NCBI GenBank assembly: GCA_035530615.1
Contig: DATKUL010000002.1
Location: 1 to 64,000, forward strand
Direction: 5' to 3'
Source of the DNA: Candidatus Paceibacterota bacterium
GTDB taxonomy: Bacteria > Actinomycetota > Actinomycetes > Nanopelagicales > Nanopelagicaceae
Length of the DNA stretch: 64,000 nt
In this document: positions 1 through 64,000 of the stretch, in pieces
How positions within the stretch are numbered: position 1 is the first letter of the stretch
Layout: every line of letters starts with the position of its first letter
Notes under the pieces: generated by a model
Databases searched by the model: none
The model's input: only the letters and a program-made list of their open reading frames with translations
Told to the model about the DNA's origin: nothing
Made by a program: the position numbers and the translations under genes

Positions 1-390
1 ACCTAGCGGCCCGACCGGTGCAGGTGCTACCGGTGCAACTGGGGCATCGGGTCCCTCGGGTCTGACCGGACCAACCGGCGCAACTGGACCCTCGGGTCCA
101 TCCGGACTTGAAGGACCTAGCGGCCCGACCGGTGCAGGTGCTACCGGTGCAACTGGCCCATCGGGTCCCTCGGGTCTGACCGGACCAACGGGTGCGACTG
201 GTGCAACGGGACCTTCTGGTCTTACTGGTGCTACCGGCGCAACGGGTGCAACGGGACCTTCTGGTCTTACTGGTGCTACCGGCGCAACGGGCGCAACTGG
301 AGCATCGGGCCCCTCTGGTCTGACCGGACCAACCGGTGCAACTGGAGCATCGGGCCCCTCTGGTCTGACCGGACCAACCGGTGCAACTGG
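1..390 (+). repeat. tandem DNA repeats coding Gly-X-Y triplets
   Basis: The stalk is built from copied DNA blocks, not only similar codons. A block beginning at position 1 recurs at 115, a period of 114 nt (38 codons). A 45-nt block (15 codons) beginning at 203 recurs at 248, and another 45-nt block beginning at 293 recurs at 338. All periods are multiples of 9, so the triplet phase is kept. Such blocks can expand or contract by slippage, making stalk length variable. Confidence 0.85.
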
Positions 391-925
391 ACCTTCTGGT
401 CCCACCGGTGCAGGTGCAACAGGAACAACGGGTGCTAGTGGACCATCTGGTCCATCTGGTTTGACAGGTCCATCTGGTCCATCTGGGCTTACTGGACCAA
501 GTGGCCCTACCGGTTCCCTCACCTCAGCTTCCAACTATCTCGGGGCGGATGTTACGTTGAGTGCGACTCCAAATACTCCAAGCATTACGGGGCCAACCTT
601 GACCCCGGCTGCAGGAACATATTTCGTGACAGGACATTTAACGATTCGGCCTTCGGCTACTGCCGCGCTGCTTGATACGACCGCAAATTTGATGTGCGGA
701 TCAACTATTATTTCAACTTCTGAGGTTGCAATACCGAAGGCTGGCGCGGGCACGTGGGACATTGCCACTATTTCTTTGGCTGGCATTTGCGTTATCGACG
801 CTGTCAATACTGTGATTCACATGGAAGCTTCCGCGACGACCGCAAGTGCCGTAATACTTACATCCCCGATCGCTGGAGGTGTTGCAAATAAGGCAAGCGG
901 AATTCAAATTGTGAAAATAGGGTAG
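2..925 (+). CDS. collagen-like repeat surface protein, 5' end outside window
   Basis: The reading frame is open from the first bases of the window, so only the C-terminal 307 residues are seen. Residues 1 to about 172 are uninterrupted Gly-X-Y triplets, almost all [12 protein letters not shown] or GAS, which is a bacterial collagen-like stalk. The last ~135 residues form a non-repetitive domain rich in small and beta-branched residues with two cysteines. In bacterial collagen-like proteins such a C-terminal domain is often a trimerising jelly-roll head; that role is inferred here. No LPXTG motif or membrane anchor is seen at the C-terminus. The protein probably sits on the cell surface, but the signal peptide is off the edge. 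A second collagen-like gene lies at 34197-34955 on the other strand. Confidence 0.85.
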
Positions 926-1031
926 TGCCTCGACGGTCGATTTTTTGAACGCTAGTCATGGAAGGTTGCGCATCCACGGCGCACGGTGAACGATTTGGAA
1001 ACTGTTTTTCGCGATTACATGAATTAAATAA

Positions 1032-2231
1032 TTACCGAGACCTGCGGAATCTCTTTGGAAGAAGTCGTCTCATTTTCTTCTGGATTTTTCTGCCTTGCTC
1101 GATGGGGGAGAGGGCCAAAATTTGCATCTCGGCCGCTTCTTCCGGGGACATGACATCAGTAATAGCAGGGCTGTCGAGATCAAGGGAATCTGCGATCCGC
1201 TCCAAGTTTGTTACTAGAGAAATGCCGCGCGCAAATTGCGCGAGATGAATTTTCTGTCCGCGTTCCATGAATTCCTCGGCTAGAGATTTGAGTGCCGCGC
1301 GCAAATCATTGGTCCTCGCATTGTGCGTCGCCTCTGAAATTTCTTCACCTAGGGTTGAACTCTCTTTTCGAATGGCGATGCCAGCAGAAGTAAGTGCATG
1401 AGAGATTTTTTCAGTGATGCTAGGTGGTAAGTCTTTGTCGAGAGAGATATCAAAAAGAGTTCGCGCGATTGTTCTCACTTGCACGACGGAATGCTCTATC
1501 GCGACGCCGCGTTCGTAGAGTTCTTCGGCTTCCTCTTCTCTTGCCATAGGAAACCACCGTGCGTAAGAGCGAGCCTCAAGCGCTTGGGCTCGGACGGTAG
1601 GAATTTCCTCCATCAGTACTCGTGCTGCTCCAAGCATTTTGGCGGCTATATCTCGCGTGTAACCATAAAACACCGCCTCGGACATTAATTCGAGTAAGTC
1701 CGCTGACTTATCTGCAAGAGATTTGATTCTGTCGATCGTTCGACCGGCGGGAGACTTCGGGTGGGCGAAGTAAGAAAATACGACCGCTATGCACATTCCA
1801 ATAACGGTGGAAAGAGTTCGGTGGATCGCTTTCGTCTCGGCAAGGCCTGGGCCGAGAACAATGAGAGCGGTGATGGGCACATTTATTGATGCAACTTCAC
1901 CTAGATGTAATGCACGCGATGCAACCAGGGAAAGAATGACAGTCACAAAAACTGTTGTTACGCCGAAACCAAAAAAATGTAGTGATATAAAGGCAGTGCC
2001 TACTCCGATCGCAGTGCCAAGGAGTTGGCCAAATCCTTCGCGTAGGGATTTATTTACGGATATTCGAACCGTCAAAGTCGCGACAATGGCTGCAACGAGT
2101 CCACCATTTTCGATCACTTGGTTTCCAACCAGCCACGATACGGCGGCGGCACTTGCGGTTACGAGAATCCATTGAATCCAGTACTTGCGCTTGGCAAAAG
2201 GAGCGATTACTCGTTGCCAGATTGAATTCAT
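1032..2231 (-). CDS. FUSC-family / aromatic acid exporter-like membrane protein
   Basis: This 399-residue protein has an N-terminal half (about residues 15-155) of closely spaced hydrophobic segments, typical of the FUSC and ArAE family of inner-membrane efflux proteins. The C-terminal half (about 160-399) is charged and helical with predicted coiled-coil character, and is cytoplasmic by family analogy. Family members export aromatic or organic acids; the substrate here cannot be told. The ATG at 2231 is preceded by a GGAG motif at a normal distance. It stands alone, convergent with the collagen-like gene and divergent from the acetyltransferase at 2342. No regulator is adjacent. Confidence 0.75.
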   Translation of the reverse strand: MNSIWQRVIAPFAKRKYWIQWILVTASAAAVSWLVGNQVIENGGLVAAIVATLTVRISVNKSLREGFGQLLGTAIGVGTAFISLHFFGFGVTTVFVTVILSLVASRALHLGEVASINVPITALIVLGPGLAETKAIHRTLSTVIGMCIAVVFSYFAHPKSPAGRTIDRIKSLADKSADLLELMSEAVFYGYTRDIAAKMLGAARVLMEEIPTVRAQALEARSYARWFPMAREEEAEELYERGVAIEHSVVQVRTIARTLFDISLDKDLPPSITEKISHALTSAGIAIRKESSTLGEEISEATHNARTNDLRAALKSLAEEFMERGQKIHLAQFARGISLVTNLERIADSLDLDSPAITDVMSPEEAAEMQILALSPIEQGRKIQKKMRRLLPKRFRRSR

Positions 2232-2341
2232 TGACTTCTCCGCCTCTGAGGAAATACAGGTTATCAGGGTGGTTTCATTCTGAACTGCATCGCAATTAAA
2301 GTTATGCTTCGTTGTCGCTTCTAACGTTAAGGTTCATTTTT

Positions 2342-3058
2342 ATGGCGAAAGAAATAAATCATTCCCAAGTGTTAGACGACGCGGTGTGGTCAGCGCTTAG
2401 TGGACCTCACGCCTTAATGGCAGAAGTGCATGGAATGTCCAGGCGCTATCCATTGGACATCTCTCCGTTTGGCGCGATAGAAGATCCTCACAATCCGCAA
2501 GCATGGCGTGACCTTTCAGAATTAATCGGCCCTGGTGGGCATGTTCTTCTAACAGGTCCAGAACTCCACATCGCGGACGGCTGGGAAATTATTGATGGCG
2601 GATTTGGCCTGCAGATGACTGGAGAGGATGTCGAGGGAGAACTCGATACCGAGGGAGAACTCGATGCCGAGGCGATTCCGCTTGGCGATGATGATGTGCC
2701 AGAAATGCTCGATCTTGTTTCCCGCACTCAACCAGGTCCCTTTCTTCCACGCACTATCGAGCTTGGTGGGTACTTAGGGTTTCGCGTAAATGGCGCACTT
2801 GTCGCCATGGCCGGTTGCCGGATTCATCCCCAGGGTTGGCGTGAGATCAGTGCCGTCTGCACGGATGAGTCGCAACGGGGGAAGGGGTTGGCGGGTCGCC
2901 TTGTGAAGGCGGTTGCTGCCAACATTCGAGCCGAGGGGGATATGCCGTTCCTTCACGTCTCTGAATCAAATGCAAATGCAATTCGCCTGTATCTAGCCAT
3001 GGGATTTCGGATTAGGATGCGCACGCAATTTGCCGTCATTAAAGAGGTTTCAGCGTAG
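2342..3058 (+). CDS. GNAT-family N-acetyltransferase
   Basis: A 238-residue protein whose C-terminal part (about residues 120-235) is a GNAT acetyltransferase fold. The acetyl-CoA pyrophosphate-binding loop QRGKGLAGRL is at about 178-187, followed by the SNANAIRLYLAMGF segment typical of the FR47-like subgroup. An acidic spacer with the duplicated GELD motif lies at about 98-110. I chose the ATG at 2342 over an upstream TTG at 2312: TAAGGT (2328-2333) lies 8 nt before it and could be a leaderless -10 or a weak ribosome-binding site. The acceptor substrate is unknown. It is transcribed toward the thioredoxin gene with a 170-nt gap. Confidence 0.8.
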   Translation: MAKEINHSQVLDDAVWSALSGPHALMAEVHGMSRRYPLDISPFGAIEDPHNPQAWRDLSELIGPGGHVLLTGPELHIADGWEIIDGGFGLQMTGEDVEGELDTEGELDAEAIPLGDDDVPEMLDLVSRTQPGPFLPRTIELGGYLGFRVNGALVAMAGCRIHPQGWREISAVCTDESQRGKGLAGRLVKAVAANIRAEGDMPFLHVSESNANAIRLYLAMGFRIRMRTQFAVIKEVSA

Positions 3059-3231
3059 TTTTTTGCTCATTTCTGTGACCCCGGTTACAGGATGTACAGG
3101 GAATAAAAGGAGGTTAACTTCGGTTAATAGCCAACGAGGGATGTCTATTGCACTCGGCTTTAGCATTACCAATCCACGTGCCCACGTAGTTATTGAGAAA
3201 CTTCAAGAGTTGTTAGAGAGGACTAGTTAAT

Positions 3232-3606
3232 ATGGCCACAATCAATATCGGGAACGAATCCTTCAGTGAGACAGTCAGCAAAGGCGGGATTACCTTTGTA
3301 GATTTCTGGGCTGCTTGGTGTGGACCTTGCAGAATGTTCGCTCCAGTATTTGAAGCTGCCTCTGAGAAGTTTCCAGAGATTACTTTTGCCAAGGTTGATA
3401 CAGAAGCCGAGCAAGAATTGGCGCAGGGCGCGGGAATCTCCTCCATCCCAACCTTGATGGCTTTCAAGGATGGAATCTTGGTTTTCAGCCAACCTGGTGC
3501 GCTTCCTGCCCCGTCATTTGAAGAGTTGATTCAAGCCGTTCAGGGCTTGGATATGGACGACGTCCGCAAGCAGATTGCCGAAGAAGAGGCAGCAGCCAAA
3601 GGATAG
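3232..3606 (+). CDS. trxA: thioredoxin
   Basis: A 124-residue thioredoxin. The redox motif WCGPC has its cysteines at positions 30 and 33, preceded by the VDFWAAWC strand. The cis-proline is in the SSIPTLMAF segment. The protein reduces protein disulfides in the cytosol, using electrons from thioredoxin reductase (not in this window). There is no signal peptide. It is slightly longer than the usual ~105-110 residues because of an acidic Ala/Glu-rich tail after residue 108. The gene stands alone: trhO follows on the opposite strand 14 nt away, end to end. A strong AAAGGAGG sits 120 nt upstream, with no convincing long gene behind it. Confidence 0.92.
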   Translation: MATINIGNESFSETVSKGGITFVDFWAAWCGPCRMFAPVFEAASEKFPEITFAKVDTEAEQELAQGAGISSIPTLMAFKDGILVFSQPGALPAPSFEELIQAVQGLDMDDVRKQIAEEEAAAKG

Positions 3607-3620
3607 GCACCGAGTCTGAT

Positions 3621-4508
3621 CTATATGAACGTTTGGTCATGCGAGCAGTACTTATTCGATTGATTGTTGGCGCAAGACTCGCAGAGTAGGACCAATTCGT
3701 GGCAGGCGACATTGGCACAGTTATAAAATTGCTTCGTTGCAGTCGAACATTTTTCGCACTCGCCAATGATTTTTGTATTTTCTGAGAAGTCAATCGCCAT
3801 GCGTGCGTCAAATGTGTAAAGGGATCCCTCCCACAGAGAGCTATCGCCATACTTCTTGCCGTACCTCACAATTCCACCTTCAATTTGGTAGACCTCTTTG
3901 AATCCGCGTTTCTTCATTACCGATGAAAGGACTTCGCACCTTATTCCGCCTGTGCAGTAGGTGACAATCGGCTTTTCTTTGAGGTGATCGTATTTGCCAC
4001 TTTCAATCTCGCTTACGAAGTCCCGAGAAGTCATTACATCAGGCACAACCGCATTTCGGAATTTCCCGATCTTCGCTTCGAAGGCATTGCGGCCATCGAA
4101 GAAAACAACATCGTCACCGCGTTCTTTGACTAATTTCTCTACGTCGTAGGGCTTGAGATGCACTCCGCCGCCGACAACGCCATTCTCATCAACTTCAAGT
4201 TCTGTTGGATTTCCAAATGCAACGAGCTCATCGCGTACACGTACCTTGAGACGAGGAAAATCATTTCCATCACCATCTGACCATTTGAAATCGATTTTCT
4301 TAAATCCTGGGTAAGCCTTTGTGGCTTTGACATATTTCTTTAGGGCGGACATATCTCCACCAAGAGTTCCGTTAATGCCGTGCGGTGAAATCAAGATACG
4401 TCCATTTAGACCGAGTGCTTCACAGAGGGTCTGCTGCCAGAGTCGAATTGCTTCGGGGTCGGAAATAGGCGTGAAACCGTAATAAAGAATAACCTTTTGA
4501 AGTTCCAC
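3621..4508 (-). CDS. trhO: tRNA uridine(34) hydroxylase TrhO (rhodanese family)
   Basis: A 295-residue protein of the YceA/TrhO family, which hydroxylates uridine 34 in tRNA anticodons as the first step to 5-(carboxy)methoxyuridine. The N-terminal ~95 residues are the family-specific domain ([11 protein letters not shown] motif at about 41-51). A rhodanese domain follows at about 118-220, with catalytic Cys185 in the loop YCTGGIRCE. The C-terminal ~45 residues carry about eight cysteines in paired CxxC-like arrangements, which suggests zinc binding as in other family members. It is convergent with trxA. An AGG-containing sequence precedes the ATG at 4508. Confidence 0.9.
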
Positions 4509-4658
4509 GGAGGAATCTTACCCAATGGAGATACCATTTTTTTCTAACGTAAGGCTACGCGTTTGTGACAAGTTGGCGAAGGCAGAACCCACTTTCTGGC
4601 AGTAATCGGCGTACTGTTTAGGCGTGGGTCACGTACAGGGCACAAGGAGGCTTTGAGA

Positions 4659-5102
4659 ATGAAAAAGTCACCGAACCAAATACTGGCTACTGTCTTCGCG
4701 TTACTAATCATCGCAGTTGTTCTTGTGACTCTCTTTACCTCTGGGAACGCATCTAAAACCCTTGACCCTGCGACGCCGGCGGGGACCGTGCAGGGTTATT
4801 TGGCCGCCGTGCTAAAGGGCGATTATGAGAAGGCAGCGCAGTTCATTTCATCGGAAAGTTCGTGTGATGTTCAAGATCTTGATCGCGTCTACACAATGGA
4901 CACAGCACGGGTCGATCTCGTCAAAACGGAGGTAGACGGTGAGCACGCACAGGTCTGGGTTAAAGTCGATTACCCGTCTGGTGCACCATTTGATGCGGTG
5001 AGGGTGGAAGATCACACCTTTCGTCTCATCCAAGTGAATAATCATTGGTTGCTAACTGGAATTCCATGGCCACTTTATGATTGCGGAGTGATCGCGAAAT
5101 GA
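4659..5102 (+). CDS. membrane-anchored hypothetical protein, NTF2-like
   Basis: A 147-residue protein with one N-terminal membrane segment (about residues 8-27) and an extracytoplasmic domain of about 110 residues. The start at 4659 has a textbook AAGGAGG at 4644-4650. The outer part resembles small NTF2-like or DUF4878-type folds, with a helix (VQGYLAAVLKGDYEKAAQF) followed by beta strands and two cysteines, Cys67 and Cys141 or nearby, that might pair. That fold assignment is inference from the pattern. The stop overlaps the start of the next gene as ATGA, so the two are translationally coupled and probably work together in the membrane. Confidence 0.65.
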   Translation: MKKSPNQILATVFALLIIAVVLVTLFTSGNASKTLDPATPAGTVQGYLAAVLKGDYEKAAQFISSESSCDVQDLDRVYTMDTARVDLVKTEVDGEHAQVWVKVDYPSGAPFDAVRVEDHTFRLIQVNNHWLLTGIPWPLYDCGVIAK

Positions 5103-6805
5103 TAATTGGCGCTCTATTTCCAGTCATTCTTCTTGTCATAGTCATTTTGGTCATTCGGAGATTTACTAGTCGTGATGATCACGGTCCCGTAACAGGGAAT
5201 TCCGTGAGGAGATTTTTCCAATTCCTCCTCATGTATGGACTTCTCGTTGTATCAGGAGTGGGGTTCTCTGGATTACTTGGACGACTTCTGCGCGCAGACA
5301 GCCTTGTGGTCCTAGACCAAACCGGACTAGCGAGAAACTTTTCATTCGTTGTCGTTGGTGTTCCTCTGTATGCACTTTTGGCCTTCTGGACAAGGCGCAA
5401 ATTCATCGCCGAGCCCGTTGAGGCAAAGTCATTCGGTTGGACTTTCTATATCACCGCATCTTCTGTAACCGCGCTTCTCTTTACTTTTTTTGCGTTCCGC
5501 GAGATTCTCACGTGGGCAGTAGACGATGTGAACTACAACGGCGAATCAATCGCCAGAGTTATTGTTTGGGGAGCAATCTGGGGCGCACATTGGTGGCTTG
5601 ATGCTCGAGTTACTCCTAAGACCAGTACCAGATATCACCACCTCATTGGATCACTTATTGGACTGGTGGCAGTGTTTGTCGGCTTGAGCGATTTGCTCTC
5701 TGCGGGTCTTGGTCGCGTTTTTCATCTAGGTGGAGATGCAATTTTCATGCGAGGAGGCGACTCCATTTGGTTGAGCGCTATTACCTTGATCACTGGAATA
5801 CCGGTTTGGTGGCTCTACTGGATGAGGACATACTCAAAATCTTCCAAAGACTCGCTCTGGTTTGGCTACGTATTGCTGGCAGGTGTGGCTGGCGGACTGA
5901 TAGTCGCAGTTTCGTGTGCCAGCACGGTTCTCTACCAAGTTTTAGTCTGGTTCATAGGGGAGCCAGCCTCTACAGAGGCCGCATTCCATTTTCAGAACGC
6001 GTCAAATTTCGCAGGCGCGGCCATAGTCGGCTTCATAACATGGTGGTACCACCATGCGGTACTCGATGAAGAGAGAGTCGCTGCTCGAACTGAGGTGCAG
6101 CGGATTTATGAATATTTAATTGCTGGTATTGGTCTTGCAGCGGCATCTGGTGGAATTGGAGTGCTTCTTACTGCACTTGTTCAAGAGCTCACTAGTTCTA
6201 CATCGCTAGTCGGCGGTAGTGGTTCTAGCAATACCCTAATCGCAGCGGGCACGCTCTTGATTATTGGTGGACCAGTGTGGTTGATATTCTGGAGCCGGGT
6301 TCAGAATGCCACGCAGAAATCTCCTGCAACAGAGCATGCATCCGCTACCCGTCGAATCTATCTTTTTCTACTTTTCGGCGTAGGTGGACTGGCTGGAGTA
6401 GTCGCCCTGTTAGTTGGGGTTTTCTTCTTCTTCGACGATGTATTTAAAGGAAACTTCGGTATCGCCACTTTTCACCGAGCCCGCTTTACTATAAGTATTT
6501 TGCTAACAGCTTTTGCGGTCGCTGGTTACCACTGGATGATTTATAGGAACGAACGAGAACTTGGGATACCAGGTCAAAAAGGACTTCAGTTTGTTTTCCT
6601 CATCGGAGCGAAGGATATTGAATTGAACCGCGCAATAACTCATCAGACGGGCGCTCGAGTCCAAGCCTGGAAACGAGTTAATGACACAAGCAGTTTTGGA
6701 TCGACTGAGGAAGTGCTAAAGATTCTGTCAGCAGTTGAAAGCGAGAACGTTCTCTTACTTGCCGACCCAGACGGAGTGAAGGTAATTCCAATCGATCGCG
6801 ATTAA
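5099..6805 (+). CDS. polytopic membrane protein with DUF5671-like repeats
   Basis: A 568-residue integral membrane protein. At least a dozen hydrophobic segments are arranged in four similar blocks, each with a motif like FF-FR-E-L followed by GG-(I/V)W--YW. This repetition matches the DUF5671 family of unknown function. The C-terminal ~60 residues (after about 510) are soluble and may be a small cytoplasmic domain. I chose the ATG at 5099 because it overlaps the upstream stop by four bases (ATGA); an in-frame earlier start at 5081 would lie inside the upstream gene. Function is unknown. The coupling with the 4659 gene suggests a two-component membrane complex. Confidence 0.65.
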   Translation: MIIGALFPVILLVIVILVIRRFTSRDDHGPVTGNSVRRFFQFLLMYGLLVVSGVGFSGLLGRLLRADSLVVLDQTGLARNFSFVVVGVPLYALLAFWTRRKFIAEPVEAKSFGWTFYITASSVTALLFTFFAFREILTWAVDDVNYNGESIARVIVWGAIWGAHWWLDARVTPKTSTRYHHLIGSLIGLVAVFVGLSDLLSAGLGRVFHLGGDAIFMRGGDSIWLSAITLITGIPVWWLYWMRTYSKSSKDSLWFGYVLLAGVAGGLIVAVSCASTVLYQVLVWFIGEPASTEAAFHFQNASNFAGAAIVGFITWWYHHAVLDEERVAARTEVQRIYEYLIAGIGLAAASGGIGVLLTALVQELTSSTSLVGGSGSSNTLIAAGTLLIIGGPVWLIFWSRVQNATQKSPATEHASATRRIYLFLLFGVGGLAGVVALLVGVFFFFDDVFKGNFGIATFHRARFTISILLTAFAVAGYHWMIYRNERELGIPGQKGLQFVFLIGAKDIELNRAITHQTGARVQAWKRVNDTSSFGSTEEVLKILSAVESENVLLLADPDGVKVIPIDRD

Positions 6806-6828
6806 TTCTCTTGCGAGAGCCGTAGAAA

Positions 6829-7800
6829 CTACAGCCAGTCAGATTTTTTGAATTTTCGAAAGAGAAACAATGTCAACAAAACCATCCCACCGATCACAAG
6901 TGGATAGCCAAAACGAGTGCTAAGTTCTGGCATGTGTTCGAAGTTCATTCCGTAGATGCCTGCGATCATTGTTGGCCCCGAAGCAAGTGCGACCCACGCC
7001 GTAATTTTTCTTACGTCAATATTCTGTTGAACTTGTACGTGGGCTAGGTCTGCTTGCAGAACAGAAGTGAGCATCGAGTCCAATCCGGTGGCGTGGTCGC
7101 AAGCGCGCATTAAGTGGTCTAACGTGTCTCGGAAGAAGGGTTTTAGCGGCTCGGGTACCAGGGTGAAGTTCTCACCAGCTACTTTCTGCACGGGGAGAAC
7201 AAGCGGCTCGATAGCGTGACGAAACTCGATGAATTCTCTCTTTAGAAAGTAGATATCTTGCGAGAAGGTTTGGCGTCTGCCGCTAAAGACTTTGGTTTCT
7301 AGCCTCGCAACCTCTTGTTCGAGGGCTGTGGCAATCGCTATGTACCCATCAATAACTCGATCAAGAACTGCGTGAAGAACCGCATAGGGTCCAAGGGCCA
7401 TCAGCTCTGGCTTTGCTTCAAGATCTCTTCGCACGGTGGCCAGAGGAGAACCTTCCCCGTGACGCACAATCACAATGAAATGATCGGATATAAAGCAGAG
7501 AATTTCGCCGGTGGAAATTTCTGTTTCGGTTGGGTCAAAGAAAACTGTTTTTAAAACGAAGAGAGTGAGACCTTCATAGCCTTCTATCTTTGGACGTTGT
7601 TTAGCGTGTACTGCATCTTCTACAGCGAGGGGATGGAAATTCAGTTCACCCACGATCATTTGCAATTCTTCATGGGACGGTTCCGCCAGACCCAGCCAGA
7701 CAAACCCTCCGCTGGATTTTGCAATGTCTACTAAGTCCGAGATATCGGTTGGTCCATCAACGCGTATGCCTTTTTGGTAAAGCGCGGAGTCAACGATCAC
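6829..7800 (-). CDS. corA: CorA-family divalent cation transporter
   Basis: A 323-residue CorA-type magnesium/cobalt channel. The cytoplasmic N-terminal domain runs to about residue 255 and includes the long helix that forms the funnel. Two transmembrane helices follow. The signature YGMN, with GMN at residues 284-286, forms the selectivity loop at the end of the first helix. The C-terminus is basic (FRKFKKSDWL), as in the family. The GTG start at 7800 lies 5 nt behind a perfect TATAAT on the same strand, so the message is probably leaderless. It is convergent with the 5099 membrane gene. Mg versus Co or Ni preference cannot be read from the sequence. Confidence 0.9.
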   Translation of the reverse strand: MIVDSALYQKGIRVDGPTDISDLVDIAKSSGGFVWLGLAEPSHEELQMIVGELNFHPLAVEDAVHAKQRPKIEGYEGLTLFVLKTVFFDPTETEISTGEILCFISDHFIVIVRHGEGSPLATVRRDLEAKPELMALGPYAVLHAVLDRVIDGYIAIATALEQEVARLETKVFSGRRQTFSQDIYFLKREFIEFRHAIEPLVLPVQKVAGENFTLVPEPLKPFFRDTLDHLMRACDHATGLDSMLTSVLQADLAHVQVQQNIDVRKITAWVALASGPTMIAGIYGMNFEHMPELSTRFGYPLVIGGMVLLTLFLFRKFKKSDWL

Positions 7801-7805
7801 ACGAA

Positions 7806-7811
7806 ATTATA
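7806..7811 (-). promoter_or_regulatory. -10 box for corA (leaderless-type)
   Basis: The minus strand carries TATAAT here, ending 5 nt before the corA GTG. Transcription starting 6-8 nt downstream would begin at or next to the start codon, and no ribosome-binding site is present. No convincing -35 was found. Confidence 0.5.
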
Positions 7812-7903
7812 TTGCTTTAGTTCGTGCCGAGTGCAAAATTTGGAGTGGAGAATCTAGTCAAGGGGTTCGGTATTGACTACAGTGTTCAAAAAGGGGGCAT
7901 GAA

Positions 7904-8341
7904 GTGAAGAGATTTCTGGCTTCAGGAGTAGCTCTAGGCATCATGGTCGCCACGCTCGGGGCGACGGGCGCATCTGCAGCGGATCCGCTTCCAGGATCAA
8001 GTGCGTGCAACAAGGTTAAGGCCCAGGTTCTGGCGTATGAAAAGCAGGAACAGATTTTTAAGAAGGATTATGAGCCCGTGAACGGTATATGGTCTTGGTT
8101 TTTTACGAGTGCTCATCTGAACAAATACTGGAATCTACAGAAGGAGATTGTCGATTTTGAAGTAGCAATGTTTGCGTACGACGTGAAGAATATTTCATGT
8201 TTCACGCCACGTCAGCGGAGATATGCCAAGACTGAATTTGAAGAATGGAAGAGCATTCAGAGATTCATCGCGGAGACACCTGATTGGGTGACTGGTTTTT
8301 CATTCGTCCCAATTGCCTGGGATTCCATCTTCAAGGCTTAA
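7904..8341 (+). CDS. secreted hypothetical protein
   Basis: A 145-residue protein with a clear Sec signal peptide: a basic start, a hydrophobic core and a GASA-A cleavage site near residue 26. The mature part is about 120 residues, largely helical, rich in Lys, Glu, Phe and Trp, with two cysteines (about 35 and 99) that could pair. The GTG at 7904 is the only sensible start, since the nearby ATG at 7899 hits a stop after one codon. I recognise no family. It converges on another secreted protein (8475-9092), with a hairpin element between them. Confidence 0.65.
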   Translation: MKRFLASGVALGIMVATLGATGASAADPLPGSSACNKVKAQVLAYEKQEQIFKKDYEPVNGIWSWFFTSAHLNKYWNLQKEIVDFEVAMFAYDVKNISCFTPRQRRYAKTEFEEWKSIQRFIAETPDWVTGFSFVPIAWDSIFKA

Positions 8342-8395
8342 GACCTCATGTGCTCGTCTAGTTCGATTTGGTGCAACTTGCGAATTTGTATAGAC

Positions 8396-8469
8396 AAATC
8401 AAAACCCCCGACTCCTATTTAGAACTCCAACTTTCGGGGTTCAGTTCACATGAGCCGGGAGTTTTGATT
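8396..8469. terminator. bidirectional hairpin element, copy 1 of a structured repeat
   Basis: A 14-bp stem with one mismatch is formed by 8396-8409 and 8456-8469; both strands then read GTTTT, so it can end transcription of the two convergent genes. Inside the long loop is a second hairpin, GAACTCC (8422-8428) with GGGGTTC (8436-8442). The core at 8425-8449 matches 60446-60470 at 23 of 25 positions with a similar layout around it. This makes it more than an ordinary terminator. Confidence 0.6.
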
Positions 8470-8474
8470 ATTCG

Positions 8475-9092
8475 CTATTTAGTTTTTTTGTTCTTCCCGT
8501 TATCGGGCTTTGTTGGAGCGAGAGGCTTCACAGGATTGGATGGCTTGACTGGAAGCGGTGGCTTGGTCAACTCTGCTGGTTTAACTGGCTTAACTGGGGC
8601 GGCACCCAGGGCAGCTTTAGCGCTCTGGAATGCTTCGTTCGCCGCGGAAGTTGCGGTTGCATGATTCTTAAGCGCCAGTTCCATTTGTGCATCGGTCGTG
8701 GCGGAGGCCACAGCCGCGAGGAATTCGCTATCTGCTTTGTTCATAGCTGCCCGGCGAGCGGTGATGATAGGTGTCAATTTTGCCAGGTAGGCGGCTTCAA
8801 GGACCCGATACTGCTCTAACGCTGCCTTGTATGGTGCTAGATACTTGTCGAGAGTTGCTTGCCAATCGGCCCAGTACTTCTCCATGGCGATTCGGTAGTT
8901 AATTGAATTGACGGTGAGTGCAATCCGGAATTTCAAAAGTCCGGTCTTGTAGGCGAGTAAATCTGCACTACTGGCAGAGGTGGATTTAGTTGCTTTTGGG
9001 GTGGCGGTTTCATCGGCGCTTACAACGCTCGCCGAACTCATAATCAATCCTGCCGTCAGGAGAGCTGCGCCCAACGTTCTTCTAGTTTTCAT
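8475..9092 (-). CDS. secreted helical protein with Pro/Lys-rich tail
   Basis: A 205-residue protein with a Sec signal peptide (first ~26 residues, cleavage after VVSA). The mature region from about 45 to 155 is Ala-rich and helical, with Tyr and Trp spaced as in a helical bundle. The tail from about 163 to the end is a low-complexity run of PVKP, PPLP and similar units ending in KNKKTK. Such tails often bind or span cell-wall material, but this is inference. No family is recognised. The ATG at 9092 is preceded by an AGGAGTAA-type ribosome-binding site. Confidence 0.65.
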   Translation of the reverse strand: MKTRRTLGAALLTAGLIMSSASVVSADETATPKATKSTSASSADLLAYKTGLLKFRIALTVNSINYRIAMEKYWADWQATLDKYLAPYKAALEQYRVLEAAYLAKLTPIITARRAAMNKADSEFLAAVASATTDAQMELALKNHATATSAANEAFQSAKAALGAAPVKPVKPAELTKPPLPVKPSNPVKPLAPTKPDNGKNKKTK

Positions 9093-9297
9093 GATTTACT
9101 CCTCAAGCGAAGTCGGGCCCTATTGCCCCACGTAAAAAGTTTTGACGATGACTTTGTGCATTCTCTGAGAGAATTCTCCTGCGCTTATGTGGATTTTGAA
9201 AGGAAATTAGGGCTGATTCTCGTCTTCCCTGCAGACAAATCCAAGGGGCAGTTGTAGCATCAAAGTGAGGTCTTACATCACTTGTTAGGAGGTGGCG

Positions 9298-10341
9298 GTG
9301 ACAAGAGGCCAAGAAGGTTTAATGAAGACACCGTCTGGTCGTGGTAAGCGACCCTTGCTTATTCTTTTAGTATCTGCGCTGAGCGTGTTTATGATTTCGC
9401 CAGTTGCAGCAGTTTCACTGCCTTCGGCACCCCAATATGTGGAGGCAATGGCGGGGCCGACTCAGGTAGCGGTCACATGGGATCCGCCGAGTTCCAATAC
9501 AGAGGCAACCCTCACCTACACTGCACGGGTTTGGACAGTCCCACCCCCCACCGCCTCGCCAATTTTTGGATCCTGCTCCACGACAAGTCTGGGGTGTGTA
9601 GTTTCTGGATTAGCGACCGGTTCGACGTATTACGTGGACGTGGTGGCAAGCAATAGTGCCGGCACCGGTGGACCAAGTGCCATGAAGCCAATATCTCCAG
9701 GTAATGCTGGATCTCCTCCAAGTAATGTTTCTGCAACAAGTGATAGCAAGGGAATGCTGAGCGTTAAATGGTCTCCGTCATCTTCGCTGGGGACTGGTCA
9801 GTTTGCTTGGTATGCCGCCGAAGTTTTTACTGGACCAGAAATCTCCGCTGGGTCATACGCGGGATACTGCACCGAAAGTTCAGCTCTGGGAAATAGTTGT
9901 CTGATCGGCGGACTCAAATTGGGCACTGCATACTATGTTCAAGTTAGAACCGTATCGTCACTCGGGTCCAGTTATCCAACAACGCCGAGATACAAAGTCA
10001 TCGTTGGAAGCGCTGCCAGCGCAACGCCAACTTCTGCAGCGACTTCCAAGCCAAGGCTGTCGGCACCTCAATCGGTGAAGGTGGTTGCTCTTTCCAAAGC
10101 AATTCGGGTTTCCTGGAAAGCACCGGTATTCACAGCGGGTAAGAGAATCCTTGGATACCGAGCAGGGGCGTACGGTCCAGCTCACACGTTGCTCTCTTAT
10201 TGCAAAACTACAGCGAGAGTTTTCACATGCACAATCTTAAAGTTGAAGCCGAAGAAGGCTACGTACATTGGCGTGGTCGCGCTTTATTCGGGCGTGGAGA
10301 GCCCATTGTCCAAATTGATTGCCGTCATTCCCAAGAGTTAG
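9298..10341 (+). CDS. secreted protein with fibronectin type III domains
   Basis: About 347 residues. After a signal peptide (hydrophobic core LLILLVSALSVFMI, cleavage near VAA) come three fibronectin III-like modules, at roughly residues 38-128, 132-222 and 252-342. Each has the SAP..V....(V/I).V.W..P start and the TYYV.V.A or similar end; each also has a pair of cysteines, a disulfide pattern seen in actinobacterial FN3-like surface proteins. I chose GTG 9298 because AGGAGG at 9287-9292 is well placed. ATG 9322, behind AAGAAGG, is a real alternative and still keeps the signal peptide. FN3 modules in secreted bacterial proteins usually act as spacers or carbohydrate or protein contacts; the partner is unknown. 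Confidence 0.7.
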   Translation: MTRGQEGLMKTPSGRGKRPLLILLVSALSVFMISPVAAVSLPSAPQYVEAMAGPTQVAVTWDPPSSNTEATLTYTARVWTVPPPTASPIFGSCSTTSLGCVVSGLATGSTYYVDVVASNSAGTGGPSAMKPISPGNAGSPPSNVSATSDSKGMLSVKWSPSSSLGTGQFAWYAAEVFTGPEISAGSYAGYCTESSALGNSCLIGGLKLGTAYYVQVRTVSSLGSSYPTTPRYKVIVGSAASATPTSAATSKPRLSAPQSVKVVALSKAIRVSWKAPVFTAGKRILGYRAGAYGPAHTLLSYCKTTARVFTCTILKLKPKKATYIGVVALYSGVESPLSKLIAVIPKS

Positions 10342-10350
10342 GGGTTGAAA

Positions 10351-10782
10351 GTGAAGGAAGAAATCGTCCAAGAAATCTTCGCAAAGTTGGAATCACTTGC
10401 GCTTTCTCCGGTCAAAGGCGGAGATTCGGATATCACCGTCGATTGCGAGTTGCTCGATGCCAAGGGTGGGTCAGGGGAGAAGAAAATCATCTACGAAAAT
10501 GCCGTGTTGGTTGATGATGAAGAGAGGACTGTTTTCCTCTACGAGAAAACCACCGAGAAAAGTAAGGGGTTTTCGTTTGGGGCAAGCGGTGAGTCTTCTT
10601 TTCAATCTGGCAAGACTCTCATGCGGCACGTAAAGGGAACTTTCATAGGCCTCAACGGCGTGGTGATCAACTATGACTTTGATATTGGTGAAATCTCCAA
10701 GTCAATCAAGGCAATTGCTGAGAAGAACGGGTACAAATTCAAGACGGTAATCCGACGAAAGAGCGCTCAACTTCGCCACTGA
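10351..10782 (+). CDS. conserved-looking hypothetical protein
   Basis: A 143-residue soluble protein without signal peptide or membrane segment, rich in Lys, Glu, Asp and Gly. I do not recognise a family. The pattern suggests an alpha/beta fold: an N-terminal helix, then several strands, then a C-terminal helix from about 115. The GTG at 10351 has an AGGGG motif 6 nt upstream; a TTG at 10345 is possible. It follows the FN3 gene by only 9 nt, so the two are probably co-transcribed. Its 3' end overlaps the end of the convergent GH125 gene by 16 nt. Confidence 0.55.
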   Translation: MKEEIVQEIFAKLESLALSPVKGGDSDITVDCELLDAKGGSGEKKIIYENAVLVDDEERTVFLYEKTTEKSKGFSFGASGESSFQSGKTLMRHVKGTFIGLNGVVINYDFDIGEISKSIKAIAEKNGYKFKTVIRRKSAQLRH

Positions 10783-12122
10783 GCAATCAGACTGGGTCGC
10801 TCGGTAAGTAGGTGATGAATTAAGACTCCGAAGAGCGAATTACACCAGGCAAACCACGACCTTGAGTATTCATTGGGATTGTCAACATCAAAGCTCTCAT
10901 GAAGTAATCCAGTGCCTGCGCTTGATTTGATAAGTAGGAGAAGGCAATCTCGTATTTCTGCCTCATCCTGACTCGTGAGTGCTTGAAAAATGAGAGAGGT
11001 AGGCCAGATCCTTTTTTTGCCCGTGTGCGGAGATCCAATCCCTGAGCCTAAAATTCCTCGGTAGAAATATGGGTTCCCTGAACTCAAAACAAATGAGCGA
11101 GTTGCTTGGTAAACCAGACTGCTCGGGTCTACTGCGTTGAAATATGGAAGAGAGAGCAGACTAGGAGCGTTTGCGTCATCCATCAGGACAGAATTTCCTA
11201 ATCCGTCGACTTCGTAGGCGTAGATAGTTCCAAATGACTCGTGATCTACAGTCGCAAATCCAGCCAGCCCTTCTGAAATATCCGAGACCAAGCAATCTAT
11301 CTGTTCGCCGAAATCATCAAGGTTGAGTTCGATAAGAACTCTCTGAATTTCATTTAGAACTTTGCGCGCGAAGAGATTCGCAGGGATATTAAAAGGCAGT
11401 TCACAGGCATCATCGGAAGGGCGAAAGGAAGAAGCGATCATTCCAGTAGGGACGTAGGAGGGCCCATACCCTCCATTAGAAAGAGTATCTATTGGATTCT
11501 CGGTTGCACGGTCAAAGAAATATGGACCGTGTTCGGATATCCGTTGTTGCACACGCATTGTTTGGAGGATAAGCCCGAGAGATTCCTTCCAGACTTGATT
11601 AAATGGGGTCCGATCTGCGGTTAGATTCCAGTAGGCGACACAGAGTCTTAAGTGATAACAGAACGAGTCCAGTTCCCATTTACGTTCATGCACGCCAGGC
11701 TTCATTTCGGTGAGATCGATGGCGTGCATGCCCAACTTATTTTCGTCATAGAAAGCGTTCGCGTATGGATCTTTCAAGATGCACTGCGTTTGCCTTCTTA
11801 TTAAACCGGCTACCAGGCTTCGAATTTCTGGAGCATGTTTCATGAGTGGTAGGTAGTGCCATATTTGCGCTGTTGAATCTCTGAGCCACATTGCTTCAAT
11901 ATCGCCGGTGATGATGTAACTCAACGGTTCGTTGTCCGCCTCTGTGTAGTAGGAAGTTGTATCGAGGGTATTCGAGAAGGTGTTAATGAATAGGTTTCGC
12001 AAATTCTGATCTGGAATCTTTGGGGCGATCTCGTCGAGGTATTGATCAAGGTTTCGACTATAGAAAGCACGATCAACCGGCGCCGGTCGACTCCAAGAAT
12101 CGAAACCTCCGAACTCCTTCAA
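10767..12122 (-). CDS. glycoside hydrolase family 125 (exo-alpha-1,6-mannosidase type)
   Basis: A 451-residue (alpha/alpha)6-barrel hydrolase. The signature AMWLRDSTAQIWHYLPL (about residues 73-89), the GMHAIDLTEMKPG-like region and the later MDDANAPSLLSLPYF motif are typical of GH125, known as metal-independent exo-alpha-1,6-mannosidases. There is no signal peptide, so it acts on imported oligosaccharides in the cytosol. It is the last gene of a six-gene operon, and its ATG overlaps the stop of the GH36 gene by four bases (ATGA). The pairing with GH36 and a debranching-type enzyme suggests a mixed alpha-linked oligosaccharide as substrate. The exact sugar is inference. Confidence 0.8.
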   Translation of the reverse strand: MKEFGGFDSWSRPAPVDRAFYSRNLDQYLDEIAPKIPDQNLRNLFINTFSNTLDTTSYYTEADNEPLSYIITGDIEAMWLRDSTAQIWHYLPLMKHAPEIRSLVAGLIRRQTQCILKDPYANAFYDENKLGMHAIDLTEMKPGVHERKWELDSFCYHLRLCVAYWNLTADRTPFNQVWKESLGLILQTMRVQQRISEHGPYFFDRATENPIDTLSNGGYGPSYVPTGMIASSFRPSDDACELPFNIPANLFARKVLNEIQRVLIELNLDDFGEQIDCLVSDISEGLAGFATVDHESFGTIYAYEVDGLGNSVLMDDANAPSLLSLPYFNAVDPSSLVYQATRSFVLSSGNPYFYRGILGSGIGSPHTGKKRIWPTSLIFQALTSQDEAEIRDCLLLLIKSSAGTGLLHESFDVDNPNEYSRSWFAWCNSLFGVLIHHLLTERPSLIAQWRS

Positions 12123-13765
12123 CTCAGGTACTCATCAATCTTTTCGAATTTCACAAGTAAGTAGGAGTAATCAATGGAAGAAACCTCAAATTCGAAGTTG
12201 CTCTGTTGGGCAGAGAGAATTTCTTCCCCTGTCATTAGATTTATTGCACGATACCTCGAAGACTTGTCAGCTGGCCCGTATGTGATCGGGAGAGCTGTAG
12301 CTGCGCCGGGAAGTTGGTAAATGAGAAGAAGCGGTTCAAAGTGGTCGGACTCTATTGCGAATCCGACTGTCCGAGCACCTTCATTCTCTCGCAGGGGTTG
12401 AGCGCTTAATCGACGGATGAATGCTTGATCTTGATACCTTGGGCGAAATTCGTCCTTGTAGATTGCAATAAATGTTTTGGCTGTTTGTATCTGCTGGGTA
12501 TTGAAATCGCATAATTTCTGACTCAAACCAAAAGCGCCGAGCAATGTCACTGCCAGGAGAAATTCCAACCTCTGTAAATCCTGATCCGCAATTTTGAAGC
12601 CTTGGTGGGCGTGATCTCCCTTCCATTCGCTATCGCACCATCCAAGCACTTTTTCAGGGGGGAAAAATAGAGATGAAGCCCAGAATGCACTGAGCGCGTG
12701 TTCAGGCCAATCCGGGTCACTCGTAAATCCCAAGTCGACATGCAGGGCAATCCCAAGATCCCAGCGCAAGCCCCCAGAGCTGCAGGATTCGATCGTGAGG
12801 TCTGGATTTCTCTCATGTAATTCGTCTAGAAATCGATAGAGATTGTCAATGTGAGATGTAAGACCAAGGTCGTGCGAATGAGCGTGATCATCACGATTGC
12901 AGCCTGTCTTTGGATCAAGGTTGAAATCAATCTTCACCCACGTCGCCTTGCAGGTATCAATCAAGTGCTGAATTTGCACCGTTGCCCATTGATAGCCGTC
13001 AGGATTGCCGAAGCAAAGATATCCAAGGTCTTTGCCATCACGCTTCGCCATAAACGTCGGAAACTCAGCCACTATTCGCGATCTGACCCCTAAGGCTTCA
13101 ATCTCTATCCAAATTCCAAAATCTACTCCTTGAGATCGAACCGCATCACCCAAAGAAGCTAGTCCATGGGGGAATCGGCTCCTGTTTACATCATCCCAAT
13201 CTCCACGAAAGTCATACCAATGGCTTGCTGAATCAGAGGCGCCAAACCATCCGGCATCAAGAACCGCCACCTCTAAGCCGATCTCCTTGGCTATTTTTGC
13301 GTTATCAATAATGACGCGCTCATTTACGTCAGAGTCTTCGTAAGGCCACCAAGAGTTCCATTCCATCTTCAACAGAGAGTGAGAGTGTTGAGTATCGATT
13401 GCCCGAAAGGAAGTGATGAGCGCACGGGATGCGCTATCCATTCCTCCGTGATGCGAGGAGTGAGTTAAGACATCTAGGTTTGGATTGTCGCTATCGATCG
13501 CCACGGCGAGTGAATTGCCCGATACCATCGTTTTAAGTGACCAATTTCCTGACCACATGATTGCGAGGATGTAGGAGCGTTCACCGTCCTCGATGATTAA
13601 AAATGGATGGTAACCCTTGCTCGACCGACCAGCTTCTACGGTGATATCAATGGGCGTGTTGGCACTTTGAGTGTGCGGCATCCACTCGGCTCCCCAGTCC
13701 GAACTCCAGTAATGGATACGCGCTGCGGAGAGATCTGGAAAATGGTTCAAGGTCGAAGAAGGCAT
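12119..13765 (-). CDS. glycoside hydrolase family 36 (alpha-galactosidase-like)
   Basis: A 548-residue GH36/clan D enzyme. Recognisable features are the WNSWW motif, the nucleophile region WVKIDFN (aspartate in KID), the ESCSSGG motif and the acid/base-type FTSDPDWPEH segment. Family members hydrolyse alpha-galactosides or related alpha-linked sugars. No signal peptide, so it is cytosolic. The frame is open for 71 more codons upstream, but those lie inside the permease gene. The ATG at 13765-13763 overlaps the permease stop as TAATG, which I take as the real start. It is shorter than typical ~700-residue GH36 enzymes, apparently with a reduced N-terminal beta-domain. Substrate is not certain. 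Confidence 0.78.
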   Translation of the reverse strand: MPSSTLNHFPDLSAARIHYWSSDWGAEWMPHTQSANTPIDITVEAGRSSKGYHPFLIIEDGERSYILAIMWSGNWSLKTMVSGNSLAVAIDSDNPNLDVLTHSSHHGGMDSASRALITSFRAIDTQHSHSLLKMEWNSWWPYEDSDVNERVIIDNAKIAKEIGLEVAVLDAGWFGASDSASHWYDFRGDWDDVNRSRFPHGLASLGDAVRSQGVDFGIWIEIEALGVRSRIVAEFPTFMAKRDGKDLGYLCFGNPDGYQWATVQIQHLIDTCKATWVKIDFNLDPKTGCNRDDHAHSHDLGLTSHIDNLYRFLDELHERNPDLTIESCSSGGLRWDLGIALHVDLGFTSDPDWPEHALSAFWASSLFFPPEKVLGWCDSEWKGDHAHQGFKIADQDLQRLEFLLAVTLLGAFGLSQKLCDFNTQQIQTAKTFIAIYKDEFRPRYQDQAFIRRLSAQPLRENEGARTVGFAIESDHFEPLLLIYQLPGAATALPITYGPADKSSRYRAINLMTGEEILSAQQSNFEFEVSSIDYSYLLVKFEKIDEYLS

Positions 13766-14595
13766 TAAGAAGAGCCAATTCCCGAAGAGACCCCGCGCAC
13801 TAGGTAGCGTGAAGTAAATGCCAGAAGTGCGATGGTTGGCGCGGCGGTTATGCAGAGTGCGGCCGCAACGAGGGGTTGATTGGATGTATAGCGTCCGCCA
13901 ATACTTGCCAGAGCAGGGGTGAGAAGGCGTTGAGACTGATCCGGCAAGATTAAATAGGCGTACAGGAGTTCGTTCCACATACCTAGAAATTGAAGCACGC
14001 CAAGCGTCGTAAGTCCTGCGGCTGCATTAGGAAGTGCAATCAGAAAGAACGACTTGAAGAACCCAGCGCCATCAATTCTGGCAGCGTCCAAAATTGTGTC
14101 GGGTACGGCATTGAATGTGGATTTCAAGAAGAAGACGCCAAAAGGAATATTTGTCCCTATGTATACGAAGATCAAACCAGGCAGGTGTCCGACAAGACTG
14201 AATTTCGAGAGTAGTAGGTATATAGGAATAATCAGGATCTGACTGGGGAGCAACATGACTGCAATGAAGGACCACGTAACGAATTTGCTACCAGGGAAAT
14301 CATATTTCGACAGGGCGTAACCGGCAATGGAGGAGAGCATCAGGGATGTGAAGAGGCTAATTCCAACTACAAGGATAGTATTTCTTGCCGCCAACCCTAA
14401 TGAGTAATTGTTGATCAGGATCCGGAAGTTTTCGAATGTGAAGAACTTCGGGATTCCATACGCATTTTTCACATAATCCTCGAGAGTTCGAGAGGACGTC
14501 ATCACAACATAGAGCAACGGGTAGAGCGTCGAGACGGCGATGCTCGCAAGAATTAGGAATACTGTTGAATTAGCCTTCCAATCCAGTTTTCTCAT
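13765..14595 (-). CDS. sugar ABC transporter permease (MalG type)
   Basis: A 276-residue carbohydrate ABC permease of the MalG/AraQ class, with about six membrane segments. The EAA loop that contacts the ATPase is visible as DAARIDGAGFFKSFFLIALPNA (given here as positions 188-209). It follows the MalF-type permease by 2 nt and its stop overlaps the GH36 start by one base, so it is in the middle of a tightly packed operon. No ATPase is encoded in the operon. As in many actinobacteria, a shared MsiK-like ATPase elsewhere is the likely partner. Confidence 0.9.
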   Translation of the reverse strand: MRKLDWKANSTVFLILASIAVSTLYPLLYVVMTSSRTLEDYVKNAYGIPKFFTFENFRILINNYSLGLAARNTILVVGISLFTSLMLSSIAGYALSKYDFPGSKFVTWSFIAVMLLPSQILIIPIYLLLSKFSLVGHLPGLIFVYIGTNIPFGVFFLKSTFNAVPDTILDAARIDGAGFFKSFFLIALPNAAAGLTTLGVLQFLGMWNELLYAYLILPDQSQRLLTPALASIGGRYTSNQPLVAAALCITAAPTIALLAFTSRYLVRGVSSGIGSS

Positions 14596-14597
14596 GG

Positions 14598-15545
14598 TTA
14601 GTTACCATCGTTATTTCTCAAGTACTTACTCTGGGCGATTGTCAGTATAGAAATAATCCCGAAGACGATGACTGCTAGCGCTGAACCTTGGCCCATATCA
14701 CTGGCGGAGAAGGCCTTCTGGTAAATCAAATAGTCCAGAGTGGTCGTTGAATAAAGGGGTCCACCAGCGGTCATAACAAAGATGTATCCAAAGAGCGAAG
14801 TAAATGTATAAAGAATGTTGATGATAGAAACGAAGGCGAGCTGGTTGCGAACGTTTGGAATAATGATGTACCAGAACCGCTGCCACCATCCGGCTCCATC
14901 AACTTCGGCAGCTAGGAAGATGTCACCGTCGATGGCCATGAGTCCGCTAAGCAGGATCATCATGGCGTAGCCAAAGCCCGACCAGATCAAAGCCATGACT
15001 ACTACAAAGATTGCCATATTTGCTCGGGCGAAGAAATTGATCGGGGTAAAACCAAGTCTGATGAGGGCTGAATTCACAGGGCCTTCGAGCGTGAACGCCG
15101 AGCGGAACATGAGGCCGATAACCGATGCTGAGAGCACCGAGGGAAGGAAGAAGATGATTCTGAATAGCTTCCAACCGTATATTTCCTGATAGAGCAGGAC
15201 TGCCGTAAGGGTTCCAAAGAATATTACGAAGGGGATTGCCGCTAAGAATTTAAGGTTGGTGAAGAAGACTTCGTGGACTAGTGGCGCTGCGAATATATCA
15301 ACGTAGTTTTTAAGTCCGATGAATTTTGATGTCACACCATCTGTTTTGAGAAATGAAATCCAGATTGCGTATCCAATTGGGTAGAAAAGTAAACCGGCTA
15401 CAACGAGGAATGCTGGCAAGGTCGCCAGAATCCCAATGCGTTGTCGTTGTTTTGTTAGGGACCGCTTCTTTCCACCCACACCTGCTGGCCCCCTCTCAGA
15501 TTTAACTTTGAGGGGACCAACAGGTGTTACAGCAGGCGAGGCCAT
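14598..15545 (-). CDS. sugar ABC transporter permease (MalF/UgpA type)
   Basis: A 315-residue permease with six or so membrane segments and a basic N-terminal extension of about 38 residues. The EAA loop reads AAEVDGAGWWQRFWYIIIP in the C-terminal third, typical of the MalF partner. It forms the inner-membrane channel with the MalG-type protein at 13765-14595 and accepts sugar from the binding protein at 15555-16868, which ends only 9 nt upstream. Confidence 0.9.
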   Translation of the reverse strand: MASPAVTPVGPLKVKSERGPAGVGGKKRSLTKQRQRIGILATLPAFLVVAGLLFYPIGYAIWISFLKTDGVTSKFIGLKNYVDIFAAPLVHEVFFTNLKFLAAIPFVIFFGTLTAVLLYQEIYGWKLFRIIFFLPSVLSASVIGLMFRSAFTLEGPVNSALIRLGFTPINFFARANMAIFVVVMALIWSGFGYAMMILLSGLMAIDGDIFLAAEVDGAGWWQRFWYIIIPNVRNQLAFVSIINILYTFTSLFGYIFVMTAGGPLYSTTTLDYLIYQKAFSASDMGQGSALAVIVFGIISILTIAQSKYLRNNDGN

Positions 15546-15554
15546 TTTTTTACT

Positions 15555-16868
15555 CTATTTATTATCCGTTAGCGATTGCTGGAGTTGTGCGACAGCATCC
15601 GCTGGAGTCGTCTGTCCAAGTGCCACAGATGCATTCAACTTGTAGAACAAGTCGATTGTTGGTCCAGGCATGATGTTGTCGAACGGATATACCTGTGGGC
15701 GACTTGCGACGTCCTTTGATTGCTGTTTGAGCAACGGGTTCTTAATAACATTCGGATTTGAGTGAATGCTATTAGACGGCTCAGTCTGAGTGGTTGCTAC
15801 GTACATGTCGATGGTTTTTGGTTGTATGAGGTACTTCAAGAACTTAATCGCTTCGACCTTATTCTTGCTGTACTTCGTAACAGCGACGGAGACGTTGGTT
15901 CCACCAGCCAAAATACCTGGATACTTTGATCCAGCCAATGTTGGAATAGCAAAGGTTCCGGCGTATTGACCAAGAGCCTTGTAAATCGGATCGTTATCCC
16001 AGCCACCGTCGATGATCATGGCACCCTTACCAGCAAGGAATCCATTGAGGCGGTCGCCTTGGCCGACTGTCGTTGCATCGGCATTTGTTACACCTGCGGT
16101 GTAGAGGGACTTGTACCCGTTGTATGCCTTGATAAATGCCGGTGAGTCAATTTTTGCCTTACCGGTATACATATCAAAGAAAGCATTTGGGCCGAGTTGG
16201 CCACCAACGAGTGAAGCGATAACCCAAGCGCCTGTGTAGCCTTCCAAGTTGGTTTCCCAAATTGGAGTTTCAATGCCCGCGTTCTTCATTTTCTTTGCTA
16301 GCGCAAGGAAGGCTTCCCACGTCTGTGGAGGTTTGCTCAGATTGATGTTGTACTGGCTCAAGACTCGCTTGTCGTAGAAGACATAGAAGTATGAACCCGC
16401 TCCGTATGGAAGAGCTAGCAGTGAACCCTTTGGGTTGTACTTGGCGCGTACAGTTCCAGTTCCTGTTATGACCGCGAGTTCTTTCTTGGTGAAGTACTTG
16501 TCGAGTGGCTCAAGGAATGGCTCGAATGAGAGCGTGTTGCCACCTGCGAATCCGATCTTGATGTCAGGACCATTCTTGGCAATCGATGCTGCCTTGAATT
16601 GGGTGTCTGAGACGCCGCCATCAATTTCGCTTATGTTGATGGTCACATTCTTGTGAAGCTTCTCGTATGCAACTTTTGCCTTGTAGATAAATGATGTCTT
16701 GGTATCCATCACTCCGTTAGCAAGGTGACCCATCAAGCCTGGATCCCAAACCTTCAGAACGATTTTCTTTGCTGCGGCATTTGCTGGTGATGCTGCTGCG
16801 CCCACCGACATTGCCATGGCAACCGCTACTAGAACGCTTAGCGATTTGCCGGTTTTGATTTTGACCAT
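15555..16868 (-). CDS. extracellular sugar-binding protein, family 1
   Basis: A 437-residue solute-binding protein. The first ~33 residues are a signal peptide (MVKIKTGKSLSVLVA core, cleavage near ANA-A), without a clear lipobox cysteine. The mature protein starts KKIVLKVWDPG, the usual first strand of ABC family 1 binding proteins, and contains the GKGAMIIDGGWDN segment common to them. I chose the ATG at 16868, preceded by GGGAGAGG; the open frame runs further upstream but those codons overlap the 16910 gene. It captures the oligosaccharide for the permeases that follow. Confidence 0.9.
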   Translation of the reverse strand: MVKIKTGKSLSVLVAVAMAMSVGAAASPANAAAKKIVLKVWDPGLMGHLANGVMDTKTSFIYKAKVAYEKLHKNVTINISEIDGGVSDTQFKAASIAKNGPDIKIGFAGGNTLSFEPFLEPLDKYFTKKELAVITGTGTVRAKYNPKGSLLALPYGAGSYFYVFYDKRVLSQYNINLSKPPQTWEAFLALAKKMKNAGIETPIWETNLEGYTGAWVIASLVGGQLGPNAFFDMYTGKAKIDSPAFIKAYNGYKSLYTAGVTNADATTVGQGDRLNGFLAGKGAMIIDGGWDNDPIYKALGQYAGTFAIPTLAGSKYPGILAGGTNVSVAVTKYSKNKVEAIKFLKYLIQPKTIDMYVATTQTEPSNSIHSNPNVIKNPLLKQQSKDVASRPQVYPFDNIMPGPTIDLFYKLNASVALGQTTPADAVAQLQQSLTDNK

Positions 16869-16909
16869 CGTCGACCTCTCCCTGTAGTTGGTGTTTCTCT
16901 TCATTTTCA

Positions 16910-18319
16910 TTACCACCGATTCCACATCTGCCGGTGATCTTGCGCCCATGCGTACGCCGCAACAGTCCACCCCTGGATCATTTGCGGCGGTTGACAGATT
17001 CGATTAAAGCCCGCGCCGAATCCATCAGACGCTCCTTCGATATCGATCACTTCCGCACTGACCCACCCATGGAGGGGTGCATCACTTCGAAGCAATTCGG
17101 GGAAGCCTCCAATTGATTCAATCGCCGCAACCGTTCTGCCGATGAGAACAGTGGCTTGTGATTGAAATCCGTGACGCAGCAGTCCTCTGCCAGTGAATAT
17201 TCCATCCATCGGCCACGCAGACCCCGTGTGATAGCCACCAGGACGATATGAGGGATGTTCGCTGGAAAGTGTTCGTAGGCCCGCAGGTCCTAGGAGTTGA
17301 GGATCGGTAACGGCATCGGCAATCACCATCCGGTACATGTCCCACTCAGGTCCATCAAGTATCGTCGAATCCAAGAGGCGTCCTTGGTTGCTGGCTTGCG
17401 AATCAAGAGGTGTTTGCTTTCCGTCTTCATCTCGCTCCGTGGCCATTGCAAAACGATTGCCGAGCCATAGGTGTTCGATCATCTTGAGCCTGACTCGATT
17501 TGCAGCTGCTTTCAATTCGTCGCAGTCGAGCGGCCAGTCAAGATACGGACGAAGCAATTGAAGTTGTGCAGCGCCATTCAGAGCATCAAATACTTCTGCG
17601 GCAGTTTCGATAGAAGCGAGAGAACCCTCGCCGGCGATCCGCCCATCTGCATGGACATAAGAATCGCCAGAATCTTTCCAGACCTGATTCTTAATTCCCT
17701 TTGGATTGGATCGCTTTGATTCGATGAGACCAGATGGAGTTTCAAGGCGAGTAACAATCCATTTAGTTGCGAGGACTGCTCGTTCAGCGAGGGTCTTATT
17801 GCCAACTTGAATATCGAGGAGTCCGGGTTCTTCGAGTGCTTCTTTTGCCAATGCTTTTAACCAGAGGGGAGTACTGTCGACAGATCCGTAATATGGGAAA
17901 GACCAACCTTCCGCTTCCATGATTTCGCGAGCACGTTCATCTCCGGCATCGCGCACCTCGTGAGGTATCCGACCAGGTTCTTCCTCACTTTTGCTATTGA
18001 AATTTGTTCCTTGCGCTTCGCCTAATGCGGCGATCACTCCACGACGAAGTCCTGGCACTCGCGCCCCGAGGAAGTCCGCGATGATTAAAGAGTCTCGGCC
18101 GAATAAGCAGCGAAAAAGATTCTGCTCTCCAACGCCACGGTGGTGGTCAAATGGAATGGATGCATATGGGATCAACCAGGGACCGCGGTAGGCAAGTATC
18201 CAGGGGATGGCTGTTTCTAACGGTGGGCGGAAACGAGGATCGAAAACGGGGTCGCTTGGGGAAAGTATTAACCGTCGCGAAATGACATGTTCGCCAACTT
18301 TAATATCTGCGTCGGGCAC
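16910..18319 (-). CDS. amylo-alpha-1,6-glucosidase-like (alpha/alpha)6 glycoside hydrolase
   Basis: A 469-residue protein with the LFRCLFGRDSLI motif (about residues 67-78) found in glycogen-debranching-type and related GH15/GH63-like barrels. The late GGYHTGSAWPMDGIF and WTVAAYAWAQ motifs are also typical. No signal peptide. It is the first gene of the sugar operon, started by GTG at 18319 behind GAGGAGA. The true linkage is uncertain: an alpha-glucosidase or mannosylglycerate/trehalose-type hydrolase would fit the family equally well. Together with GH36 and GH125 it probably trims branched imported oligosaccharides. Confidence 0.72.
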   Translation of the reverse strand: MPDADIKVGEHVISRRLILSPSDPVFDPRFRPPLETAIPWILAYRGPWLIPYASIPFDHHRGVGEQNLFRCLFGRDSLIIADFLGARVPGLRRGVIAALGEAQGTNFNSKSEEEPGRIPHEVRDAGDERAREIMEAEGWSFPYYGSVDSTPLWLKALAKEALEEPGLLDIQVGNKTLAERAVLATKWIVTRLETPSGLIESKRSNPKGIKNQVWKDSGDSYVHADGRIAGEGSLASIETAAEVFDALNGAAQLQLLRPYLDWPLDCDELKAAANRVRLKMIEHLWLGNRFAMATERDEDGKQTPLDSQASNQGRLLDSTILDGPEWDMYRMVIADAVTDPQLLGPAGLRTLSSEHPSYRPGGYHTGSAWPMDGIFTGRGLLRHGFQSQATVLIGRTVAAIESIGGFPELLRSDAPLHGWVSAEVIDIEGASDGFGAGFNRICQPPQMIQGWTVAAYAWAQDHRQMWNRW

Positions 18320-18346
18320 GTTCTCTCCTCTAACTCGTGTCCCGTG

Positions 18347-18383
18347 GAGTGTATTGATGTAAATTTTTCATTTCAATACACTC
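18347..18383 (-). promoter_or_regulatory. promoter with overlapping operator palindrome for the sugar operon
   Basis: On the minus strand, TTGAAA and TACACT are separated by exactly 17 nt and point at the operon's first gene. Two perfect 11-bp arms, 18347-18357 and 18373-18383 (GAGTGTATTGA and its complement), with a 15-nt spacer cover the -10 and -35 regions. A repressor bound here would block RNA polymerase. The adjacent LacI-type gene is the natural candidate. Confidence 0.6.
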
Positions 18384-18386
18384 GGA

Positions 18387-18410
18387 TAATGTAATTTATT
18401 CTTTACATTA
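18387..18410. repeat. inverted repeat at the 3' end of the LacI gene
   Basis: TAATGTAA (18387-18394) is matched by TTACATTA (18403-18410) with an 8-nt spacer, and overlaps the LacI-type stop codon. It may be a weak terminator or a second operator arm. AT-rich, so it is unlikely to be a strong terminator. Confidence 0.4.
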
Positions 18411-19385
18411 GAGAGTGCTCTTTCGGTGAATCAACTCGACCTTGAGTTCCTCTTGTAATGGTCCACCATCTACATCCATGGATCTAAGAATCTCAACCGC
18501 ACGCCGTCCCGTTGCATCAAGGTGTGTGCGAACGGATGAGATGCCAAGTTTCGCTGCAATATCCGTGTCTCCGTATCCGATAAGCGTAATTTCCTGACCG
18601 ATTTTCAAGCCAAATGAAATGCAGGCCGTGTACACGGCAACGGCAAGGTCATCGGAGGCCGCAAATATTGCTTCAGGCCGATTCTTAGACTTGAGAATCG
18701 TCAGAATCTCTTTCTGAAGATCGGGGGAGTCTGGATCGAGGAGGAGCTCACCGACGATCTCCTTCTTATTGCGGTTGAGCCGATCTCGGAAGGATTTCAG
18801 ACGGATTCCTGCGCTCGCGTTCACGGCTGTCGGGTGGACACCCACAAACAAGATTCGAGTAGCGGTGCTTTTGTTGAAAAAATCCGCGACGAGTTCGCTG
18901 CCCTTTTTATCCGAAGTCAAGACACGTGAGAATCTCGGATCATCATTTTCGATCAATACCGTGGGCACGCGAAATCTTTCAATGTAGGTGACAACCTCTT
19001 CAAAGATTGGTACTCCGATAAAAATCAATCCTTCTACGCGTTTAGTTACTACCAATCTTTTGACGTACTCCATGGAATACGAAGAATCGTCTACTTCATA
19101 CAAAAGCATTTCGTGTGGCCATGCTCGGAGTGCATTTGATATCCCGCGGAGTCGTTCGAATTCGCCATCATGATTAAAGAGGCGAGCAAAAACGGCGATA
19201 CGGAGCATAGAAAGGTCACGCTCAAGAACCCGAGGCGCTTTGTAATTCAATGCAGCAGCAGCTACGCGAATGCGGTCGACAGTCTCTGGTTTTACCAACT
19301 CTGGGTTTGAGAAGAAGCGAGAGGCTGTTGCGATACTTACTCCAGCATAGGCGGCTACCTGGCTGAGTGTCGCTCTTTTACCCAT
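18408..19385 (-). CDS. LacI-family transcriptional regulator
   Basis: A 325-residue regulator. The N-terminal helix-turn-helix (TLSQVAAYAGVSIATASRFF, about residues 5-24) and hinge region ALNYK are typical LacI family. Residues ~60-325 form the periplasmic-binding-protein-like sugar sensor and dimerisation domain. It lies directly upstream of the sugar operon on the same strand, separated by the promoter/operator palindrome at 18347-18383. It therefore probably represses that operon until an oligosaccharide signal binds. The ATG at 19385 has a strong AGGAGGTGG ribosome-binding site. Confidence 0.9.
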   Translation of the reverse strand: MGKRATLSQVAAYAGVSIATASRFFSNPELVKPETVDRIRVAAAALNYKAPRVLERDLSMLRIAVFARLFNHDGEFERLRGISNALRAWPHEMLLYEVDDSSYSMEYVKRLVVTKRVEGLIFIGVPIFEEVVTYIERFRVPTVLIENDDPRFSRVLTSDKKGSELVADFFNKSTATRILFVGVHPTAVNASAGIRLKSFRDRLNRNKKEIVGELLLDPDSPDLQKEILTILKSKNRPEAIFAASDDLAVAVYTACISFGLKIGQEITLIGYGDTDIAAKLGISSVRTHLDATGRRAVEILRSMDVDGGPLQEELKVELIHRKSTL

Positions 19386-19464
19386 GGCTCACCACCTCCT
19401 TAGCATAATTTACTTATTGAATATATGTAGATAAATCTTGACTTTTCCTGGTTATGCTCCCTAA

Positions 19465-19581
19465 ATGGCGGAAGAAGATGCGTCAGCACCTCTCGGTCTT
19501 ACTGAGGCATATTCAGTGAAGACACCGGATGACAATCAGGCGATGTACTCCAACCGCGTCATCATGCCTGCTTCGGCATGA
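19465..19581 (+). pseudogene. N-terminal remnant of a SAM-dependent methyltransferase
   Basis: The plus strand opens with ATG 19465 into a 38-codon frame whose first ~29 residues contain LGLTEAYSVKTPDDNQAMYS. This matches from memory the opening of class I SAM methyltransferases (AY.VKTP.DN..LY..WA.TYD). After that point the similarity stops and the frame runs antisense through the 3' end of the multicopper oxidase gene, then ends. The rest of the methyltransferase is not seen nearby. I read this as a gene cut off at about 19536-19555 when the copper genes arrived or when a deletion happened. Confidence 0.45.
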
Positions 19582-21014
19582 TAGGCATTGTGGCAGTGGA
19601 TCATCCACCTGCCAGGATTTGTGGCAGCGTAATCGACGTTAACGCCTCCCATAGGCTGCAATAGGACTGTGTCTTTTCGAGCGCCCATCCCACCAGCTAC
19701 TCCGAGTTGAAAGGTGTGTCCGTGAAGGTGAATTGGATGGGGCATCATCGACATATTTCTAATGCGTAGCCTGCCCATTTCATTCTCTTTGATCGTAAGT
19801 GCTTTTGTCTGATCGTACGTACGACCATTAATTTTCCAAATATATGGGTTCATGCTTCCCGTTAATATCAGATCCTGTATCCGGTCAGGTTTTTTTGAAG
19901 GCAGTCTTACCGCGTCAGTTGCTTTCAAAGTTTCCACTCTGAGTGGGATCGCGTTTAACTCACTGGGTAGAAAATCGGCTGAAGGAACTCGCCCACTTGC
20001 AGTTCGGATGAGAGCGCGCGCATGTTGCGATTTTCCAACTGCCCGGGCGACAAGTGGGAAAATTCCATCTTTCAACGTCACAACGAGGTCGTATCTCTCT
20101 CCCATACCAATTTGAAGAAGTGTCGCTTCGGAGGGCTTAACGGGAAAGCCATCGGTATGCGTGACATTCATTGAATGTTGAGAGAGAGCAACGTGGAAGA
20201 TTGTGTCGGCCGCAGCATTAATAATACGAAGTCGGATTCTCTCCCCGGGATTTGCGGAGAATATGTCAGGATCATTAATCGGATGCCCATTGATGAGATA
20301 CATGGGATAGGTGACATCTCCTCCGTCCATTGCCCCCATTCCGCTCATGCCACCCATATCCATGCCACCCATATCCATGCCGCTACCGCCACCTGATTTT
20401 TTTAACTCGGCAAATATTTGATCTGGATTCTTACCGACGCCGTCGGTCCAGTCGTCCAAGATAAGAATCCATTCTTGATCATAATTTGAGCGCTCATTTG
20501 GGTCATCAACTATGAGGGGGGAATAGAGCCCCCTATCGAGTTGAGTTCCGCTGTGTGGGTGAAACCAATAAGTGCCCGCATCGGGGGTTATGAAGTCAAA
20601 ATTGAAATCTTTCCCGGCACGTACTTCTGGCGTGGTGACTCCAGGTACGCCATCCATATCGTTTCTAATTGCCAGTCCGTGCCAGTGCACACTTGTCGGC
20701 ACTGGCAGCCTATTGTGGAAGTTAACTTTGACACGATCTCCTTTGTTCACTCGAAAGATTTTGCCTGGCAGCGTGTTGCCGTAAGTCCACGTCTTGGCAA
20801 TCGTTCCGCCCAGATCAATTTCCGAAAGGCCGGCAGTGAGTTTAAAATTCCTCACCTGGCCAGACGTGAGGAGCGTGGCCTCCCGTGCATCGATTGAGGA
20901 CAATCCAGCATCTTTAGGCCTCTCTCTAAATCCATATCCGGCTATCCCACTGGCCACGGTGGCGCCGATAACCCCACCGAGTAATCCGCGGCGACTGATG
21001 TGAAAGTTCGACAT
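19536..21014 (-). CDS. multicopper oxidase (copper tolerance/laccase type)
   Basis: A 492-residue multicopper oxidase. A twin-arginine signal (HISRRGLLGG at 5-14) indicates folded export. Copper ligand motifs are all present: HWHG (110-113), WFHPHSG (150-156), HPIHLHGHTFQ in the C-terminal domain, and HCHNAYH (473-479) with the axial Met in AGMM. A Met/Gly-rich loop at about 212-229 (GMDMGGMDMGG type) resembles the methionine-rich region of CueO-like cuprous oxidases. It likely oxidises Cu(I) or phenolic or metal substrates outside the membrane. It is divergent from the SHOCT protein at 21221. No metal regulator is adjacent. Confidence 0.9.
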   Translation of the reverse strand: MSNFHISRRGLLGGVIGATVASGIAGYGFRERPKDAGLSSIDAREATLLTSGQVRNFKLTAGLSEIDLGGTIAKTWTYGNTLPGKIFRVNKGDRVKVNFHNRLPVPTSVHWHGLAIRNDMDGVPGVTTPEVRAGKDFNFDFITPDAGTYWFHPHSGTQLDRGLYSPLIVDDPNERSNYDQEWILILDDWTDGVGKNPDQIFAELKKSGGGSGMDMGGMDMGGMSGMGAMDGGDVTYPMYLINGHPINDPDIFSANPGERIRLRIINAAADTIFHVALSQHSMNVTHTDGFPVKPSEATLLQIGMGERYDLVVTLKDGIFPLVARAVGKSQHARALIRTASGRVPSADFLPSELNAIPLRVETLKATDAVRLPSKKPDRIQDLILTGSMNPYIWKINGRTYDQTKALTIKENEMGRLRIRNMSMMPHPIHLHGHTFQLGVAGGMGARKDTVLLQPMGGVNVDYAATNPGRWMIHCHNAYHAEAGMMTRLEYIA

Positions 21015-21220
21015 ATTCTCTCCTAAGAATTACTCATCCGTCTGAAGGGGATTACTGATTGCAACTGCGTCATCATCTCGAGCGGAGCCTGTAAAAGGTG
21101 CCGGATAATCCTAAAGATTTGATGAAGATGTTTTCTTTACTGAATCATTATGGATCTAGTAGATCTATCTCTATTTATCCCACCTACCGTTACAACTACA
21201 AGGCTACCAAGGAGGACGAA

Positions 21221-21484
21221 ATGATGAATTGGGATGGTTATGGAACAACATGGTGGGGCGGCGGGATGATGTTCATGGGGCTGTTTTGGATTTTGCTTAT
21301 TGGTCTCAGCATTTGGCTCATAAGTTGGATCACCCAACGTGGGGCACCTGCTGAAAAAATTGAGAGCCCTCGGCAAGTACTCGATCGCAGGTTGGCCTCA
21401 GGCGAAATTAAAGTAACTGAGTACGCTCAGATGCGAAGGCTCATTGATGGTCGGGCAAACGAAAATTTGGAGTCGGACTCTTAG
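21221..21484 (+). CDS. small SHOCT-domain membrane protein
   Basis: An 87-residue protein: a Trp/Gly/Met-rich N-terminus (GTTWWGGGMMF), one membrane segment (about 17-38), and a C-terminal SHOCT domain (LDRRLASGEIKVTEYAQMRRLI, positions about 52-73). The ATG at 21221 lies behind AAGGAGG at 21209-21215. Frame continuation upstream to 21098 has no ribosome-binding site. Short proteins of this build are frequently found next to multicopper oxidases and copper exporters in actinobacteria, so it may help in copper handling. That is inference from location. Confidence 0.7.
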   Translation: MMNWDGYGTTWWGGGMMFMGLFWILLIGLSIWLISWITQRGAPAEKIESPRQVLDRRLASGEIKVTEYAQMRRLIDGRANENLESDS

Positions 21485-21564
21485 AATTGCAACTCTTATC
21501 TATAGTTTTAGGCAAGGAAAATAAAGGGCAGCTAGCAAGTTTTCTGTTCCGTTGATGCGATTGC

Positions 21565-21570
21565 TACAAT
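21565..21570 (+). promoter_or_regulatory. -10 box for the LCP / glycan cluster (leaderless-type)
   Basis: TACAAT ends 6 nt before the GTG at 21577. No ribosome-binding site precedes the start. This is the only promoter-like signal ahead of the LCP-glycosyltransferase genes. Confidence 0.45.
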
Positions 21571-21576
21571 CTGTCG

Positions 21577-22707
21577 GTGTCGAGTCCGAGATTGGTGAAG
21601 ATTGTGACTGCCATATCTTTGGGAGTCGTCTTTGCTTCACTTCTCTCATGGGTTGGCCTCAATGGAGTCGTAGGTTCAATATCCCATAATGATGTTTTCG
21701 GGGGACTGCAGACCCGTGCCGTGAAAGAGTCAAAGTCCCTCAATTTCTTAGTTGTGGGTTCAGATTCACGGAGCGGACTTACGAAAACCGAACTGAAGAA
21801 ATTGCGGGTCGGGAGTACCAAGACGGCAGCGGGCGGGCGCTCTGACACAATGTTTTTGGTTCATATCAGTAAAGATCGTAGCAACGCCGTGATTGTCTCT
21901 ATTCCCCGGGATACTTTGGCAACGATCCCTTCGCATATTAATAGTTCCGGCAAACTGGTTGAGGGTCCGGTCCAATCCAAGATAAATGCTGCATTTGCCT
22001 GGGGCGGCGCCCCGTTGCTCATTCAGACTTTAGAGAGCAAATCCAAACTACATATAGATCATTATGTTGAAATCAATTTCGCTGGATTTACGAAAATTGT
22101 TGATTCGTTGGGCGGTATCGAGGTATGCAGCAAGACTGCAATTAATGATCCAAAGAGTCATCTGGTCATGTCATCGGGTGTACACACGCTTCAAGGAGCT
22201 CAAGCGCTTGCGTATGTACGTACTCGCGAATTTGACGGAACGGGTGATATTGGAAGAATGAAGCGACAACAAGCATTTGTTAGTTCGGTCTTCCACAAAG
22301 TGACAAGTGCGGGGATCCTTTTGAATCCAACAGCGTTGGTCAAAGTATTTAATGCCTCTATTGGTTCAATTTCTACAGATCCTGGGTTCGGGTCTAATGA
22401 CTTATTGTCGTTACTTCAAAATCTTGGCAATTTATCTGCCAGCAAGGTTCGAACTCTCACGGTTCCACTCTCAAATTCAAACGGCTATGCGCCTGGAATT
22501 GGTTCTGTTGTGATGTGGGATTCAGTCCGAGCCCGAAACCTCTTTGACCGGTTGAATAAGGATCAAGTGATCTTTGATGTGGTCAGACCTTCTGCCTCGG
22601 CTTCTTCTACCTCCTCTTCTTCCGCCGCGAAGCCATCAAAGCCACGTCTGATTGAGAAATTTGACGCAAAAGTTGTATCATCCAATTTATGCGCCCCCAA
22701 GAGATGA
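21577..22707 (+). CDS. LytR-CpsA-Psr (LCP) family glycopolymer ligase
   Basis: A 376-residue LCP protein. It has an N-terminal membrane helix (about 8-26) and an LCP domain (about 52-210) with the motifs VVGSDSRSG, GGRSDTMFLVHI and SIPRDTLATIP, whose aspartates and arginines bind the lipid pyrophosphate. Later comes DSLGGIEVC. LCP enzymes transfer undecaprenyl-linked glycopolymers to peptidoglycan or proteins outside the membrane. A Ser/Ala-rich stretch is near the C-terminus. The GTG start lies 6 nt behind TACAAT (21565-21570), suggesting a leaderless message. Two glycosyltransferases follow directly, so it heads the surface-glycan cluster. Confidence 0.88.
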   Translation: MSSPRLVKIVTAISLGVVFASLLSWVGLNGVVGSISHNDVFGGLQTRAVKESKSLNFLVVGSDSRSGLTKTELKKLRVGSTKTAAGGRSDTMFLVHISKDRSNAVIVSIPRDTLATIPSHINSSGKLVEGPVQSKINAAFAWGGAPLLIQTLESKSKLHIDHYVEINFAGFTKIVDSLGGIEVCSKTAINDPKSHLVMSSGVHTLQGAQALAYVRTREFDGTGDIGRMKRQQAFVSSVFHKVTSAGILLNPTALVKVFNASIGSISTDPGFGSNDLLSLLQNLGNLSASKVRTLTVPLSNSNGYAPGIGSVVMWDSVRARNLFDRLNKDQVIFDVVRPSASASSTSSSSAAKPSKPRLIEKFDAKVVSSNLCAPKR

Positions 22708-22714
22708 TCCCTAG

Positions 22715-23515
22715 ATGAAGGCAATGGGTGATCAGAGTTATGAAGAGGAAGTCAACGCACTAAAAGCACTACGCGCAATCAGACGGTCGAATATTGAAAC
22801 GTACCCTTCACTATCCGTTGTTATTTCCACTGCAAGACCAACTGATTTTTCGCAGATATTGCACCAGTTGTCAAAGCAGGGGTTGCCGTATTTTGAATTG
22901 ATGATTGGTATTCATGATTTCACATTGAATAGTAGGCACAAGGAGTTGATCAGAAAATTAGAGAATCGCAACGTCGATGTGAAGATAAAGAATTTTGAAA
23001 GGCATGAAACGTTAGGATCAATTTTGAGTGTCTTGGCTGCCGACTCGAGTGGACAATATATTTCAAAGATGGACGATGACGACATCTATGGTCCAGAGCA
23101 TTTGCAGGATTTGCTGGACACACTTATTGATAAAGGAGCCGATGTCGTAGGCAAAGCGATGAATTATATTTATATTGAAGACTTAGATCTGACTACTCGC
23201 AAGGTCTTGGCTGCCGGAATTTCTTCCGTCGAAGAATGGGATGACTGGGTTTGTGGCGGGACAATTCTTGTAAGAAGAGATGCAGGACAGGCTGCGGGCT
23301 GGTTCGGCGAAGGGAAAAGTGCGGTAGATAAGTTTCTTCTGTCGGGAGTGAAATCTCATGGCGGACGTATTTTTAGAACATATGGCAATGGCTACATTTA
23401 TCGACGCAGCCTGACTCCCCAGACGTACGTCACTCATTACTCCAAATACCTCAATAATTCTATCGAACAGAGGATTGGCATTTGGCAGTCGGAAGAATTT
23501 GGTACAGGCAAATGA
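22715..23515 (+). CDS. family 2-like glycosyltransferase
   Basis: A 266-residue GT-A glycosyltransferase without membrane segments. The SLSVVISTARP strand (about 29-39) begins the nucleotide-binding fold, and the metal-binding aspartate cluster SKMDDDDIYGPEHL is at about 113-126. It probably transfers a sugar from a nucleotide sugar in the cytosol. It starts 7 nt after the LCP stop, and its own stop overlaps the next glycosyltransferase start as ATGA, so all three genes are one transcription unit. Acceptor and donor are unknown. Confidence 0.8.
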   Translation: MKAMGDQSYEEEVNALKALRAIRRSNIETYPSLSVVISTARPTDFSQILHQLSKQGLPYFELMIGIHDFTLNSRHKELIRKLENRNVDVKIKNFERHETLGSILSVLAADSSGQYISKMDDDDIYGPEHLQDLLDTLIDKGADVVGKAMNYIYIEDLDLTTRKVLAAGISSVEEWDDWVCGGTILVRRDAGQAAGWFGEGKSAVDKFLLSGVKSHGGRIFRTYGNGYIYRRSLTPQTYVTHYSKYLNNSIEQRIGIWQSEEFGTGK

Positions 23516-25041
23516 CAGGTCAAGTGTGGAGGTATGACCGACCAGAGAACTTGACCCTTGCTTCTGATCCCAGTCTCTCGGTGGCGATTATTGTTTGTTG
23601 TAGGAATGGTCAGGAAAAATTAGATCTTTCCGTGGCGTCACTTGCCGCCCAAACATATCCGGAACAATTGATTCAATTAGTCATAGTTGATGATGGTTCC
23701 ACTCCTGGATTGAAATTGCCGCCCATAAGGCCCAAAAACACAAAGATTATCAAATTCGCTAATACTGATGAGCAGTGGGGGAAGACGCAAGCTACAAATT
23801 TTGCTACAGGTAAAGTAAATGCGGATGTCTTTTGGATGCATGACGCCGATATGGTCTTTGATCCGCAGCATCTCTCAGAGCATATGAAATGGCACCATAA
23901 CGATGATGATTACTTGGTTCTCGGATGGAAGAGGTTCGTCGCAAACTGGGATTACCAGCCTAAGTCCCTTCATGAGAAACTTCTGGCTGGTCAATTTGAT
24001 ACTTTGTATTCTGAAAGTGAGGGCAAGGATTCTTGGGAATTGCTCTTAAAACTCACGGACGATTTGCGAAGTCCAGATTTGGACAGCTTCAGAGCCGTGG
24101 TGGGTGCAACTTTCTCCATAAAAAAGAGAACCTGGGATTCAATCGGGAGGTATAACCCCGTATTCAAAATGGCTGAAGATACTGAACTTGGTTGGCGATC
24201 ACTTATGGCCGGCCTAAGGCTTGTGCCAGAACGGGACGCAAAGTCTTGGCACCTTGGAGTAAGTACAGTTGAAGAAAATATGTCCATGGTGCTCGAACAC
24301 AATAGGCCGAATATGGCCAATTACATCCCTGGACTCGGATATTTACGTAAAGGCAGTCCGATAAATTTTAAGGTCCCAGATGCCGAAGTCTTGATCGACG
24401 CTCGAAGCATGAGTTTCGATTCATTTGCACTAGTGTTGAAAAGATTCTTCTCCGACAAGAGTATTCAAGTGCGTTTTCGAGTTTTCGGCCCTTGGAAGGC
24501 GCTGCACGAGAGATATGACTTGCGAAATGACCCACTCTCTTCCTTACGAAGGATTTACGGTCTGCATTCAGGGGACACCCGATTTAGTTTTGAAGAACTG
24601 GCAGGAACTATGAAATTGAGCCCGCACCAGATTCTTGACTTAATTGAACTGGGACCCACTCCATATATATATTTCACTGAAGGCGAACTGGATTCACAGA
24701 TAAATTTTTCTGGCATGCGTGCGTTTATATCTAAATCAGGCAACGGTTTGGAGGGAGTTGTAGATTTCAATGATCACCGCACGTTTGTAATCTATGCACC
24801 CGCCCTTGCACGGGCTCGACGCTTGCCAGGATCAAGTTATCGAAACTTAGAAATGACGTGGGGATTGCATTGGAATTCAGTAGAGCGGTTTGTTTTCCAA
24901 GATACCCGTGGCCGCCGTTACTACTACCGATTAATTAGAGTTGGAGTACTGCGAGTTTTGAAGGTAAGAAGGCCCTCAGATATCGCCAATCTTTCCCACA
25001 TGGTAAAGAAAGTGGTATCAAAGTCCGCAAAGGCAAAGTGA
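23512..25041 (+). CDS. glycosyltransferase family 2, two-domain
   Basis: A 509-residue protein. The N-terminal GT2 domain (about residues 20-250) has SVAIIVCCRN, VIVDDGS and the DxD-type HDADMVFDPQHL motif, and a later EDTELGWRSL segment holding the catalytic-base-type ED. Residues about 270-500 form a second, unrecognised domain. The ATG at 23512 overlaps the upstream stop (ATGA); a frame extension to 23482 lies inside the previous gene. It likely extends the same glycan as its neighbour. Donor is not known. Confidence 0.8.
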   Translation: MTGQVWRYDRPENLTLASDPSLSVAIIVCCRNGQEKLDLSVASLAAQTYPEQLIQLVIVDDGSTPGLKLPPIRPKNTKIIKFANTDEQWGKTQATNFATGKVNADVFWMHDADMVFDPQHLSEHMKWHHNDDDYLVLGWKRFVANWDYQPKSLHEKLLAGQFDTLYSESEGKDSWELLLKLTDDLRSPDLDSFRAVVGATFSIKKRTWDSIGRYNPVFKMAEDTELGWRSLMAGLRLVPERDAKSWHLGVSTVEENMSMVLEHNRPNMANYIPGLGYLRKGSPINFKVPDAEVLIDARSMSFDSFALVLKRFFSDKSIQVRFRVFGPWKALHERYDLRNDPLSSLRRIYGLHSGDTRFSFEELAGTMKLSPHQILDLIELGPTPYIYFTEGELDSQINFSGMRAFISKSGNGLEGVVDFNDHRTFVIYAPALARARRLPGSSYRNLEMTWGLHWNSVERFVFQDTRGRRYYYRLIRVGVLRVLKVRRPSDIANLSHMVKKVVSKSAKAK

Positions 25042-25042
25042 G

Positions 25043-25060
25043 TCCGCGTTTGAAAGCGGA
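25043..25060 (+). terminator. short hairpin after the glycosyltransferase gene
   Basis: TCCGC (25043-25047) pairs with GCGGA (25056-25060) around an 8-nt loop, directly after the stop codon at 25041. No T-run follows, so it is at best a weak terminator. A new -10 box lies 20 nt downstream. Confidence 0.3.
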
Positions 25061-25081
25061 AATAAAGGAGAGAACACCTAG

Positions 25082-25087
25082 TATAAT
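25082..25087 (+). promoter_or_regulatory. -10 box for the sulfotransferase-cysDNC operon
   Basis: A perfect TATAAT ends 9 nt before the ATG at 25097. No good -35 sits at the right distance and no ribosome-binding site is present between them, so the transcript is probably leaderless or nearly so. Confidence 0.5.
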
Positions 25088-25096
25088 CGTGCCATC

Positions 25097-26020
25097 ATGG
25101 TAATGATCATCCGGGATTTTAAGATGCTTCACGCTGGGTTGAATGCTGCCAGACTTTTCCCCTCTTATGCTGCAAGTTTTGCGGTCGTGTCTTTAAAGAA
25201 TCTAGCAAATCCACAACCCGACACCACAAAATCTAAATTAGTTTTTATTATGTCATTCCCGCGCTCAGGTACAACCGCTCTAGGTAGTCTGCTGAAACAA
25301 CCAGAGACCGGCTTTAGTTACTACGGAGAATTTTTCGCATTCAATCAGTGGTCAAATATCATTTATAAGATCTCTAAAATGTACCCAACTTTCCATGCAA
25401 GATTCCTGGTTAATTTCTTTGGACAGAAGAAAGCCTGGAAGTATTATCGATTTGAAGCGGCAAGACTTGACCCAACTAGAGTTATTCGTAGCACACTCAA
25501 AAATCCAGGAATTCATATATTCAAAATATTTCCTTATCACCTTCACGATGAGACGCTGGCGAAGATCATCACGGAATTTAAGCCTCAAATTGTCTTCATT
25601 CGACGCAATCACCTGGATCGCTATATTTCCCACATGAAGGCCCACGAGTCGGGCGTTTGGCATGGTAAAGACTCGACTGACGTCGTGATTGATGTCAATG
25701 AGAAGAGACTCCAGGGGTACATTAAGGTGAACGAGCGTTTTTATGCTGAGAATTTGAAGATCGCGCGTGCAGCGGGATGCGAGGTCTTGGACGTGGAGTA
25801 TGAGCGTCTATTTGAGCCAGAAGTCATGCGATCAGTGATCCGATTTATTGATTGGGAGGATTCGATATATTCTGATTCCATTGAATTAACCCCAAGAACC
25901 TTAAAACAAGATGCCAAACAGGAGAGCCAAATTCGATACTTAGATACCCTGAAGTCCCAAGGGATAAACAAAGAGATATCGGATTTCGATTTCGTAAAAA
26001 TCGAAAATTCGAACGCATGA
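25097..26020 (+). CDS. sulfotransferase family protein
   Basis: A 307-residue PAPS-dependent sulfotransferase. The 5'-phosphosulfate-binding loop is [10 protein letters not shown] at about 53-62. The 3'-phosphate-binding region is the [14 protein letters not shown] segment at about 174-187. A hydrophobic N-terminus (~15-35) is weakly membrane-like. It transfers sulfate to a hydroxyl or amine; in this setting a glycan acceptor is likely. Its stop overlaps cysD as ATGA, so sulfotransferase and PAPS-making enzymes are made together. Start could also be the ATG at 25103. Confidence 0.85.
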
Positions 26021-26922
26021 AAGTAGATTCCAGGATCCTTCGAAGTCTTGAAAGTGAGTCGATTGAGATACTCAGGGAAAGTGCGGCTACCTTTCGCAAC
26101 CCGGTAATGCTCTATTCGATTGGGAAAGATTCATCGGTCCTCCTTCATCTTGCACTCAAAGCATTTCATCCCGCTCCAATTCCGTTTCCCCTGATGCATG
26201 TGGATACCACGTGGAAATTCAAGGAGATGATCACTTTCAGAGAAAAGGTCGTCGAGAAATACGGCTTGAAATTAATTACGCACTCAAATGAAGAAGGAAT
26301 AAGTGCGGGAATCAATCCCTTCGACCATGGCGCTTCTGAGTACACCCGAGTGATGAAGACCGTGGCATTGAAGCAGGCTTTGGATAAATACGATTTTGAT
26401 GCAGCTATTGGCGGGTCTCGACGCGATGAAGAGAAGAGTCGAGCCAAAGAGAGAATTTTTAGTATTCGAGAATCAGGACACCGTTGGGATCCGCGGAATC
26501 AGCGACCGGAGCTCTGGCGGACCTACAACACACGATTGGCTCCCGGTCAGAGTATGCGGGTATTTCCGTTGTCAGACTGGACGGAAGCCGATATTTGGCA
26601 TTACATCTTGCAAGAGAATATTGACGTTAACCCGTTGTATTTTGCCAAGGAGAGACCCACGGTGCTTCGCGGAGATCAGATCATCATGGTTGACGATGAG
26701 AGATATCGCCTCAATGAGGGTGAAGTGCCAGAAATGCGGATGGTGAGATTCCGAACGTTGGGTTGTTATCCATTGACTGCGGCAGTTGAATCTGAGGCGC
26801 TCACGATTACAGATGTTGTAAAAGAGGTACTAGAGGTGACTCTGAGTGAGCGCGCGACGCGGTTGATAGATGGAGATAGGGAAGATTCAATGGAGAAGAA
26901 GAAATCGGAAGGGTATTTCTGA
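26017..26922 (+). CDS. cysD: sulfate adenylyltransferase subunit 2
   Basis: A 301-residue CysD, the catalytic ATP pyrophosphatase subunit of ATP sulfurylase, making adenosine 5'-phosphosulfate from sulfate and ATP. The PP-loop [12 protein letters not shown] is near residues 31-42, and the family segments [15 protein letters not shown] and [14 protein letters not shown] are intact. Length is normal. It overlaps the sulfotransferase gene upstream by four bases and cysNC downstream by one base (TGATG). No cysH or other sulfate-reduction gene is present, which points toward sulfation, not cysteine synthesis. Confidence 0.95.
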
Positions 26923-28751
26923 TGGATCTTTCGATTGTTAGGTTGTTGACTTGCGGAAGCGTTGATGACGGAAAGAGCACCCTCATTGGACGCTTACTTG
27001 TCGAGACCGAGAGCGTCCCGCATGACACTATTTCGGCGGCACGAAAGACGCGTCGGAGTGGATCCACGATTCCTACTGATGAGATTGATTTCAGCCTACT
27101 AACCGACGGTCTTGAGGCCGAAAGGGAGCAGGGAATAACAATTGATGTTGCCTATCGGTCTATGTCTTTATTGGATGGTCGCCGTCTCATCATTTCTGAT
27201 GCACCTGGCCATGAGCAGTACACAAGAAATATGGCGGTTGCTGCCTCGCGCGCGCATATTGCCATTGTCCTTGTCGATGCGACAAAGGGTGTGCGTGATC
27301 AAACCCTCCGCCACTTAACGATTTGCTCATTAATGGGCGTAAACCTGGCAATTGTTGCCATTAATAAGTTGGATGCCGTCAATTTTGATCAGAAAATCTT
27401 CGACGAAATTTCAACCGACTTGCAGGTTGTGTTAGAACGACTAAAGATCGCAAAGGTAATTACGATCCCGATGAGTGCATTAAAGGGCGATAACGTCATC
27501 GTAAGAAGTGAGAATCTGCCTTGGTATGAAGGTCCATCTTTGCTGGAAGCGATTCAAACGTGGGCACCTCCAGAGGTTGAAGATCAAAGCGCTCGTATGC
27601 GTGTACAACTTATTTCAAGAGCGCAAGATTTTAGAGGGTTGTCTGGCACCGTGAGTGAAGGAAATTTCAAAACCGGGGATAGCATTCGCATTTACCCAAG
27701 TAATAAGACGGCGAAAATTGCCCGGATCGTCACTTATTCAGGGGATGTGGAAATTGCAGAGAATTCATTTGCTACCACCATGGTCTTGGAGCCAGATATT
27801 GATGCGACCCGCGGTGACATTATCGCTAAGAGTCCAGAGCCTCTTGAGTTCACCGATCGCTTCACTGCAAATCTTGTCTGGCTTGACGAAGATCCTTTAA
27901 TTCATTCACGCTCTTATTTCCTGATTAATGGCTCAACTCAAACTCCGGCAATTATTACCCAAATCCGGAGTAAATTCGATATTCATTCAGGTGCTCAATT
28001 ATCTGCTCGTAATTTGCAGATGAATGAAATTGGAAGCGTTGAAGTTGCCTGCGACGTGCCCTTAGCTCTCATTCCCTATGATCAATCGAGAGAATATGGG
28101 AATTTTATTTTGGTGGATCGTCTCACCTCTAAGACAGTCGGTGCCGGTATGTTTTTACACACCTTGCGCCGGAGTTCCAATATTCATTCTCAGGGCTATG
28201 AAGTAAACAAGACCATTCGTTCGAGTCAGAAGAATCAAGCGGCTCGGTTCATCTGGCTGACTGGTCTCTCGGGTTCGGGAAAGTCGACTATTGCCGATCA
28301 CCTTGAAAGGCGATTAGTGACACGTGGTTTGCACACGTATGTTCTCGACGGTGACAATCTTCGACTTGGATTAAATAAGGATTTGGGATTCACTAAGGAA
28401 GATCGTGCGGAAAACGTGCGAAGAGTTGCCGAACTTGGCAGATTAATGGTGGATGCGGGGCTTGTAGCCATTGGTGCACTGGTTAGTCCATTTGAGGCTG
28501 ACAGAAACCAAGCTCGGGCCCTTTTTGAAGAGGGAGAATTCCTAGAGATTTTTGTAGACACTCCTGTAGAGGTATGTCAGCAGCGAGATCCAAAAGGCTT
28601 GTATCTGAAAGCTAGCCGAGGTGAAATCCCCAATTTCACCGGCGTTGGTCAAAACTATGAGCGACCGACACATCCAGAGCTGGTGCTCGACGGAACAGCG
28701 CCAGTAGAAGAGAACGTGAATAGAATTATGGCGAAACTATTCGGAAACTAA
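26922..28751 (+). CDS. cysNC: bifunctional sulfate adenylyltransferase subunit 1 / APS kinase
   Basis: A 609-residue fusion. Residues 1 to about 430 are CysN, the GTPase subunit, with G1 GSVDDGKST (11-19), G3 DAPGHEQ, and G4 NKLD. Residues about 440-609 are APS kinase (CysC), with the P-loop GLSGSGKST and the DGDNLRLGLNKDLGF motif. Together with CysD it converts sulfate to PAPS, the donor for the sulfotransferases in this cluster. The start overlaps the cysD stop by one base. Confidence 0.95.
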   Translation: MDLSIVRLLTCGSVDDGKSTLIGRLLVETESVPHDTISAARKTRRSGSTIPTDEIDFSLLTDGLEAEREQGITIDVAYRSMSLLDGRRLIISDAPGHEQYTRNMAVAASRAHIAIVLVDATKGVRDQTLRHLTICSLMGVNLAIVAINKLDAVNFDQKIFDEISTDLQVVLERLKIAKVITIPMSALKGDNVIVRSENLPWYEGPSLLEAIQTWAPPEVEDQSARMRVQLISRAQDFRGLSGTVSEGNFKTGDSIRIYPSNKTAKIARIVTYSGDVEIAENSFATTMVLEPDIDATRGDIIAKSPEPLEFTDRFTANLVWLDEDPLIHSRSYFLINGSTQTPAIITQIRSKFDIHSGAQLSARNLQMNEIGSVEVACDVPLALIPYDQSREYGNFILVDRLTSKTVGAGMFLHTLRRSSNIHSQGYEVNKTIRSSQKNQAARFIWLTGLSGSGKSTIADHLERRLVTRGLHTYVLDGDNLRLGLNKDLGFTKEDRAENVRRVAELGRLMVDAGLVAIGALVSPFEADRNQARALFEEGEFLEIFVDTPVEVCQQRDPKGLYLKASRGEIPNFTGVGQNYERPTHPELVLDGTAPVEENVNRIMAKLFGN

Positions 28752-28769
28752 TCTCACATGAACGGAATT

Positions 28770-28804
28770 GCAGACTCGTTGCGTAAAATTCGCGGCTAGT
28801 CTGC
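28770..28804 (+). terminator. hairpin after cysNC
   Basis: GCAGACT (28770-28776) pairs with AGTCTGC (28798-28804); an inner GCG/CGC pair further stabilises it. It begins 18 nt after the cysNC stop. The following sequence is only mildly T-rich, so it may attenuate rather than stop transcription into the DUF2061 gene. Confidence 0.45.
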
Positions 28805-28839
28805 TTCCTAAATGCGGGTGAATTGGAAAAGAGGTGGGT

Positions 28840-29046
28840 ATGAGTAAAAGTATACGTAGTCGTTCTCTCACGAAGGCCATTACTTGGAGATTGACCGGAA
28901 CATTGGATACTTTCATTCTCTCCATACTCATTACCCGCAAAATGTCTTTTGCGATCGCGATATCGGCAACTGAACTATTTACTAAGATCTTTCTCTACTA
29001 CTTTCACGAGCGAATCTGGGAGAGAGTCAAATGGGGCAGAGACTAG
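28840..29046 (+). CDS. DUF2061 small membrane protein
   Basis: A 68-residue protein with the DUF2061 pattern: RSLTKAITWRLTGTLDTF at about 7-24, then two short membrane segments. Proteins of this family are often encoded beside cysN/cysC and may take part in sulfate metabolism or export, but the activity is not established. The ATG at 28840 was preferred over the GTG at 28834; a GAGGTGG lies immediately upstream. It ends 6 nt from the convergent 29052-30083 gene. Confidence 0.75.
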   Translation: MSKSIRSRSLTKAITWRLTGTLDTFILSILITRKMSFAIAISATELFTKIFLYYFHERIWERVKWGRD

Positions 29047-29051
29047 CTTCA

Positions 29052-30083
29052 CTATTCACTGCCCTTTTTTAGTAAACCGGTAATGCGTCGTAATGGTGCG
29101 GTAATTCTCCAACTTCGGGAAGAAATCAGCCGTTGGTGTTGTGCTTGCAAGTTGGCAATTTCCCGATTTTTTAGTGCCAGTTCACTCTCTTTTAAATCAA
29201 TTTCACGATCTTTCAATATAGTTTGAATGTATGCCCTCTGTAGGCGGTCATCTTCTTCCGAGATTGGGACACGACTCTTGATCAGGTAGTCCAGAGCAAT
29301 ATTCCAGATGGCTAGTTGCGGGGAATGATTCTTTGCTACGAATTCGAGAACTCCCTTAGGATCAAAAGTCACTTCCGGAGAGATGTCAATTACTGCATCC
29401 ATTTTCTTGTGGAAGTCATCAACTAAATCACGGTACTGATTAAAATCCTGAACTAATGAAGCAATGTCATCATTTGTAAGTGGTTTCAATTTCAATTTTC
29501 CTATGAATGCATTGGCCTGGTCGGTGCCGATCATTTTTGAGCCTGCCTTAAAAAATTCGTAATTGCGATTGGCGGCCTGACTAAACCAACTCAATAGTTG
29601 GTCTTGCCGACCACGTCCGACAGCAATGTTTGTAGAAGATGGGAATTCACTCCTGAGAAAGTCCACATGGCCTTCAAGATTTGTAAACTTAAATACCGGA
29701 ATTTTGCCCTCTTGCTGAGCGTGATCAACGAGCATGTGTAGGTATCTGGCTAATTCGTATCGCCACTCTGGGCTTGGTGAATCGAACGCGAATAAATCGA
29801 GATTTGGAAAATTCTGAATGGAGCCCTCTTCGGTGAGGAACTTCTTAAACTCATTAAAATAGGGAGCGCTCGAGGGATGCCTTGAGTCCCACTTGCCGGG
29901 ACTTGCAAGGAAGGCTTTCTCGGGATTACGCAGGGCAATATTGATTGGTTCGTAAAAGAGCGTGCATTCAGGTTGTTCGCGAAAGGCGAAGGAAAGAGCG
30001 GTTCCGCCGGTGCGCCAACCAGTGTGTAAGAAGATGGGTGCTAATTCCGCCTCGGATGTGAGCGGTCTCCCTTCATCCGGCAT
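29052..30083 (-). CDS. sulfotransferase-like protein with C-terminal coiled coil
   Basis: A 343-residue protein. The opening HTGWRTGGTALSFAF (about 14-28) resembles a sulfotransferase P-loop, and a second RGRQDQLLSWFSQA segment could be the 3'-phosphate site; the assignment is moderate. Residues about 285-325 form a charged heptad-like coiled coil, followed by SSRSWRITAPLRRIT, a short tail I have seen at the ends of glycosyltransferases and polysaccharide enzymes. It lies at the end of the glycan/sulfation cluster on the opposite strand. It may add sulfate to the same surface polymer; this is inference. Confidence 0.6.
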   Translation of the reverse strand: MPDEGRPLTSEAELAPIFLHTGWRTGGTALSFAFREQPECTLFYEPINIALRNPEKAFLASPGKWDSRHPSSAPYFNEFKKFLTEEGSIQNFPNLDLFAFDSPSPEWRYELARYLHMLVDHAQQEGKIPVFKFTNLEGHVDFLRSEFPSSTNIAVGRGRQDQLLSWFSQAANRNYEFFKAGSKMIGTDQANAFIGKLKLKPLTNDDIASLVQDFNQYRDLVDDFHKKMDAVIDISPEVTFDPKGVLEFVAKNHSPQLAIWNIALDYLIKSRVPISEEDDRLQRAYIQTILKDREIDLKESELALKNREIANLQAQHQRLISSRSWRITAPLRRITGLLKKGSE

Positions 30084-30184
30084 TTTTGAAGTATAGGTGA
30101 TTGATCTGTATCAATCACCGTCTTCGAGTGCCAGCACTTGTCGTTTCGGGGAAGAGAGCCTGCTCTCAGTGGAAAGATACCTAA

Positions 30185-31336
30185 GTGGCTCACCCGACTG
30201 GATTGATGACAGGCGCACACATTGATTATGCCCGCCGCCCCATGCTTGTTTTCTGGGAAACGACCCGTGCCTGTCAGTTGGCTTGTCTTCACTGCCGGGC
30301 CAGCGCCACTTCCGAGCCCCTGCCCGGGGAATTGTCGACCGAAGAGGGCAAAGCTTTTATTGATCAAGTTGCGGGTTTCGGCCGTCCATTCCCAATCCTG
30401 GTCCTGACTGGTGGGGACTGCCTGTTGCGTGCAGACATCTTTGAATTAGTCGATTACGCCACCTCCCTTGGGGTTCCGGTGGCTCTCTCTCCTTCCGTGA
30501 CGCCACAACTTACGCCCCAGATGATTGAACGAATCGTGGCGAGCGGAGTTAAAGCCGTATCGATCAGTTTGGACGGAGCCTTTCCAGCGACCCATGAAGG
30601 CGTTCGTGGCATTTCTGGTCATTTTCAAAAAACTGTAGATGCCATTAGGGCACTTTCGGCAGCTGGATTAACGGTGCAAGTGAACACCACCGTAATGCGG
30701 TCAAACGTGGACGAGCTTGCCAAGATTGCCTTGCTGGTTCAGGAGGCGGGAGCCCATATCTGGGAAGTGTTCTTCTTGGTTCAGGTTGGTCGAGGTGTGA
30801 TCACCGAGGCGATTACGCCGGATGAGCATGAGGATATTTCGCATTTCCTTTTTGATGCATCTCAATATGGATTCATTATTCGTACTGTTGAGGCGCCTTT
30901 TTTCCGACGAGTCGTAACGCGGCGCCTGGCAGGAGACAGTAGTCCAACGAATGATCTTTACATCAAATTGTCTAATGAACTTGTCGAATTAATGGGCGCT
31001 CCAGTGCAACGCGTTCGCGCTCACACAACGGCCACTCGCGACGGGAAAGGCATTGTCTTTATTGCTTATGATGGCGATGTTTATCCGGCGGGATTCCTTC
31101 CTCAGTCACTAGGCAACGTTCGCACCACTCCGATTGCTGAGATTTATCAAACCAATCCACTTCTTCTTCAAATTAGAGCCTCTGAATTTTCGGGTCGATG
31201 TGGGTACTGCGAATATTCTGATTTATGTGGTGGATCACGGGCACGTGCCTTTGCGGCTACTGGAGATGCACTTGGCGAAGACCCCGCATGCGCTTACCAA
31301 CCTAAAGCAATATCCAGCACTCTTATTTCGATTTAA
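30185..31336 (+). CDS. radical SAM/SPASM-domain protein
   Basis: A 383-residue radical SAM enzyme. The [4Fe-4S] cluster motif CQLACLHC has cysteines at 30, 34 and 37. A C-terminal SPASM-like set of cysteines is at 339, 342, 348 and 369. The build is that of AhbC/AhbD-type and TIGR04053-like enzymes, several of which act in heme metabolism or peptide modification. The gene is end-to-end with protoporphyrinogen oxidase, overlapping by 14 nt, which supports a heme-linked role. The start is GTG 30185 behind GGAAAG; ATG 30206 is an alternative. Confidence 0.8.
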   Translation: MAHPTGLMTGAHIDYARRPMLVFWETTRACQLACLHCRASATSEPLPGELSTEEGKAFIDQVAGFGRPFPILVLTGGDCLLRADIFELVDYATSLGVPVALSPSVTPQLTPQMIERIVASGVKAVSISLDGAFPATHEGVRGISGHFQKTVDAIRALSAAGLTVQVNTTVMRSNVDELAKIALLVQEAGAHIWEVFFLVQVGRGVITEAITPDEHEDISHFLFDASQYGFIIRTVEAPFFRRVVTRRLAGDSSPTNDLYIKLSNELVELMGAPVQRVRAHTTATRDGKGIVFIAYDGDVYPAGFLPQSLGNVRTTPIAEIYQTNPLLLQIRASEFSGRCGYCEYSDLCGGSRARAFAATGDALGEDPACAYQPKAISSTLISI

Positions 31337-32747
31337 CAGTTTCTAAACAGAGCGTGGCAGCACGCTCCCCAGAGCGAAGGCATGCGGAAATGCCGATACC
31401 GTCATAAGAAGCGCCCGCCAGAGCGATGCCAGGATGGGCTTCTAGTACTTCTCGCACATCCTTTATCAAATCTAGATGACCGACTTCGAGTTGCGGCAAG
31501 GCGAGTGGCCAGCGATGAGTGTAGGAAAAGGATGGTTTCTGGCTAATCCCAACGATCTCCTCTAAATCCGAGAGCAATCGAGTGAGCAGCGCCGCGTCAT
31601 CAAGACTTTCCAATAAATTTTCATTGGCCCGTCCAGAAGATATCCGGAGAAAATAATATTTGGATTTTTCAAAGTGCGGCCATTTAGTGGATAAGAAGGT
31701 CGAGGCTTTCAGCAGGCGATTTTTAGATGATGGAACAAGCACGCCATTTCCCTTTAGCGCTTTAACTTTCTCCAACTCGTTTCGAGGAAAGGCAAGGATG
31801 GTGGTAGCAACGGATGCGTAGCGAATTTTTCTTAACAAGTCGGCAGCTTTGCCCGAGAGACTTTGAAGTAGATCGGCTGCGATTCTGGCGGGAACAGCCA
31901 GGACGATGCCATCGAAGACTTGAGAATCAGGGCCAGGAAGCTCCAGTAGATATTTTCCAAAGGCATTTTTTGAAATGGATGTCACTGGGCTCAATGTTTT
32001 TACGGATACGCGCGCATCATCCAGTAGGTGATCTACCAAGGTGGTGAGGCCATCGGGCCAGGAGGCGAATGACATTGGAGGAGTCTTCTTCTGTCCTGGC
32101 TTGCCCACCATGATTGAACGTCCTGTATCGGCTATTGGCGCTAATTCGGGTGTAGTCGCTCTAAGACTTAAGGTGTAGACGTCACCCGCATGCAAACTTC
32201 CTAAGATGGGATCTACGAGTCGATCAACTACTTGTCGTCCAAATCTTTTTTCTATGAATGTGCCTACGGAAGTATCCCCATCCAATTTCTGGTGGCGCAT
32301 GATTGGTTCCAATGCCGCTCTAAGTAATCCCGTTACGTTCATCACGCGCGATTCCAGTACAGGCCTTAATCTGCGCGGCCCTGATGGGCCGACGCCTGCG
32401 GGAAGTGCATGAAGAGTCTTACCACCCCAAAGCCATGACGTTCCTGGGATTGAACGCACTAGTGATTTGCTAAGGCCCAATTCGTCTACTAGCGCTTGCA
32501 TCCCAGGTCCACTCAGGTGAATGGCTTCGGCGCCGACATCTACCTGGTGACCTTCAAGGAGCACACCTTGAATTTGTCCTCCGAGATGTTCTGAAGCCTC
32601 GAATAAAGTGACGGTTGCGCCTCGCTGGCTCAACGTTCTCGCGCTCATCAATCCGCTGATTCCGCCGCCGACGACTGCGATATGTGGTTGATTTTCAATG
32701 GGTGAATGTGGGACCGACACTTGAAGTCTCCCTGCCCTAGAATTCAA
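31323..32747 (-). CDS. hemY: protoporphyrinogen / coproporphyrinogen oxidase
   Basis: A 474-residue FAD enzyme of the HemG/HemY class. The Rossmann motif HIAVVGGGISGLMSARTL is at about 22-39, with the FEASEHLGG motif following. The C-terminal FAD-contact segment is GIALAGASYDGIGISACLRSG. It oxidises coproporphyrinogen III or protoporphyrinogen IX in heme synthesis; actinobacteria usually use the coproporphyrin route, so coproporphyrinogen oxidase is the likelier activity. A start further in, at a GTG before SVPHSP, is possible. Confidence 0.88.
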   Translation of the reverse strand: MNSRAGRLQVSVPHSPIENQPHIAVVGGGISGLMSARTLSQRGATVTLFEASEHLGGQIQGVLLEGHQVDVGAEAIHLSGPGMQALVDELGLSKSLVRSIPGTSWLWGGKTLHALPAGVGPSGPRRLRPVLESRVMNVTGLLRAALEPIMRHQKLDGDTSVGTFIEKRFGRQVVDRLVDPILGSLHAGDVYTLSLRATTPELAPIADTGRSIMVGKPGQKKTPPMSFASWPDGLTTLVDHLLDDARVSVKTLSPVTSISKNAFGKYLLELPGPDSQVFDGIVLAVPARIAADLLQSLSGKAADLLRKIRYASVATTILAFPRNELEKVKALKGNGVLVPSSKNRLLKASTFLSTKWPHFEKSKYYFLRISSGRANENLLESLDDAALLTRLLSDLEEIVGISQKPSFSYTHRWPLALPQLEVGHLDLIKDVREVLEAHPGIALAGASYDGIGISACLRSGERAATLCLETVKSK

Positions 32748-32791
32748 CTGAGGTAGGACTCAGATGCGTACGAACAGCCACGCTAAGTCCT

Positions 32792-33499
32792 TCAGATGGT
32801 TCGACGTCGTCGCGCCCTGCGAAATTGGACGACAACATTGAGCGCAAGCAAGGAAATTCCGATCCCTATCTTTGCCGCAATCGAAGTGAGAATGATCGTC
32901 GCATCACCAAGTTTTGGAATAACACTCGTAATTTTGCGGACAGGAGTTGCGCTGTCGAGGACGTAAGAATCCGAACTCGCCGCGCCTGTCTCAGTCTCAC
33001 TAGCAATTGTGGTCAAATCGCCATCTATTGATGTCGAACTAAACGTGACCTGACGCACCTCAAAATCCCAAGAGAATTCATTGCGAAGAAGTAGTACATC
33101 CCCACGGTTCAATTCGGAAACAGGTAGTAACTTGGAAACCATCAGATCCCCTTGGTAAATTGAAGCCTGCGCACTGCTTGAACTTGAGGCGTAAACCGCA
33201 GTCCCAAAGTACGTTGAGAGCACAGTGGGAAATAAGGCGACGAGCGCGATAAATGCGATGAACGAGATATTGAAGATGTGTAACCAATCCAGTTGGTGCT
33301 CTCGTCCGTGATGCTTAATGGGCTCATGGGTCTTTTTAAAGAGTATGTTCTCGGTAGTAATATCCGCCGGCAGGGATCCTGACGTTACATCCGAGCGATC
33401 AATTATGACCGCGCCCTCAGGAAGGTAGATGACCATTGTCTGGCCCTTTTTGCCAACTTTCTGAGGGGCGTTCCTAGGCGTAGCACTTTCGTCAGACAT
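32792..33499 (-). CDS. signal peptidase I-like membrane protein
   Basis: A 235-residue protein with a soluble N-terminus (~75 residues, basic), a membrane helix at about 76-98, an outer domain, and a C-terminal membrane helix (about 200-222) with a basic RRARRRR tail. The segment SIYQGDLMVSKLLPVSELNRGDVLLL aligns with the box of SipW/archaeal-type signal peptidases (S-M-x-P-T-x-x-x-GDL and GDV) but the box is degenerate; a serine is nearby. Whether it is active is unclear. It follows a membrane protein and a collagen-like protein in one operon, so it may process or present that protein. Start ATG 33499 has GGAAAGGAGG. Confidence 0.55.
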   Translation of the reverse strand: MSDESATPRNAPQKVGKKGQTMVIYLPEGAVIIDRSDVTSGSLPADITTENILFKKTHEPIKHHGREHQLDWLHIFNISFIAFIALVALFPTVLSTYFGTAVYASSSSSAQASIYQGDLMVSKLLPVSELNRGDVLLLRNEFSWDFEVRQVTFSSTSIDGDLTTIASETETGAASSDSYVLDSATPVRKITSVIPKLGDATIILTSIAAKIGIGISLLALNVVVQFRRARRRRTI

Positions 33500-33541
33500 G
33501 CCGTGCTCCTCCTTTCCGGAGGTTATGCCAAGGGTAAATGA

Positions 33542-34177
33542 TTAGTTAATCAACTTAATCAACCCAGGTGTGGTTGCCAATTTAAGTGCAACACCAGGGG
33601 TTGGGTCGAAGATCTCGATTTGAAATGCCAAACCTTGAAAGGCCAAATAGACGTGCGTTGGAGTCGCCTTTGCGTAGTAGATCAGCGAACCATCAGGGTT
33701 GGTGATGCTAACGCCAGTATCCAGTTTTCCGGCGGTTTGCATTGTTTCAAAAGCATTGGCATCTTGATATGTAGCGATCACTCGATAGTTTTGTTTTACA
33801 TCATTCAGGCCTTCACCATTGGGCAGGTAACGCACTAATTCCTGGCCGTTAGCTATGTGATCAAGGGCGTACCGAGCACCCGGCATAGGACCGGCCCAAA
33901 ATATTGGTACTCCATGAGTCTTCACCGCCGAACGCAGTTCCGCCTCGGTAAGGGCAACTTGACCCGAAATTGTTGGATTCGCTGAAGCTTCGTTAGTTGG
34001 GACCCCATTAGTTATGGACTGACTCGATCCGTCCGGTTGAACAAAAGTGACCTTGACTTCCCTATTCGAAGTTATCGCCCAAGTTACGGTAAAAGTGACT
34101 ATTGCAATGACTATCCCGATACCCACACGTTTGAGCATTGAGTTTCTTCGATTTACGTCGGGAATATTGACTATCAC
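33542..34177 (-). CDS. membrane-anchored hypothetical protein
   Basis: A 211-residue protein with a single membrane helix (about residues 18-36) and an extracytoplasmic domain of about 170 residues after a Ser/Asn/Thr-rich linker. No cysteines and no motif that I recognise. It sits 19 nt downstream of the collagen-like gene and 42 nt upstream of the signal-peptidase-like gene in the same direction. A role in secretion, anchoring or assembly of the collagen-like protein is suggested only by this arrangement. Confidence 0.6.
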   Translation of the reverse strand: MIVNIPDVNRRNSMLKRVGIGIVIAIVTFTVTWAITSNREVKVTFVQPDGSSQSITNGVPTNEASANPTISGQVALTEAELRSAVKTHGVPIFWAGPMPGARYALDHIANGQELVRYLPNGEGLNDVKQNYRVIATYQDANAFETMQTAGKLDTGVSITNPDGSLIYYAKATPTHVYLAFQGLAFQIEIFDPTPGVALKLATTPGLIKLIN

Positions 34178-34196
34178 TATGCGCTAACTCCTATCC

Positions 34197-34955
34197 CTAA
34201 GACTTAATGATCATGTAGTAGGTGGTGCCCCCTTTGTCAGAACACACGCCCCATGCAACATCTCCTTTTGAGCCAACACATATCGGTACTGCTGTTCCCG
34301 CTGCACCGGCGGGGCCAGCGGGGCCCATCGCTCCAGCCGGTCCGACTGCACCAGTATCGCCCTTAGGACCAGCAGGTCCGACCGCACCGGTATCACCCTT
34401 ATCGCCTTTGTCACCCTTATCGCCTTTAGCCCCTTGCGGACCTGTGGGACCGACTGGACCTTGCATGCCTGTCTCACCTGTCTCACCAGTCGCACCTGTG
34501 GCTCCCGTTGCACCCGTCTCGCCTGTGGCCCCCGTCGCTCCGGTTGCGCCAGTAGCGCCCGTGTCACCCTTGGTCCCTTGCGGACCAGTCGGACCAATTG
34601 GTCCCTGCATTCCGATTGATCCAGCAGGACCGACGGGTCCCGTTGCACCAGTTTCACCTTTGAGTCCGCGCGGACCTGCTGGACCGACAGGTCCCTGCAT
34701 TCCACTAGACGCAACAGTGATTTCATTAGGTTGAACAGTCCCAGATGGTGTGAGTTGGAGCGGTCCGCGGAGCGAACCAATCGATCCGATCTTTGGCTGC
34801 TCGGTTTGAATCGCACTCGTACCGTCTGGCAACAGCGGTCCAAAAACTTGATCGGCCGCAAAAGCAGGAGTTGAAAAGGATGAGAAAAGAAAGACGCCAG
34901 CGAGCGAGCAGATTGCCACCGTATTTCTGCCTTTGCTGAGCCACTTCAGTTGCAT
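34197..34955 (-). CDS. secreted collagen-like protein
   Basis: A 252-residue protein with a signal peptide (about 1-33, cleavage after AFA), a ~50-residue spacer, a Gly-X-Y stalk from about residue 85 to 222, and a ~30-residue C-terminal cap with two cysteines ([17 protein letters not shown]). Triplets include GPQ, GPR, GDK, GDT, GET and GAT, with K-G-D/E pairs known to stabilise bacterial collagen helices. ATG 34955 is preceded by AAGGAG. First gene of a three-gene operon with two membrane proteins. Reverse-strand frames through the stalk are artefacts of the repeat. Confidence 0.88.
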
Positions 34956-35195
34956 GAGCCTTGCTCCTTCGACCGGGGAGAGTCAATGAGTGCCATTACT
35001 CATATGCCGACACGCTAACGATGCTGCCATTATATGTCAATCTCGACTTCTTAGGGTCTGGTCCTGCCGCGATACGCATCACTGCCTCGTAATTGGTCAA
35101 TAGTTCCGCTTGATATTTTCTTAGTCTCAACCGGTCATTGCAACACTTTATTAGATTCAATCTTTCTTTGTAAATCATCCGGGGGTTGCGATGAG

Positions 35196-35969
35196 TCACA
35201 AATCCGAAAAAATAAACCTGGCGCAGATTGAATGCGCGCCTGAGATGCCTAAGTTGGCTGCATCTGGCGGAGCTGTCTGTGGCTCGACGCATATGCCCAG
35301 AGGATCTTCATCGTAAACAACCCACCAAGGAACCGAGGAAGTGATTTCGAGTTGTGCAATATTCCCCCATCGTGCCATTGGGGGTTTTATCACTCCGAAG
35401 AAGGCATCGTCCCAAGGGCGAGGTGGGATTTCGACGAGGTCGCCTGTGGGGATTCCATCTTCTCCACGGAGCAACATTTTTCCAGGTGCAATAGTTAGTT
35501 CGATTTCGCGACCTCCGACTATTCTCGGCAACCACGGATGAAAACCTACCCATGCAGGAAGCGTGCACCCGTTCGCAAAATAATTGAGCGACCACCTCAT
35601 TGTGTTTCCGGATACCTCTATAGATTGTTCGGCATATCCGGGCGCATATGGTGCGGGCATCTCGAGACGCGATGTGTTCGGTCCAGTGGCTTCCCATGAT
35701 GAGATAAATCCATACCCGTGCTCGGCGTGGGGTGGATCCCAATGAGTTGGCAGAACGAATTTGGTCCCTGAAGCATCCTTAATGAATCCTCTGTCAATGC
35801 GACCGGCCCAGGGGACCATAGCAAACCAACCCCAATTCATAGGGCCATCACGGTAGGGAAGTACGAATTCGAGATCTTTCCATTTCACCGAACTGATTCG
35901 ACCGCCACGAAGAAGATCGACTTCAACGGTTATGTGGTCTCCAACGATTCGTTGCACATTACTTTCCAA
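35196..35969 (-). CDS. aldose 1-epimerase family protein
   Basis: A 257-residue galactose-mutarotase-like beta-sandwich protein. Family features are the AMVPWAGRIDRG motif (about 50-61), the HGYGF segment, and WVGFHPWLPR containing the active-site histidine. It interconverts sugar anomers, or in related proteins acts on other sugar derivatives. Its start overlaps the MalG-type permease stop by 11 nt, so it is the fourth gene of the sugar-uptake operon that starts at 39048. Confidence 0.85.
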   Translation of the reverse strand: MESNVQRIVGDHITVEVDLLRGGRISSVKWKDLEFVLPYRDGPMNWGWFAMVPWAGRIDRGFIKDASGTKFVLPTHWDPPHAEHGYGFISSWEATGPNTSRLEMPAPYAPGYAEQSIEVSGNTMRWSLNYFANGCTLPAWVGFHPWLPRIVGGREIELTIAPGKMLLRGEDGIPTGDLVEIPPRPWDDAFFGVIKPPMARWGNIAQLEITSSVPWWVVYDEDPLGICVEPQTAPPDAANLGISGAHSICARFIFSDL

Positions 35970-36759
35970 TTCCTGCAGTCAATCCATTAACAAGCTGGCG
36001 TTGAAAGATTAAATAGATAGCCACGGCGGGAATCGCACTCAACAATGAACCGGCCATGAGAACGGGGATGTCTGTCGTTCGCCCTGCCGAGAGGGCACCG
36101 AGACCGACAGTGATGGTGCGGTAATTTGGATCCTGAATGAAAAGAAGTCCAACCAGAAGGTCGTCCCAAATTTGGATAAATTGCAGAACGATGATCGTGA
36201 CTATTGCAGGTACTGCCAACGGCAGTGCAATCTTTTTAAAAATCCGCGGATAACTGAGGCCGTCGCAAATAGCCGCTTCGATGAGTTCATCTGGTAGGCC
36301 ACGGAAGTAAGAGGTCATCAAGAAAGTGGCGAAGGGTGTGCCCAGAGCTGCGTAAAGGAAGATCGCACCCCAGTAGCCAGAGAGCAGATTCCAGTGACTG
36401 GCATTGATGTATGCCGGGATGATAATTGACTGCAGTGGAATCAACATCGCGCCCACGATACCTAGGAAGAAGATCCACGATCGCTTAGATCGAAGTTTAG
36501 AAAGTCCAAAACCGGCCATCGTGCTGACGACCAAGATGATCGTGATCGCACCAGCGCAGACGACGGTGGAATTGAGAAGTTGCCGACCGACGGGCAATGC
36601 ATCGAAGAGTTTGCGCCAAGAGAGCCACGAATGTCCAGGGGAACCGAGGAATTGGGTATTTGATTTAAACGAGGTGTTAATCATAAAGAAGAATGGATAA
36701 ATCATAACCACCGCGAAAAGGGACATGACCGCAAAGATCCAGATCTGTTTTCGCTTCAC
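35959..36759 (-). CDS. sugar ABC transporter permease (MalG type)
   Basis: A 266-residue carbohydrate permease with about six membrane segments and the EAA loop EAAICDGLSYPRIFKKIALP in the second half. It overlaps the MalF-type gene upstream by four bases (ATGA) and the epimerase gene downstream by 11 nt. No transporter ATPase is encoded here; a shared ATPase elsewhere is likely. Confidence 0.9.
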   Translation of the reverse strand: MKRKQIWIFAVMSLFAVVMIYPFFFMINTSFKSNTQFLGSPGHSWLSWRKLFDALPVGRQLLNSTVVCAGAITIILVVSTMAGFGLSKLRSKRSWIFFLGIVGAMLIPLQSIIIPAYINASHWNLLSGYWGAIFLYAALGTPFATFLMTSYFRGLPDELIEAAICDGLSYPRIFKKIALPLAVPAIVTIIVLQFIQIWDDLLVGLLFIQDPNYRTITVGLGALSAGRTTDIPVLMAGSLLSAIPAVAIYLIFQRQLVNGLTAGIGK

Positions 36760-37643
36760 TGTCCGTCCCTATTTCTCAAGATGGCCAATTGACCAATTCC
36801 TAAGACTGCCATCATGAAGAAGAGGATTACACCCAACATTGCCCCCGTGCCGAAATCCCCGCGCGAGAATGCACTCTGGTAGATAAAGAATTCAAGGGTC
36901 GTGGTTCCGAAACCTGGCCCGCCACCCGTCATTACGAAGATAAGACTAAAGAGAGCCGTGAAGGCACTGATAACGGTAATGATGAAGGAGAACTGGATGA
37001 ACCGCTGAAGTTGAGGAAGTGTAATGCTGCGGAAGATGCGTATGCTGCTGGCACCATCCATGCGGGCCGCCTCGTTGAGTGAGTTATCAAGAGTTGCCAT
37101 TCCGGTTAAGAAGATGATGGTGTTCGTGCCGATCATTGACCAGATAAAGGTAAAGGAGACTGCTAAGAGTGCGCCCTTCTCCGAGGAGAGAAGATCGGTA
37201 TGTACAAAGCCAAGTCCAAATGCTTTAAGCAGACCATTAAGAAGTCCCTCTTGTGCGAAAAATCGAAGGGAAACCATTCCGATAACCACCCATGAAATTG
37301 CCGTTGGAAGAAAGTAGATCGTTCGAAAAACTTTCCAACCGGGGACCTTTTCGTTAAGAAGGAAGGCAAGACCCATCGGTAACATCATTGCAACAGGAAT
37401 CCCGATGAGAAGGAGGCCATTGTTCTCAAGAACTCTCCAAAAAATTGGATTATGCAATTCATGGGAGTAGGTACCGATGCCAACCCAGAGCGTTGTAAGT
37501 CCATCCCATTGAGTGAAGGAGTAATACATGGCTTGGAAAATTGGAATCCCAAGAAAAGCGCTGACCAATGCGAGGGCGGGCAGCATAAAAAGAATGCCGA
37601 CCCTACGACGCTGGTGACCCAGATCCCGATTAATAACTTTCAT
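36756..37643 (-). CDS. sugar ABC transporter permease (MalF/UgpA type)
   Basis: A 295-residue carbohydrate permease with about six membrane segments. The EAA loop NEAARMDGASSIRIFRSITL marks the ATPase contact. It forms a heterodimer with the MalG-type protein encoded next. A 115-nt gap with a perfect 15-bp hairpin separates it from the binding-protein gene upstream, which probably lowers permease level relative to binding protein. Confidence 0.9.
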   Translation of the reverse strand: MKVINRDLGHQRRRVGILFMLPALALVSAFLGIPIFQAMYYSFTQWDGLTTLWVGIGTYSHELHNPIFWRVLENNGLLLIGIPVAMMLPMGLAFLLNEKVPGWKVFRTIYFLPTAISWVVIGMVSLRFFAQEGLLNGLLKAFGLGFVHTDLLSSEKGALLAVSFTFIWSMIGTNTIIFLTGMATLDNSLNEAARMDGASSIRIFRSITLPQLQRFIQFSFIITVISAFTALFSLIFVMTGGGPGFGTTTLEFFIYQSAFSRGDFGTGAMLGVILFFMMAVLGIGQLAILRNRDGQ

Positions 37644-37700
37644 CTCACCTAATCACTCTTATTGTCAGTTTCAAACGTCTTTAAAGTGGCTTTATGTTGT

Positions 37701-37732
37701 GCAGGAGAGCGAAGCGTGCTTCGCTCTCCTGC
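37701..37732 (-). terminator. perfect intercistronic hairpin between binding protein and permease genes
   Basis: 37701-37715 and 37718-37732 are perfect 15-bp complements with a 2-nt gap. In the minus-strand transcript it lies 27 nt after the binding-protein stop. No T-run follows, so it is better seen as an mRNA-stabilising or attenuating hairpin, like that known between malE and malF, than as a full terminator. Confidence 0.75.
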
Positions 37733-37758
37733 GATCACCTGCTGAGAAGTATTGCCTT

Positions 37759-39048
37759 TTACTTGTATGAATTGCCACGCTTGGCTGGCAACAAGTTTTT
37801 CCAGACCTGTGCCATTTGCTTCAAGGCGCCTGCTACAGACGTCTTCCCCCCCAAAATTGATGGAAGGATTTTATTTCCAGCATCAACAACGTCGCCTTGC
37901 AATACGTTGTCGAGCATTGGATAACGGGCATAACCATTCTTGGCAGCAAAGTCCAACATCTGTTGATTAACTGGATTAGATGTCGTTGATCCATTGACGT
38001 TGGAGATAAGACCAGCTCCATCGACAATCTTCGCGGCAGCCAAAGTGGTCATGAATTTCAAGAAGTCAGCAGCAGCCTTCTGGTTCTTGGAATAGTTCGT
38101 AAGGCTAAGGCCCTGACCAGCGAATTCAACGACACCCTTAATTGGCTTGTCGGAGAAAGGTGGGACAAATGCCGCAACATTGGTTCCCATTTCGTCGGTG
38201 AACTTCTTTGTATCCCAAGTTCCATCAATGATCATGGCAGCTTTGCCACTCAGGAAGTCATCGAGGTTATTCGTTTTGGTTAGAACATCGGCATTGGTGC
38301 ATCCCTTTGATTTCAGGGCTGCGTACTTAGTGTACGAGGCGATGTTTGCCTTTGAATTCCATTGGTTTTTACCGCTATAAAGGTCGCGAAGACCGTTTAC
38401 GGATGATTGTCCGATGGCGATGTAGCTTGCGTCATACCATGGGTAGTACAGAGCGCCCAGACTTTGACCACCGTTACCGTAAACGATTGGCGTGTATCCA
38501 GCAGACTTTAACTTTGTACATGCCGCATACAGTTCGTTCCAGGTGGTTGGGACTGCAGCTACGCCGGCCTTCTTTAAGGCAGCCTTGTTGTAGAAACCAA
38601 TATAGAACTGACGATCAAAGGGCGTCACGTATGGACCATTAGCAGCATCAAAGTTTGGTGAACTCCAGTTCAAGGAACCTTCGCGAGCCAGAGCTGCCGC
38701 AGGGATAACTTTCTTAAGATTCGTCAGATAACTCTTATATTGCAATGCAAAGAGACCAGTCCACATTAGAGCCATATCAGGGCCCTTTTTGGAAACGGCA
38801 GCAGCCTGCAGTAGTGCGAAGTAGTTGTCGGCCGGTTGGCTAACGAGATTGAAAGTTACGTTGGGGTGCAATTTTGTGTAGGCATCTGTAAGCGCCTGCA
38901 CGGCTGTGGCATTCTGAGTGGTTCCCAAGTTGTGCCAGATAGTCAGGGTGGTTTTCGTACTGGCGTTAGCGTTTGAAGCGCTTAACCCAATACCCGCGAA
39001 CGCAAGGGCCATAGCCACGGCGCTAACGAGAATTCTTTTTTTACGCAT
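37759..39048 (-). CDS. extracellular sugar-binding protein, family 1
   Basis: A 429-residue solute-binding protein with a signal peptide (about 1-30, cleavage near NANA-S) and no clear lipobox. The mature start TTLTIWHNLGTTQNATAVQAL and the later GKAAMIIDGTWDTKKF are typical of family 1 sugar-binding proteins. ATG 39048 has GGAGGACGA. First gene of the operon; divergent from the IclR gene, with a shared 112-nt control region. Confidence 0.9.
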   Translation of the reverse strand: MRKKRILVSAVAMALAFAGIGLSASNANASTKTTLTIWHNLGTTQNATAVQALTDAYTKLHPNVTFNLVSQPADNYFALLQAAAVSKKGPDMALMWTGLFALQYKSYLTNLKKVIPAAALAREGSLNWSSPNFDAANGPYVTPFDRQFYIGFYNKAALKKAGVAAVPTTWNELYAACTKLKSAGYTPIVYGNGGQSLGALYYPWYDASYIAIGQSSVNGLRDLYSGKNQWNSKANIASYTKYAALKSKGCTNADVLTKTNNLDDFLSGKAAMIIDGTWDTKKFTDEMGTNVAAFVPPFSDKPIKGVVEFAGQGLSLTNYSKNQKAAADFLKFMTTLAAAKIVDGAGLISNVNGSTTSNPVNQQMLDFAAKNGYARYPMLDNVLQGDVVDAGNKILPSILGGKTSVAGALKQMAQVWKNLLPAKRGNSYK

Positions 39049-39084
39049 TCGTCCTCCATGAGTAGCAGTTGGTAAACTTTATCC

Positions 39085-39144
39085 GTTCGGTATTGCCGAA
39101 CACCGTTCGGTACTTTAGTATTACTTACGGACAGGAATTGTCAA
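39085..39144 (-). promoter_or_regulatory. promoter and IclR-type operator between the sugar operon and iclR gene
   Basis: On the minus strand TTGACA (39139-39144) and TACTAA (39115-39120) are 18 nt apart and aim at the binding-protein gene. Just downstream, GTTCGG (39085-39090), CCGAAC (39096-39101) and GTTCGG (39105-39110) give a palindrome plus an extra half-site. This looks like the operator of the divergent IclR-family protein, placed over the transcription start. Confidence 0.6.
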
Positions 39145-39160
39145 TCACTTATGGGGGATC

Positions 39161-39955
39161 ATGTCTGAATCAGTGTCGGGACTGGTCGGAAGTGTTGCGC
39201 GCGCCTTGGAGTTGGTGGAGTTAATTGTTACCGGACCCACGGATGGAATGTCCCTGTCTGAGATAGTAAAAATGGTTGGTGGGTCCAAGAGCGCGACTTT
39301 GGCCACACTGAGAACCCTTGTGGCCTTTGGTTACCTCCGTTCGGTGGAGACCGGACCTAAATATGTGCCGGGCATGATGTTGATTAGACTTGGGGATTTG
39401 GCCGAAGCCCACGATCCTCTGATTGCAGTTGCACGTCCCATTTTGGCACTTTTAAGCGACAAATGTGGGCTAACAATTCGAGTCGCTCGAAATGACGGCG
39501 GTTTTCCAATCTTCCTCGATCGCGTAGATGGAGCTGGTTTCGTTCGGTTTTATACCCCGCTTGGGATCAAGGAGCTTCCTCATGTGAGCTCGGCGGGCAA
39601 AGCCATTTTGGCTCAGTTAAGTGATGCCCAAATCAAAGTAGTTGTAAAAGAGTGCGGATTGGTTGCTAGAACGAAGAAGTCCATAACAACTTTGACCGGG
39701 TTAAAGAAAGAGATCGAGAGGATCCGTCTCGTTGGGTATGCGATCGATGATGAAGAGGATGCCCAAGGAATCTTCTGTGTGGGTGCGCCATTCTTCGATC
39801 ATTTCGGAAATTGCGCAGGTGCGATTAGTGCGACTGGCGTCAAAACTGATATGTCGCAAGATCAAGTGGAGAAGTTGGGTAAGTTAGTAGTCGAGTACGC
39901 AGATCAATTAACCAAAGAACTTCGTGGTCGGAAAAATGATCGGAGATCATATTGA
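39161..39955 (+). CDS. IclR-family transcriptional regulator
   Basis: A 264-residue IclR-type regulator. The N-terminal winged helix-turn-helix (about 10-65, including MSLSEIVKMVGGSKSATLATLRTL, positions 29-52) is followed by the effector-binding domain (about 85-255). The GKAILA motif after HVSSA is characteristic. Divergent from the sugar operon and directly upstream of the dehydrogenase gene, whose TTG start overlaps its stop. It likely senses a sugar or sugar acid and controls both sides. Confidence 0.9.
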   Translation: MSESVSGLVGSVARALELVELIVTGPTDGMSLSEIVKMVGGSKSATLATLRTLVAFGYLRSVETGPKYVPGMMLIRLGDLAEAHDPLIAVARPILALLSDKCGLTIRVARNDGGFPIFLDRVDGAGFVRFYTPLGIKELPHVSSAGKAILAQLSDAQIKVVVKECGLVARTKKSITTLTGLKKEIERIRLVGYAIDDEEDAQGIFCVGAPFFDHFGNCAGAISATGVKTDMSQDQVEKLGKLVVEYADQLTKELRGRKNDRRSY

Positions 39956-40953
39956 AATCATTAATCGCTGATGGTCACAATCACCTTGAAATTAACGACT
40001 CCACGGAGTTGGCAATTCTGTCTGGTGAGGTATTAGTCGCGCCAATTGTGACAGGAGTGTGCGGTACTGACGTAGAGATAATCGACGGCAAGATCGATCC
40101 CGCTTTTGTGAACTACCCGATTGTCCTTGGCCACGAATGGTGTGGTCGCGTAATCAGAGTTGGATCCGATGTTGAATCGATTGAAGTAGGGGCAAGAGTC
40201 GTAGCTGAAGGAATTATTCCTTGTGGAATCTGTTTTGAGTGCGTGGACGGAAATACCAATCGGTGCACGACATACGATGAGGTGGGCTTCACAAGAGCTG
40301 GAGCGGCCGCCGAACAAATTGTGGTCAACGCCGACTTGGTCCACGTCATCTCCGATTTAGTCACAAACGAATCAGCGTCCTTGGTAGAACCCGCGGCGGT
40401 CGTCACTCAGGGATTCATGAAAGCCCAACCGAAGAAAGGGTCGAAAGTCCTTGTCATAGGTGATGGAACGATCGCTCTAATCGCAGCAAAACTCATACGC
40501 AACTGGCAGCCATCTGAGGTTCATATGCTGGGTCTTAAAGCGGGTCAATCTGTGCTTGCCGAACAAGCAGGAGTTGATCTCTTCATGCGCAACCCATCGG
40601 CTGAAAAGTACGATCTCATCATTGATGCGTCGGGTGCTAGTTCGCGAATATCCGAAGCAATTCGCCAATTGGTGCGCGGTGGACGACTTTTGCTGTTTGG
40701 TTTCACTGGTCCGAATGTTCATACACCTATTTCGATTGATGATCTCATCAATGGCGATCTCAGCGTCTTTGCATCCTTCGGATATTCACGCACGGCGTGG
40801 AAAGAAACTGTCGATTTAATGAATTCTGGAAAATTGGATCTGACATTTTTAGTAACGCATCGATTTCCACTGGAAGGTTATAGAGAAGCTATGGACGCAT
40901 TACGCCGGGCACCTTCACCTCGCGGCAAAATCATTTTTGAGATCGGAAAATAG
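39952..40953 (+). CDS. zinc-dependent medium-chain dehydrogenase
   Basis: A 333-residue alcohol/polyol dehydrogenase. Catalytic zinc ligands are Cys37 (GVCGTD) and His61-Glu62 (GHEWCG). The structural zinc site is C91-C94-C97-C105. The NAD-binding segment KVLVIGDGTIALIAAKLI is near 164-181, although the usual GxGxxG is GDGTIA. It probably oxidises a sugar or polyol delivered by the adjacent transporter. The TTG start overlaps the iclR stop (TTGA), indicating coupling. Later in-frame starts exist, but would remove the first strand. Confidence 0.85.
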   Translation: MKSLIADGHNHLEINDSTELAILSGEVLVAPIVTGVCGTDVEIIDGKIDPAFVNYPIVLGHEWCGRVIRVGSDVESIEVGARVVAEGIIPCGICFECVDGNTNRCTTYDEVGFTRAGAAAEQIVVNADLVHVISDLVTNESASLVEPAAVVTQGFMKAQPKKGSKVLVIGDGTIALIAAKLIRNWQPSEVHMLGLKAGQSVLAEQAGVDLFMRNPSAEKYDLIIDASGASSRISEAIRQLVRGGRLLLFGFTGPNVHTPISIDDLINGDLSVFASFGYSRTAWKETVDLMNSGKLDLTFLVTHRFPLEGYREAMDALRRAPSPRGKIIFEIGK

Positions 40954-40994
40954 AGATATATGATCCGATGGAGCATTACGCGTAACAAAATACA

Positions 40995-41032
40995 TTGTGA
41001 GGGACTCGAAACCCGACGTGGTGATTAAGAGT
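40995..41032 (-). repeat. degraded tRNA-Lys(CTT) 3' half, candidate attachment site
   Basis: Positions 40995-41010 are identical to 48616-48631 (T-arm and acceptor side) and 41020-41032 are identical to 48642-48654 (anticodon loop and stem), with a few changes and a one-base deletion between. The segment cannot form a tRNA. It lies 43 nt behind the dehydrogenase stop and 86 nt before katG. Confidence 0.7.
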
Positions 41033-41052
41033 TTGCATTTGGGCCAAGTTGA

Positions 41053-43296
<2,244 letters not shown>

Positions 43297-43298
43297 TT

Positions 43299-44618
43299 CT
43301 AGTTTTTCCCGAGCATCTTACGAATCTGTTCTAAAGCAGTTTTGACGCGCGCTTCGTACCCGTGAGTTGTCGGGTGGTAGTACTGCGTGCCCACGAGAGC
43401 GTCGGGTAAATACTGCTGCTGCGCAACCCCCAGTGCGTTGTCGTGTGGGTAGATGTAGGAGGCCGACTCTCGCGCCGCATTTACCTGGCTATCACGCAGC
43501 GCTCCTGAGTGGGCATCCCGCAGATGCGGTGGTACGGGTCCGCCCTTGGATGAGCGCAGGTCGGCAATGGCCGATTCAATGGCGAGGTAGGCAGCGTTGG
43601 ATTTCGGCGCGCACGCCAGGTAAGTGACCACCTCGGCCAGAATGATCCGCGCCTCGGGCATACCCACCAGCGCTACTGCTTGGGCCGCCGCAACAGCGAG
43701 ACCCAGGGCGCCGGGGTCGGCGATGCCGATGTCCTCACTGGCACTGATCATGATGCGGCGGGCGATGAAGCGTGGGTCCTCACCTGATTCCAACATCCGC
43801 GCCAAGTAATGCAGGGAGGCATCCACATCAGAGCCTCGTATGCTCTTTATGAAAGCGCTGGCTACGTCGTAATGAGTATCCCCGCCCCGGTCATAGTTCT
43901 CGATGACGCGGTCTACGACCCGGCCCAGAACTTCGGCTGTGATCTCACCGCTGGCCGCCCCGGCTGCAGCTTCTAGATACGTGAGCGCGCGGCGCGCATC
44001 CCCGGCTGCGAGCCGGACGAGGGAGTCTCTTGCCTGCGCCGAAATCGTGACTTCGCCGTTAAGACCGCGGGCATCGGTGATAGCCCGGTCGATGAGCCCG
44101 GCGATTTCAGCATCGGGGATGGGGCGCAGGGTTAGAACAATGGAGCGCGAGAGTAGTGGGGAGATGATGGAGAAGGACGGGTTCTCTGTGGTGGCGGCAA
44201 CGAGTGTCACCCACCTGTTCTCAACTCCGGGAAGCAGGGCGTCCTGCTGTGCTTTGGAGAAACGGTGTACCTCGTCAATAAAGAGGACGGTTTCTTTTGC
44301 CTCGTCCGTCAGTCTTTTTTGCGCTTGCGCCAGTACTTCACGGACCTGGGTAACCCCGGAGCTCACCGCTGAGAGTTCGACAAATACGCGCGAGCCAGAG
44401 TGCGCGATCATCTTGGCAAGGGTCGTCTTACCACTGCCGGGCGGGCCATAAAGGAGGACGCTGGTTATGTGTTTTTCCTCCCCTTGGATCAAACGCACGA
44501 GGGGTGAGCCCGGTTGGAGAAGGTGTTGCTGGCCAAGCAGGTCCTGGATACTGGCAGGGCGAAGCCTGACTGCTAAAGGTGCAGTCATATCGCTGACAGG
44601 TGGTGCGCCCATGTACAT
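43299..44618 (-). CDS. rarA: replication-associated recombination protein A (RarA/MgsA)
   Basis: A 439-residue AAA+ ATPase of the RarA/MgsA/WRNIP1 family. It has PLAVRLRPASIQDLLGQQHL at the N-terminus, Walker A GPPGSGKTT, Walker B LFIDEVHRF, and the C-terminal tetramerisation part with PPHLRDAHSG. It acts at stalled replication forks. Base composition is clearly richer in G and C than the flanking hipBA and sulfur genes. In most actinobacteria rarA sits in a core locus next to alaS; here it lies inside the tRNA-Lys interval. ATG 44588 (MTAPLAV) is an alternative start. Confidence 0.93.
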   Translation of the reverse strand: MYMGAPPVSDMTAPLAVRLRPASIQDLLGQQHLLQPGSPLVRLIQGEEKHITSVLLYGPPGSGKTTLAKMIAHSGSRVFVELSAVSSGVTQVREVLAQAQKRLTDEAKETVLFIDEVHRFSKAQQDALLPGVENRWVTLVAATTENPSFSIISPLLSRSIVLTLRPIPDAEIAGLIDRAITDARGLNGEVTISAQARDSLVRLAAGDARRALTYLEAAAGAASGEITAEVLGRVVDRVIENYDRGGDTHYDVASAFIKSIRGSDVDASLHYLARMLESGEDPRFIARRIMISASEDIGIADPGALGLAVAAAQAVALVGMPEARIILAEVVTYLACAPKSNAAYLAIESAIADLRSSKGGPVPPHLRDAHSGALRDSQVNAARESASYIYPHDNALGVAQQQYLPDALVGTQYYHPTTHGYEARVKTALEQIRKMLGKN

Positions 44619-44736
44619 CCCAACTGAGTGACTTGGAACTTTACTGCTTCGCCTAATTTTTGACGATTGAGTGTCGCCCTTGATGGATCTCCAGTTCGGT
44701 TTCTGTAGAGTTCGAGTAGTTAGATTTTGAGGCCGA

Positions 44737-44847
44737 ACCTCACCAATGTGGCTCTTTTCCTACAAAACCTCACTATTTTGGTTAACTTTGGAGCAATACC
44801 TCACTAGATATGTTAGATTTCCGCTCAGGAGTTCGAAATAGTGAGGT
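44737..44847 (+). promoter_or_regulatory. phased ACCTCAC repeats ahead of the HTH-ATPase gene
   Basis: ACCTCAC occurs at 44737-44743, 44767-44773 and 44798-44804 in direct orientation, spaced 30 and 31 nt, close to three turns of DNA each. A fourth copy at 44841-44847 is inverted. Copies two and four extend to a perfect 13-nt inverted pair (44764-44776 and 44838-44850). They sit in the 253-nt gap between divergent rarA and the 44872 gene, so they are candidate operators for its helix-turn-helix. Confidence 0.6.
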
Positions 44848-44871
44848 TTTAGAGCTTTGGAGGGTAGGCCG

Positions 44872-45894
44872 ATGTCAGGACGGGTGCGGATAGGCCAACT
44901 TGCGCGGGCAGTCGGACTGCATGAAAACACGATACGTCGGCTTGCAGATACCGGGATCATCCCAAGTGAGCGAACAGAAGGTGGCCAGCGGGTATTTGAA
45001 ATCGAAGCCGTCGAGGATGCGCTGGCAACTCGTTCAAAGAATCGACATCCTTCCCGCCTTGCGCGAATAGTGGTCAAAGATGACACGGTGGGCTGGGAGA
45101 AGACCGTCTCGCTCCCTGGCTTGCAGGAAGACGAGGTTTGGCAAGAAATAGTGCAGATGCTCGATCTTGACACAAAGTGCGGGGCAGCCGACATCATCCC
45201 AATGGCCTTTAATGAAATGTTGAACAACGCTATCGATCACTCAGAAGGTAGCGAAGCAAAGATTAAGTTTGCGGTGACGCCAGATGTTTGGTCTTTCGAA
45301 ATCGTCGACAATGGCTGCGGGGTCTATTCCAAGATCATGAGGGAGTTCAAGCTCGACAATCGTTTTGAGTCGGTGGCGGAGTTGTCGAAGGGAAAACAAA
45401 CTACAGCGCCTAAAGCTCACTCCGGCGAGGGTATTTTCTTTACTTCGAAAGCAGTTGATGTATTTGAATTGTCGTCGGATGGAATTCAATGGACTGTAGA
45501 CAATCTTCGCGGCGATTTCAGCGTCGGCCAAGTGAAGTACCAGAAAGGGACACGAGTGTCCTGCCGACTTCAGGTGTATACCGCGCGAAAATACCTTGAT
45601 GTGTTTAAGGAATTCACCGTTGACCATCATTTTGTACGCACCCGTCCAACAGTAAAACTGTTCGAAACTGGTATGACTTTTGTATCGCGAAGTGAAGCGC
45701 GTAGGTTGCTAACCGGACTTGGAAAATTCAGTGAAATACAACTGGATTTCGAGAAAGTCGAAGCCGTTGGTCAGGGCTTTGTTGATGAGATATTTCGAGT
45801 ATGGGCATTGGACAACCTGGATAAGAAGATCGTCCCAATAAATATGAACGACGCGGTGAGTTTCATGGTTAACCGCGGCATTGTTGGCGGATAA
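44872..45894 (+). CDS. HTH - GHKL ATPase - STAS-like (DUF4325) fusion protein
   Basis: A 340-residue three-part protein. Residues 1-55 are a MerR-like winged helix (VRIGQLARAVGLHENTIRRL). Residues about 85-235 are a histidine-kinase-like ATPase: N-box FNEMLNNAIDHS (113-124), G1 DNGCG (146-150), and G2-like HSGEGIFF (183-190). Residues about 268-335 are STAS-like, with FEKVEAVGQGFVDEIF (293-308), as in DUF4325. There is no phospho-accepting histidine or membrane part, so this looks like an anti-sigma-type ATPase joined to its own antagonist-like domain and a DNA-binding domain. Start ATG 44872 has GGAGGG. Ligand and targets are unknown. Confidence 0.75.
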   Translation: MSGRVRIGQLARAVGLHENTIRRLADTGIIPSERTEGGQRVFEIEAVEDALATRSKNRHPSRLARIVVKDDTVGWEKTVSLPGLQEDEVWQEIVQMLDLDTKCGAADIIPMAFNEMLNNAIDHSEGSEAKIKFAVTPDVWSFEIVDNGCGVYSKIMREFKLDNRFESVAELSKGKQTTAPKAHSGEGIFFTSKAVDVFELSSDGIQWTVDNLRGDFSVGQVKYQKGTRVSCRLQVYTARKYLDVFKEFTVDHHFVRTRPTVKLFETGMTFVSRSEARRLLTGLGKFSEIQLDFEKVEAVGQGFVDEIFRVWALDNLDKKIVPINMNDAVSFMVNRGIVGG

Positions 45895-45956
45895 AGGCGC
45901 ATTTTTCCCTCCCACGCCCAATTTGAGACAATTCACCCTTTTGCTGACGGCAATGG

Positions 45957-46003
45957 TGTACACGTACGCCTACAAAGAGTATTGTACACGTACGCCTACA
46001 AAG
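45957..46003 (+). promoter_or_regulatory. two perfect 21-nt direct repeats ahead of hipB
   Basis: 45957-45977 and 45983-46003 are identical over 21 nt with a 26-nt period; each contains TGTACA-like and CGTACG palindromic cores. TATTGT between them could be a -10. HipB proteins bind repeated operators ahead of their own operon, so these are probable autoregulatory sites. The second copy ends at the AAGGAGG of hipB. Confidence 0.75.
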
Positions 46004-46011
46004 GAGGAAAA

Positions 46012-46290
46012 ATGAAACTGACACTACTTTCCTTAGGTTCGCAGTTGCGAGATCTGCGTCAAAAATCGCGGATGACACAAGCTCAACTGGCAAAACTTTC
46101 AGGCGTTTCTAGAGGTTGGCTAAATGAGGTTGAAAACGGGAAAGTCAATGTGGAATTTGGATTACTTCTAGATGTGTTTTCGACTTTGGGGTACGTGATA
46201 GAAGTTAATAGGGATGATAAGTCAAACAAATTGGATTTATCGGCAGAGCATCTAAAGAACAAGGAATCCGAAAATGTCTGGATGTCTTGA
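46012..46290 (+). CDS. hipB: HipB-type antitoxin, XRE-family HTH
   Basis: A 92-residue protein. Residues about 7-62 are an XRE helix-turn-helix (LRDLRQKSRMTQAQLAKLSG... SRGWLNEVENGK), and the LLLDVFSTLGYVIEV segment is typical of HipB dimers. The C-terminus (about 68-92) is charged and flexible, the part usually degraded to free the toxin. ATG 46012 was chosen because AAGGAGG sits right before it; a start at 45982 would lie within the operator repeats. Overlaps hipA by 17 nt. Confidence 0.85.
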   Translation: MKLTLLSLGSQLRDLRQKSRMTQAQLAKLSGVSRGWLNEVENGKVNVEFGLLLDVFSTLGYVIEVNRDDKSNKLDLSAEHLKNKESENVWMS

Positions 46291-47539
46291 CCTTTACTTA
46301 AATGGAATCCTGTGTGGACGTGTGACACAGAAGGACGGAGGAAGTCTCGCATTTAAATATGACGAGGAATACTCAGAAGAACAAACACCCCTTTCTCTTT
46401 CTATGCCAATACAGGTGCCCATGCATCCCAATAGATCGATCCGTGCTTACTTGGAAGGGCTGTTGCCTGACAACGAAAACGCCCTAAAAGCGCTAGGCAA
46501 GCGATTTAGCGAGTCACCCAATAATCCCTTTGCGCTACTAAAATATATTGGCCGGGATGTGGCGGGAGCCGTCGAAATATATCCAGAAGGAGAAACTCCG
46601 ACAAGCAATAGCGATGACAAGGAATTGAGAAGAATCTATGAGGGCGAGATAGAGGATCAGTTGAGGGGCAAGATCGCCGAATACCAGGATGGCGTTGTCA
46701 TAATCAAAAATAGCGGCAAGATTAGTCTTGCTGGGGCGCAGCCAAAAATTGCATTACATAAATCAGCAAAAGGGGAGTGGTTTGTTCCCACTGACTCTCA
46801 CCCATCCACGCATATCTTGAAACCTTTGACGGAAAAACTTAAGAACCAAGACATCGTGGAGCACATAACTTTATTGGCAGCTAGAAAACTTGGACTCAAT
46901 GTATGCGAAAGCGAGATTACATCCTTCAATAATTTGAGGGTTTTTATTGCCAAGAGGTATGACAGACTGCTAAATCAAGAATCGGGCATATACGTACGCC
47001 TTCATCAGGAAGATTTCTGCCAAGCACTCTCAGTCGCGCCGACCAAGAAGTATCAATTTGAAGATGGCGGTCCCGGCGTTGGTGAGATAGCGAGATTGAT
47101 TTCAAAGTTTCCGGTCATAGAGAATCGGGAGGCAGTAGGAAGAGCCTTTTTTGAAGGTTTAGTGTTCAACATATATGGACGGTGTCCAGATGCCCATGCA
47201 AAGAATTATTCATTAATTCTAGTAAATCATGAAGTACGTCTCGCCCCTCTTTACGATCTGACCACAGGCGCACCTTATGGATATACCGACAACTCGGCCA
47301 TGAGAATCAACTCGAAGTACAATTTTTCTACTATTTCGGAGGACGATCTCCTTGTTGAGGCCAGGAGGCTTAGGATTGATGAAGATTGGGCGAGCGAGCG
47401 CATAAAGTTTATTCGCCAGAATATTTTGTCTTCATTTATGGAAGCTGGAGATTCAGCTTTGAAAGATGTCCAAAATGAGGAATCTGTGGTGAGCGTCATG
47501 GTGGATATTGAGAGCATGCTGACTAAGCCATTTGCTTAG
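46274..47539 (+). CDS. hipA: HipA-family serine/threonine kinase toxin
   Basis: A 421-residue HipA-type kinase. The N-terminal subdomain (about 1-100) has LSLSMP and YLEGLLPDN, and then GAQPKIAL marks the P-loop/ATP region. The catalytic motif DAHAKN (306-311) and the metal-binding YDLT (327-330) are intact, so the kinase should be active. HipA toxins phosphorylate aminoacyl-tRNA synthetases (GltX in E. coli) and slow growth. Full-length family members are about 420-440 residues, so this is complete. Start ATG 46274 overlaps hipB. Confidence 0.9.
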   Translation: MSGCLDLYLNGILCGRVTQKDGGSLAFKYDEEYSEEQTPLSLSMPIQVPMHPNRSIRAYLEGLLPDNENALKALGKRFSESPNNPFALLKYIGRDVAGAVEIYPEGETPTSNSDDKELRRIYEGEIEDQLRGKIAEYQDGVVIIKNSGKISLAGAQPKIALHKSAKGEWFVPTDSHPSTHILKPLTEKLKNQDIVEHITLLAARKLGLNVCESEITSFNNLRVFIAKRYDRLLNQESGIYVRLHQEDFCQALSVAPTKKYQFEDGGPGVGEIARLISKFPVIENREAVGRAFFEGLVFNIYGRCPDAHAKNYSLILVNHEVRLAPLYDLTTGAPYGYTDNSAMRINSKYNFSTISEDDLLVEARRLRIDEDWASERIKFIRQNILSSFMEAGDSALKDVQNEESVVSVMVDIESMLTKPFA

Positions 47540-47625
47540 CCGACAGAATTTTTTTCGGGAAACAGTGCAATTGGAGTCGCCAAATATCCTGATCAGTCCG
47601 ATCAACAGAGAAGTGTCCAGGTTTT

Positions 47626-48114
47626 TTGACACAGACCGAAGTCGACCGTGCTCAAAAAGCAGGACTAGTAACGACACGTAAAGTGGGAAATGCCACACTC
47701 GTTCGCGCTGATCAGTCAAGCAGATTCTTTAAACCCATCCGAGAAATAGTAATTGCTGCATTTGGGGCTCCAGCGGTAGTCGCAGAAGAGTTTGCGACTA
47801 TTTTGGGGGTTGATGCACTCATACTGTTTGGTTCATGGGCGGCTAGATTCGAGGGAGTTGAAGGACGTTCTCCAAACGATCTGGACATATTGGTGCTTGG
47901 AAATCCAAATCGTGCTGAAATTCATGATGTGGGGGACCGAATCGAATCGAAGTTGAATCTTCCGGTCCAAATTACGGTCCGATCACTACAAGAATGGAAT
48001 CATCCAGATCCCTTCCTGACCGACGTCAAGGCCCGGCCCCTTTTAGTGCTTTCGACAAATTCCAAAGCAAAGGATATTGAAGTGATATTAGAAAAGCCGA
48101 GAGTTAAAAAGTGA
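47626..48114 (+). CDS. nucleotidyltransferase-domain protein, N-terminally short winged helix
   Basis: A 162-residue protein. Residues about 1-30 look like the last half of a winged helix (VDRAQKAGLVTTRKVGN). Residues about 50-150 are a minimal nucleotidyltransferase with LFGSWAARF and the NDLDILVLG metal-binding aspartates. Relatives have about 35 more residues of HTH before this point; the frame upstream is closed by TGA at 47590, so the gene is probably 5'-truncated, or uses TTG 47626. It pairs with the HEPN fragment that overlaps its stop as GTGA, the known MNT-HEPN toxin-antitoxin arrangement. Confidence 0.6.
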   Translation: MTQTEVDRAQKAGLVTTRKVGNATLVRADQSSRFFKPIREIVIAAFGAPAVVAEEFATILGVDALILFGSWAARFEGVEGRSPNDLDILVLGNPNRAEIHDVGDRIESKLNLPVQITVRSLQEWNHPDPFLTDVKARPLLVLSTNSKAKDIEVILEKPRVKK

Positions 48115-48367
48115 GTTCATGGCCGCATGGGAGAGCAACTGTTTTGCGTTTGCTAGAGGAAGGCTCCCTGGAGATGGTCACAGCCAACACAAATTTTGCA
48201 AAGCGACTTTGCGGAGATCTCGGGCTGATTCCCAGTACCCGTCGGAGTTAACGCCAAGTATTTCGATCGAAGATGCAACCTACTGTTACGAAACGTCAGT
48301 TAATATATTGAAAGTAGTAAACGAAATTTTGGATAGTGGTCGTCTAGGCACATTTTCCGAGAGTTAA
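48111..48367 (+). pseudogene. broken HEPN-domain toxin partner
   Basis: A GTG overlapping the nucleotidyltransferase stop opens 46 codons (to the TAA at 48249) beginning SSWPHGRATVLRLLEEGSLE, which resembles the W..GR..V..LL..G.L start of HEPN proteins encoded after such nucleotidyltransferases. In another frame, 48252-48367, follows ISIEDATYCYETSVNILKVV, which resembles their C-terminal helix. The central part with the RxxxxH active site is missing. I read it as a deleted and frameshifted toxin gene. Confidence 0.5.
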
Positions 48368-48567
48368 GTCGCGGAACTGCCATTGAAACAACAGTGTCAC
48401 GGGCGGGAATCGCGCGTCACAAGGTGACACGGGAGTTGATGCTCCAAGCAACAAGACTTAGTGCGGATGCTGTGGTCTCGGTGCAATTTTCTATGGATGG
48501 TTCGGGTAGCGCTTTAAATCGTTCACAGGCAATCACGCTGCTAGGGACTGCCGTGAAATTGAGTTGA
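48349..48567 (+). pseudogene. YbjQ-like (DUF74) C-terminal fragment
   Basis: The frame ending at TGA 48565-48567 codes about 70 residues with RLSADAVVSVQF and TLLGTAVKL, which match the LGADAVVG and GTAV signatures at the end of YbjQ/DUF74 heavy-metal-binding-like proteins. No start codon with ribosome-binding site is found and the N-terminal half is absent. It ends 44 nt before the tRNA-Lys 3' end, so it is probably debris at the island edge. Confidence 0.4.
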
Positions 48568-48611
48568 CTATCGCAAGACCAATTAGTAGAACCTGAATTT
48601 TTACGAAAAAG

Positions 48612-48684
48612 TGCGTTGTGAGGGACTCGAACCCCCGACCCGGTGATTAAGAGTCACCTGCTCTACCAACTGAGCTAACAACGC
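48612..48684 (-). tRNA. tRNA-Lys (anticodon CTT)
   Basis: Acceptor GCGTTGT pairs with ACAACGC, positions 8-9 are TA, the D-arm is GCTC/GAGC, the anticodon loop reads ACTCTTAAT with CTT, and the T-loop is GGTTCGAGTC. Discriminator A; CCA is not encoded. Its 3' half recurs, degraded, at 40995-41032. Confidence 0.97.
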
Positions 48685-48767
48685 CGAACTTTGTGAAGAT
48701 TCTGCGGATCAGACCCTACCAGCGTGGCGGGGATAGATATGCCAGTTTCCAAGAGCACGATGGACCC

Positions 48768-49442
48768 ATGTTCTGGCATAGATATGGGCGCTCGGTGTGG
48801 GTACCCATTTTTTCCGTGTTTGCGCTGCAAATTATATCGAGTTCTTCAGCAGTCGGTTCCACCGGTGAGGTGACGGTAATTAGTGCCATAGAGAAGATTC
48901 CGGTAAAGGGGAGGGCGCCAAAAACCGGGTATTCACGAACCCAATTTGGGCAGAGATGGGCAGACACCAACCGCAATGGTTGTGACACCCGAAATGACAT
49001 CTTGAATCGAGATCTCACATCAGTCACATTCAAGCCCAACACCCACTCATGCGTAGTACTCAGTGGAATCTTGCGGGATCCTTATTCAGGAACTGAAATC
49101 AGCTTTCTAAGGGGAAATAAAACAAGTTCGGAAGTCCAAATTGATCACGTAGTTTCTCTTTCAAATGCCTGGCAGACCGGTGCGTTCAAATTGACGATCC
49201 AAGTACGGACCCAGTTGGCCAATGACCCGCTCAATTTGTTGGCGGTAAAGGGCTCATTAAATAGTCAGAAAAGCGATGGCGACGCGGCTACATGGCTGCC
49301 GCCATTGAAGAGTTATCGCTGCGCTTTCGTTGCTCGACAAGTAGCCGTAAAGGCGAAGTACGGATTGTGGCTCACAAAACCTGAGAAGGATGCGATTTTG
49401 AGGCTACTGACTCCATGCCCAGAGCAATTATTGCCAAACTAA
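48768..49442 (+). CDS. secreted HNH endonuclease family protein (DUF1524)
   Basis: A 224-residue protein with a signal peptide (hydrophobic core VPIFSVFALQIISS). The DUF1524 HNH motif is intact: QIDHVVSLSNAWQTGA, then LANDPLNLLAV and NSQKSDGDAATWLPP. Four cysteines suggest disulfides outside the cell. Secreted HNH nucleases of this kind are common in actinobacteria and probably degrade extracellular DNA for nutrients. The frame opens at GTG 48693, only 8 nt from the tRNA gene; I prefer ATG 48768, which gives a compact signal peptide, though its ribosome-binding site is poor. Confidence 0.8.
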   Translation: MFWHRYGRSVWVPIFSVFALQIISSSSAVGSTGEVTVISAIEKIPVKGRAPKTGYSRTQFGQRWADTNRNGCDTRNDILNRDLTSVTFKPNTHSCVVLSGILRDPYSGTEISFLRGNKTSSEVQIDHVVSLSNAWQTGAFKLTIQVRTQLANDPLNLLAVKGSLNSQKSDGDAATWLPPLKSYRCAFVARQVAVKAKYGLWLTKPEKDAILRLLTPCPEQLLPN

Positions 49443-49463
49443 TCAATTCTCAAACTAACTAAT

Positions 49464-49958
49464 TCAGTGTCCTGCGCGATACCGGTCGTATGAGTCGTGG
49501 ATTTCTTTCTCCGCTTCGTCGCGTCCAACCCACATTGCACCTTCGACACTCTTACCTGGTTCGAGATCTTTATACACTTCAAAGAAATGTTTGATTTCTA
49601 GCCGATCAAATTCCGGGACATCGGTAATTTCTTTGAGGTGATCTTTACGTACATCTCCAGCCGGCACGCAGAGCAACTTGTCATCGCCGCCTGCTTCATC
49701 GCGCATGCGGAACATACCTACTACTCGACAGCGAACGACACATCCCGGAAATGTCGGCTCATCCAGCATCACAAGTGCATCGATGGGGTCACCATCGAGA
49801 CCGAGTGTGTCGTCGACGAATCCGTAATCCCACGGGTATCGCGTGGATGTAAAGAGCATGCGATCCAGACGGATCTTGCCGGTTTCGTGATCGACTTCGT
49901 ACTTGTTACGGCTGCCCGCCGGGATTTCTACAATGACATCGAAAGTCATTCCTGGCAT
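49464..49958 (-). CDS. ppa: inorganic pyrophosphatase
   Basis: A 164-residue family I soluble pyrophosphatase. The signature [11 protein letters not shown] (Asp cluster that binds Mg and pyrophosphate) is at about 54-64, preceded by [12 protein letters not shown]. It hydrolyses pyrophosphate in the cytosol and drives biosynthesis, including the ATP sulfurylase reaction. Length is typical. The tRNA-His gene lies 24 nt upstream on the same strand. Confidence 0.95.
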
Positions 49959-49981
49959 GCGGACTCCTCACTAAAACTTGG

Positions 49982-50055
49982 GGTGAACGACGGGGCTCGA
50001 ACCCGCGACATCTCGGACCACAACCGAGTGCTCTACCAGCTGAGCTACGCCCACC
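49982..50055 (-). tRNA. tRNA-His (anticodon GTG)
   Basis: Acceptor GTGGGCG pairs with CGTTCAC (two G-T pairs), D-arm GCTC/GAGC, anticodon loop with GTG, T-loop GGTTCGAGCC, and discriminator C. The extra G at position -1, needed by histidyl-tRNA synthetase, is encoded at 50055. Confidence 0.96.
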
Positions 50056-50110
50056 AAGAGGTCCCAATACTACCCGCCAATATGGCTCTGCTGATTCGCC
50101 ATCGGGGTCC

Positions 50111-50740
50111 CTAGTCGGTGGTCACCTGTTCCGGCTGCACTGGGCCGAATTTTTGAGCTACTTCTCGTAGAAATTTGGTTTCGGGGCCGGGGGAGGCGAC
50201 GAATATGGTCTCGCGGTAGTACTTCAACTCATTTATGGAATCTTTAATATCTCCAAGGGCGCGGTGGTTTCCGCTCTTCGATGGGGAATTGAAATAGATG
50301 CGTGGGTGCCACCGGCGCGCGAGCTCCTTAATGGAGGAAACGTCGACGGTTCGATAGTGGAGGAATTCGTTGAGACAAGGCATGTCGCGAGCGATGAAAC
50401 TCCGATCAACGCTGACAGAGTTACCTGCCAGTGGTGACTTCCCTGGCTGGGCACCGCTGGCTTGCAAATAGATCAGTATCAATTCTTCAGCAGTCGCGAC
50501 GTCGATTCCCTCGGGAATTTCTGTGATCAAACCCGATGAGGTGTGCATTTGGGTCACAAAGTCATTCATGCCAGCCAGTTGTGCAGCGTCCGCCCGGATC
50601 ACTACGTCCACGCCCTCTCCGATGATGTTGAGATCGGCATCGGTGACCAGGACGGCGATCTCTACCAGGACATCGACCGCCAGGGAGAGGCCGGTCATCT
50701 CGCAGTCGATCCAGATCAGGGGTGGGTTCTCGCTTGCCAT
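50111..50740 (-). CDS. orn: oligoribonuclease
   Basis: A 209-residue DEDDh exoribonuclease. Exo I is LIWIDCEMTGL near the N-terminus, Exo III holds HRALGDIKDSINEL. It degrades 2-5-nt RNAs (including pGpG) to mononucleotides. Actinobacterial Orn is often next to tRNA-His, as here (55 nt upstream of it). ATG 50740 gives MASENPP; an in-frame earlier start at 50749 is possible. The end contains a short acidic tail beyond the usual ~185 residues. Confidence 0.94.
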   Translation of the reverse strand: MASENPPLIWIDCEMTGLSLAVDVLVEIAVLVTDADLNIIGEGVDVVIRADAAQLAGMNDFVTQMHTSSGLITEIPEGIDVATAEELILIYLQASGAQPGKSPLAGNSVSVDRSFIARDMPCLNEFLHYRTVDVSSIKELARRWHPRIYFNSPSKSGNHRALGDIKDSINELKYYRETIFVASPGPETKFLREVAQKFGPVQPEQVTTD

Positions 50741-50786
50741 AGGTCTCACTTTAGATGATGAAACAGGTCGCTAAATACGGCAGGGA

Positions 50787-50819
50787 TTTCACTTGCCGTT
50801 CACCTTCCATTAACCAGCC
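50787..50819 (+). promoter_or_regulatory. PHO box: three contiguous 11-nt direct repeat units
   Basis: Units are TTTCACTTGCC (50787-50797), GTTCACCTTCC (50798-50808) and ATTAACCAGCC (50809-50819). They follow the actinobacterial PhoP-binding pattern of 11-nt units beginning (G/T)TCA. They lie 40-72 nt before pstC, so the phosphate operon is probably activated by PhoP under phosphate limitation. Confidence 0.65.
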
Positions 50820-50858
50820 CTCAAGGTAATTGCACCTGGAGACGAGCAAGATCGTCTT

Positions 50859-51863
50859 GTGTCCGAAACCCTGATTTCGCCTGTTCTCTCTCCATTGCCG
50901 GCCAAACGGGAAATTACTACCAAGCCCAGATTATCGGATCGGGTATTTGCTTGGATTGTCACGAGTGGCGCACTTTCTTCACTTCTCATTCTAGGACTGA
51001 TTTTCTTCTTTCTCGCTTATCAAGGCTTCGCGGTACTTCGCTCTCAGGGACTGCATTTCATTACCGGGAGCAATTGGCAAGTTGTTCTCGATGCCGCAGG
51101 AAATATCGATCCGAAAGAGACTCAGTTCGGAATCGCTGCAATGCTTGTCGGAACCATTTTGTGTGCTGTCATTGCAATTGTTATCGCACTTCCAATATCG
51201 GTTCTTGCAGCACTCTTCTTAAATTTTTTCGCGCCACCGTCGGTGAAGAAGATTATGGTCGCGGTTGTAGATCTGATGGCAGCTTTCCCTTCTATCCTCT
51301 TCGGACTGTGGGGTTTCTTCATTCTCATGCCGAGCGCGGAGTATTGGGCGAAATTAATCCACCGTTACTTAGGTGTCATTCCGTTCTTTCAGGTCGAACC
51401 GCCGATCTATACGCGCTCGCCGTTTATCGCTGGTTTGGTGCTCGCAATTATGGTTATTCCGATTATTACCTCTATTTCTCGTGAAGTCTTCAACCAGACT
51501 CCCTTAGACCGTATTCAAGCGGCTTACGCACTCGGTGCGACGCGTTGGGCAATGATTCGCGCGGTGGTACTTCCATATGGCCGTAGTGGAATCATTGGCG
51601 GCGCAATGTTGGGGCTTGGTCGCGCCATGGGTGAGACGGTGGCCGTTTACACGGTTCTCAATGTTGTCTATCAAGTTAATTGGCACGTACTCCTAGGCGC
51701 AGGTGGCAATGTTGCTTCGATGATTTTATTGAAGTTTGGCGAAGCAGGACCAGAGGAAATCAAAGCATTGATGGCCGCAGGCCTTGTCTTGTTCTTGCTC
51801 ACTTTGGCCGTTAACTCACTGGCAGATTTCATTGTCCGCAGTTCTGGAGGCAAAGGGCGATGA
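50859..51863 (+). CDS. pstC: phosphate ABC transporter permease PstC
   Basis: A 334-residue PstC with six membrane helices. The EAA loop in ALGATRWAMIRAVVLPYGRSGI and the conserved GRAMGETVAVYTVL motif are visible. A 35-residue cytoplasmic N-terminus precedes the first helix. With PstA it forms the phosphate channel. GTG start; the stop overlaps pstA by four bases (ATGA). First gene of the operon, which is unusual since pstS commonly leads. Confidence 0.95.
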   Translation: MSETLISPVLSPLPAKREITTKPRLSDRVFAWIVTSGALSSLLILGLIFFFLAYQGFAVLRSQGLHFITGSNWQVVLDAAGNIDPKETQFGIAAMLVGTILCAVIAIVIALPISVLAALFLNFFAPPSVKKIMVAVVDLMAAFPSILFGLWGFFILMPSAEYWAKLIHRYLGVIPFFQVEPPIYTRSPFIAGLVLAIMVIPIITSISREVFNQTPLDRIQAAYALGATRWAMIRAVVLPYGRSGIIGGAMLGLGRAMGETVAVYTVLNVVYQVNWHVLLGAGGNVASMILLKFGEAGPEEIKALMAAGLVLFLLTLAVNSLADFIVRSSGGKGR

Positions 51864-52909
51864 GCGAAAAGCCCGTCGTTCTCCCACAGAAACCGTGGAA
51901 ATCTTCGCCAAAGCAGAGAATGGTTTCTGCGCTGGTACTTCTTGGAGCAATGCTTACTTCTTACCTGTTGGTGGCCACAACTCCGATGGAGGGCAAACTC
52001 GCCTATTTTCTAGTTTTCTTCTTTGCTTTTACGCTTTTTGATTTCATATTTCACTACCTAACGCGCGGCATTGCCTTAGCCAAAGATGCAATTGCTCGAG
52101 CTGTCGTCGCCCTTGGAATTTCATTGGCAGTTGCGCCGATTATCAGCATTCTGGCAACTGTGGTGATGCGCGGTTACAAAGGAATCCACCTTTCTTTATT
52201 CACAACAGATATGAAACTCAACAGCGTTTCAGATCCGATAGACCAGGGTGGACTTCTTCATGCCATAACCGGAACGGCAATTCTGGTGATTGTGGCGCTG
52301 CTTATCAGCGTCCCGTTAGGAATATTGACCGCCGTGTATATGACTGAGATCAAAGGCCGCTTTATAAGGCCGATCAAATTCTTGGTCCAGGCGATGAGCG
52401 GCGTACCTTCAATTGTTGCCGGTCTTTTTATTCTCTCGGCGATCGTTTATCCAATCACAAAATCATACTCAGGATTTGTTGGAGCACTAGCTCTTTCAAT
52501 CCTTATGATCCCGACGGTTGCACGCACGTCAGAAGAAGTACTACTTCTGATTCCAAATGATTTACGCGAAGCCGGTGTCGCACTCGGCGGAACGCAATGG
52601 CGCACCGTCGCCATGGTGGTTGTTCCGGCGGCAAGGAGTGGTTTGGTGACGGCGATGATTCTTGGAATCGCACGTATTGCCGGAGAGACCGCTCCGGTGC
52701 TCCTGCTTACCGGTGGCGGAGATACAGTCAATGGGAATCCGTTTAGTGGTCCCATGGGTTCCTTGCCGTTCTATATCTGGAAGTCTTATGCGGTTGGGAC
52801 TGAAGAATCGGTTACTCGCGCCTGGGCCGGAATCCTGGTTCTTTTAGTAATTGTGCTAGTGCTCTTTGTTTCAGCCCGGATTTTGAGTGAGAGAAGGACC
52901 AAGTCATGA
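51860..52909 (+). CDS. pstA: phosphate ABC transporter permease PstA
   Basis: A 349-residue PstA with six or seven membrane helices. The AGVALGGTQWRTVAMVVVPAARSGL loop (positions about 236-260) contacts the ATPase, followed by GIARIAGETAPVLLLTGGGD. Slightly longer than the usual ~300 residues owing to two N-terminal hydrophobic segments. It overlaps pstC and pstB by four bases each. Confidence 0.95.
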   Translation: MSEKPVVLPQKPWKSSPKQRMVSALVLLGAMLTSYLLVATTPMEGKLAYFLVFFFAFTLFDFIFHYLTRGIALAKDAIARAVVALGISLAVAPIISILATVVMRGYKGIHLSLFTTDMKLNSVSDPIDQGGLLHAITGTAILVIVALLISVPLGILTAVYMTEIKGRFIRPIKFLVQAMSGVPSIVAGLFILSAIVYPITKSYSGFVGALALSILMIPTVARTSEEVLLLIPNDLREAGVALGGTQWRTVAMVVVPAARSGLVTAMILGIARIAGETAPVLLLTGGGDTVNGNPFSGPMGSLPFYIWKSYAVGTEESVTRAWAGILVLLVIVLVLFVSARILSERRTKS

Positions 52910-53790
52910 ATGACGCCAGCAACGATGAGACGGAGAATGTGATGTCCACTCAACCTTTGGTCTCGTCTCTGGGGGACGTCGCCAAGAATCGCTTTGATTC
53001 CCGGACTGCACCTGCTCAGGTCCAGGGGATTGGGCTGGAAGCTCGTGGAATTCATGCCTGGTTTGGCGATCGATTGGTTCTGGAAGATCTCTCATTGGAT
53101 TTTTGGTCAGGGACTGTCACCGCACTCATTGGCCCATCGGGGTGTGGAAAATCAACCTTTATTCGCACACTTAACCGGATGCATGAATTCATTCCGGGGG
53201 CTGCTATGGCTGGACAGGTTCTTCTCAATGGAGAGGATGTGTACGCATCGGGTGTTGATGTCACCAAGATCCGCCTGAAAATCGGCATGGTTTTCCAGAA
53301 GCCAAATCCTTTTCCCTCAATGACGATTTCCGAGAACGTACTTGCTGGTTTGAAGTTGGCTCAGCTCAAGGTTGAAAATAAAGATGACCTACTTGAGGAA
53401 TGTCTTGAGCGGGCGGGGTTATGGACAGAAGTGAAGGACCGACTAGGTGCCTACGGTGGTTCTCTCTCTGGCGGACAACAGCAGCGACTTTGCATCGCGC
53501 GTTCATTGGCCGTACGTCCTGAAGTTCTGCTGATGGATGAGCCTTGCTCATCTCTTGATCCAGGTTCAACCTTGAAAATCGAAGAGACTATTTCTCATCT
53601 TTCCTCGACCATGACGATCATTATCGTGACTCACAACATGCAACAAGCTGCCCGTGTCTCTGACTACACCGCATTCTTCCTATCTGAGGGCGGACCGGGA
53701 AAGCTCGTCGAAGTTGGGCCTACGGGTGAGATTTTCTCACGTCCAAAGGATAAGCGGACTGAGAATTATGTGACAGGACGGTTTGGTTAA
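52906..53790 (+). CDS. pstB: phosphate ABC transporter ATP-binding protein
   Basis: A 294-residue ABC ATPase. Walker A GPSGCGKST, Q-loop FQKPNPFP, signature LSGGQQQRLCIAR, Walker B LLMDEPCSSLDP and the switch histidine in IIVTHNMQQAARV are all intact, and FQKPNPFP is the PstB hallmark. The ~35-residue N-terminal extension is unusual; a second in-frame ATG at 52942 would shorten it. Overlaps pstA as ATGA. Confidence 0.96.
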   Translation: MNDASNDETENVMSTQPLVSSLGDVAKNRFDSRTAPAQVQGIGLEARGIHAWFGDRLVLEDLSLDFWSGTVTALIGPSGCGKSTFIRTLNRMHEFIPGAAMAGQVLLNGEDVYASGVDVTKIRLKIGMVFQKPNPFPSMTISENVLAGLKLAQLKVENKDDLLEECLERAGLWTEVKDRLGAYGGSLSGGQQQRLCIARSLAVRPEVLLMDEPCSSLDPGSTLKIEETISHLSSTMTIIIVTHNMQQAARVSDYTAFFLSEGGPGKLVEVGPTGEIFSRPKDKRTENYVTGRFG

Positions 53791-53798
53791 CCCCAACT

Positions 53799-53809
53799 GT
53801 TCATTTAGG
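53799..53809 (+). promoter_or_regulatory. possible PHO box unit before the first pstS
   Basis: GTTCATTTAGG fits the actinobacterial unit G(G/T)TCAYYYR(G/C)G exactly. The next 11 nt match only partly. It lies 95 nt before pstS and suggests an extra internal promoter for the binding protein. Confidence 0.45.
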
Positions 53810-53903
53810 CGTAAGTCGGCGTTTTCGAATTTCAGATGGTTCGTTCAGACTACTGCTTTAACTTTTCCCTTGTAAATGTGTCTAAACCTATGAGGGGAAG
53901 TAA

Positions 53904-55043
53904 ATGAAAATTACGAAGACTCCGAAGATTGCCGCGATAGTCGCAGCAGTCGCTCTCTTCGCCGCACAGCCTGCAGTAGCTGCAGTTAACCTAACTGGCG
54001 CTGGATCAACTTTTGCGATCCCGCTACTTGATTCTTGCAAGGCTGGCTTCACAGCAGCAACTGGCAACACAATTACCTACTCAGGTGGCGGATCAGGAGC
54101 TGGACGATCTGCATCTGACAAGGGCATTGGTGATGTGAATTTCTCCGACACACCACACACTGGCGCAACGCGTCTAGCAACCGTAATCCATGTGCCAATC
54201 TTGGCCGCTCCTATTGCAGTGATGTACAACTTCAGAACTGCTCGGGCGCTTAATCTTTCACCGGAGACGGTCGCTGGTATCTTCAGCGGAAAGATTACAA
54301 AGTGGAATGACCCAAAGATTGTTGCTGACAACAACAGAGCATTTGACACCGTTGTATATAAGAAGAATTCAAAGGGAGAAGTTCTAAAGGATAAGACTGG
54401 TTCCCCAATCGTCCTCAAGACGGTGACCATCAGGACCCACCTCACACTTCCAAACAAGCAAATCCAGGTGATTTACCGGTCAGATTCCTCTGGAACCTCT
54501 GGCAACTTCACTGCATTTCTACATGGCATGGCTCCATCCCTCTGGCCGAACCAAAGCAATGGTGATTTCAAGGCAAGTTTTCCTGGAAACATAAACGGAT
54601 TAGGAAATCTCGGCCGAATTGTGGCTGCAGCAGGTTCACCTGGTGTTGCGACATTAGCTGGAAAGACACGGTACTCAATCACGTATGCAGAGAAGAACTT
54701 TGCGAAAGCAGCCGGGCTCAACTTGGCCAATATCCAAAACGCAGCGGGTAATTATCAAGCACCCGATGCTGGCGGAACCTCAGATTTCCTTGGTGCGGCA
54801 ACAGTTGATTCCAACGGATTCTTGACTTTCGACTACAACACGAAAGAAGCTGGTGCTTACCCACTAGGTATCGTTTCATACGCGTTGGTCGATACTAAGG
54901 GCAAGAACGCTGCTGCTGTTGCAGACTTTCTTTCCTACCTCTTGGATCCAAAATGTCCAGGAACTGATCCATTACTTGGATACACAACGATTACTGGTGC
55001 CTTGCACGCTTTGGACGTAAAGCAGATCGCAAAGCTTGGCTAG
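53904..55043 (+). CDS. pstS: phosphate-binding protein PstS (copy 1)
   Basis: A 379-residue periplasmic-type phosphate-binding protein. The signal peptide covers about 1-27 (cleavage after AVA); no lipobox cysteine is present. Phosphate-contact motifs are GAGSTF, SGGGSGAGR and RSDSSGTSGNFTAFL. Compared with copy 2 it has an insertion of about 28 residues (around residues 143-175, with NSKGEVLKDKTGSP). It follows pstB by 113 nt. GGGGAAGT precedes the ATG. Confidence 0.93.
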   Translation: MKITKTPKIAAIVAAVALFAAQPAVAAVNLTGAGSTFAIPLLDSCKAGFTAATGNTITYSGGGSGAGRSASDKGIGDVNFSDTPHTGATRLATVIHVPILAAPIAVMYNFRTARALNLSPETVAGIFSGKITKWNDPKIVADNNRAFDTVVYKKNSKGEVLKDKTGSPIVLKTVTIRTHLTLPNKQIQVIYRSDSSGTSGNFTAFLHGMAPSLWPNQSNGDFKASFPGNINGLGNLGRIVAAAGSPGVATLAGKTRYSITYAEKNFAKAAGLNLANIQNAAGNYQAPDAGGTSDFLGAATVDSNGFLTFDYNTKEAGAYPLGIVSYALVDTKGKNAAAVADFLSYLLDPKCPGTDPLLGYTTITGALHALDVKQIAKLG

Positions 55044-55048
55044 TCATA

Positions 55049-55110
55049 GCAAGAAGAGTTAACTGGAGTATGGGCGGTCGACCAAAATCGATCGCTCATA
55101 CTCTTCTTGC
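55049..55110 (+). terminator. strong hairpin after pstS copy 1
   Basis: 55066-55081 pairs with 55088-55103 over 16 bp, with two G-T pairs and a 6-nt loop. Outer bases GCAAGAA (55049-55055) and TTCTTGC (55104-55110) extend it. A partial terminator that separates expression of the two pstS genes is likely. Confidence 0.7.
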
Positions 55111-55171
55111 AGGAGTGTGCAGCGGGTATTATCAATAGTCGGATAGAGATCTATCAAGGGGAGCAGAACGT

Positions 55172-56230
55172 ATGAAAAAGAATGTGAAACTCGGAATCCT
55201 TGCACTTGTCTTGGTAGTTTTATTCGCCATCTTCTTCGCAATGCGCCCTTCTACCGATAAAGGAGCATCCGCAGTCAATCTGACTGGTGCAGGATCGACT
55301 TTTGCTATCCCCCTGTTGGATGAGTGCAAGGCTGGATACACAGCGACCTCAGGAAATACCTTCACATATTCGGGTGGAGGCTCAGGAGCTGGTCGTAGTG
55401 CCTCTGATATGGGCATTGGGGATTTTAATTTTTCAGATACTCCTCACACCGCTAATACCCGGCTTGCGACCGTAATCCATGTACCCGTTATCGCAGCCCC
55501 CATCGCCGTCATGTACAAAATGGATTTAGCCAAGCCTTTAAATCTTTCACCTTCCACCGTTGCCGGAATATTTGCGGGGACGATTTCTAAATGGAACGAC
55601 CCCGCCGTGATTGCAGACAATCCTGGCGTCCAACTGCCATCAGAGAAGATCCAGGTAATTTACCGTTCCGATTCATCGGGAACCTCAGGCAACTTCACTG
55701 CATTCTTATATGGAATGGCTCCTGCGATCTGGTCAAACCCTGGCAGTAACGATTTCAAAGCTAGTTTCCCTGGCAATATTGATTCATCGGCCAATCTTGG
55801 TCGGATCGTCTCTGCTGCCGGATCCTCAGGCGTCTCTTCACTTGCGGGAAGTACCCCGTATTCGATTACTTATGCAGAAAAGAACTACGCTGACGCGGCG
55901 GGGTTGAGCGAAGCCAACATTGGAAATCGGGCGGGAAACTTTGTTGCACCTGACGCCGCAGGGACTTCAGCATTTCTCGGTGCAGCAGCAGTAGATCCGA
56001 ATGGATTCCTAACCTTTGATTACGAGACGATGGAACCAGGCGCATATCCTCTGGGGATTGTTTCTTACGCACTTGTCGACACCAAAGGTAAACACGCTTC
56101 GGATGTCAAAGGACTCCTCACTTACCTCTTGAGTCCGGCATGCTCCAATGCAAACCCTGCTTTGGGTTACAGCGCTATTACTGGCGCGCTTCACGATCTA
56201 GATGTATCTCAAATTGCCAAGATTGGTTGA
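55172..56230 (+). CDS. pstS: phosphate-binding protein PstS (copy 2)
   Basis: A 352-residue paralogue of the preceding gene, closely similar along its length, with the same GAGSTF, SGGGSGAGR and RSDSSGTSGNF motifs. The N-terminus differs: a hydrophobic helix (about 7-23) without a clear cleavage site or lipobox, so it may stay membrane-anchored. The ~28-residue insertion of copy 1 is absent. AAGGGGAG precedes ATG 55172. No PHO-box unit is seen in its own leader, so it may be expressed by read-through or constitutively. Confidence 0.92.
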   Translation: MKKNVKLGILALVLVVLFAIFFAMRPSTDKGASAVNLTGAGSTFAIPLLDECKAGYTATSGNTFTYSGGGSGAGRSASDMGIGDFNFSDTPHTANTRLATVIHVPVIAAPIAVMYKMDLAKPLNLSPSTVAGIFAGTISKWNDPAVIADNPGVQLPSEKIQVIYRSDSSGTSGNFTAFLYGMAPAIWSNPGSNDFKASFPGNIDSSANLGRIVSAAGSSGVSSLAGSTPYSITYAEKNYADAAGLSEANIGNRAGNFVAPDAAGTSAFLGAAAVDPNGFLTFDYETMEPGAYPLGIVSYALVDTKGKHASDVKGLLTYLLSPACSNANPALGYSAITGALHDLDVSQIAKIG

Positions 56231-56333
56231 TGGGATAACAGCGATCCTTGACGCCCCTTGCACAATTTCTTTGGCAAAAACGGACGTGCTGTCCGAAGAG
56301 ATAGCACTGGGCATGCGGAATTGGTCGTCCCTC

Positions 56334-57128
56334 TTAGGTTGGAGACCAATCTCGGATGAGCCGTTCGCTTTCCGCACCTAGCCAAGCGGCATCCAAATCC
56401 AATCTTCTAAGGCCACCCTTGCTGACCCACTCCTGGTACACCGAATCTCCACGTGCCTTAATTCTACGTATGACATATTCTGCTTGCGCCCTCTGATTGA
56501 TCGGAAGCAGTCTGAAAACTTCGGTTCGAAGTTCATTCGACGCAGAGTATCCCTCGAGAACCCACCTCGCTCTTTGCCAGGGGTCGACTAGAAGTTCGGC
56601 GTTCTTGATATTTGCCCGATTTCGAAAAGGAGCCCAGTATCTCAGCGTGATCGCTAAATCCCATGCTCTTCGCCCTGGGGAAGTTAGTTCCCAATCAATA
56701 AACGCAACTGCACTTCCGTTTTGAAAGACTACGTTCCCAGGTCCTGGATCTCCGTGACAGATAACCTCTGGAACTCCTGAAGGATCCAAAAGGCTTAAGG
56801 AAGTGGAAGCAATTCCTGCCGCAATGTCCGCAGTTGAGTCATGCAACTCTCTTAGCAACCTGCCAACACTTAGCAGGCGAGTCTTTTCTACATCGTTATC
56901 CTCATGCGCGATTTCAGAAATAACATCGCCTTCCACCCATTGCAGTTTCAGACGACCCACATCATCACGTCCAAATGATTTGGGTATCCCGCGAAAGACC
57001 TTCTCAACCTCAAGCATTATTTGTTCGACTGCGGGATCTTCATCGGCTGGTCGGAGCAGAAAATCACCAAGGCGAACCAATCTTCCGCGATTTAGTCGCC
57101 CGCCAGATATTGGTACCTCGGATTCCAT
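56334..57128 (-). CDS. aminoglycoside phosphotransferase-family kinase
   Basis: A 264-residue APH/ChoK-like kinase. Catalytic loop CHGDPGPGNVVF has the HGD..N motif and AFIDWE gives the metal-binding aspartate. The N-lobe is short and lacks a clear glycine-rich loop. Family members phosphorylate antibiotics, but also choline, homoserine, sugars and other small molecules; nothing here supports drug resistance in particular. It stands alone, and is convergent with pstS copy 2. Confidence 0.8.
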   Translation of the reverse strand: MESEVPISGGRLNRGRLVRLGDFLLRPADEDPAVEQIMLEVEKVFRGIPKSFGRDDVGRLKLQWVEGDVISEIAHEDNDVEKTRLLSVGRLLRELHDSTADIAAGIASTSLSLLDPSGVPEVICHGDPGPGNVVFQNGSAVAFIDWELTSPGRRAWDLAITLRYWAPFRNRANIKNAELLVDPWQRARWVLEGYSASNELRTEVFRLLPINQRAQAEYVIRRIKARGDSVYQEWVSKGGLRRLDLDAAWLGAESERLIRDWSPT

Positions 57129-57204
57129 AATGACTGTGAGAATATCCGAGAGTTAGTTCTTTGAGGCAAGGTGTCAAGCATTGTCGCGCTATTTTCCGCG
57201 TGGT

Positions 57205-57230
57205 GCGCCCGGAGGGAGGAAACTGGGCGC
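57205..57230 (-). terminator. hairpin after the first propeller-like gene
   Basis: GCGCCC (57205-57210) pairs with GGGCGC (57225-57230) across a 14-nt loop, 9 nt beyond the stop of the minus-strand gene ending at 57239. No T-run; modest support as a terminator. Confidence 0.4.
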
Positions 57231-57238
57231 TGGGTAGA

Positions 57239-58429
57239 TCATTTCACCATCAACTTCAGTGTGAATTTGAAGCCAGATAAGTTCTTGGTAGCCCGGATAA
57301 CAGCGCCGCCAGCAGTGTTTGTAGTTCCACTGAAGGTTATTGTCTTACTCCCTTTTTTTGTCGCTGTAATAATAAATTTAGTTTTTGGCGATTTCGAAGA
57401 AACAGTTAGCACGTATTTATTTGTGCTCACTTTCTTAACTTTGACGGAACCTTTACTAGGTGCCGTCGCAGCAGTTGTCGCGGTATAGATATGATCACCG
57501 TAAGCAGTGGCAACGAGCTTTGAACCATCGCTGGAAATAGCAACCCCATACCAACCTAGAGTTAAACCATGTGACGTCCAGGTGGCACCAGAATTGGTAG
57601 AGGTGTAGATCTGTCCGCCGTTCGCAGCAGCCACGAGTTTTGCACCATCACTTGAGGAGGAAACCATATTCCATTCCCTTTTTGATCCACGCGGCGTCCA
57701 CGTTAGGCCAGAATCGGTAGAGGTATAGATCTGTCCGCCAAGTGGATCGCCCACTGTGGCAACGAGTTTTGTGCCGTCACTTGATGAGGCAACTCCATTC
57801 AAATTTGTAGATAGATCATGCGCTGTCCACGTGACACCAGAATCCGTAGAGGTATAGACCTTGCCGCCTAAAGCGGTGGCAACAAGTTTTGTACCGTTAC
57901 TCGACGAAGCGACTTGCTCCCAGTCTCGAGTTGAGTCACGCGTAGTCCATGTAATACCAGAATCAGAAGAGGTATATATATGATCTTCGTAAACAGTTGC
58001 AACGAGTTTTGTGCCATCACTTGATGAGGCAACTCCGCGCCAGTTTCGAACTGAGTCCCGTGCTGTCCAGGTAACACCAGAATCAGTCGAAGTGTAGACT
58101 TGGCCGCTGGCGACAGTTGCAACGAGTTTTGTGCCATCACTTGATGAGGCAACTCCGCGCCAGTTTCGAACTGAGTCCCGCGCCGTCCAAGTGGCTCCAG
58201 AATCGGTAGAGGTATAGATCTGTCCGCTAATGACTGTGGCAACAAGTTTCCTACCATTATCTGAGGAAGCAACTGCAAACCAGTTTTGAACTGAGCCACG
58301 CGGAGTCCAGGTTCCTAAGTCTGCTGCCGCACGACCGATCGGTAAAAACAAGGAAAACAGAAGACCGTACACTATAAGAATTGAGGTTCGATGCGATGTT
58401 AAGTTACGGAATTTCGATATGTGCGACAT
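57239..58429 (-). CDS. secreted BNR/sialidase-like repeat protein
   Basis: A 396-residue protein with a signal peptide (about 1-36, after AAA). Residues about 37-320 are seven ~40-residue repeats, each with (A/V)ASSSDGTKLVATV, then IYTSTDSG, then TWT.RDS. The SxDxGxTW core is the BNR/Asp-box and Ycf48-like propeller motif. Residues about 325-396 are a beta-rich, Lys-rich tail resembling FN3-like caps. Seven blades could close into a propeller. AAAGG precedes the ATG. No catalytic residues of sialidases are evident, so binding is more likely than enzymatic activity. Confidence 0.72.
   Translation of the reverse strand: MSHISKFRNLTSHRTSILIVYGLLFSLFLPIGRAAADLGTWTPRGSVQNWFAVASSDNGRKLVATVISGQIYTSTDSGATWTARDSVRNWRGVASSSDGTKLVATVASGQVYTSTDSGVTWTARDSVRNWRGVASSSDGTKLVATVYEDHIYTSSDSGITWTTRDSTRDWEQVASSSNGTKLVATALGGKVYTSTDSGVTWTAHDLSTNLNGVASSSDGTKLVATVGDPLGGQIYTSTDSGLTWTPRGSKREWNMVSSSSDGAKLVAAANGGQIYTSTNSGATWTSHGLTLGWYGVAISSDGSKLVATAYGDHIYTATTAATAPSKGSVKVKKVSTNKYVLTVSSKSPKTKFIITATKKGSKTITFSGTTNTAGGAVIRATKNLSGFKFTLKLMVK
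57993..58181 (-). repeat. near-identical 120-nt blade repeats
   Basis: The stretch beginning at 57993 recurs at 58113 with 68 consecutive identical bases, a period of 120 nt (40 codons). Other blades in this gene and the next keep the same period with lower identity. Such identity at third codon positions points to recent duplication or gene conversion. Confidence 0.8.
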
Positions 58430-58469
58430 GACAAACCTTTCTTATAGTAGTGGCGGGCGTAGGAATTCC

Positions 58470-60179
58470 TTAAAAAGCCCGTATGGGGCGAATTGACATT
58501 GCATAAACTTTAAGGGAGGTGCTTAACGTGCCGTCTACCATAAGCATCCCTGCATAGGCCGCATCGGCTTGGGTTGAAGTCCAATAGGCATTAGGGTTGA
58601 ATTTACCAATATTTGCGCCACCTAAAATGGAATTACTGGCCCATAAGACGGAGTACATGGCCTTAGCCTCGAGGGACGAGGGTAAATACCAATTCTGCAT
58701 TCCACCACCGCGGTAAGCGTGAGCCACGGCGGCGGCACTTGAGGTGCAGGCGGTCAATATGGCAGTCGTATTGGCACTTCCCTTACCAATGCCAGCTCTA
58801 ACCAATGGATCTGTCACCGTTGCAACCACATCCACACTCACATTGCACCAGATCGAATTTGGGTCGGCCGACTTACCAGACCAACCACTTGGTGCCGCTT
58901 CTAAATATCGACCCCACGATTGTTGAGAACCCGCATCATAAAAAACAATTCCACCGCCCGGTCCAGTGCTGCCGATGGGGCAATTTCCTGCGACAACGCA
59001 AGGATTCTTCGCCTTAGTTGCTGACGGTTTAACCGTGGGAGTTTTTGTTACGGGAGCAATACTAACTTTCTGCCACACCAATTTCTTACCAACTTTGACG
59101 CATTTAAGAGAGATCCCTTTCGATTTTGTCGTAGTTCCAACTTTTGTACACTTACCATTTAGCACATTCTTCGCGGCTATGGATGATGGCTTTGGTGTTG
59201 GAGTTGAAGCACTTCCCAATGTGTAGATGTAGCCAGGGGTAGTAACAACAAACTTGGTTCCATCGGCAGATAACGCAACTCCGTAGGCACTCTGAATCGA
59301 ATTGATAGGAGTCCAGGTAGCACCAGAATCTTGCGATGTATAAAGGGCCCCCGTATAACTACTTGCCACAAGTTTTGAACCGTCACCTGACATCGCAATT
59401 CCCTGCCAGTATTTGTTAAGGTCGGTGGCACGCACCGTCCATGTAGCACCAGAGTCGGCAGAGGTGTAGATGTTTCCTGGGTTTCCGTACACGACCGCTG
59501 CAAGTTTTGACCCATCGCTAGAGGATGCGACTGCTCGCCAAAGGCGAACTGAGTCACGAGGAGTCCAAGACACCCCTGAATTCGAAGAAGTAAATATCTG
59601 GTCAGCTCGCGCGGTGGCAACAAGTTTGGTCCCATCGCTGGACGAAGTTACGGAAGTCCAATTTCGAACTGAATCCCGCGCAGTCCATGTTGCTCCTGAA
59701 TCAGTAGAGGTATATATCCAGCCTCCCTCAACCGTGGCAACGAGTTTGGAGCCATCACTGGATGAGGCAAGTCCACTCCAACGTCGAACTGAATCCCGCG
59801 GAGTCCATGTTGCTCCTGAATCAGTAGAGGTATAGATCAGACCTTCTTGGACGGCCGCAACGAGTTTGGCGCCATTACTCGATGAAGCAAGGGCAATCCA
59901 GTTTCGTGCGGATTCACGCGGTGTCCATGTAGCCCCGTAGTTTGTCGAAGTAAATATGTGTCCGCCTGTTGCTCCAGAGTTATCAGCGGTAACAAGTTTT
60001 GAGCCATCGCTGGAGGAGGCAATGGACTGGCAGGAACAATTTAGATTGAGTTTGGTCCATATACCTATGTCGGCATTTGCCGACATAGGTTGGGTGAGCA
60101 AGGAATATAGAAGTGCACCCGCTATGAGAGTTGAGAAGTGATTTAGTCCAGATCTACGGAACTTCGACATTTGCAACAT
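58470..60179 (-). CDS. secreted BNR-like repeat protein with C-terminal Lcl/DUF1566-like domain
   Basis: A 569-residue paralogue of its neighbour. Signal peptide about 1-37. Seven propeller-type repeats of about 40 residues (about 38-315). A linker follows with KNVLNGKCTKVGTTTKSKG, then a C-terminal domain (about 400-569) with GPGGGIVFYDAG, WYLPSSLEAKAMYSVL and YWTSTQ, resembling DUF1566/Lcl domains seen on surface proteins. The ATG at 60179 has GGGAGG 7 nt upstream; a frame extension to 60206 lacks one. Likely a surface adhesin-like protein; partner unknown. It precedes the 57239 gene by 40 nt. Confidence 0.7.
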   Translation of the reverse strand: MLQMSKFRRSGLNHFSTLIAGALLYSLLTQPMSANADIGIWTKLNLNCSCQSIASSSDGSKLVTADNSGATGGHIFTSTNYGATWTPRESARNWIALASSSNGAKLVAAVQEGLIYTSTDSGATWTPRDSVRRWSGLASSSDGSKLVATVEGGWIYTSTDSGATWTARDSVRNWTSVTSSSDGTKLVATARADQIFTSSNSGVSWTPRDSVRLWRAVASSSDGSKLAAVVYGNPGNIYTSADSGATWTVRATDLNKYWQGIAMSGDGSKLVASSYTGALYTSQDSGATWTPINSIQSAYGVALSADGTKFVVTTPGYIYTLGSASTPTPKPSSIAAKNVLNGKCTKVGTTTKSKGISLKCVKVGKKLVWQKVSIAPVTKTPTVKPSATKAKNPCVVAGNCPIGSTGPGGGIVFYDAGSQQSWGRYLEAAPSGWSGKSADPNSIWCNVSVDVVATVTDPLVRAGIGKGSANTTAILTACTSSAAAVAHAYRGGGMQNWYLPSSLEAKAMYSVLWASNSILGGANIGKFNPNAYWTSTQADAAYAGMLMVDGTLSTSLKVYAMSIRPIRAF

Positions 60180-60429
60180 GGAAAGACCTCCCTGAGGCAC
60201 TTTCACTCACCGCTGAATTTACAAACACCGAAGAGATAGAAGTGCCGAATGCTCATCACCTAAGCAAGGCTGCTTTTGGCGCTCTCCGTGTTCTGATAAC
60301 TATCGTTTTACTTTCTTTAGATATTGTCAAGCGTTCTATCAGGCAGATCGCCTAGGATTGCGAATTGATCTACCCAACGTTCTTCGGAATAGTCAATTCG
60401 TCCATCCATGAAAAGAACCCCTTCAGTCA

Positions 60430-60486
60430 GGACTCTTCATTGAGTCTCCAACTTCGGGGGTTCAGTTCACTCAGGATGGAGTCTTT
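60430..60486. repeat. structured element, copy 2
   Basis: The core 60446-60470 matches 8425-8449 at 23 of 25 positions. The flanks also correspond: GACTC (60431-60435) can pair with GAGTC (60479-60483), like ACTCC and GGAGT in copy 1. The inner hairpin changes to GAGTCTCC (60442-60449) with GGGGGTTC (60456-60463), using G-T pairs. Different bases but the same pairing in two copies supports an RNA structure. Confidence 0.55.
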
Positions 60487-60550
60487 CTTCGTGCCTATAC
60501 CAATGCGGGCGAGCAAGGTTTGTTAACGTCGCAAACGTGATTAGAACAGA

Positions 60551-60572
60551 GTGCGCCCGAAGGGATTCGAAC
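60551..60572 (-). repeat. tRNA-Arg 3'-end fragment
   Basis: On the minus strand this reads GTTCGAATCCCTTCGGGCGC plus AC, which is the T-loop to acceptor end of the common actinobacterial tRNA-Arg (ACG/CCG type). No D-arm or anticodon arm is present upstream. It does not match the nearby tRNA-Arg(TCT) closely. It may be an old attachment site. Confidence 0.55.
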
Positions 60573-60633
60573 GCTTGGATCTTTGCCTGCGCAAGTCTGT
60601 ACTGTGGGTGATAACCGAGCGATAATTTAGGCT

Positions 60634-61194
60634 GTGAGAAAGTATCTCATTGTGCTCGCCGCGCTGACGCTGATCGTGGCGCAATCATCTGTGTCAACCG
60701 CTAGTGCTGCGTGGACTCAATACCAGTCAAGTCCGGCGGATACGTATAACCGTCCTGATCTTTCGCCCGAGTACGATATTACCCAAGTAGATGTTGCCGT
60801 GAGCGATACTGCACCAAATGAATACTGGTTCTTTTTAGGTTTCAGTACCCCTTTAACCGCGACACGTTTTTCCGATGTTAATAAATCCTGGGCTGCCATT
60901 TTTCTAGATCTCAATCTTGACGGAAAAGATGACTACTCATTGGAAACCCCCACGACTCCATTTTCAGGAAATTTTATTCAGCCGGGGAGATTCATCGATC
61001 GTAGTTCGGGTTCTCCAGTTGCTAGCTCGATATGTGCAGTGGGAACCTGGACCAATCTGGACAAGCAGGCAACATGGATTGGGTTTAGCATCCCAAACAC
61101 TTGCTTACCCTTTGGTTCAACATTGGGTATTCAGGGATATTCAGATCACAATGGGAATGACTTCAATTTCCTCACCAGCCAATCCTCCGAATGA
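60634..61194 (+). CDS. secreted protein, likely N-terminal part of a frameshifted protease
   Basis: 186 residues with a signal peptide (about 1-26, cleavage near ASA) and a beta-rich domain (about 27-180) containing AAIFLDLNLDGKDDYSLET, a calcium-loop-like segment. The GTG start lies 7 nt behind GATAAT (60621-60626). The frame stops at 61194 inside the start of a trypsin-like protease in the +1 frame that has no signal peptide of its own. The two were probably one secreted protein. Confidence 0.6.
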   Translation: MRKYLIVLAALTLIVAQSSVSTASAAWTQYQSSPADTYNRPDLSPEYDITQVDVAVSDTAPNEYWFFLGFSTPLTATRFSDVNKSWAAIFLDLNLDGKDDYSLETPTTPFSGNFIQPGRFIDRSSGSPVASSICAVGTWTNLDKQATWIGFSIPNTCLPFGSTLGIQGYSDHNGNDFNFLTSQSSE

Positions 61195-62212
61195 TTTGGT
61201 CGCACTCTCATCGGCATTGACCAAGTCGGTCGTTACTGTGCTTTGCGGCAATAGCCTTGGCAGTGGCTGGTCGGTCAATGTTGATTTGAGTGCTGCCAAT
61301 CTTTCATCTGGTTTCAAGAGTTACATCATTACCAATCATCATGTGATTTCAGAATGCACGACAAACAAAGACATTTATATTGTCCTTTCTGACCAAACAA
61401 AAGTGAGTGCGTATGTTTATGCATGGGATGAAGCAAATGACGTGGCAGGCATCCTCACGATGACGTCCATTCCGCCTCTTAATTGGAGAGGTGCAACTCC
61501 CGAGCAAGGATGGTGGTCCGGAATTATTGGTAGTCCATTGGGTTTCCCAGGTGTGCTTACAACCGGGATTGTCTCAAGTGTCACCAGTGCCAAATTCACG
61601 GGCACCACGACGGCGCCAATTAATCATGGCAATTCCGGCGGTCCTGTTTTTGATAGAACTGGGCGTGTTATTGGATTGGCCACCGCGAAATATATCGACT
61701 CGGAGGGGTTTGGAATATTTCACGGAACTCCGCTGCTCTGCTTTAAAATCCTCAATTGCACCTCAACCAGTCAGATCTGGACTGGTGCAGGCGTCATCAC
61801 GTCCACCCCGACACCCACCCCGACACCCACCTCAACGTTGACTACAGCAATGACCAAGTCAGGCCAGTCAATTGGAAATTGGAACCTCCCGAAAACAGCA
61901 GTCATCACGAAATCGATACTTCCATTCAAAATTTCTGCAACGTCCGGTTTGCTTGTCACTGCCGTTTCCAAGACTGAGAAGGTTTGCCTAATATCCGAGT
62001 CCAAACTTGTTCTGGTGGCACCAGGTCGATGCATAGTCTCAATGTCGCAAGAGGGAAATAGTGAATTCCTAGCCGCACCAGTCAAAGTCATGATTATTAC
62101 TGTTGCTGCCACTCCCAAAAAGATCACTATTTTGTGCGTCAAGGGAAAACTTGTGAAGAAAGTCACCGCAGTAAAGCCGGTCTGCCCAAGTGGGTATACC
62201 AAGAAAAGGTGA
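61151..62212 (+). CDS. trypsin-like serine protease domain, separate frame
   Basis: 353 residues from ATG 61151 (or 61157). A trypsin/HtrA-type fold covers about 15-210: His in IITNHHVIS, Asp in ANDVAGIL, and Ser in INHGNSGGPVF. A linker rich in Thr-Pro follows (TPTPTPTPTS), then a Lys/Val-rich C-terminal domain of about 110 residues with four cysteines. Without a signal peptide a protease of this type would be misplaced, so a +1 frameshift joining it to the 60634 frame near 61150-61194 is likely, either real or a sequencing error. Confidence 0.6.
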   Translation: MGMTSISSPANPPNDLVALSSALTKSVVTVLCGNSLGSGWSVNVDLSAANLSSGFKSYIITNHHVISECTTNKDIYIVLSDQTKVSAYVYAWDEANDVAGILTMTSIPPLNWRGATPEQGWWSGIIGSPLGFPGVLTTGIVSSVTSAKFTGTTTAPINHGNSGGPVFDRTGRVIGLATAKYIDSEGFGIFHGTPLLCFKILNCTSTSQIWTGAGVITSTPTPTPTPTSTLTTAMTKSGQSIGNWNLPKTAVITKSILPFKISATSGLLVTAVSKTEKVCLISESKLVLVAPGRCIVSMSQEGNSEFLAAPVKVMIITVAATPKKITILCVKGKLVKKVTAVKPVCPSGYTKKR

Positions 62213-62213
62213 G

Positions 62214-62287
62214 TGCGCCTGGCAGGAATCGAACCTGCGACAACCCGCTTAGAAGGCGGGTGCTCTATCCGACTGAGCTACAGGCGC
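62214..62287 (-). tRNA. tRNA-Arg (anticodon TCT)
   Basis: Acceptor GCGCCTG pairs with CAGGCGC, D-arm GCTC/GAGC, anticodon loop CTTCTAA with TCT, T-loop GGTTCGATTC, and discriminator A. It lies 1 nt from the end of the protease gene on the other strand. Confidence 0.96.
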
Positions 62288-62342
62288 TGGGGCTACCTCA
62301 GGATACGGAGTCTAGCGACTCGAACCACTAAGGTTTATTCCC

Positions 62343-64000
62343 ATGGCTGAGTTTATTTACACAATGCGAAAGACGCGAAAAGCGCACGGCGACAAGGTTA
62401 TTTTGGATGATGTGACCCTCTCTTTTCTCCCAGGGGCCAAGATTGGTGTTGTCGGACCCAACGGTGCAGGAAAATCCACTGTTTTGCAGATTATGGCTGG
62501 CTTGCAGCAACCCTCAAATGGTGAAGCATTCCTGTCACCTGGATATTCGGTGGGAATTCTTCTGCAAGAACCGCCACTCAATGATGAGAAAAATGTTTTG
62601 GAGAATGTGCAAGAGGGCGTTGCCGAGACAATGGCTCTCATGGCCCGTTTCAATGAAGTTAGTGAAGAGATGGCGAACCCAGATGCCGACTACGACAAAT
62701 TACTTACTGAGATGGGAAACTTGCAAGAGCAACTGGATCACCGGAATGCTTGGGATCTCGACTCACAATTAGAGCAGGCAATGGATGCCCTTCGTTGTCC
62801 ACCACCAGACGCCGATGTCAAAGTACTTTCCGGTGGAGAACGACGTCGCGTGGCACTGTGCAAGTTGCTACTTCAGCAACCCGATCTTCTTCTTCTGGAC
62901 GAACCTACCAACCACCTTGATGCGGAATCAGTGCAGTGGCTCGAGCAGCATTTGAGCAAGTATCCAGGAACCGTTGTGGCAATTACCCACGATAGATACT
63001 TTCTCGACAACGTTGCGCAGTGGATTCTCGAATTAGACCGCGGTCGCGCATATCCATATGAAGGTAACTACTCAACGTATTTGGAAACAAAATCAACGCG
63101 TTTGAAGATCGAAGGACAGAAGGATGCCAAGCGCGTAAAACGCCTCACTGAAGAACTCGAATGGGTGCGGCAGAACTCGAAGGGCCGACAGGCCAAATCA
63201 AAGGCGCGTCTTGCTCGGTATGAAGAAATGGCATCCGAAGCCGACAAGATGCGCAAACTCGATTTTGAAGAGATCCAGATTCCACCCGGGCCGCGTCTTG
63301 GAAATATTGTGGTTGAGGTTGACCATCTCTCCAAGGGTTTTGGTGAAAGGCTTTTGGTCGACGATCTTTCCTTCTCACTTCCTCGCAACGGCATCGTCGG
63401 TGTCATCGGTCCAAACGGTGCGGGCAAGACAACTCTCTTTAAGATGATGTTGGGTGTTGAAGAGCCAGATTCGGGTTCTATTAAAATGGGCGAAACTGTG
63501 AAGATTTCCTATGTCGACCAGTCTCGTGCAGGTATCGATCCAAAGAAGACACTCTGGGAAGTTGTTTCCGACGGGTTGGATTACATCAAAGTGGGACTGG
63601 TTGAAATGCCCAGTCGTGCTTATGTCTCCGCATTTGGATTTAAAGGTCCAGATCAGCAGAAACAGGCCGGCGTTCTTTCCGGCGGCGAGCGAAATCGTTT
63701 GAACTTGGCGTTGACTTTGAAGATGGGCGGCAACTTGCTCCTTCTCGATGAGCCAACAAACGACCTGGATGTTGAAACGCTAGGGTCGCTTGAAAATGCA
63801 CTACTCGAATTTCCTGGTTGTGCAGTGGTTATTTCCCACGATCGTTGGTTCCTTGACCGGGTGGCCACGCATATCTTGGCTTACGAAGGCGATTCACAAT
63901 GGTTCTGGTTCGAAGGCAACTTTGAATCGTATGAGAAGAATAAGATCGAACGGCTCGGTGTTGATGCAGCTCGCCCACACCGCGTCACGTATAGAAAGCT
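62343..64000 (+). CDS. ettA: energy-dependent translational throttle protein EttA (ABC-F), 3' end outside window
   Basis: 552 codons of an ABC-F ATPase, open to the last base, so only a few C-terminal residues are missing. First ABC domain: Walker A GPNGAGKST (about 39-47), signature LSGGERRRVALCK, Walker B LLLLDEPTNHLD. The charged P-site interaction linker follows (about 240-300). Second ABC domain: GPNGAGKTT, LSGGERNRLNLAL, LLLLDEPTNDLD and SHDRWFLD. EttA binds the ribosomal E-site and gates elongation according to ATP/ADP. ATG 62343 lies 8 nt behind TAAGGT, with no ribosome-binding site. Confidence 0.96.
   Translation, partial: MAEFIYTMRKTRKAHGDKVILDDVTLSFLPGAKIGVVGPNGAGKSTVLQIMAGLQQPSNGEAFLSPGYSVGILLQEPPLNDEKNVLENVQEGVAETMALMARFNEVSEEMANPDADYDKLLTEMGNLQEQLDHRNAWDLDSQLEQAMDALRCPPPDADVKVLSGGERRRVALCKLLLQQPDLLLLDEPTNHLDAESVQWLEQHLSKYPGTVVAITHDRYFLDNVAQWILELDRGRAYPYEGNYSTYLETKSTRLKIEGQKDAKRVKRLTEELEWVRQNSKGRQAKSKARLARYEEMASEADKMRKLDFEEIQIPPGPRLGNIVVEVDHLSKGFGERLLVDDLSFSLPRNGIVGVIGPNGAGKTTLFKMMLGVEEPDSGSIKMGETVKISYVDQSRAGIDPKKTLWEVVSDGLDYIKVGLVEMPSRAYVSAFGFKGPDQQKQAGVLSGGERNRLNLALTLKMGGNLLLLDEPTNDLDVETLGSLENALLEFPGCAVVISHDRWFLDRVATHILAYEGDSQWFWFEGNFESYEKNKIERLGVDAARPHRVTYRK

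What the first reader, a model, noticed from the sequence alone, without database searches (positions are those of the whole stretch)
32792..34955. Collagen-like protein operon with a degenerate signal-peptidase-like partner
The collagen-like protein is followed by a single-pass membrane protein and a two-helix protein with a GDL...GDV segment like SipW-type signal peptidases but an altered catalytic box. SipW processes matrix proteins in Bacillus, so a dedicated processing and assembly system for a collagen-like fibre is plausible. I know no described actinobacterial system of this kind.
Basis: partly seen in the sequence, partly recalled or inferred. Interest (0 to 1): 0.52.

Follow-up and report, generated by a model that had tools for sequence, protein, structure and literature searches.

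The report
Dead signal peptidase in collagen operon
In this freshwater actinobacterium a gene for a collagen-like surface protein is followed by two membrane-protein genes, one of them a signal-peptidase relative that has lost its cutting residues, and the three stay together in other species, which suggests that the non-cutting relative helps build or anchor the fibre and does not process it.

Summary
On the minus strand: collagen-like protein COLL (34197-34955), single-pass membrane protein "MID" (33542-34177), two-helix protein "SIP" (32792-33499). The trio, in this order, occurs in 9 genomes of two genera of the family. SIP has the SEC11/SipW (S26B) peptidase fold but is a pseudo-peptidase: 0 of 11 members keep the catalytic His or Asp, and only the window's own has a Ser in the Ser column, inside a poly-Ser run; 29 of 29 tabulated live relatives keep Ser-His-Asp. 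Dead members form one 100/100 group and are under purifying selection (dN/dS 0.28, membrane-plus-ectodomain part 0.20). In the window's genus dead SIP (7 of 21 genomes) and live SipW (12 of 21) never share a genome; in three genomes of another genus they do. MID, without a Pfam match over cut-off, sits beside collagen-like genes in 13 of 14 genomes of other genera and 3 of 3 in other families. A processing role is not supported; non-proteolytic assembly or anchoring, as for SipA of Streptococcus pyogenes, is the best reading, inferred and not shown.

The parts
34197..34955 (-). COLL: collagen-like protein, 252 aa, with N-terminal signal peptide (by eye AFA/A after residue 33)
   Evidence: ORF; PF01391 81.3 bits, cut-off 27.2
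34200..34295 (-). C-terminal segment of COLL after the Gly-X-Y tract, residues 221-252, with two Cys (pattern CV..G...WG.C...T.YY...K)
   Evidence: shared by the trio collagens
33542..34177 (-). MID: 211 aa, N-terminal membrane helix and a predicted extracellular domain
   Evidence: ORF, helix, model, family alignment A3
32792..33499 (-). SIP: 235 aa, pseudo-signal-peptidase of SipW/SEC11 type
   Evidence: ORF, alignment, fold
33395..33445 (-). conserved N-terminal motif of SIP, residues 19-35 (GQ..VIYLPEG.VI.DR), predicted cytoplasmic
   Evidence: invariant columns G19 Q20 I24 Y25 P27 G29 V31 I32 in A6
33173..33175 (-). SIP Ser109, in the column of the catalytic Ser (part of a poly-Ser run)
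33053..33055 (-). SIP Arg149, in the column of the catalytic His
32990..32992 (-). SIP Glu170, in the column of the catalytic Asp

Best explanation
The trio is a small surface-fibre operon. COLL is exported by Sec (its ordinary signal peptide can be removed by a LepB-type peptidase of the genome) and forms a collagen rod. MID is a membrane-anchored partner that holds or nucleates the collagen-like protein on the outer face of the membrane, perhaps by its C-terminal Cys-pair segment. SIP is a former SipW-type signal peptidase that keeps the fold and the two-helix topology, and probably the peptide groove, but no longer cuts; it works as a non-proteolytic scaffold or chaperone for COLL, MID or both. 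Shown by computation: conserved operon, loss of the active-site residues, one origin of the dead group, purifying selection, MID-collagen gene association; the shared fold is a prediction of middling confidence backed by sequence homology to live members. Inferred: triple helix, orientation in the membrane, groove binding, and the assembly or anchoring role.
For: Trio in the same order in 9 genomes. SIP model: best Foldseek match SEC11C 7p2q_A (E 8.3e-4), VIA Z 9.8, 135 residues, rmsd 4.3; a profile of 26 dead and live members hits SEC11A at 1.3e-15. Ser-His-Asp kept in 29 of 29 tabulated live relatives and in 0 of 11 dead ones. Dead members one group, support 100/100. dN/dS 0.28 whole, 0.20 for helices plus ectodomain (G272/G273), against 0.16 for the live copies of the same pair. 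MID beside a collagen-like gene in 13 of 14 genomes found in other genera of the family and in 3 of 3 genomes of two other families. Precedent: SipA of S. pyogenes is an SPase-fold protein without the dyad and essential for pilus polymerisation (PMC4049620: abstract, passages, part 1 of the discussion).
Against: No functional data. One dead SIP (G015, L031) stands apart, next to a SIMPL-domain gene. MID pairs with collagen-like genes without SIP in many genomes, so SIP is not needed wherever MID and collagen occur. MID also has copies with no collagen-like gene nearby. The SIP model is of middling confidence (mean pLDDT 68.6) and the MID model has no clear structural match (best Z 5.3). The most conserved part of SIP is a predicted cytoplasmic motif, which a purely extracellular scaffold does not explain. 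Unlike SipA there is no sortase gene in the operon.
Confidence: 0.5

Rival explanations
1. SIP is a regulator. Its extracellular pseudo-peptidase domain senses COLL, MID or a peptide, and the conserved cytoplasmic N-terminal motif passes the signal inside, so the operon tunes adhesion or fibre production.
For: The N-terminal motif before the first helix holds 8 of the 20 invariant columns of A6 and is 95% identical between G272 and G273 against 85% for the rest of the conserved part. SipW of Bacillus is reported to be bifunctional with a second role in surface-adhered biofilms (PMC4238804, passages; the original paper is not held).
Against: No known signalling domain in the N-terminus; the motif's resemblance to the soluble protein of the other collagen cluster is not significant (hhalign probability 3.5%); the lone SIP of G015 has only a weak form of the motif.
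Confidence: 0.22
2. SIP still cuts, with a changed active site (for the window protein Ser109 with another base).
For: The window protein has a Ser in the Ser column.
Against: His is Arg, Gly, Ile or Val and Asp is lost in 11 of 11; the Ser column is Ser, His, Ala, Leu, Ile, Val or Tyr and is among the most variable columns (rank 12 of 169). A conserved enzyme would not vary there.
Confidence: 0.07
3. SIP is a decoy or inhibitor of the live signal peptidases.
For: In three genomes of another genus dead SIP and a live SipW coexist; the genome of the window has LepB-type peptidases.
Against: In the window's genus 0 of 7 dead-SIP genomes have a live SipW, so there is no SipW to inhibit there.
Confidence: 0.08
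4. SIP is a decaying remnant of a SipW gene that happens to lie behind COLL and MID.
For: The active site is gone.
Against: Intact frames in all complete copies, dN/dS 0.15-0.37 in the five pairs measured (two of them saturated at synonymous sites), conserved order over two genera, one ancient origin.
Confidence: 0.03

Closest known systems
SipA of Streptococcus pyogenes, signal-peptidase-like protein of the FCT pilus operons (PMC4049620)
   Same: Signal-peptidase fold without the catalytic residues, encoded in the operon of a surface fibre; structure 4n31 is among the matches of the SIP model (VIA Z 7.5, 86 residues).
   Different: SipA is a relative of Ser-Lys type I peptidases and works with sortase-linked pilins; SIP belongs to the SipW/SEC11 (Ser-His) branch, goes with a collagen-like protein and MID, and has no sortase gene beside it.
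SipW with TapA and TasA of Bacillus (PMC4238804, passages), and SipW clusters of the same actinobacterial family (L038-L049, L129, L178-L180)
   Same: SIP is homologous to the SipW proteins of these clusters; in Bacillus the operon makes a matrix fibre.
   Different: SIP lacks His and Asp (and Ser in 10 of 11) and sits with a collagen-like protein and MID. The exported proteins next to the live SipW (alignment A8) are found in 0 of 7 dead-SIP genomes of the genus; calling them TasA-like is my inference from position, since no library profile matched them.
Bacterial collagen-like surface proteins (Scl1, Scl2, Lcl)
   Same: Gly-X-Y tract behind a signal peptide; partial matches to the NCBIfam models.
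   Different: Far below the cut-offs of those models; no LPXTG; short C-terminal Cys-pair segment.

Membership tests
SipW/S26B signal peptidase | S26/SEC11 fold of the ectodomain | tested here: met
   7p2q_A Foldseek E 8.3e-4, VIA Z 9.8 over 135 residues
SipW/S26B signal peptidase | two transmembrane helices around the ectodomain | tested here: met
   hydropathy maxima near 84 and 211; helices 72-98 and 207-234; orientation inferred
SipW/S26B signal peptidase | catalytic Ser in an SGSMxP-like box | tested here: not met
   box lost in 11 of 11; a Ser in the column only in the window protein
SipW/S26B signal peptidase | catalytic His (HRV/HRI box) | tested here: not met
   0 of 11
SipW/S26B signal peptidase | catalytic Asp (KGDAN-like box) | tested here: not met
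   0 of 11
SipW/S26B signal peptidase | score over the curated cut-off of TIGR02228 (51.85 bits) | tested here: not met
   13.4 bits for the window protein, no match at 0.1 for two other dead members; seven live relatives scanned score 57.6 to 77.8
SipA-like pseudo-peptidase of pili | signal-peptidase fold with catalytic residues lost | tested here: met
SipA-like pseudo-peptidase of pili | operon with sortase and sortase-linked pilins | tested here: not met
   no sortase in the trio; the one sortase found in the genome lies at C2:680875; COLL has no LPXTG
SipA-like pseudo-peptidase of pili | required for fibre assembly | not testable with these tools
   needs a mutant
bacterial collagen-like protein | Gly-X-Y repeats matching PF01391 | tested here: met
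   81.3 bits, cut-off 27.2
bacterial collagen-like protein | forms a triple helix | not testable with these tools
   inferred from the repeats only

The most novel reading that the evidence does not exclude
Freshwater actinobacteria recruited a SipW-type signal peptidase, lost its catalysis once, and kept it as a dedicated non-proteolytic assembly platform for a collagen-like fibre, together with MID, a collagen-partner membrane protein family without a Pfam model that recognises the collagen chain. This would be a second, independent invention of what SipA does for streptococcal pili, from the other branch of the signal peptidases.
Probability: 0.42. Interest if true: 0.72.

Novelty: new variant of a known kind. 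Interest (0 to 1): 0.58.

Why it matters
If true, a pseudo-enzyme made from the SipW/SEC11 branch of signal peptidases has been fixed as a partner of a collagen-like surface protein in abundant, streamlined lake and groundwater actinobacteria, whose surface fibres are hardly described. With SipA it would make 'dead signal peptidase as fibre-assembly factor' a recurrent solution. Independently, MID gives a marker for a class of collagen-like operons in several actinobacterial families and a testable candidate for how such chains are held at the cell surface.

Tried and rejected
Library scans: Pfam, NCBIfam and PHROGs give no match over cut-off for SIP or MID; single low-scoring hits such as ABC2_membrane_3 (MID, E 0.0022) were judged chance. 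The MID model gave no Foldseek match at E 0.001 or better and a best VIA Z of 5.3; this does not show a new fold. The N-terminal motif of SIP was compared with the soluble GQKLVIGK protein of the other collagen cluster: hhalign probability 3.5%, P 0.012 over 15 columns; left as a lead. A profile of the dead members alone found no signal peptidase in the PDB by sequence; only the mixed profile did.

Rejected: strict mutual exclusion of dead and live SipW as a general rule. It holds in the window's genus (7 dead, 12 live, 2 neither, of 21; chance of no overlap 3e-4 if genomes were independent, which they are not), but three of three trio genomes of genus g16 also have a live SipW.

Left out of counts: the residue table and tree do not hold every hit. 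From alignment A1 one of the G039 copies (L049:12300-12884), whose Ser and His boxes are kept but whose Asp box reads KGREN, and the distant hits of G050 and G033 were left out; the distant hits L015, L016, L020 and L021 were never put in. Of 47 genomes with a match only those with fetched loci were inspected for catalytic residues. Conserved order was judged on mechanical ORFs with guessed starts, and in G002, G013, G017 and G250 the collagen-like gene runs into a contig end. The named loci L144-L150 are the same contigs as G017, G018, G272, G250, G015, G013 and G002 (equal contig lengths) and add no genomes. One G186 MID has no collagen-like gene beside it; many MID copies in the window's genus sit elsewhere, often in pairs.

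Full report
What is there. Three genes lie head to tail on the minus strand: COLL (34197-34955), MID (33542-34177) and SIP (32792-33499), with gaps of 19 and 42 bp and a Shine-Dalgarno-like stretch before each start. COLL has a signal peptide, a Gly-X-Y tract (PF01391, E 4.2e-23) and a short C-terminal segment with two Cys. MID has one N-terminal helix and a domain of about 140 residues. SIP has a 70-residue N-terminus, a helix at 72-98, an all-beta domain and a helix at 207-234. Downstream lies a flavin-containing oxidoreductase gene, upstream an aldose-epimerase-like gene and a sugar ABC transporter by appearance.

Conservation of the trio. A search of 100 relatives with SIP and MID and reading of the loci shows COLL-MID-SIP in the same order in the window's genome and in G002, G013, G015, G017 and G018. 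A family-wide search of 296 genomes and reading adds G250, G272 and G273 of a second genus. That makes 9 genomes. Eleven dead SIP proteins were found: nine in the trio, one (G003) cut by a contig end, one (second copy of G015) apart from collagen, next to a SIMPL-domain gene.

SIP is a pseudo-signal-peptidase. Aligned with its relatives, 29 of 29 tabulated live members keep Ser, His and Asp; of 11 dead members none keeps His or Asp. In the Ser column they have His (3), Tyr (3), Ala, Leu, Ile, Val, and in the window protein Ser109 within SSSSS. The Ser column is the 12th most variable of 169, as expected if no catalysis is selected, whereas G117, D118, G133 and G198 stay. TIGR02228 scores 57.6 to 77.8 bits for seven live members, 13.4 for the window protein, with a cut-off of 51.85. 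The fold is nevertheless that of the peptidase: SEC11C is the best match by Foldseek (E 8.3e-4) and VIA-align (Z 9.8, 135 residues, rmsd 4.3; SipA 4n31 Z 7.5; elongation factor P and LexA entries, Z 8 to 9 on shorter stretches, follow closely). The model has mean pLDDT 68.6 from 8 sequences.

It is kept by selection. The dead members form one group with support 100/100 next to live SipW of the same genus (root by midpoint, so direction of loss rests on the universal conservation of the triad in live members). dN/dS for G272/G273 is 0.28 (helices plus ectodomain 0.20, linker 0.40), MID 0.15, live SipW of the same two genomes 0.16; wider pairs give 0.15 to 0.37 with synonymous sites partly saturated.

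Dead and live versions. In the window's genus the 21 genomes split into 7 with dead SIP, 7 with a live SipW beside exported proteins of alignment A8, 5 with a live SipW inside another collagen-like cluster, and 2 with neither. The A8 proteins occur in exactly the 7 genomes of the second class. No genome has both dead and live. In genus g16, however, G250, G272 and G273 have the trio and a live SipW elsewhere. So SIP is not simply a subunit or inhibitor of SipW. The genome of the window has two S26 proteins well over the cut-off and a third, short or broken one, enough for ordinary signal peptides.

MID is the constant partner of collagen-like genes. In other genera of the family 14 genomes had MID at E 1e-8; in 13 of them it lies next to a collagen-like gene (G045, G056, G116, G195, G247, G250, G272, G273, G282, G287, G294, G311, G313), G186 being the exception. 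Of 394 genomes drawn from the class three outside the family have MID: one (G644) has COLL then MID on one strand, and two (G394, G625) have MID next to a collagen-like gene on the other strand. In the window's genus there are further MID copies, mostly in pairs without collagen nearby. Several MID-linked collagen-like proteins outside the trio end in a similar Cys-pair segment (L182, L183, L184, L186, L083, L187, L199), others do not (L074, L076, L078, L185); I judged this by eye.

How it most likely works. Inference from the anatomy: COLL is secreted and trimerises; MID holds it at the membrane; SIP, with its groove but without the catalytic residues, acts as scaffold or chaperone in assembly or anchoring. 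The precedent is SipA of S. pyogenes: SPase fold, no dyad, peptide cleft conserved, and deletion abolishes pilus polymerisation, while its ligand is unknown (PMC4049620: abstract, passages and part 1 of the discussion). A regulatory role is the main rival because the N-terminal, probably cytoplasmic, motif is the most conserved part and SipW of Bacillus has a reported second role (PMC4238804, passages).

Known or new. The papers holding both 'collagen-like' and SipW (5) are Bacillus papers by their titles; in the one I searched the collagen-like proteins are named apart from SipW. I therefore file it as a new variant of a known kind.

Noticed in passing
L124:5271-11386, L125:1384-7477, L126, L127, L128 (G007, G008, G011, G012, G016): A second SipW-collagen association: a live SipW-type peptidase (Ser-His-Asp kept) in one cluster with a different collagen-like gene, a 520-aa multi-helix protein, a soluble protein with a GQKLVIGK..GTVI stretch and exported proteins, conserved in five species of the genus.
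   Followed up: partly
L074, L182, L183, L184, L186 (G045, G287, G282, G311, G195): COLL-MID followed by two further membrane-protein genes; the last has a helix weakly like MotB_plug (Pfam E 0.13, one member).
   Followed up: partly
L192:1107-1940 (G263): A SipW homologue that keeps Ser and His but has lost the KGDAN box; half-degenerate and not next to a collagen-like gene.
   Followed up: no
window 2-922: The contig starts inside another collagen-like ORF (307 codons); contig C1 also starts in one, so assemblies break in these repeats and collagen-like genes are undercounted.
   Followed up: no
L071:7684-9278 and the same place in L073, L075, L077, L079, L081, L084, L085: Two (in L081 three) MID paralogues at a conserved housekeeping location in eight genomes of the genus, without collagen-like genes nearby.
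   Followed up: partly
L138:5147-9181 and L139:5231-9002 (G015, G018): A flavin oxidoreductase and (named in L139) a radical-SAM-like gene like those beside the window's trio lie next to a different collagen-like gene, so this spot may be a recurrent site for such genes.
   Followed up: no
L143:4067-5047 (G000:C2:954066-955046): An ORF with Gly-X-Y-like repeats whose end looks like a LuxR-type DNA-binding region by eye; a weak MID homologue lies beside it on the other strand.
   Followed up: no
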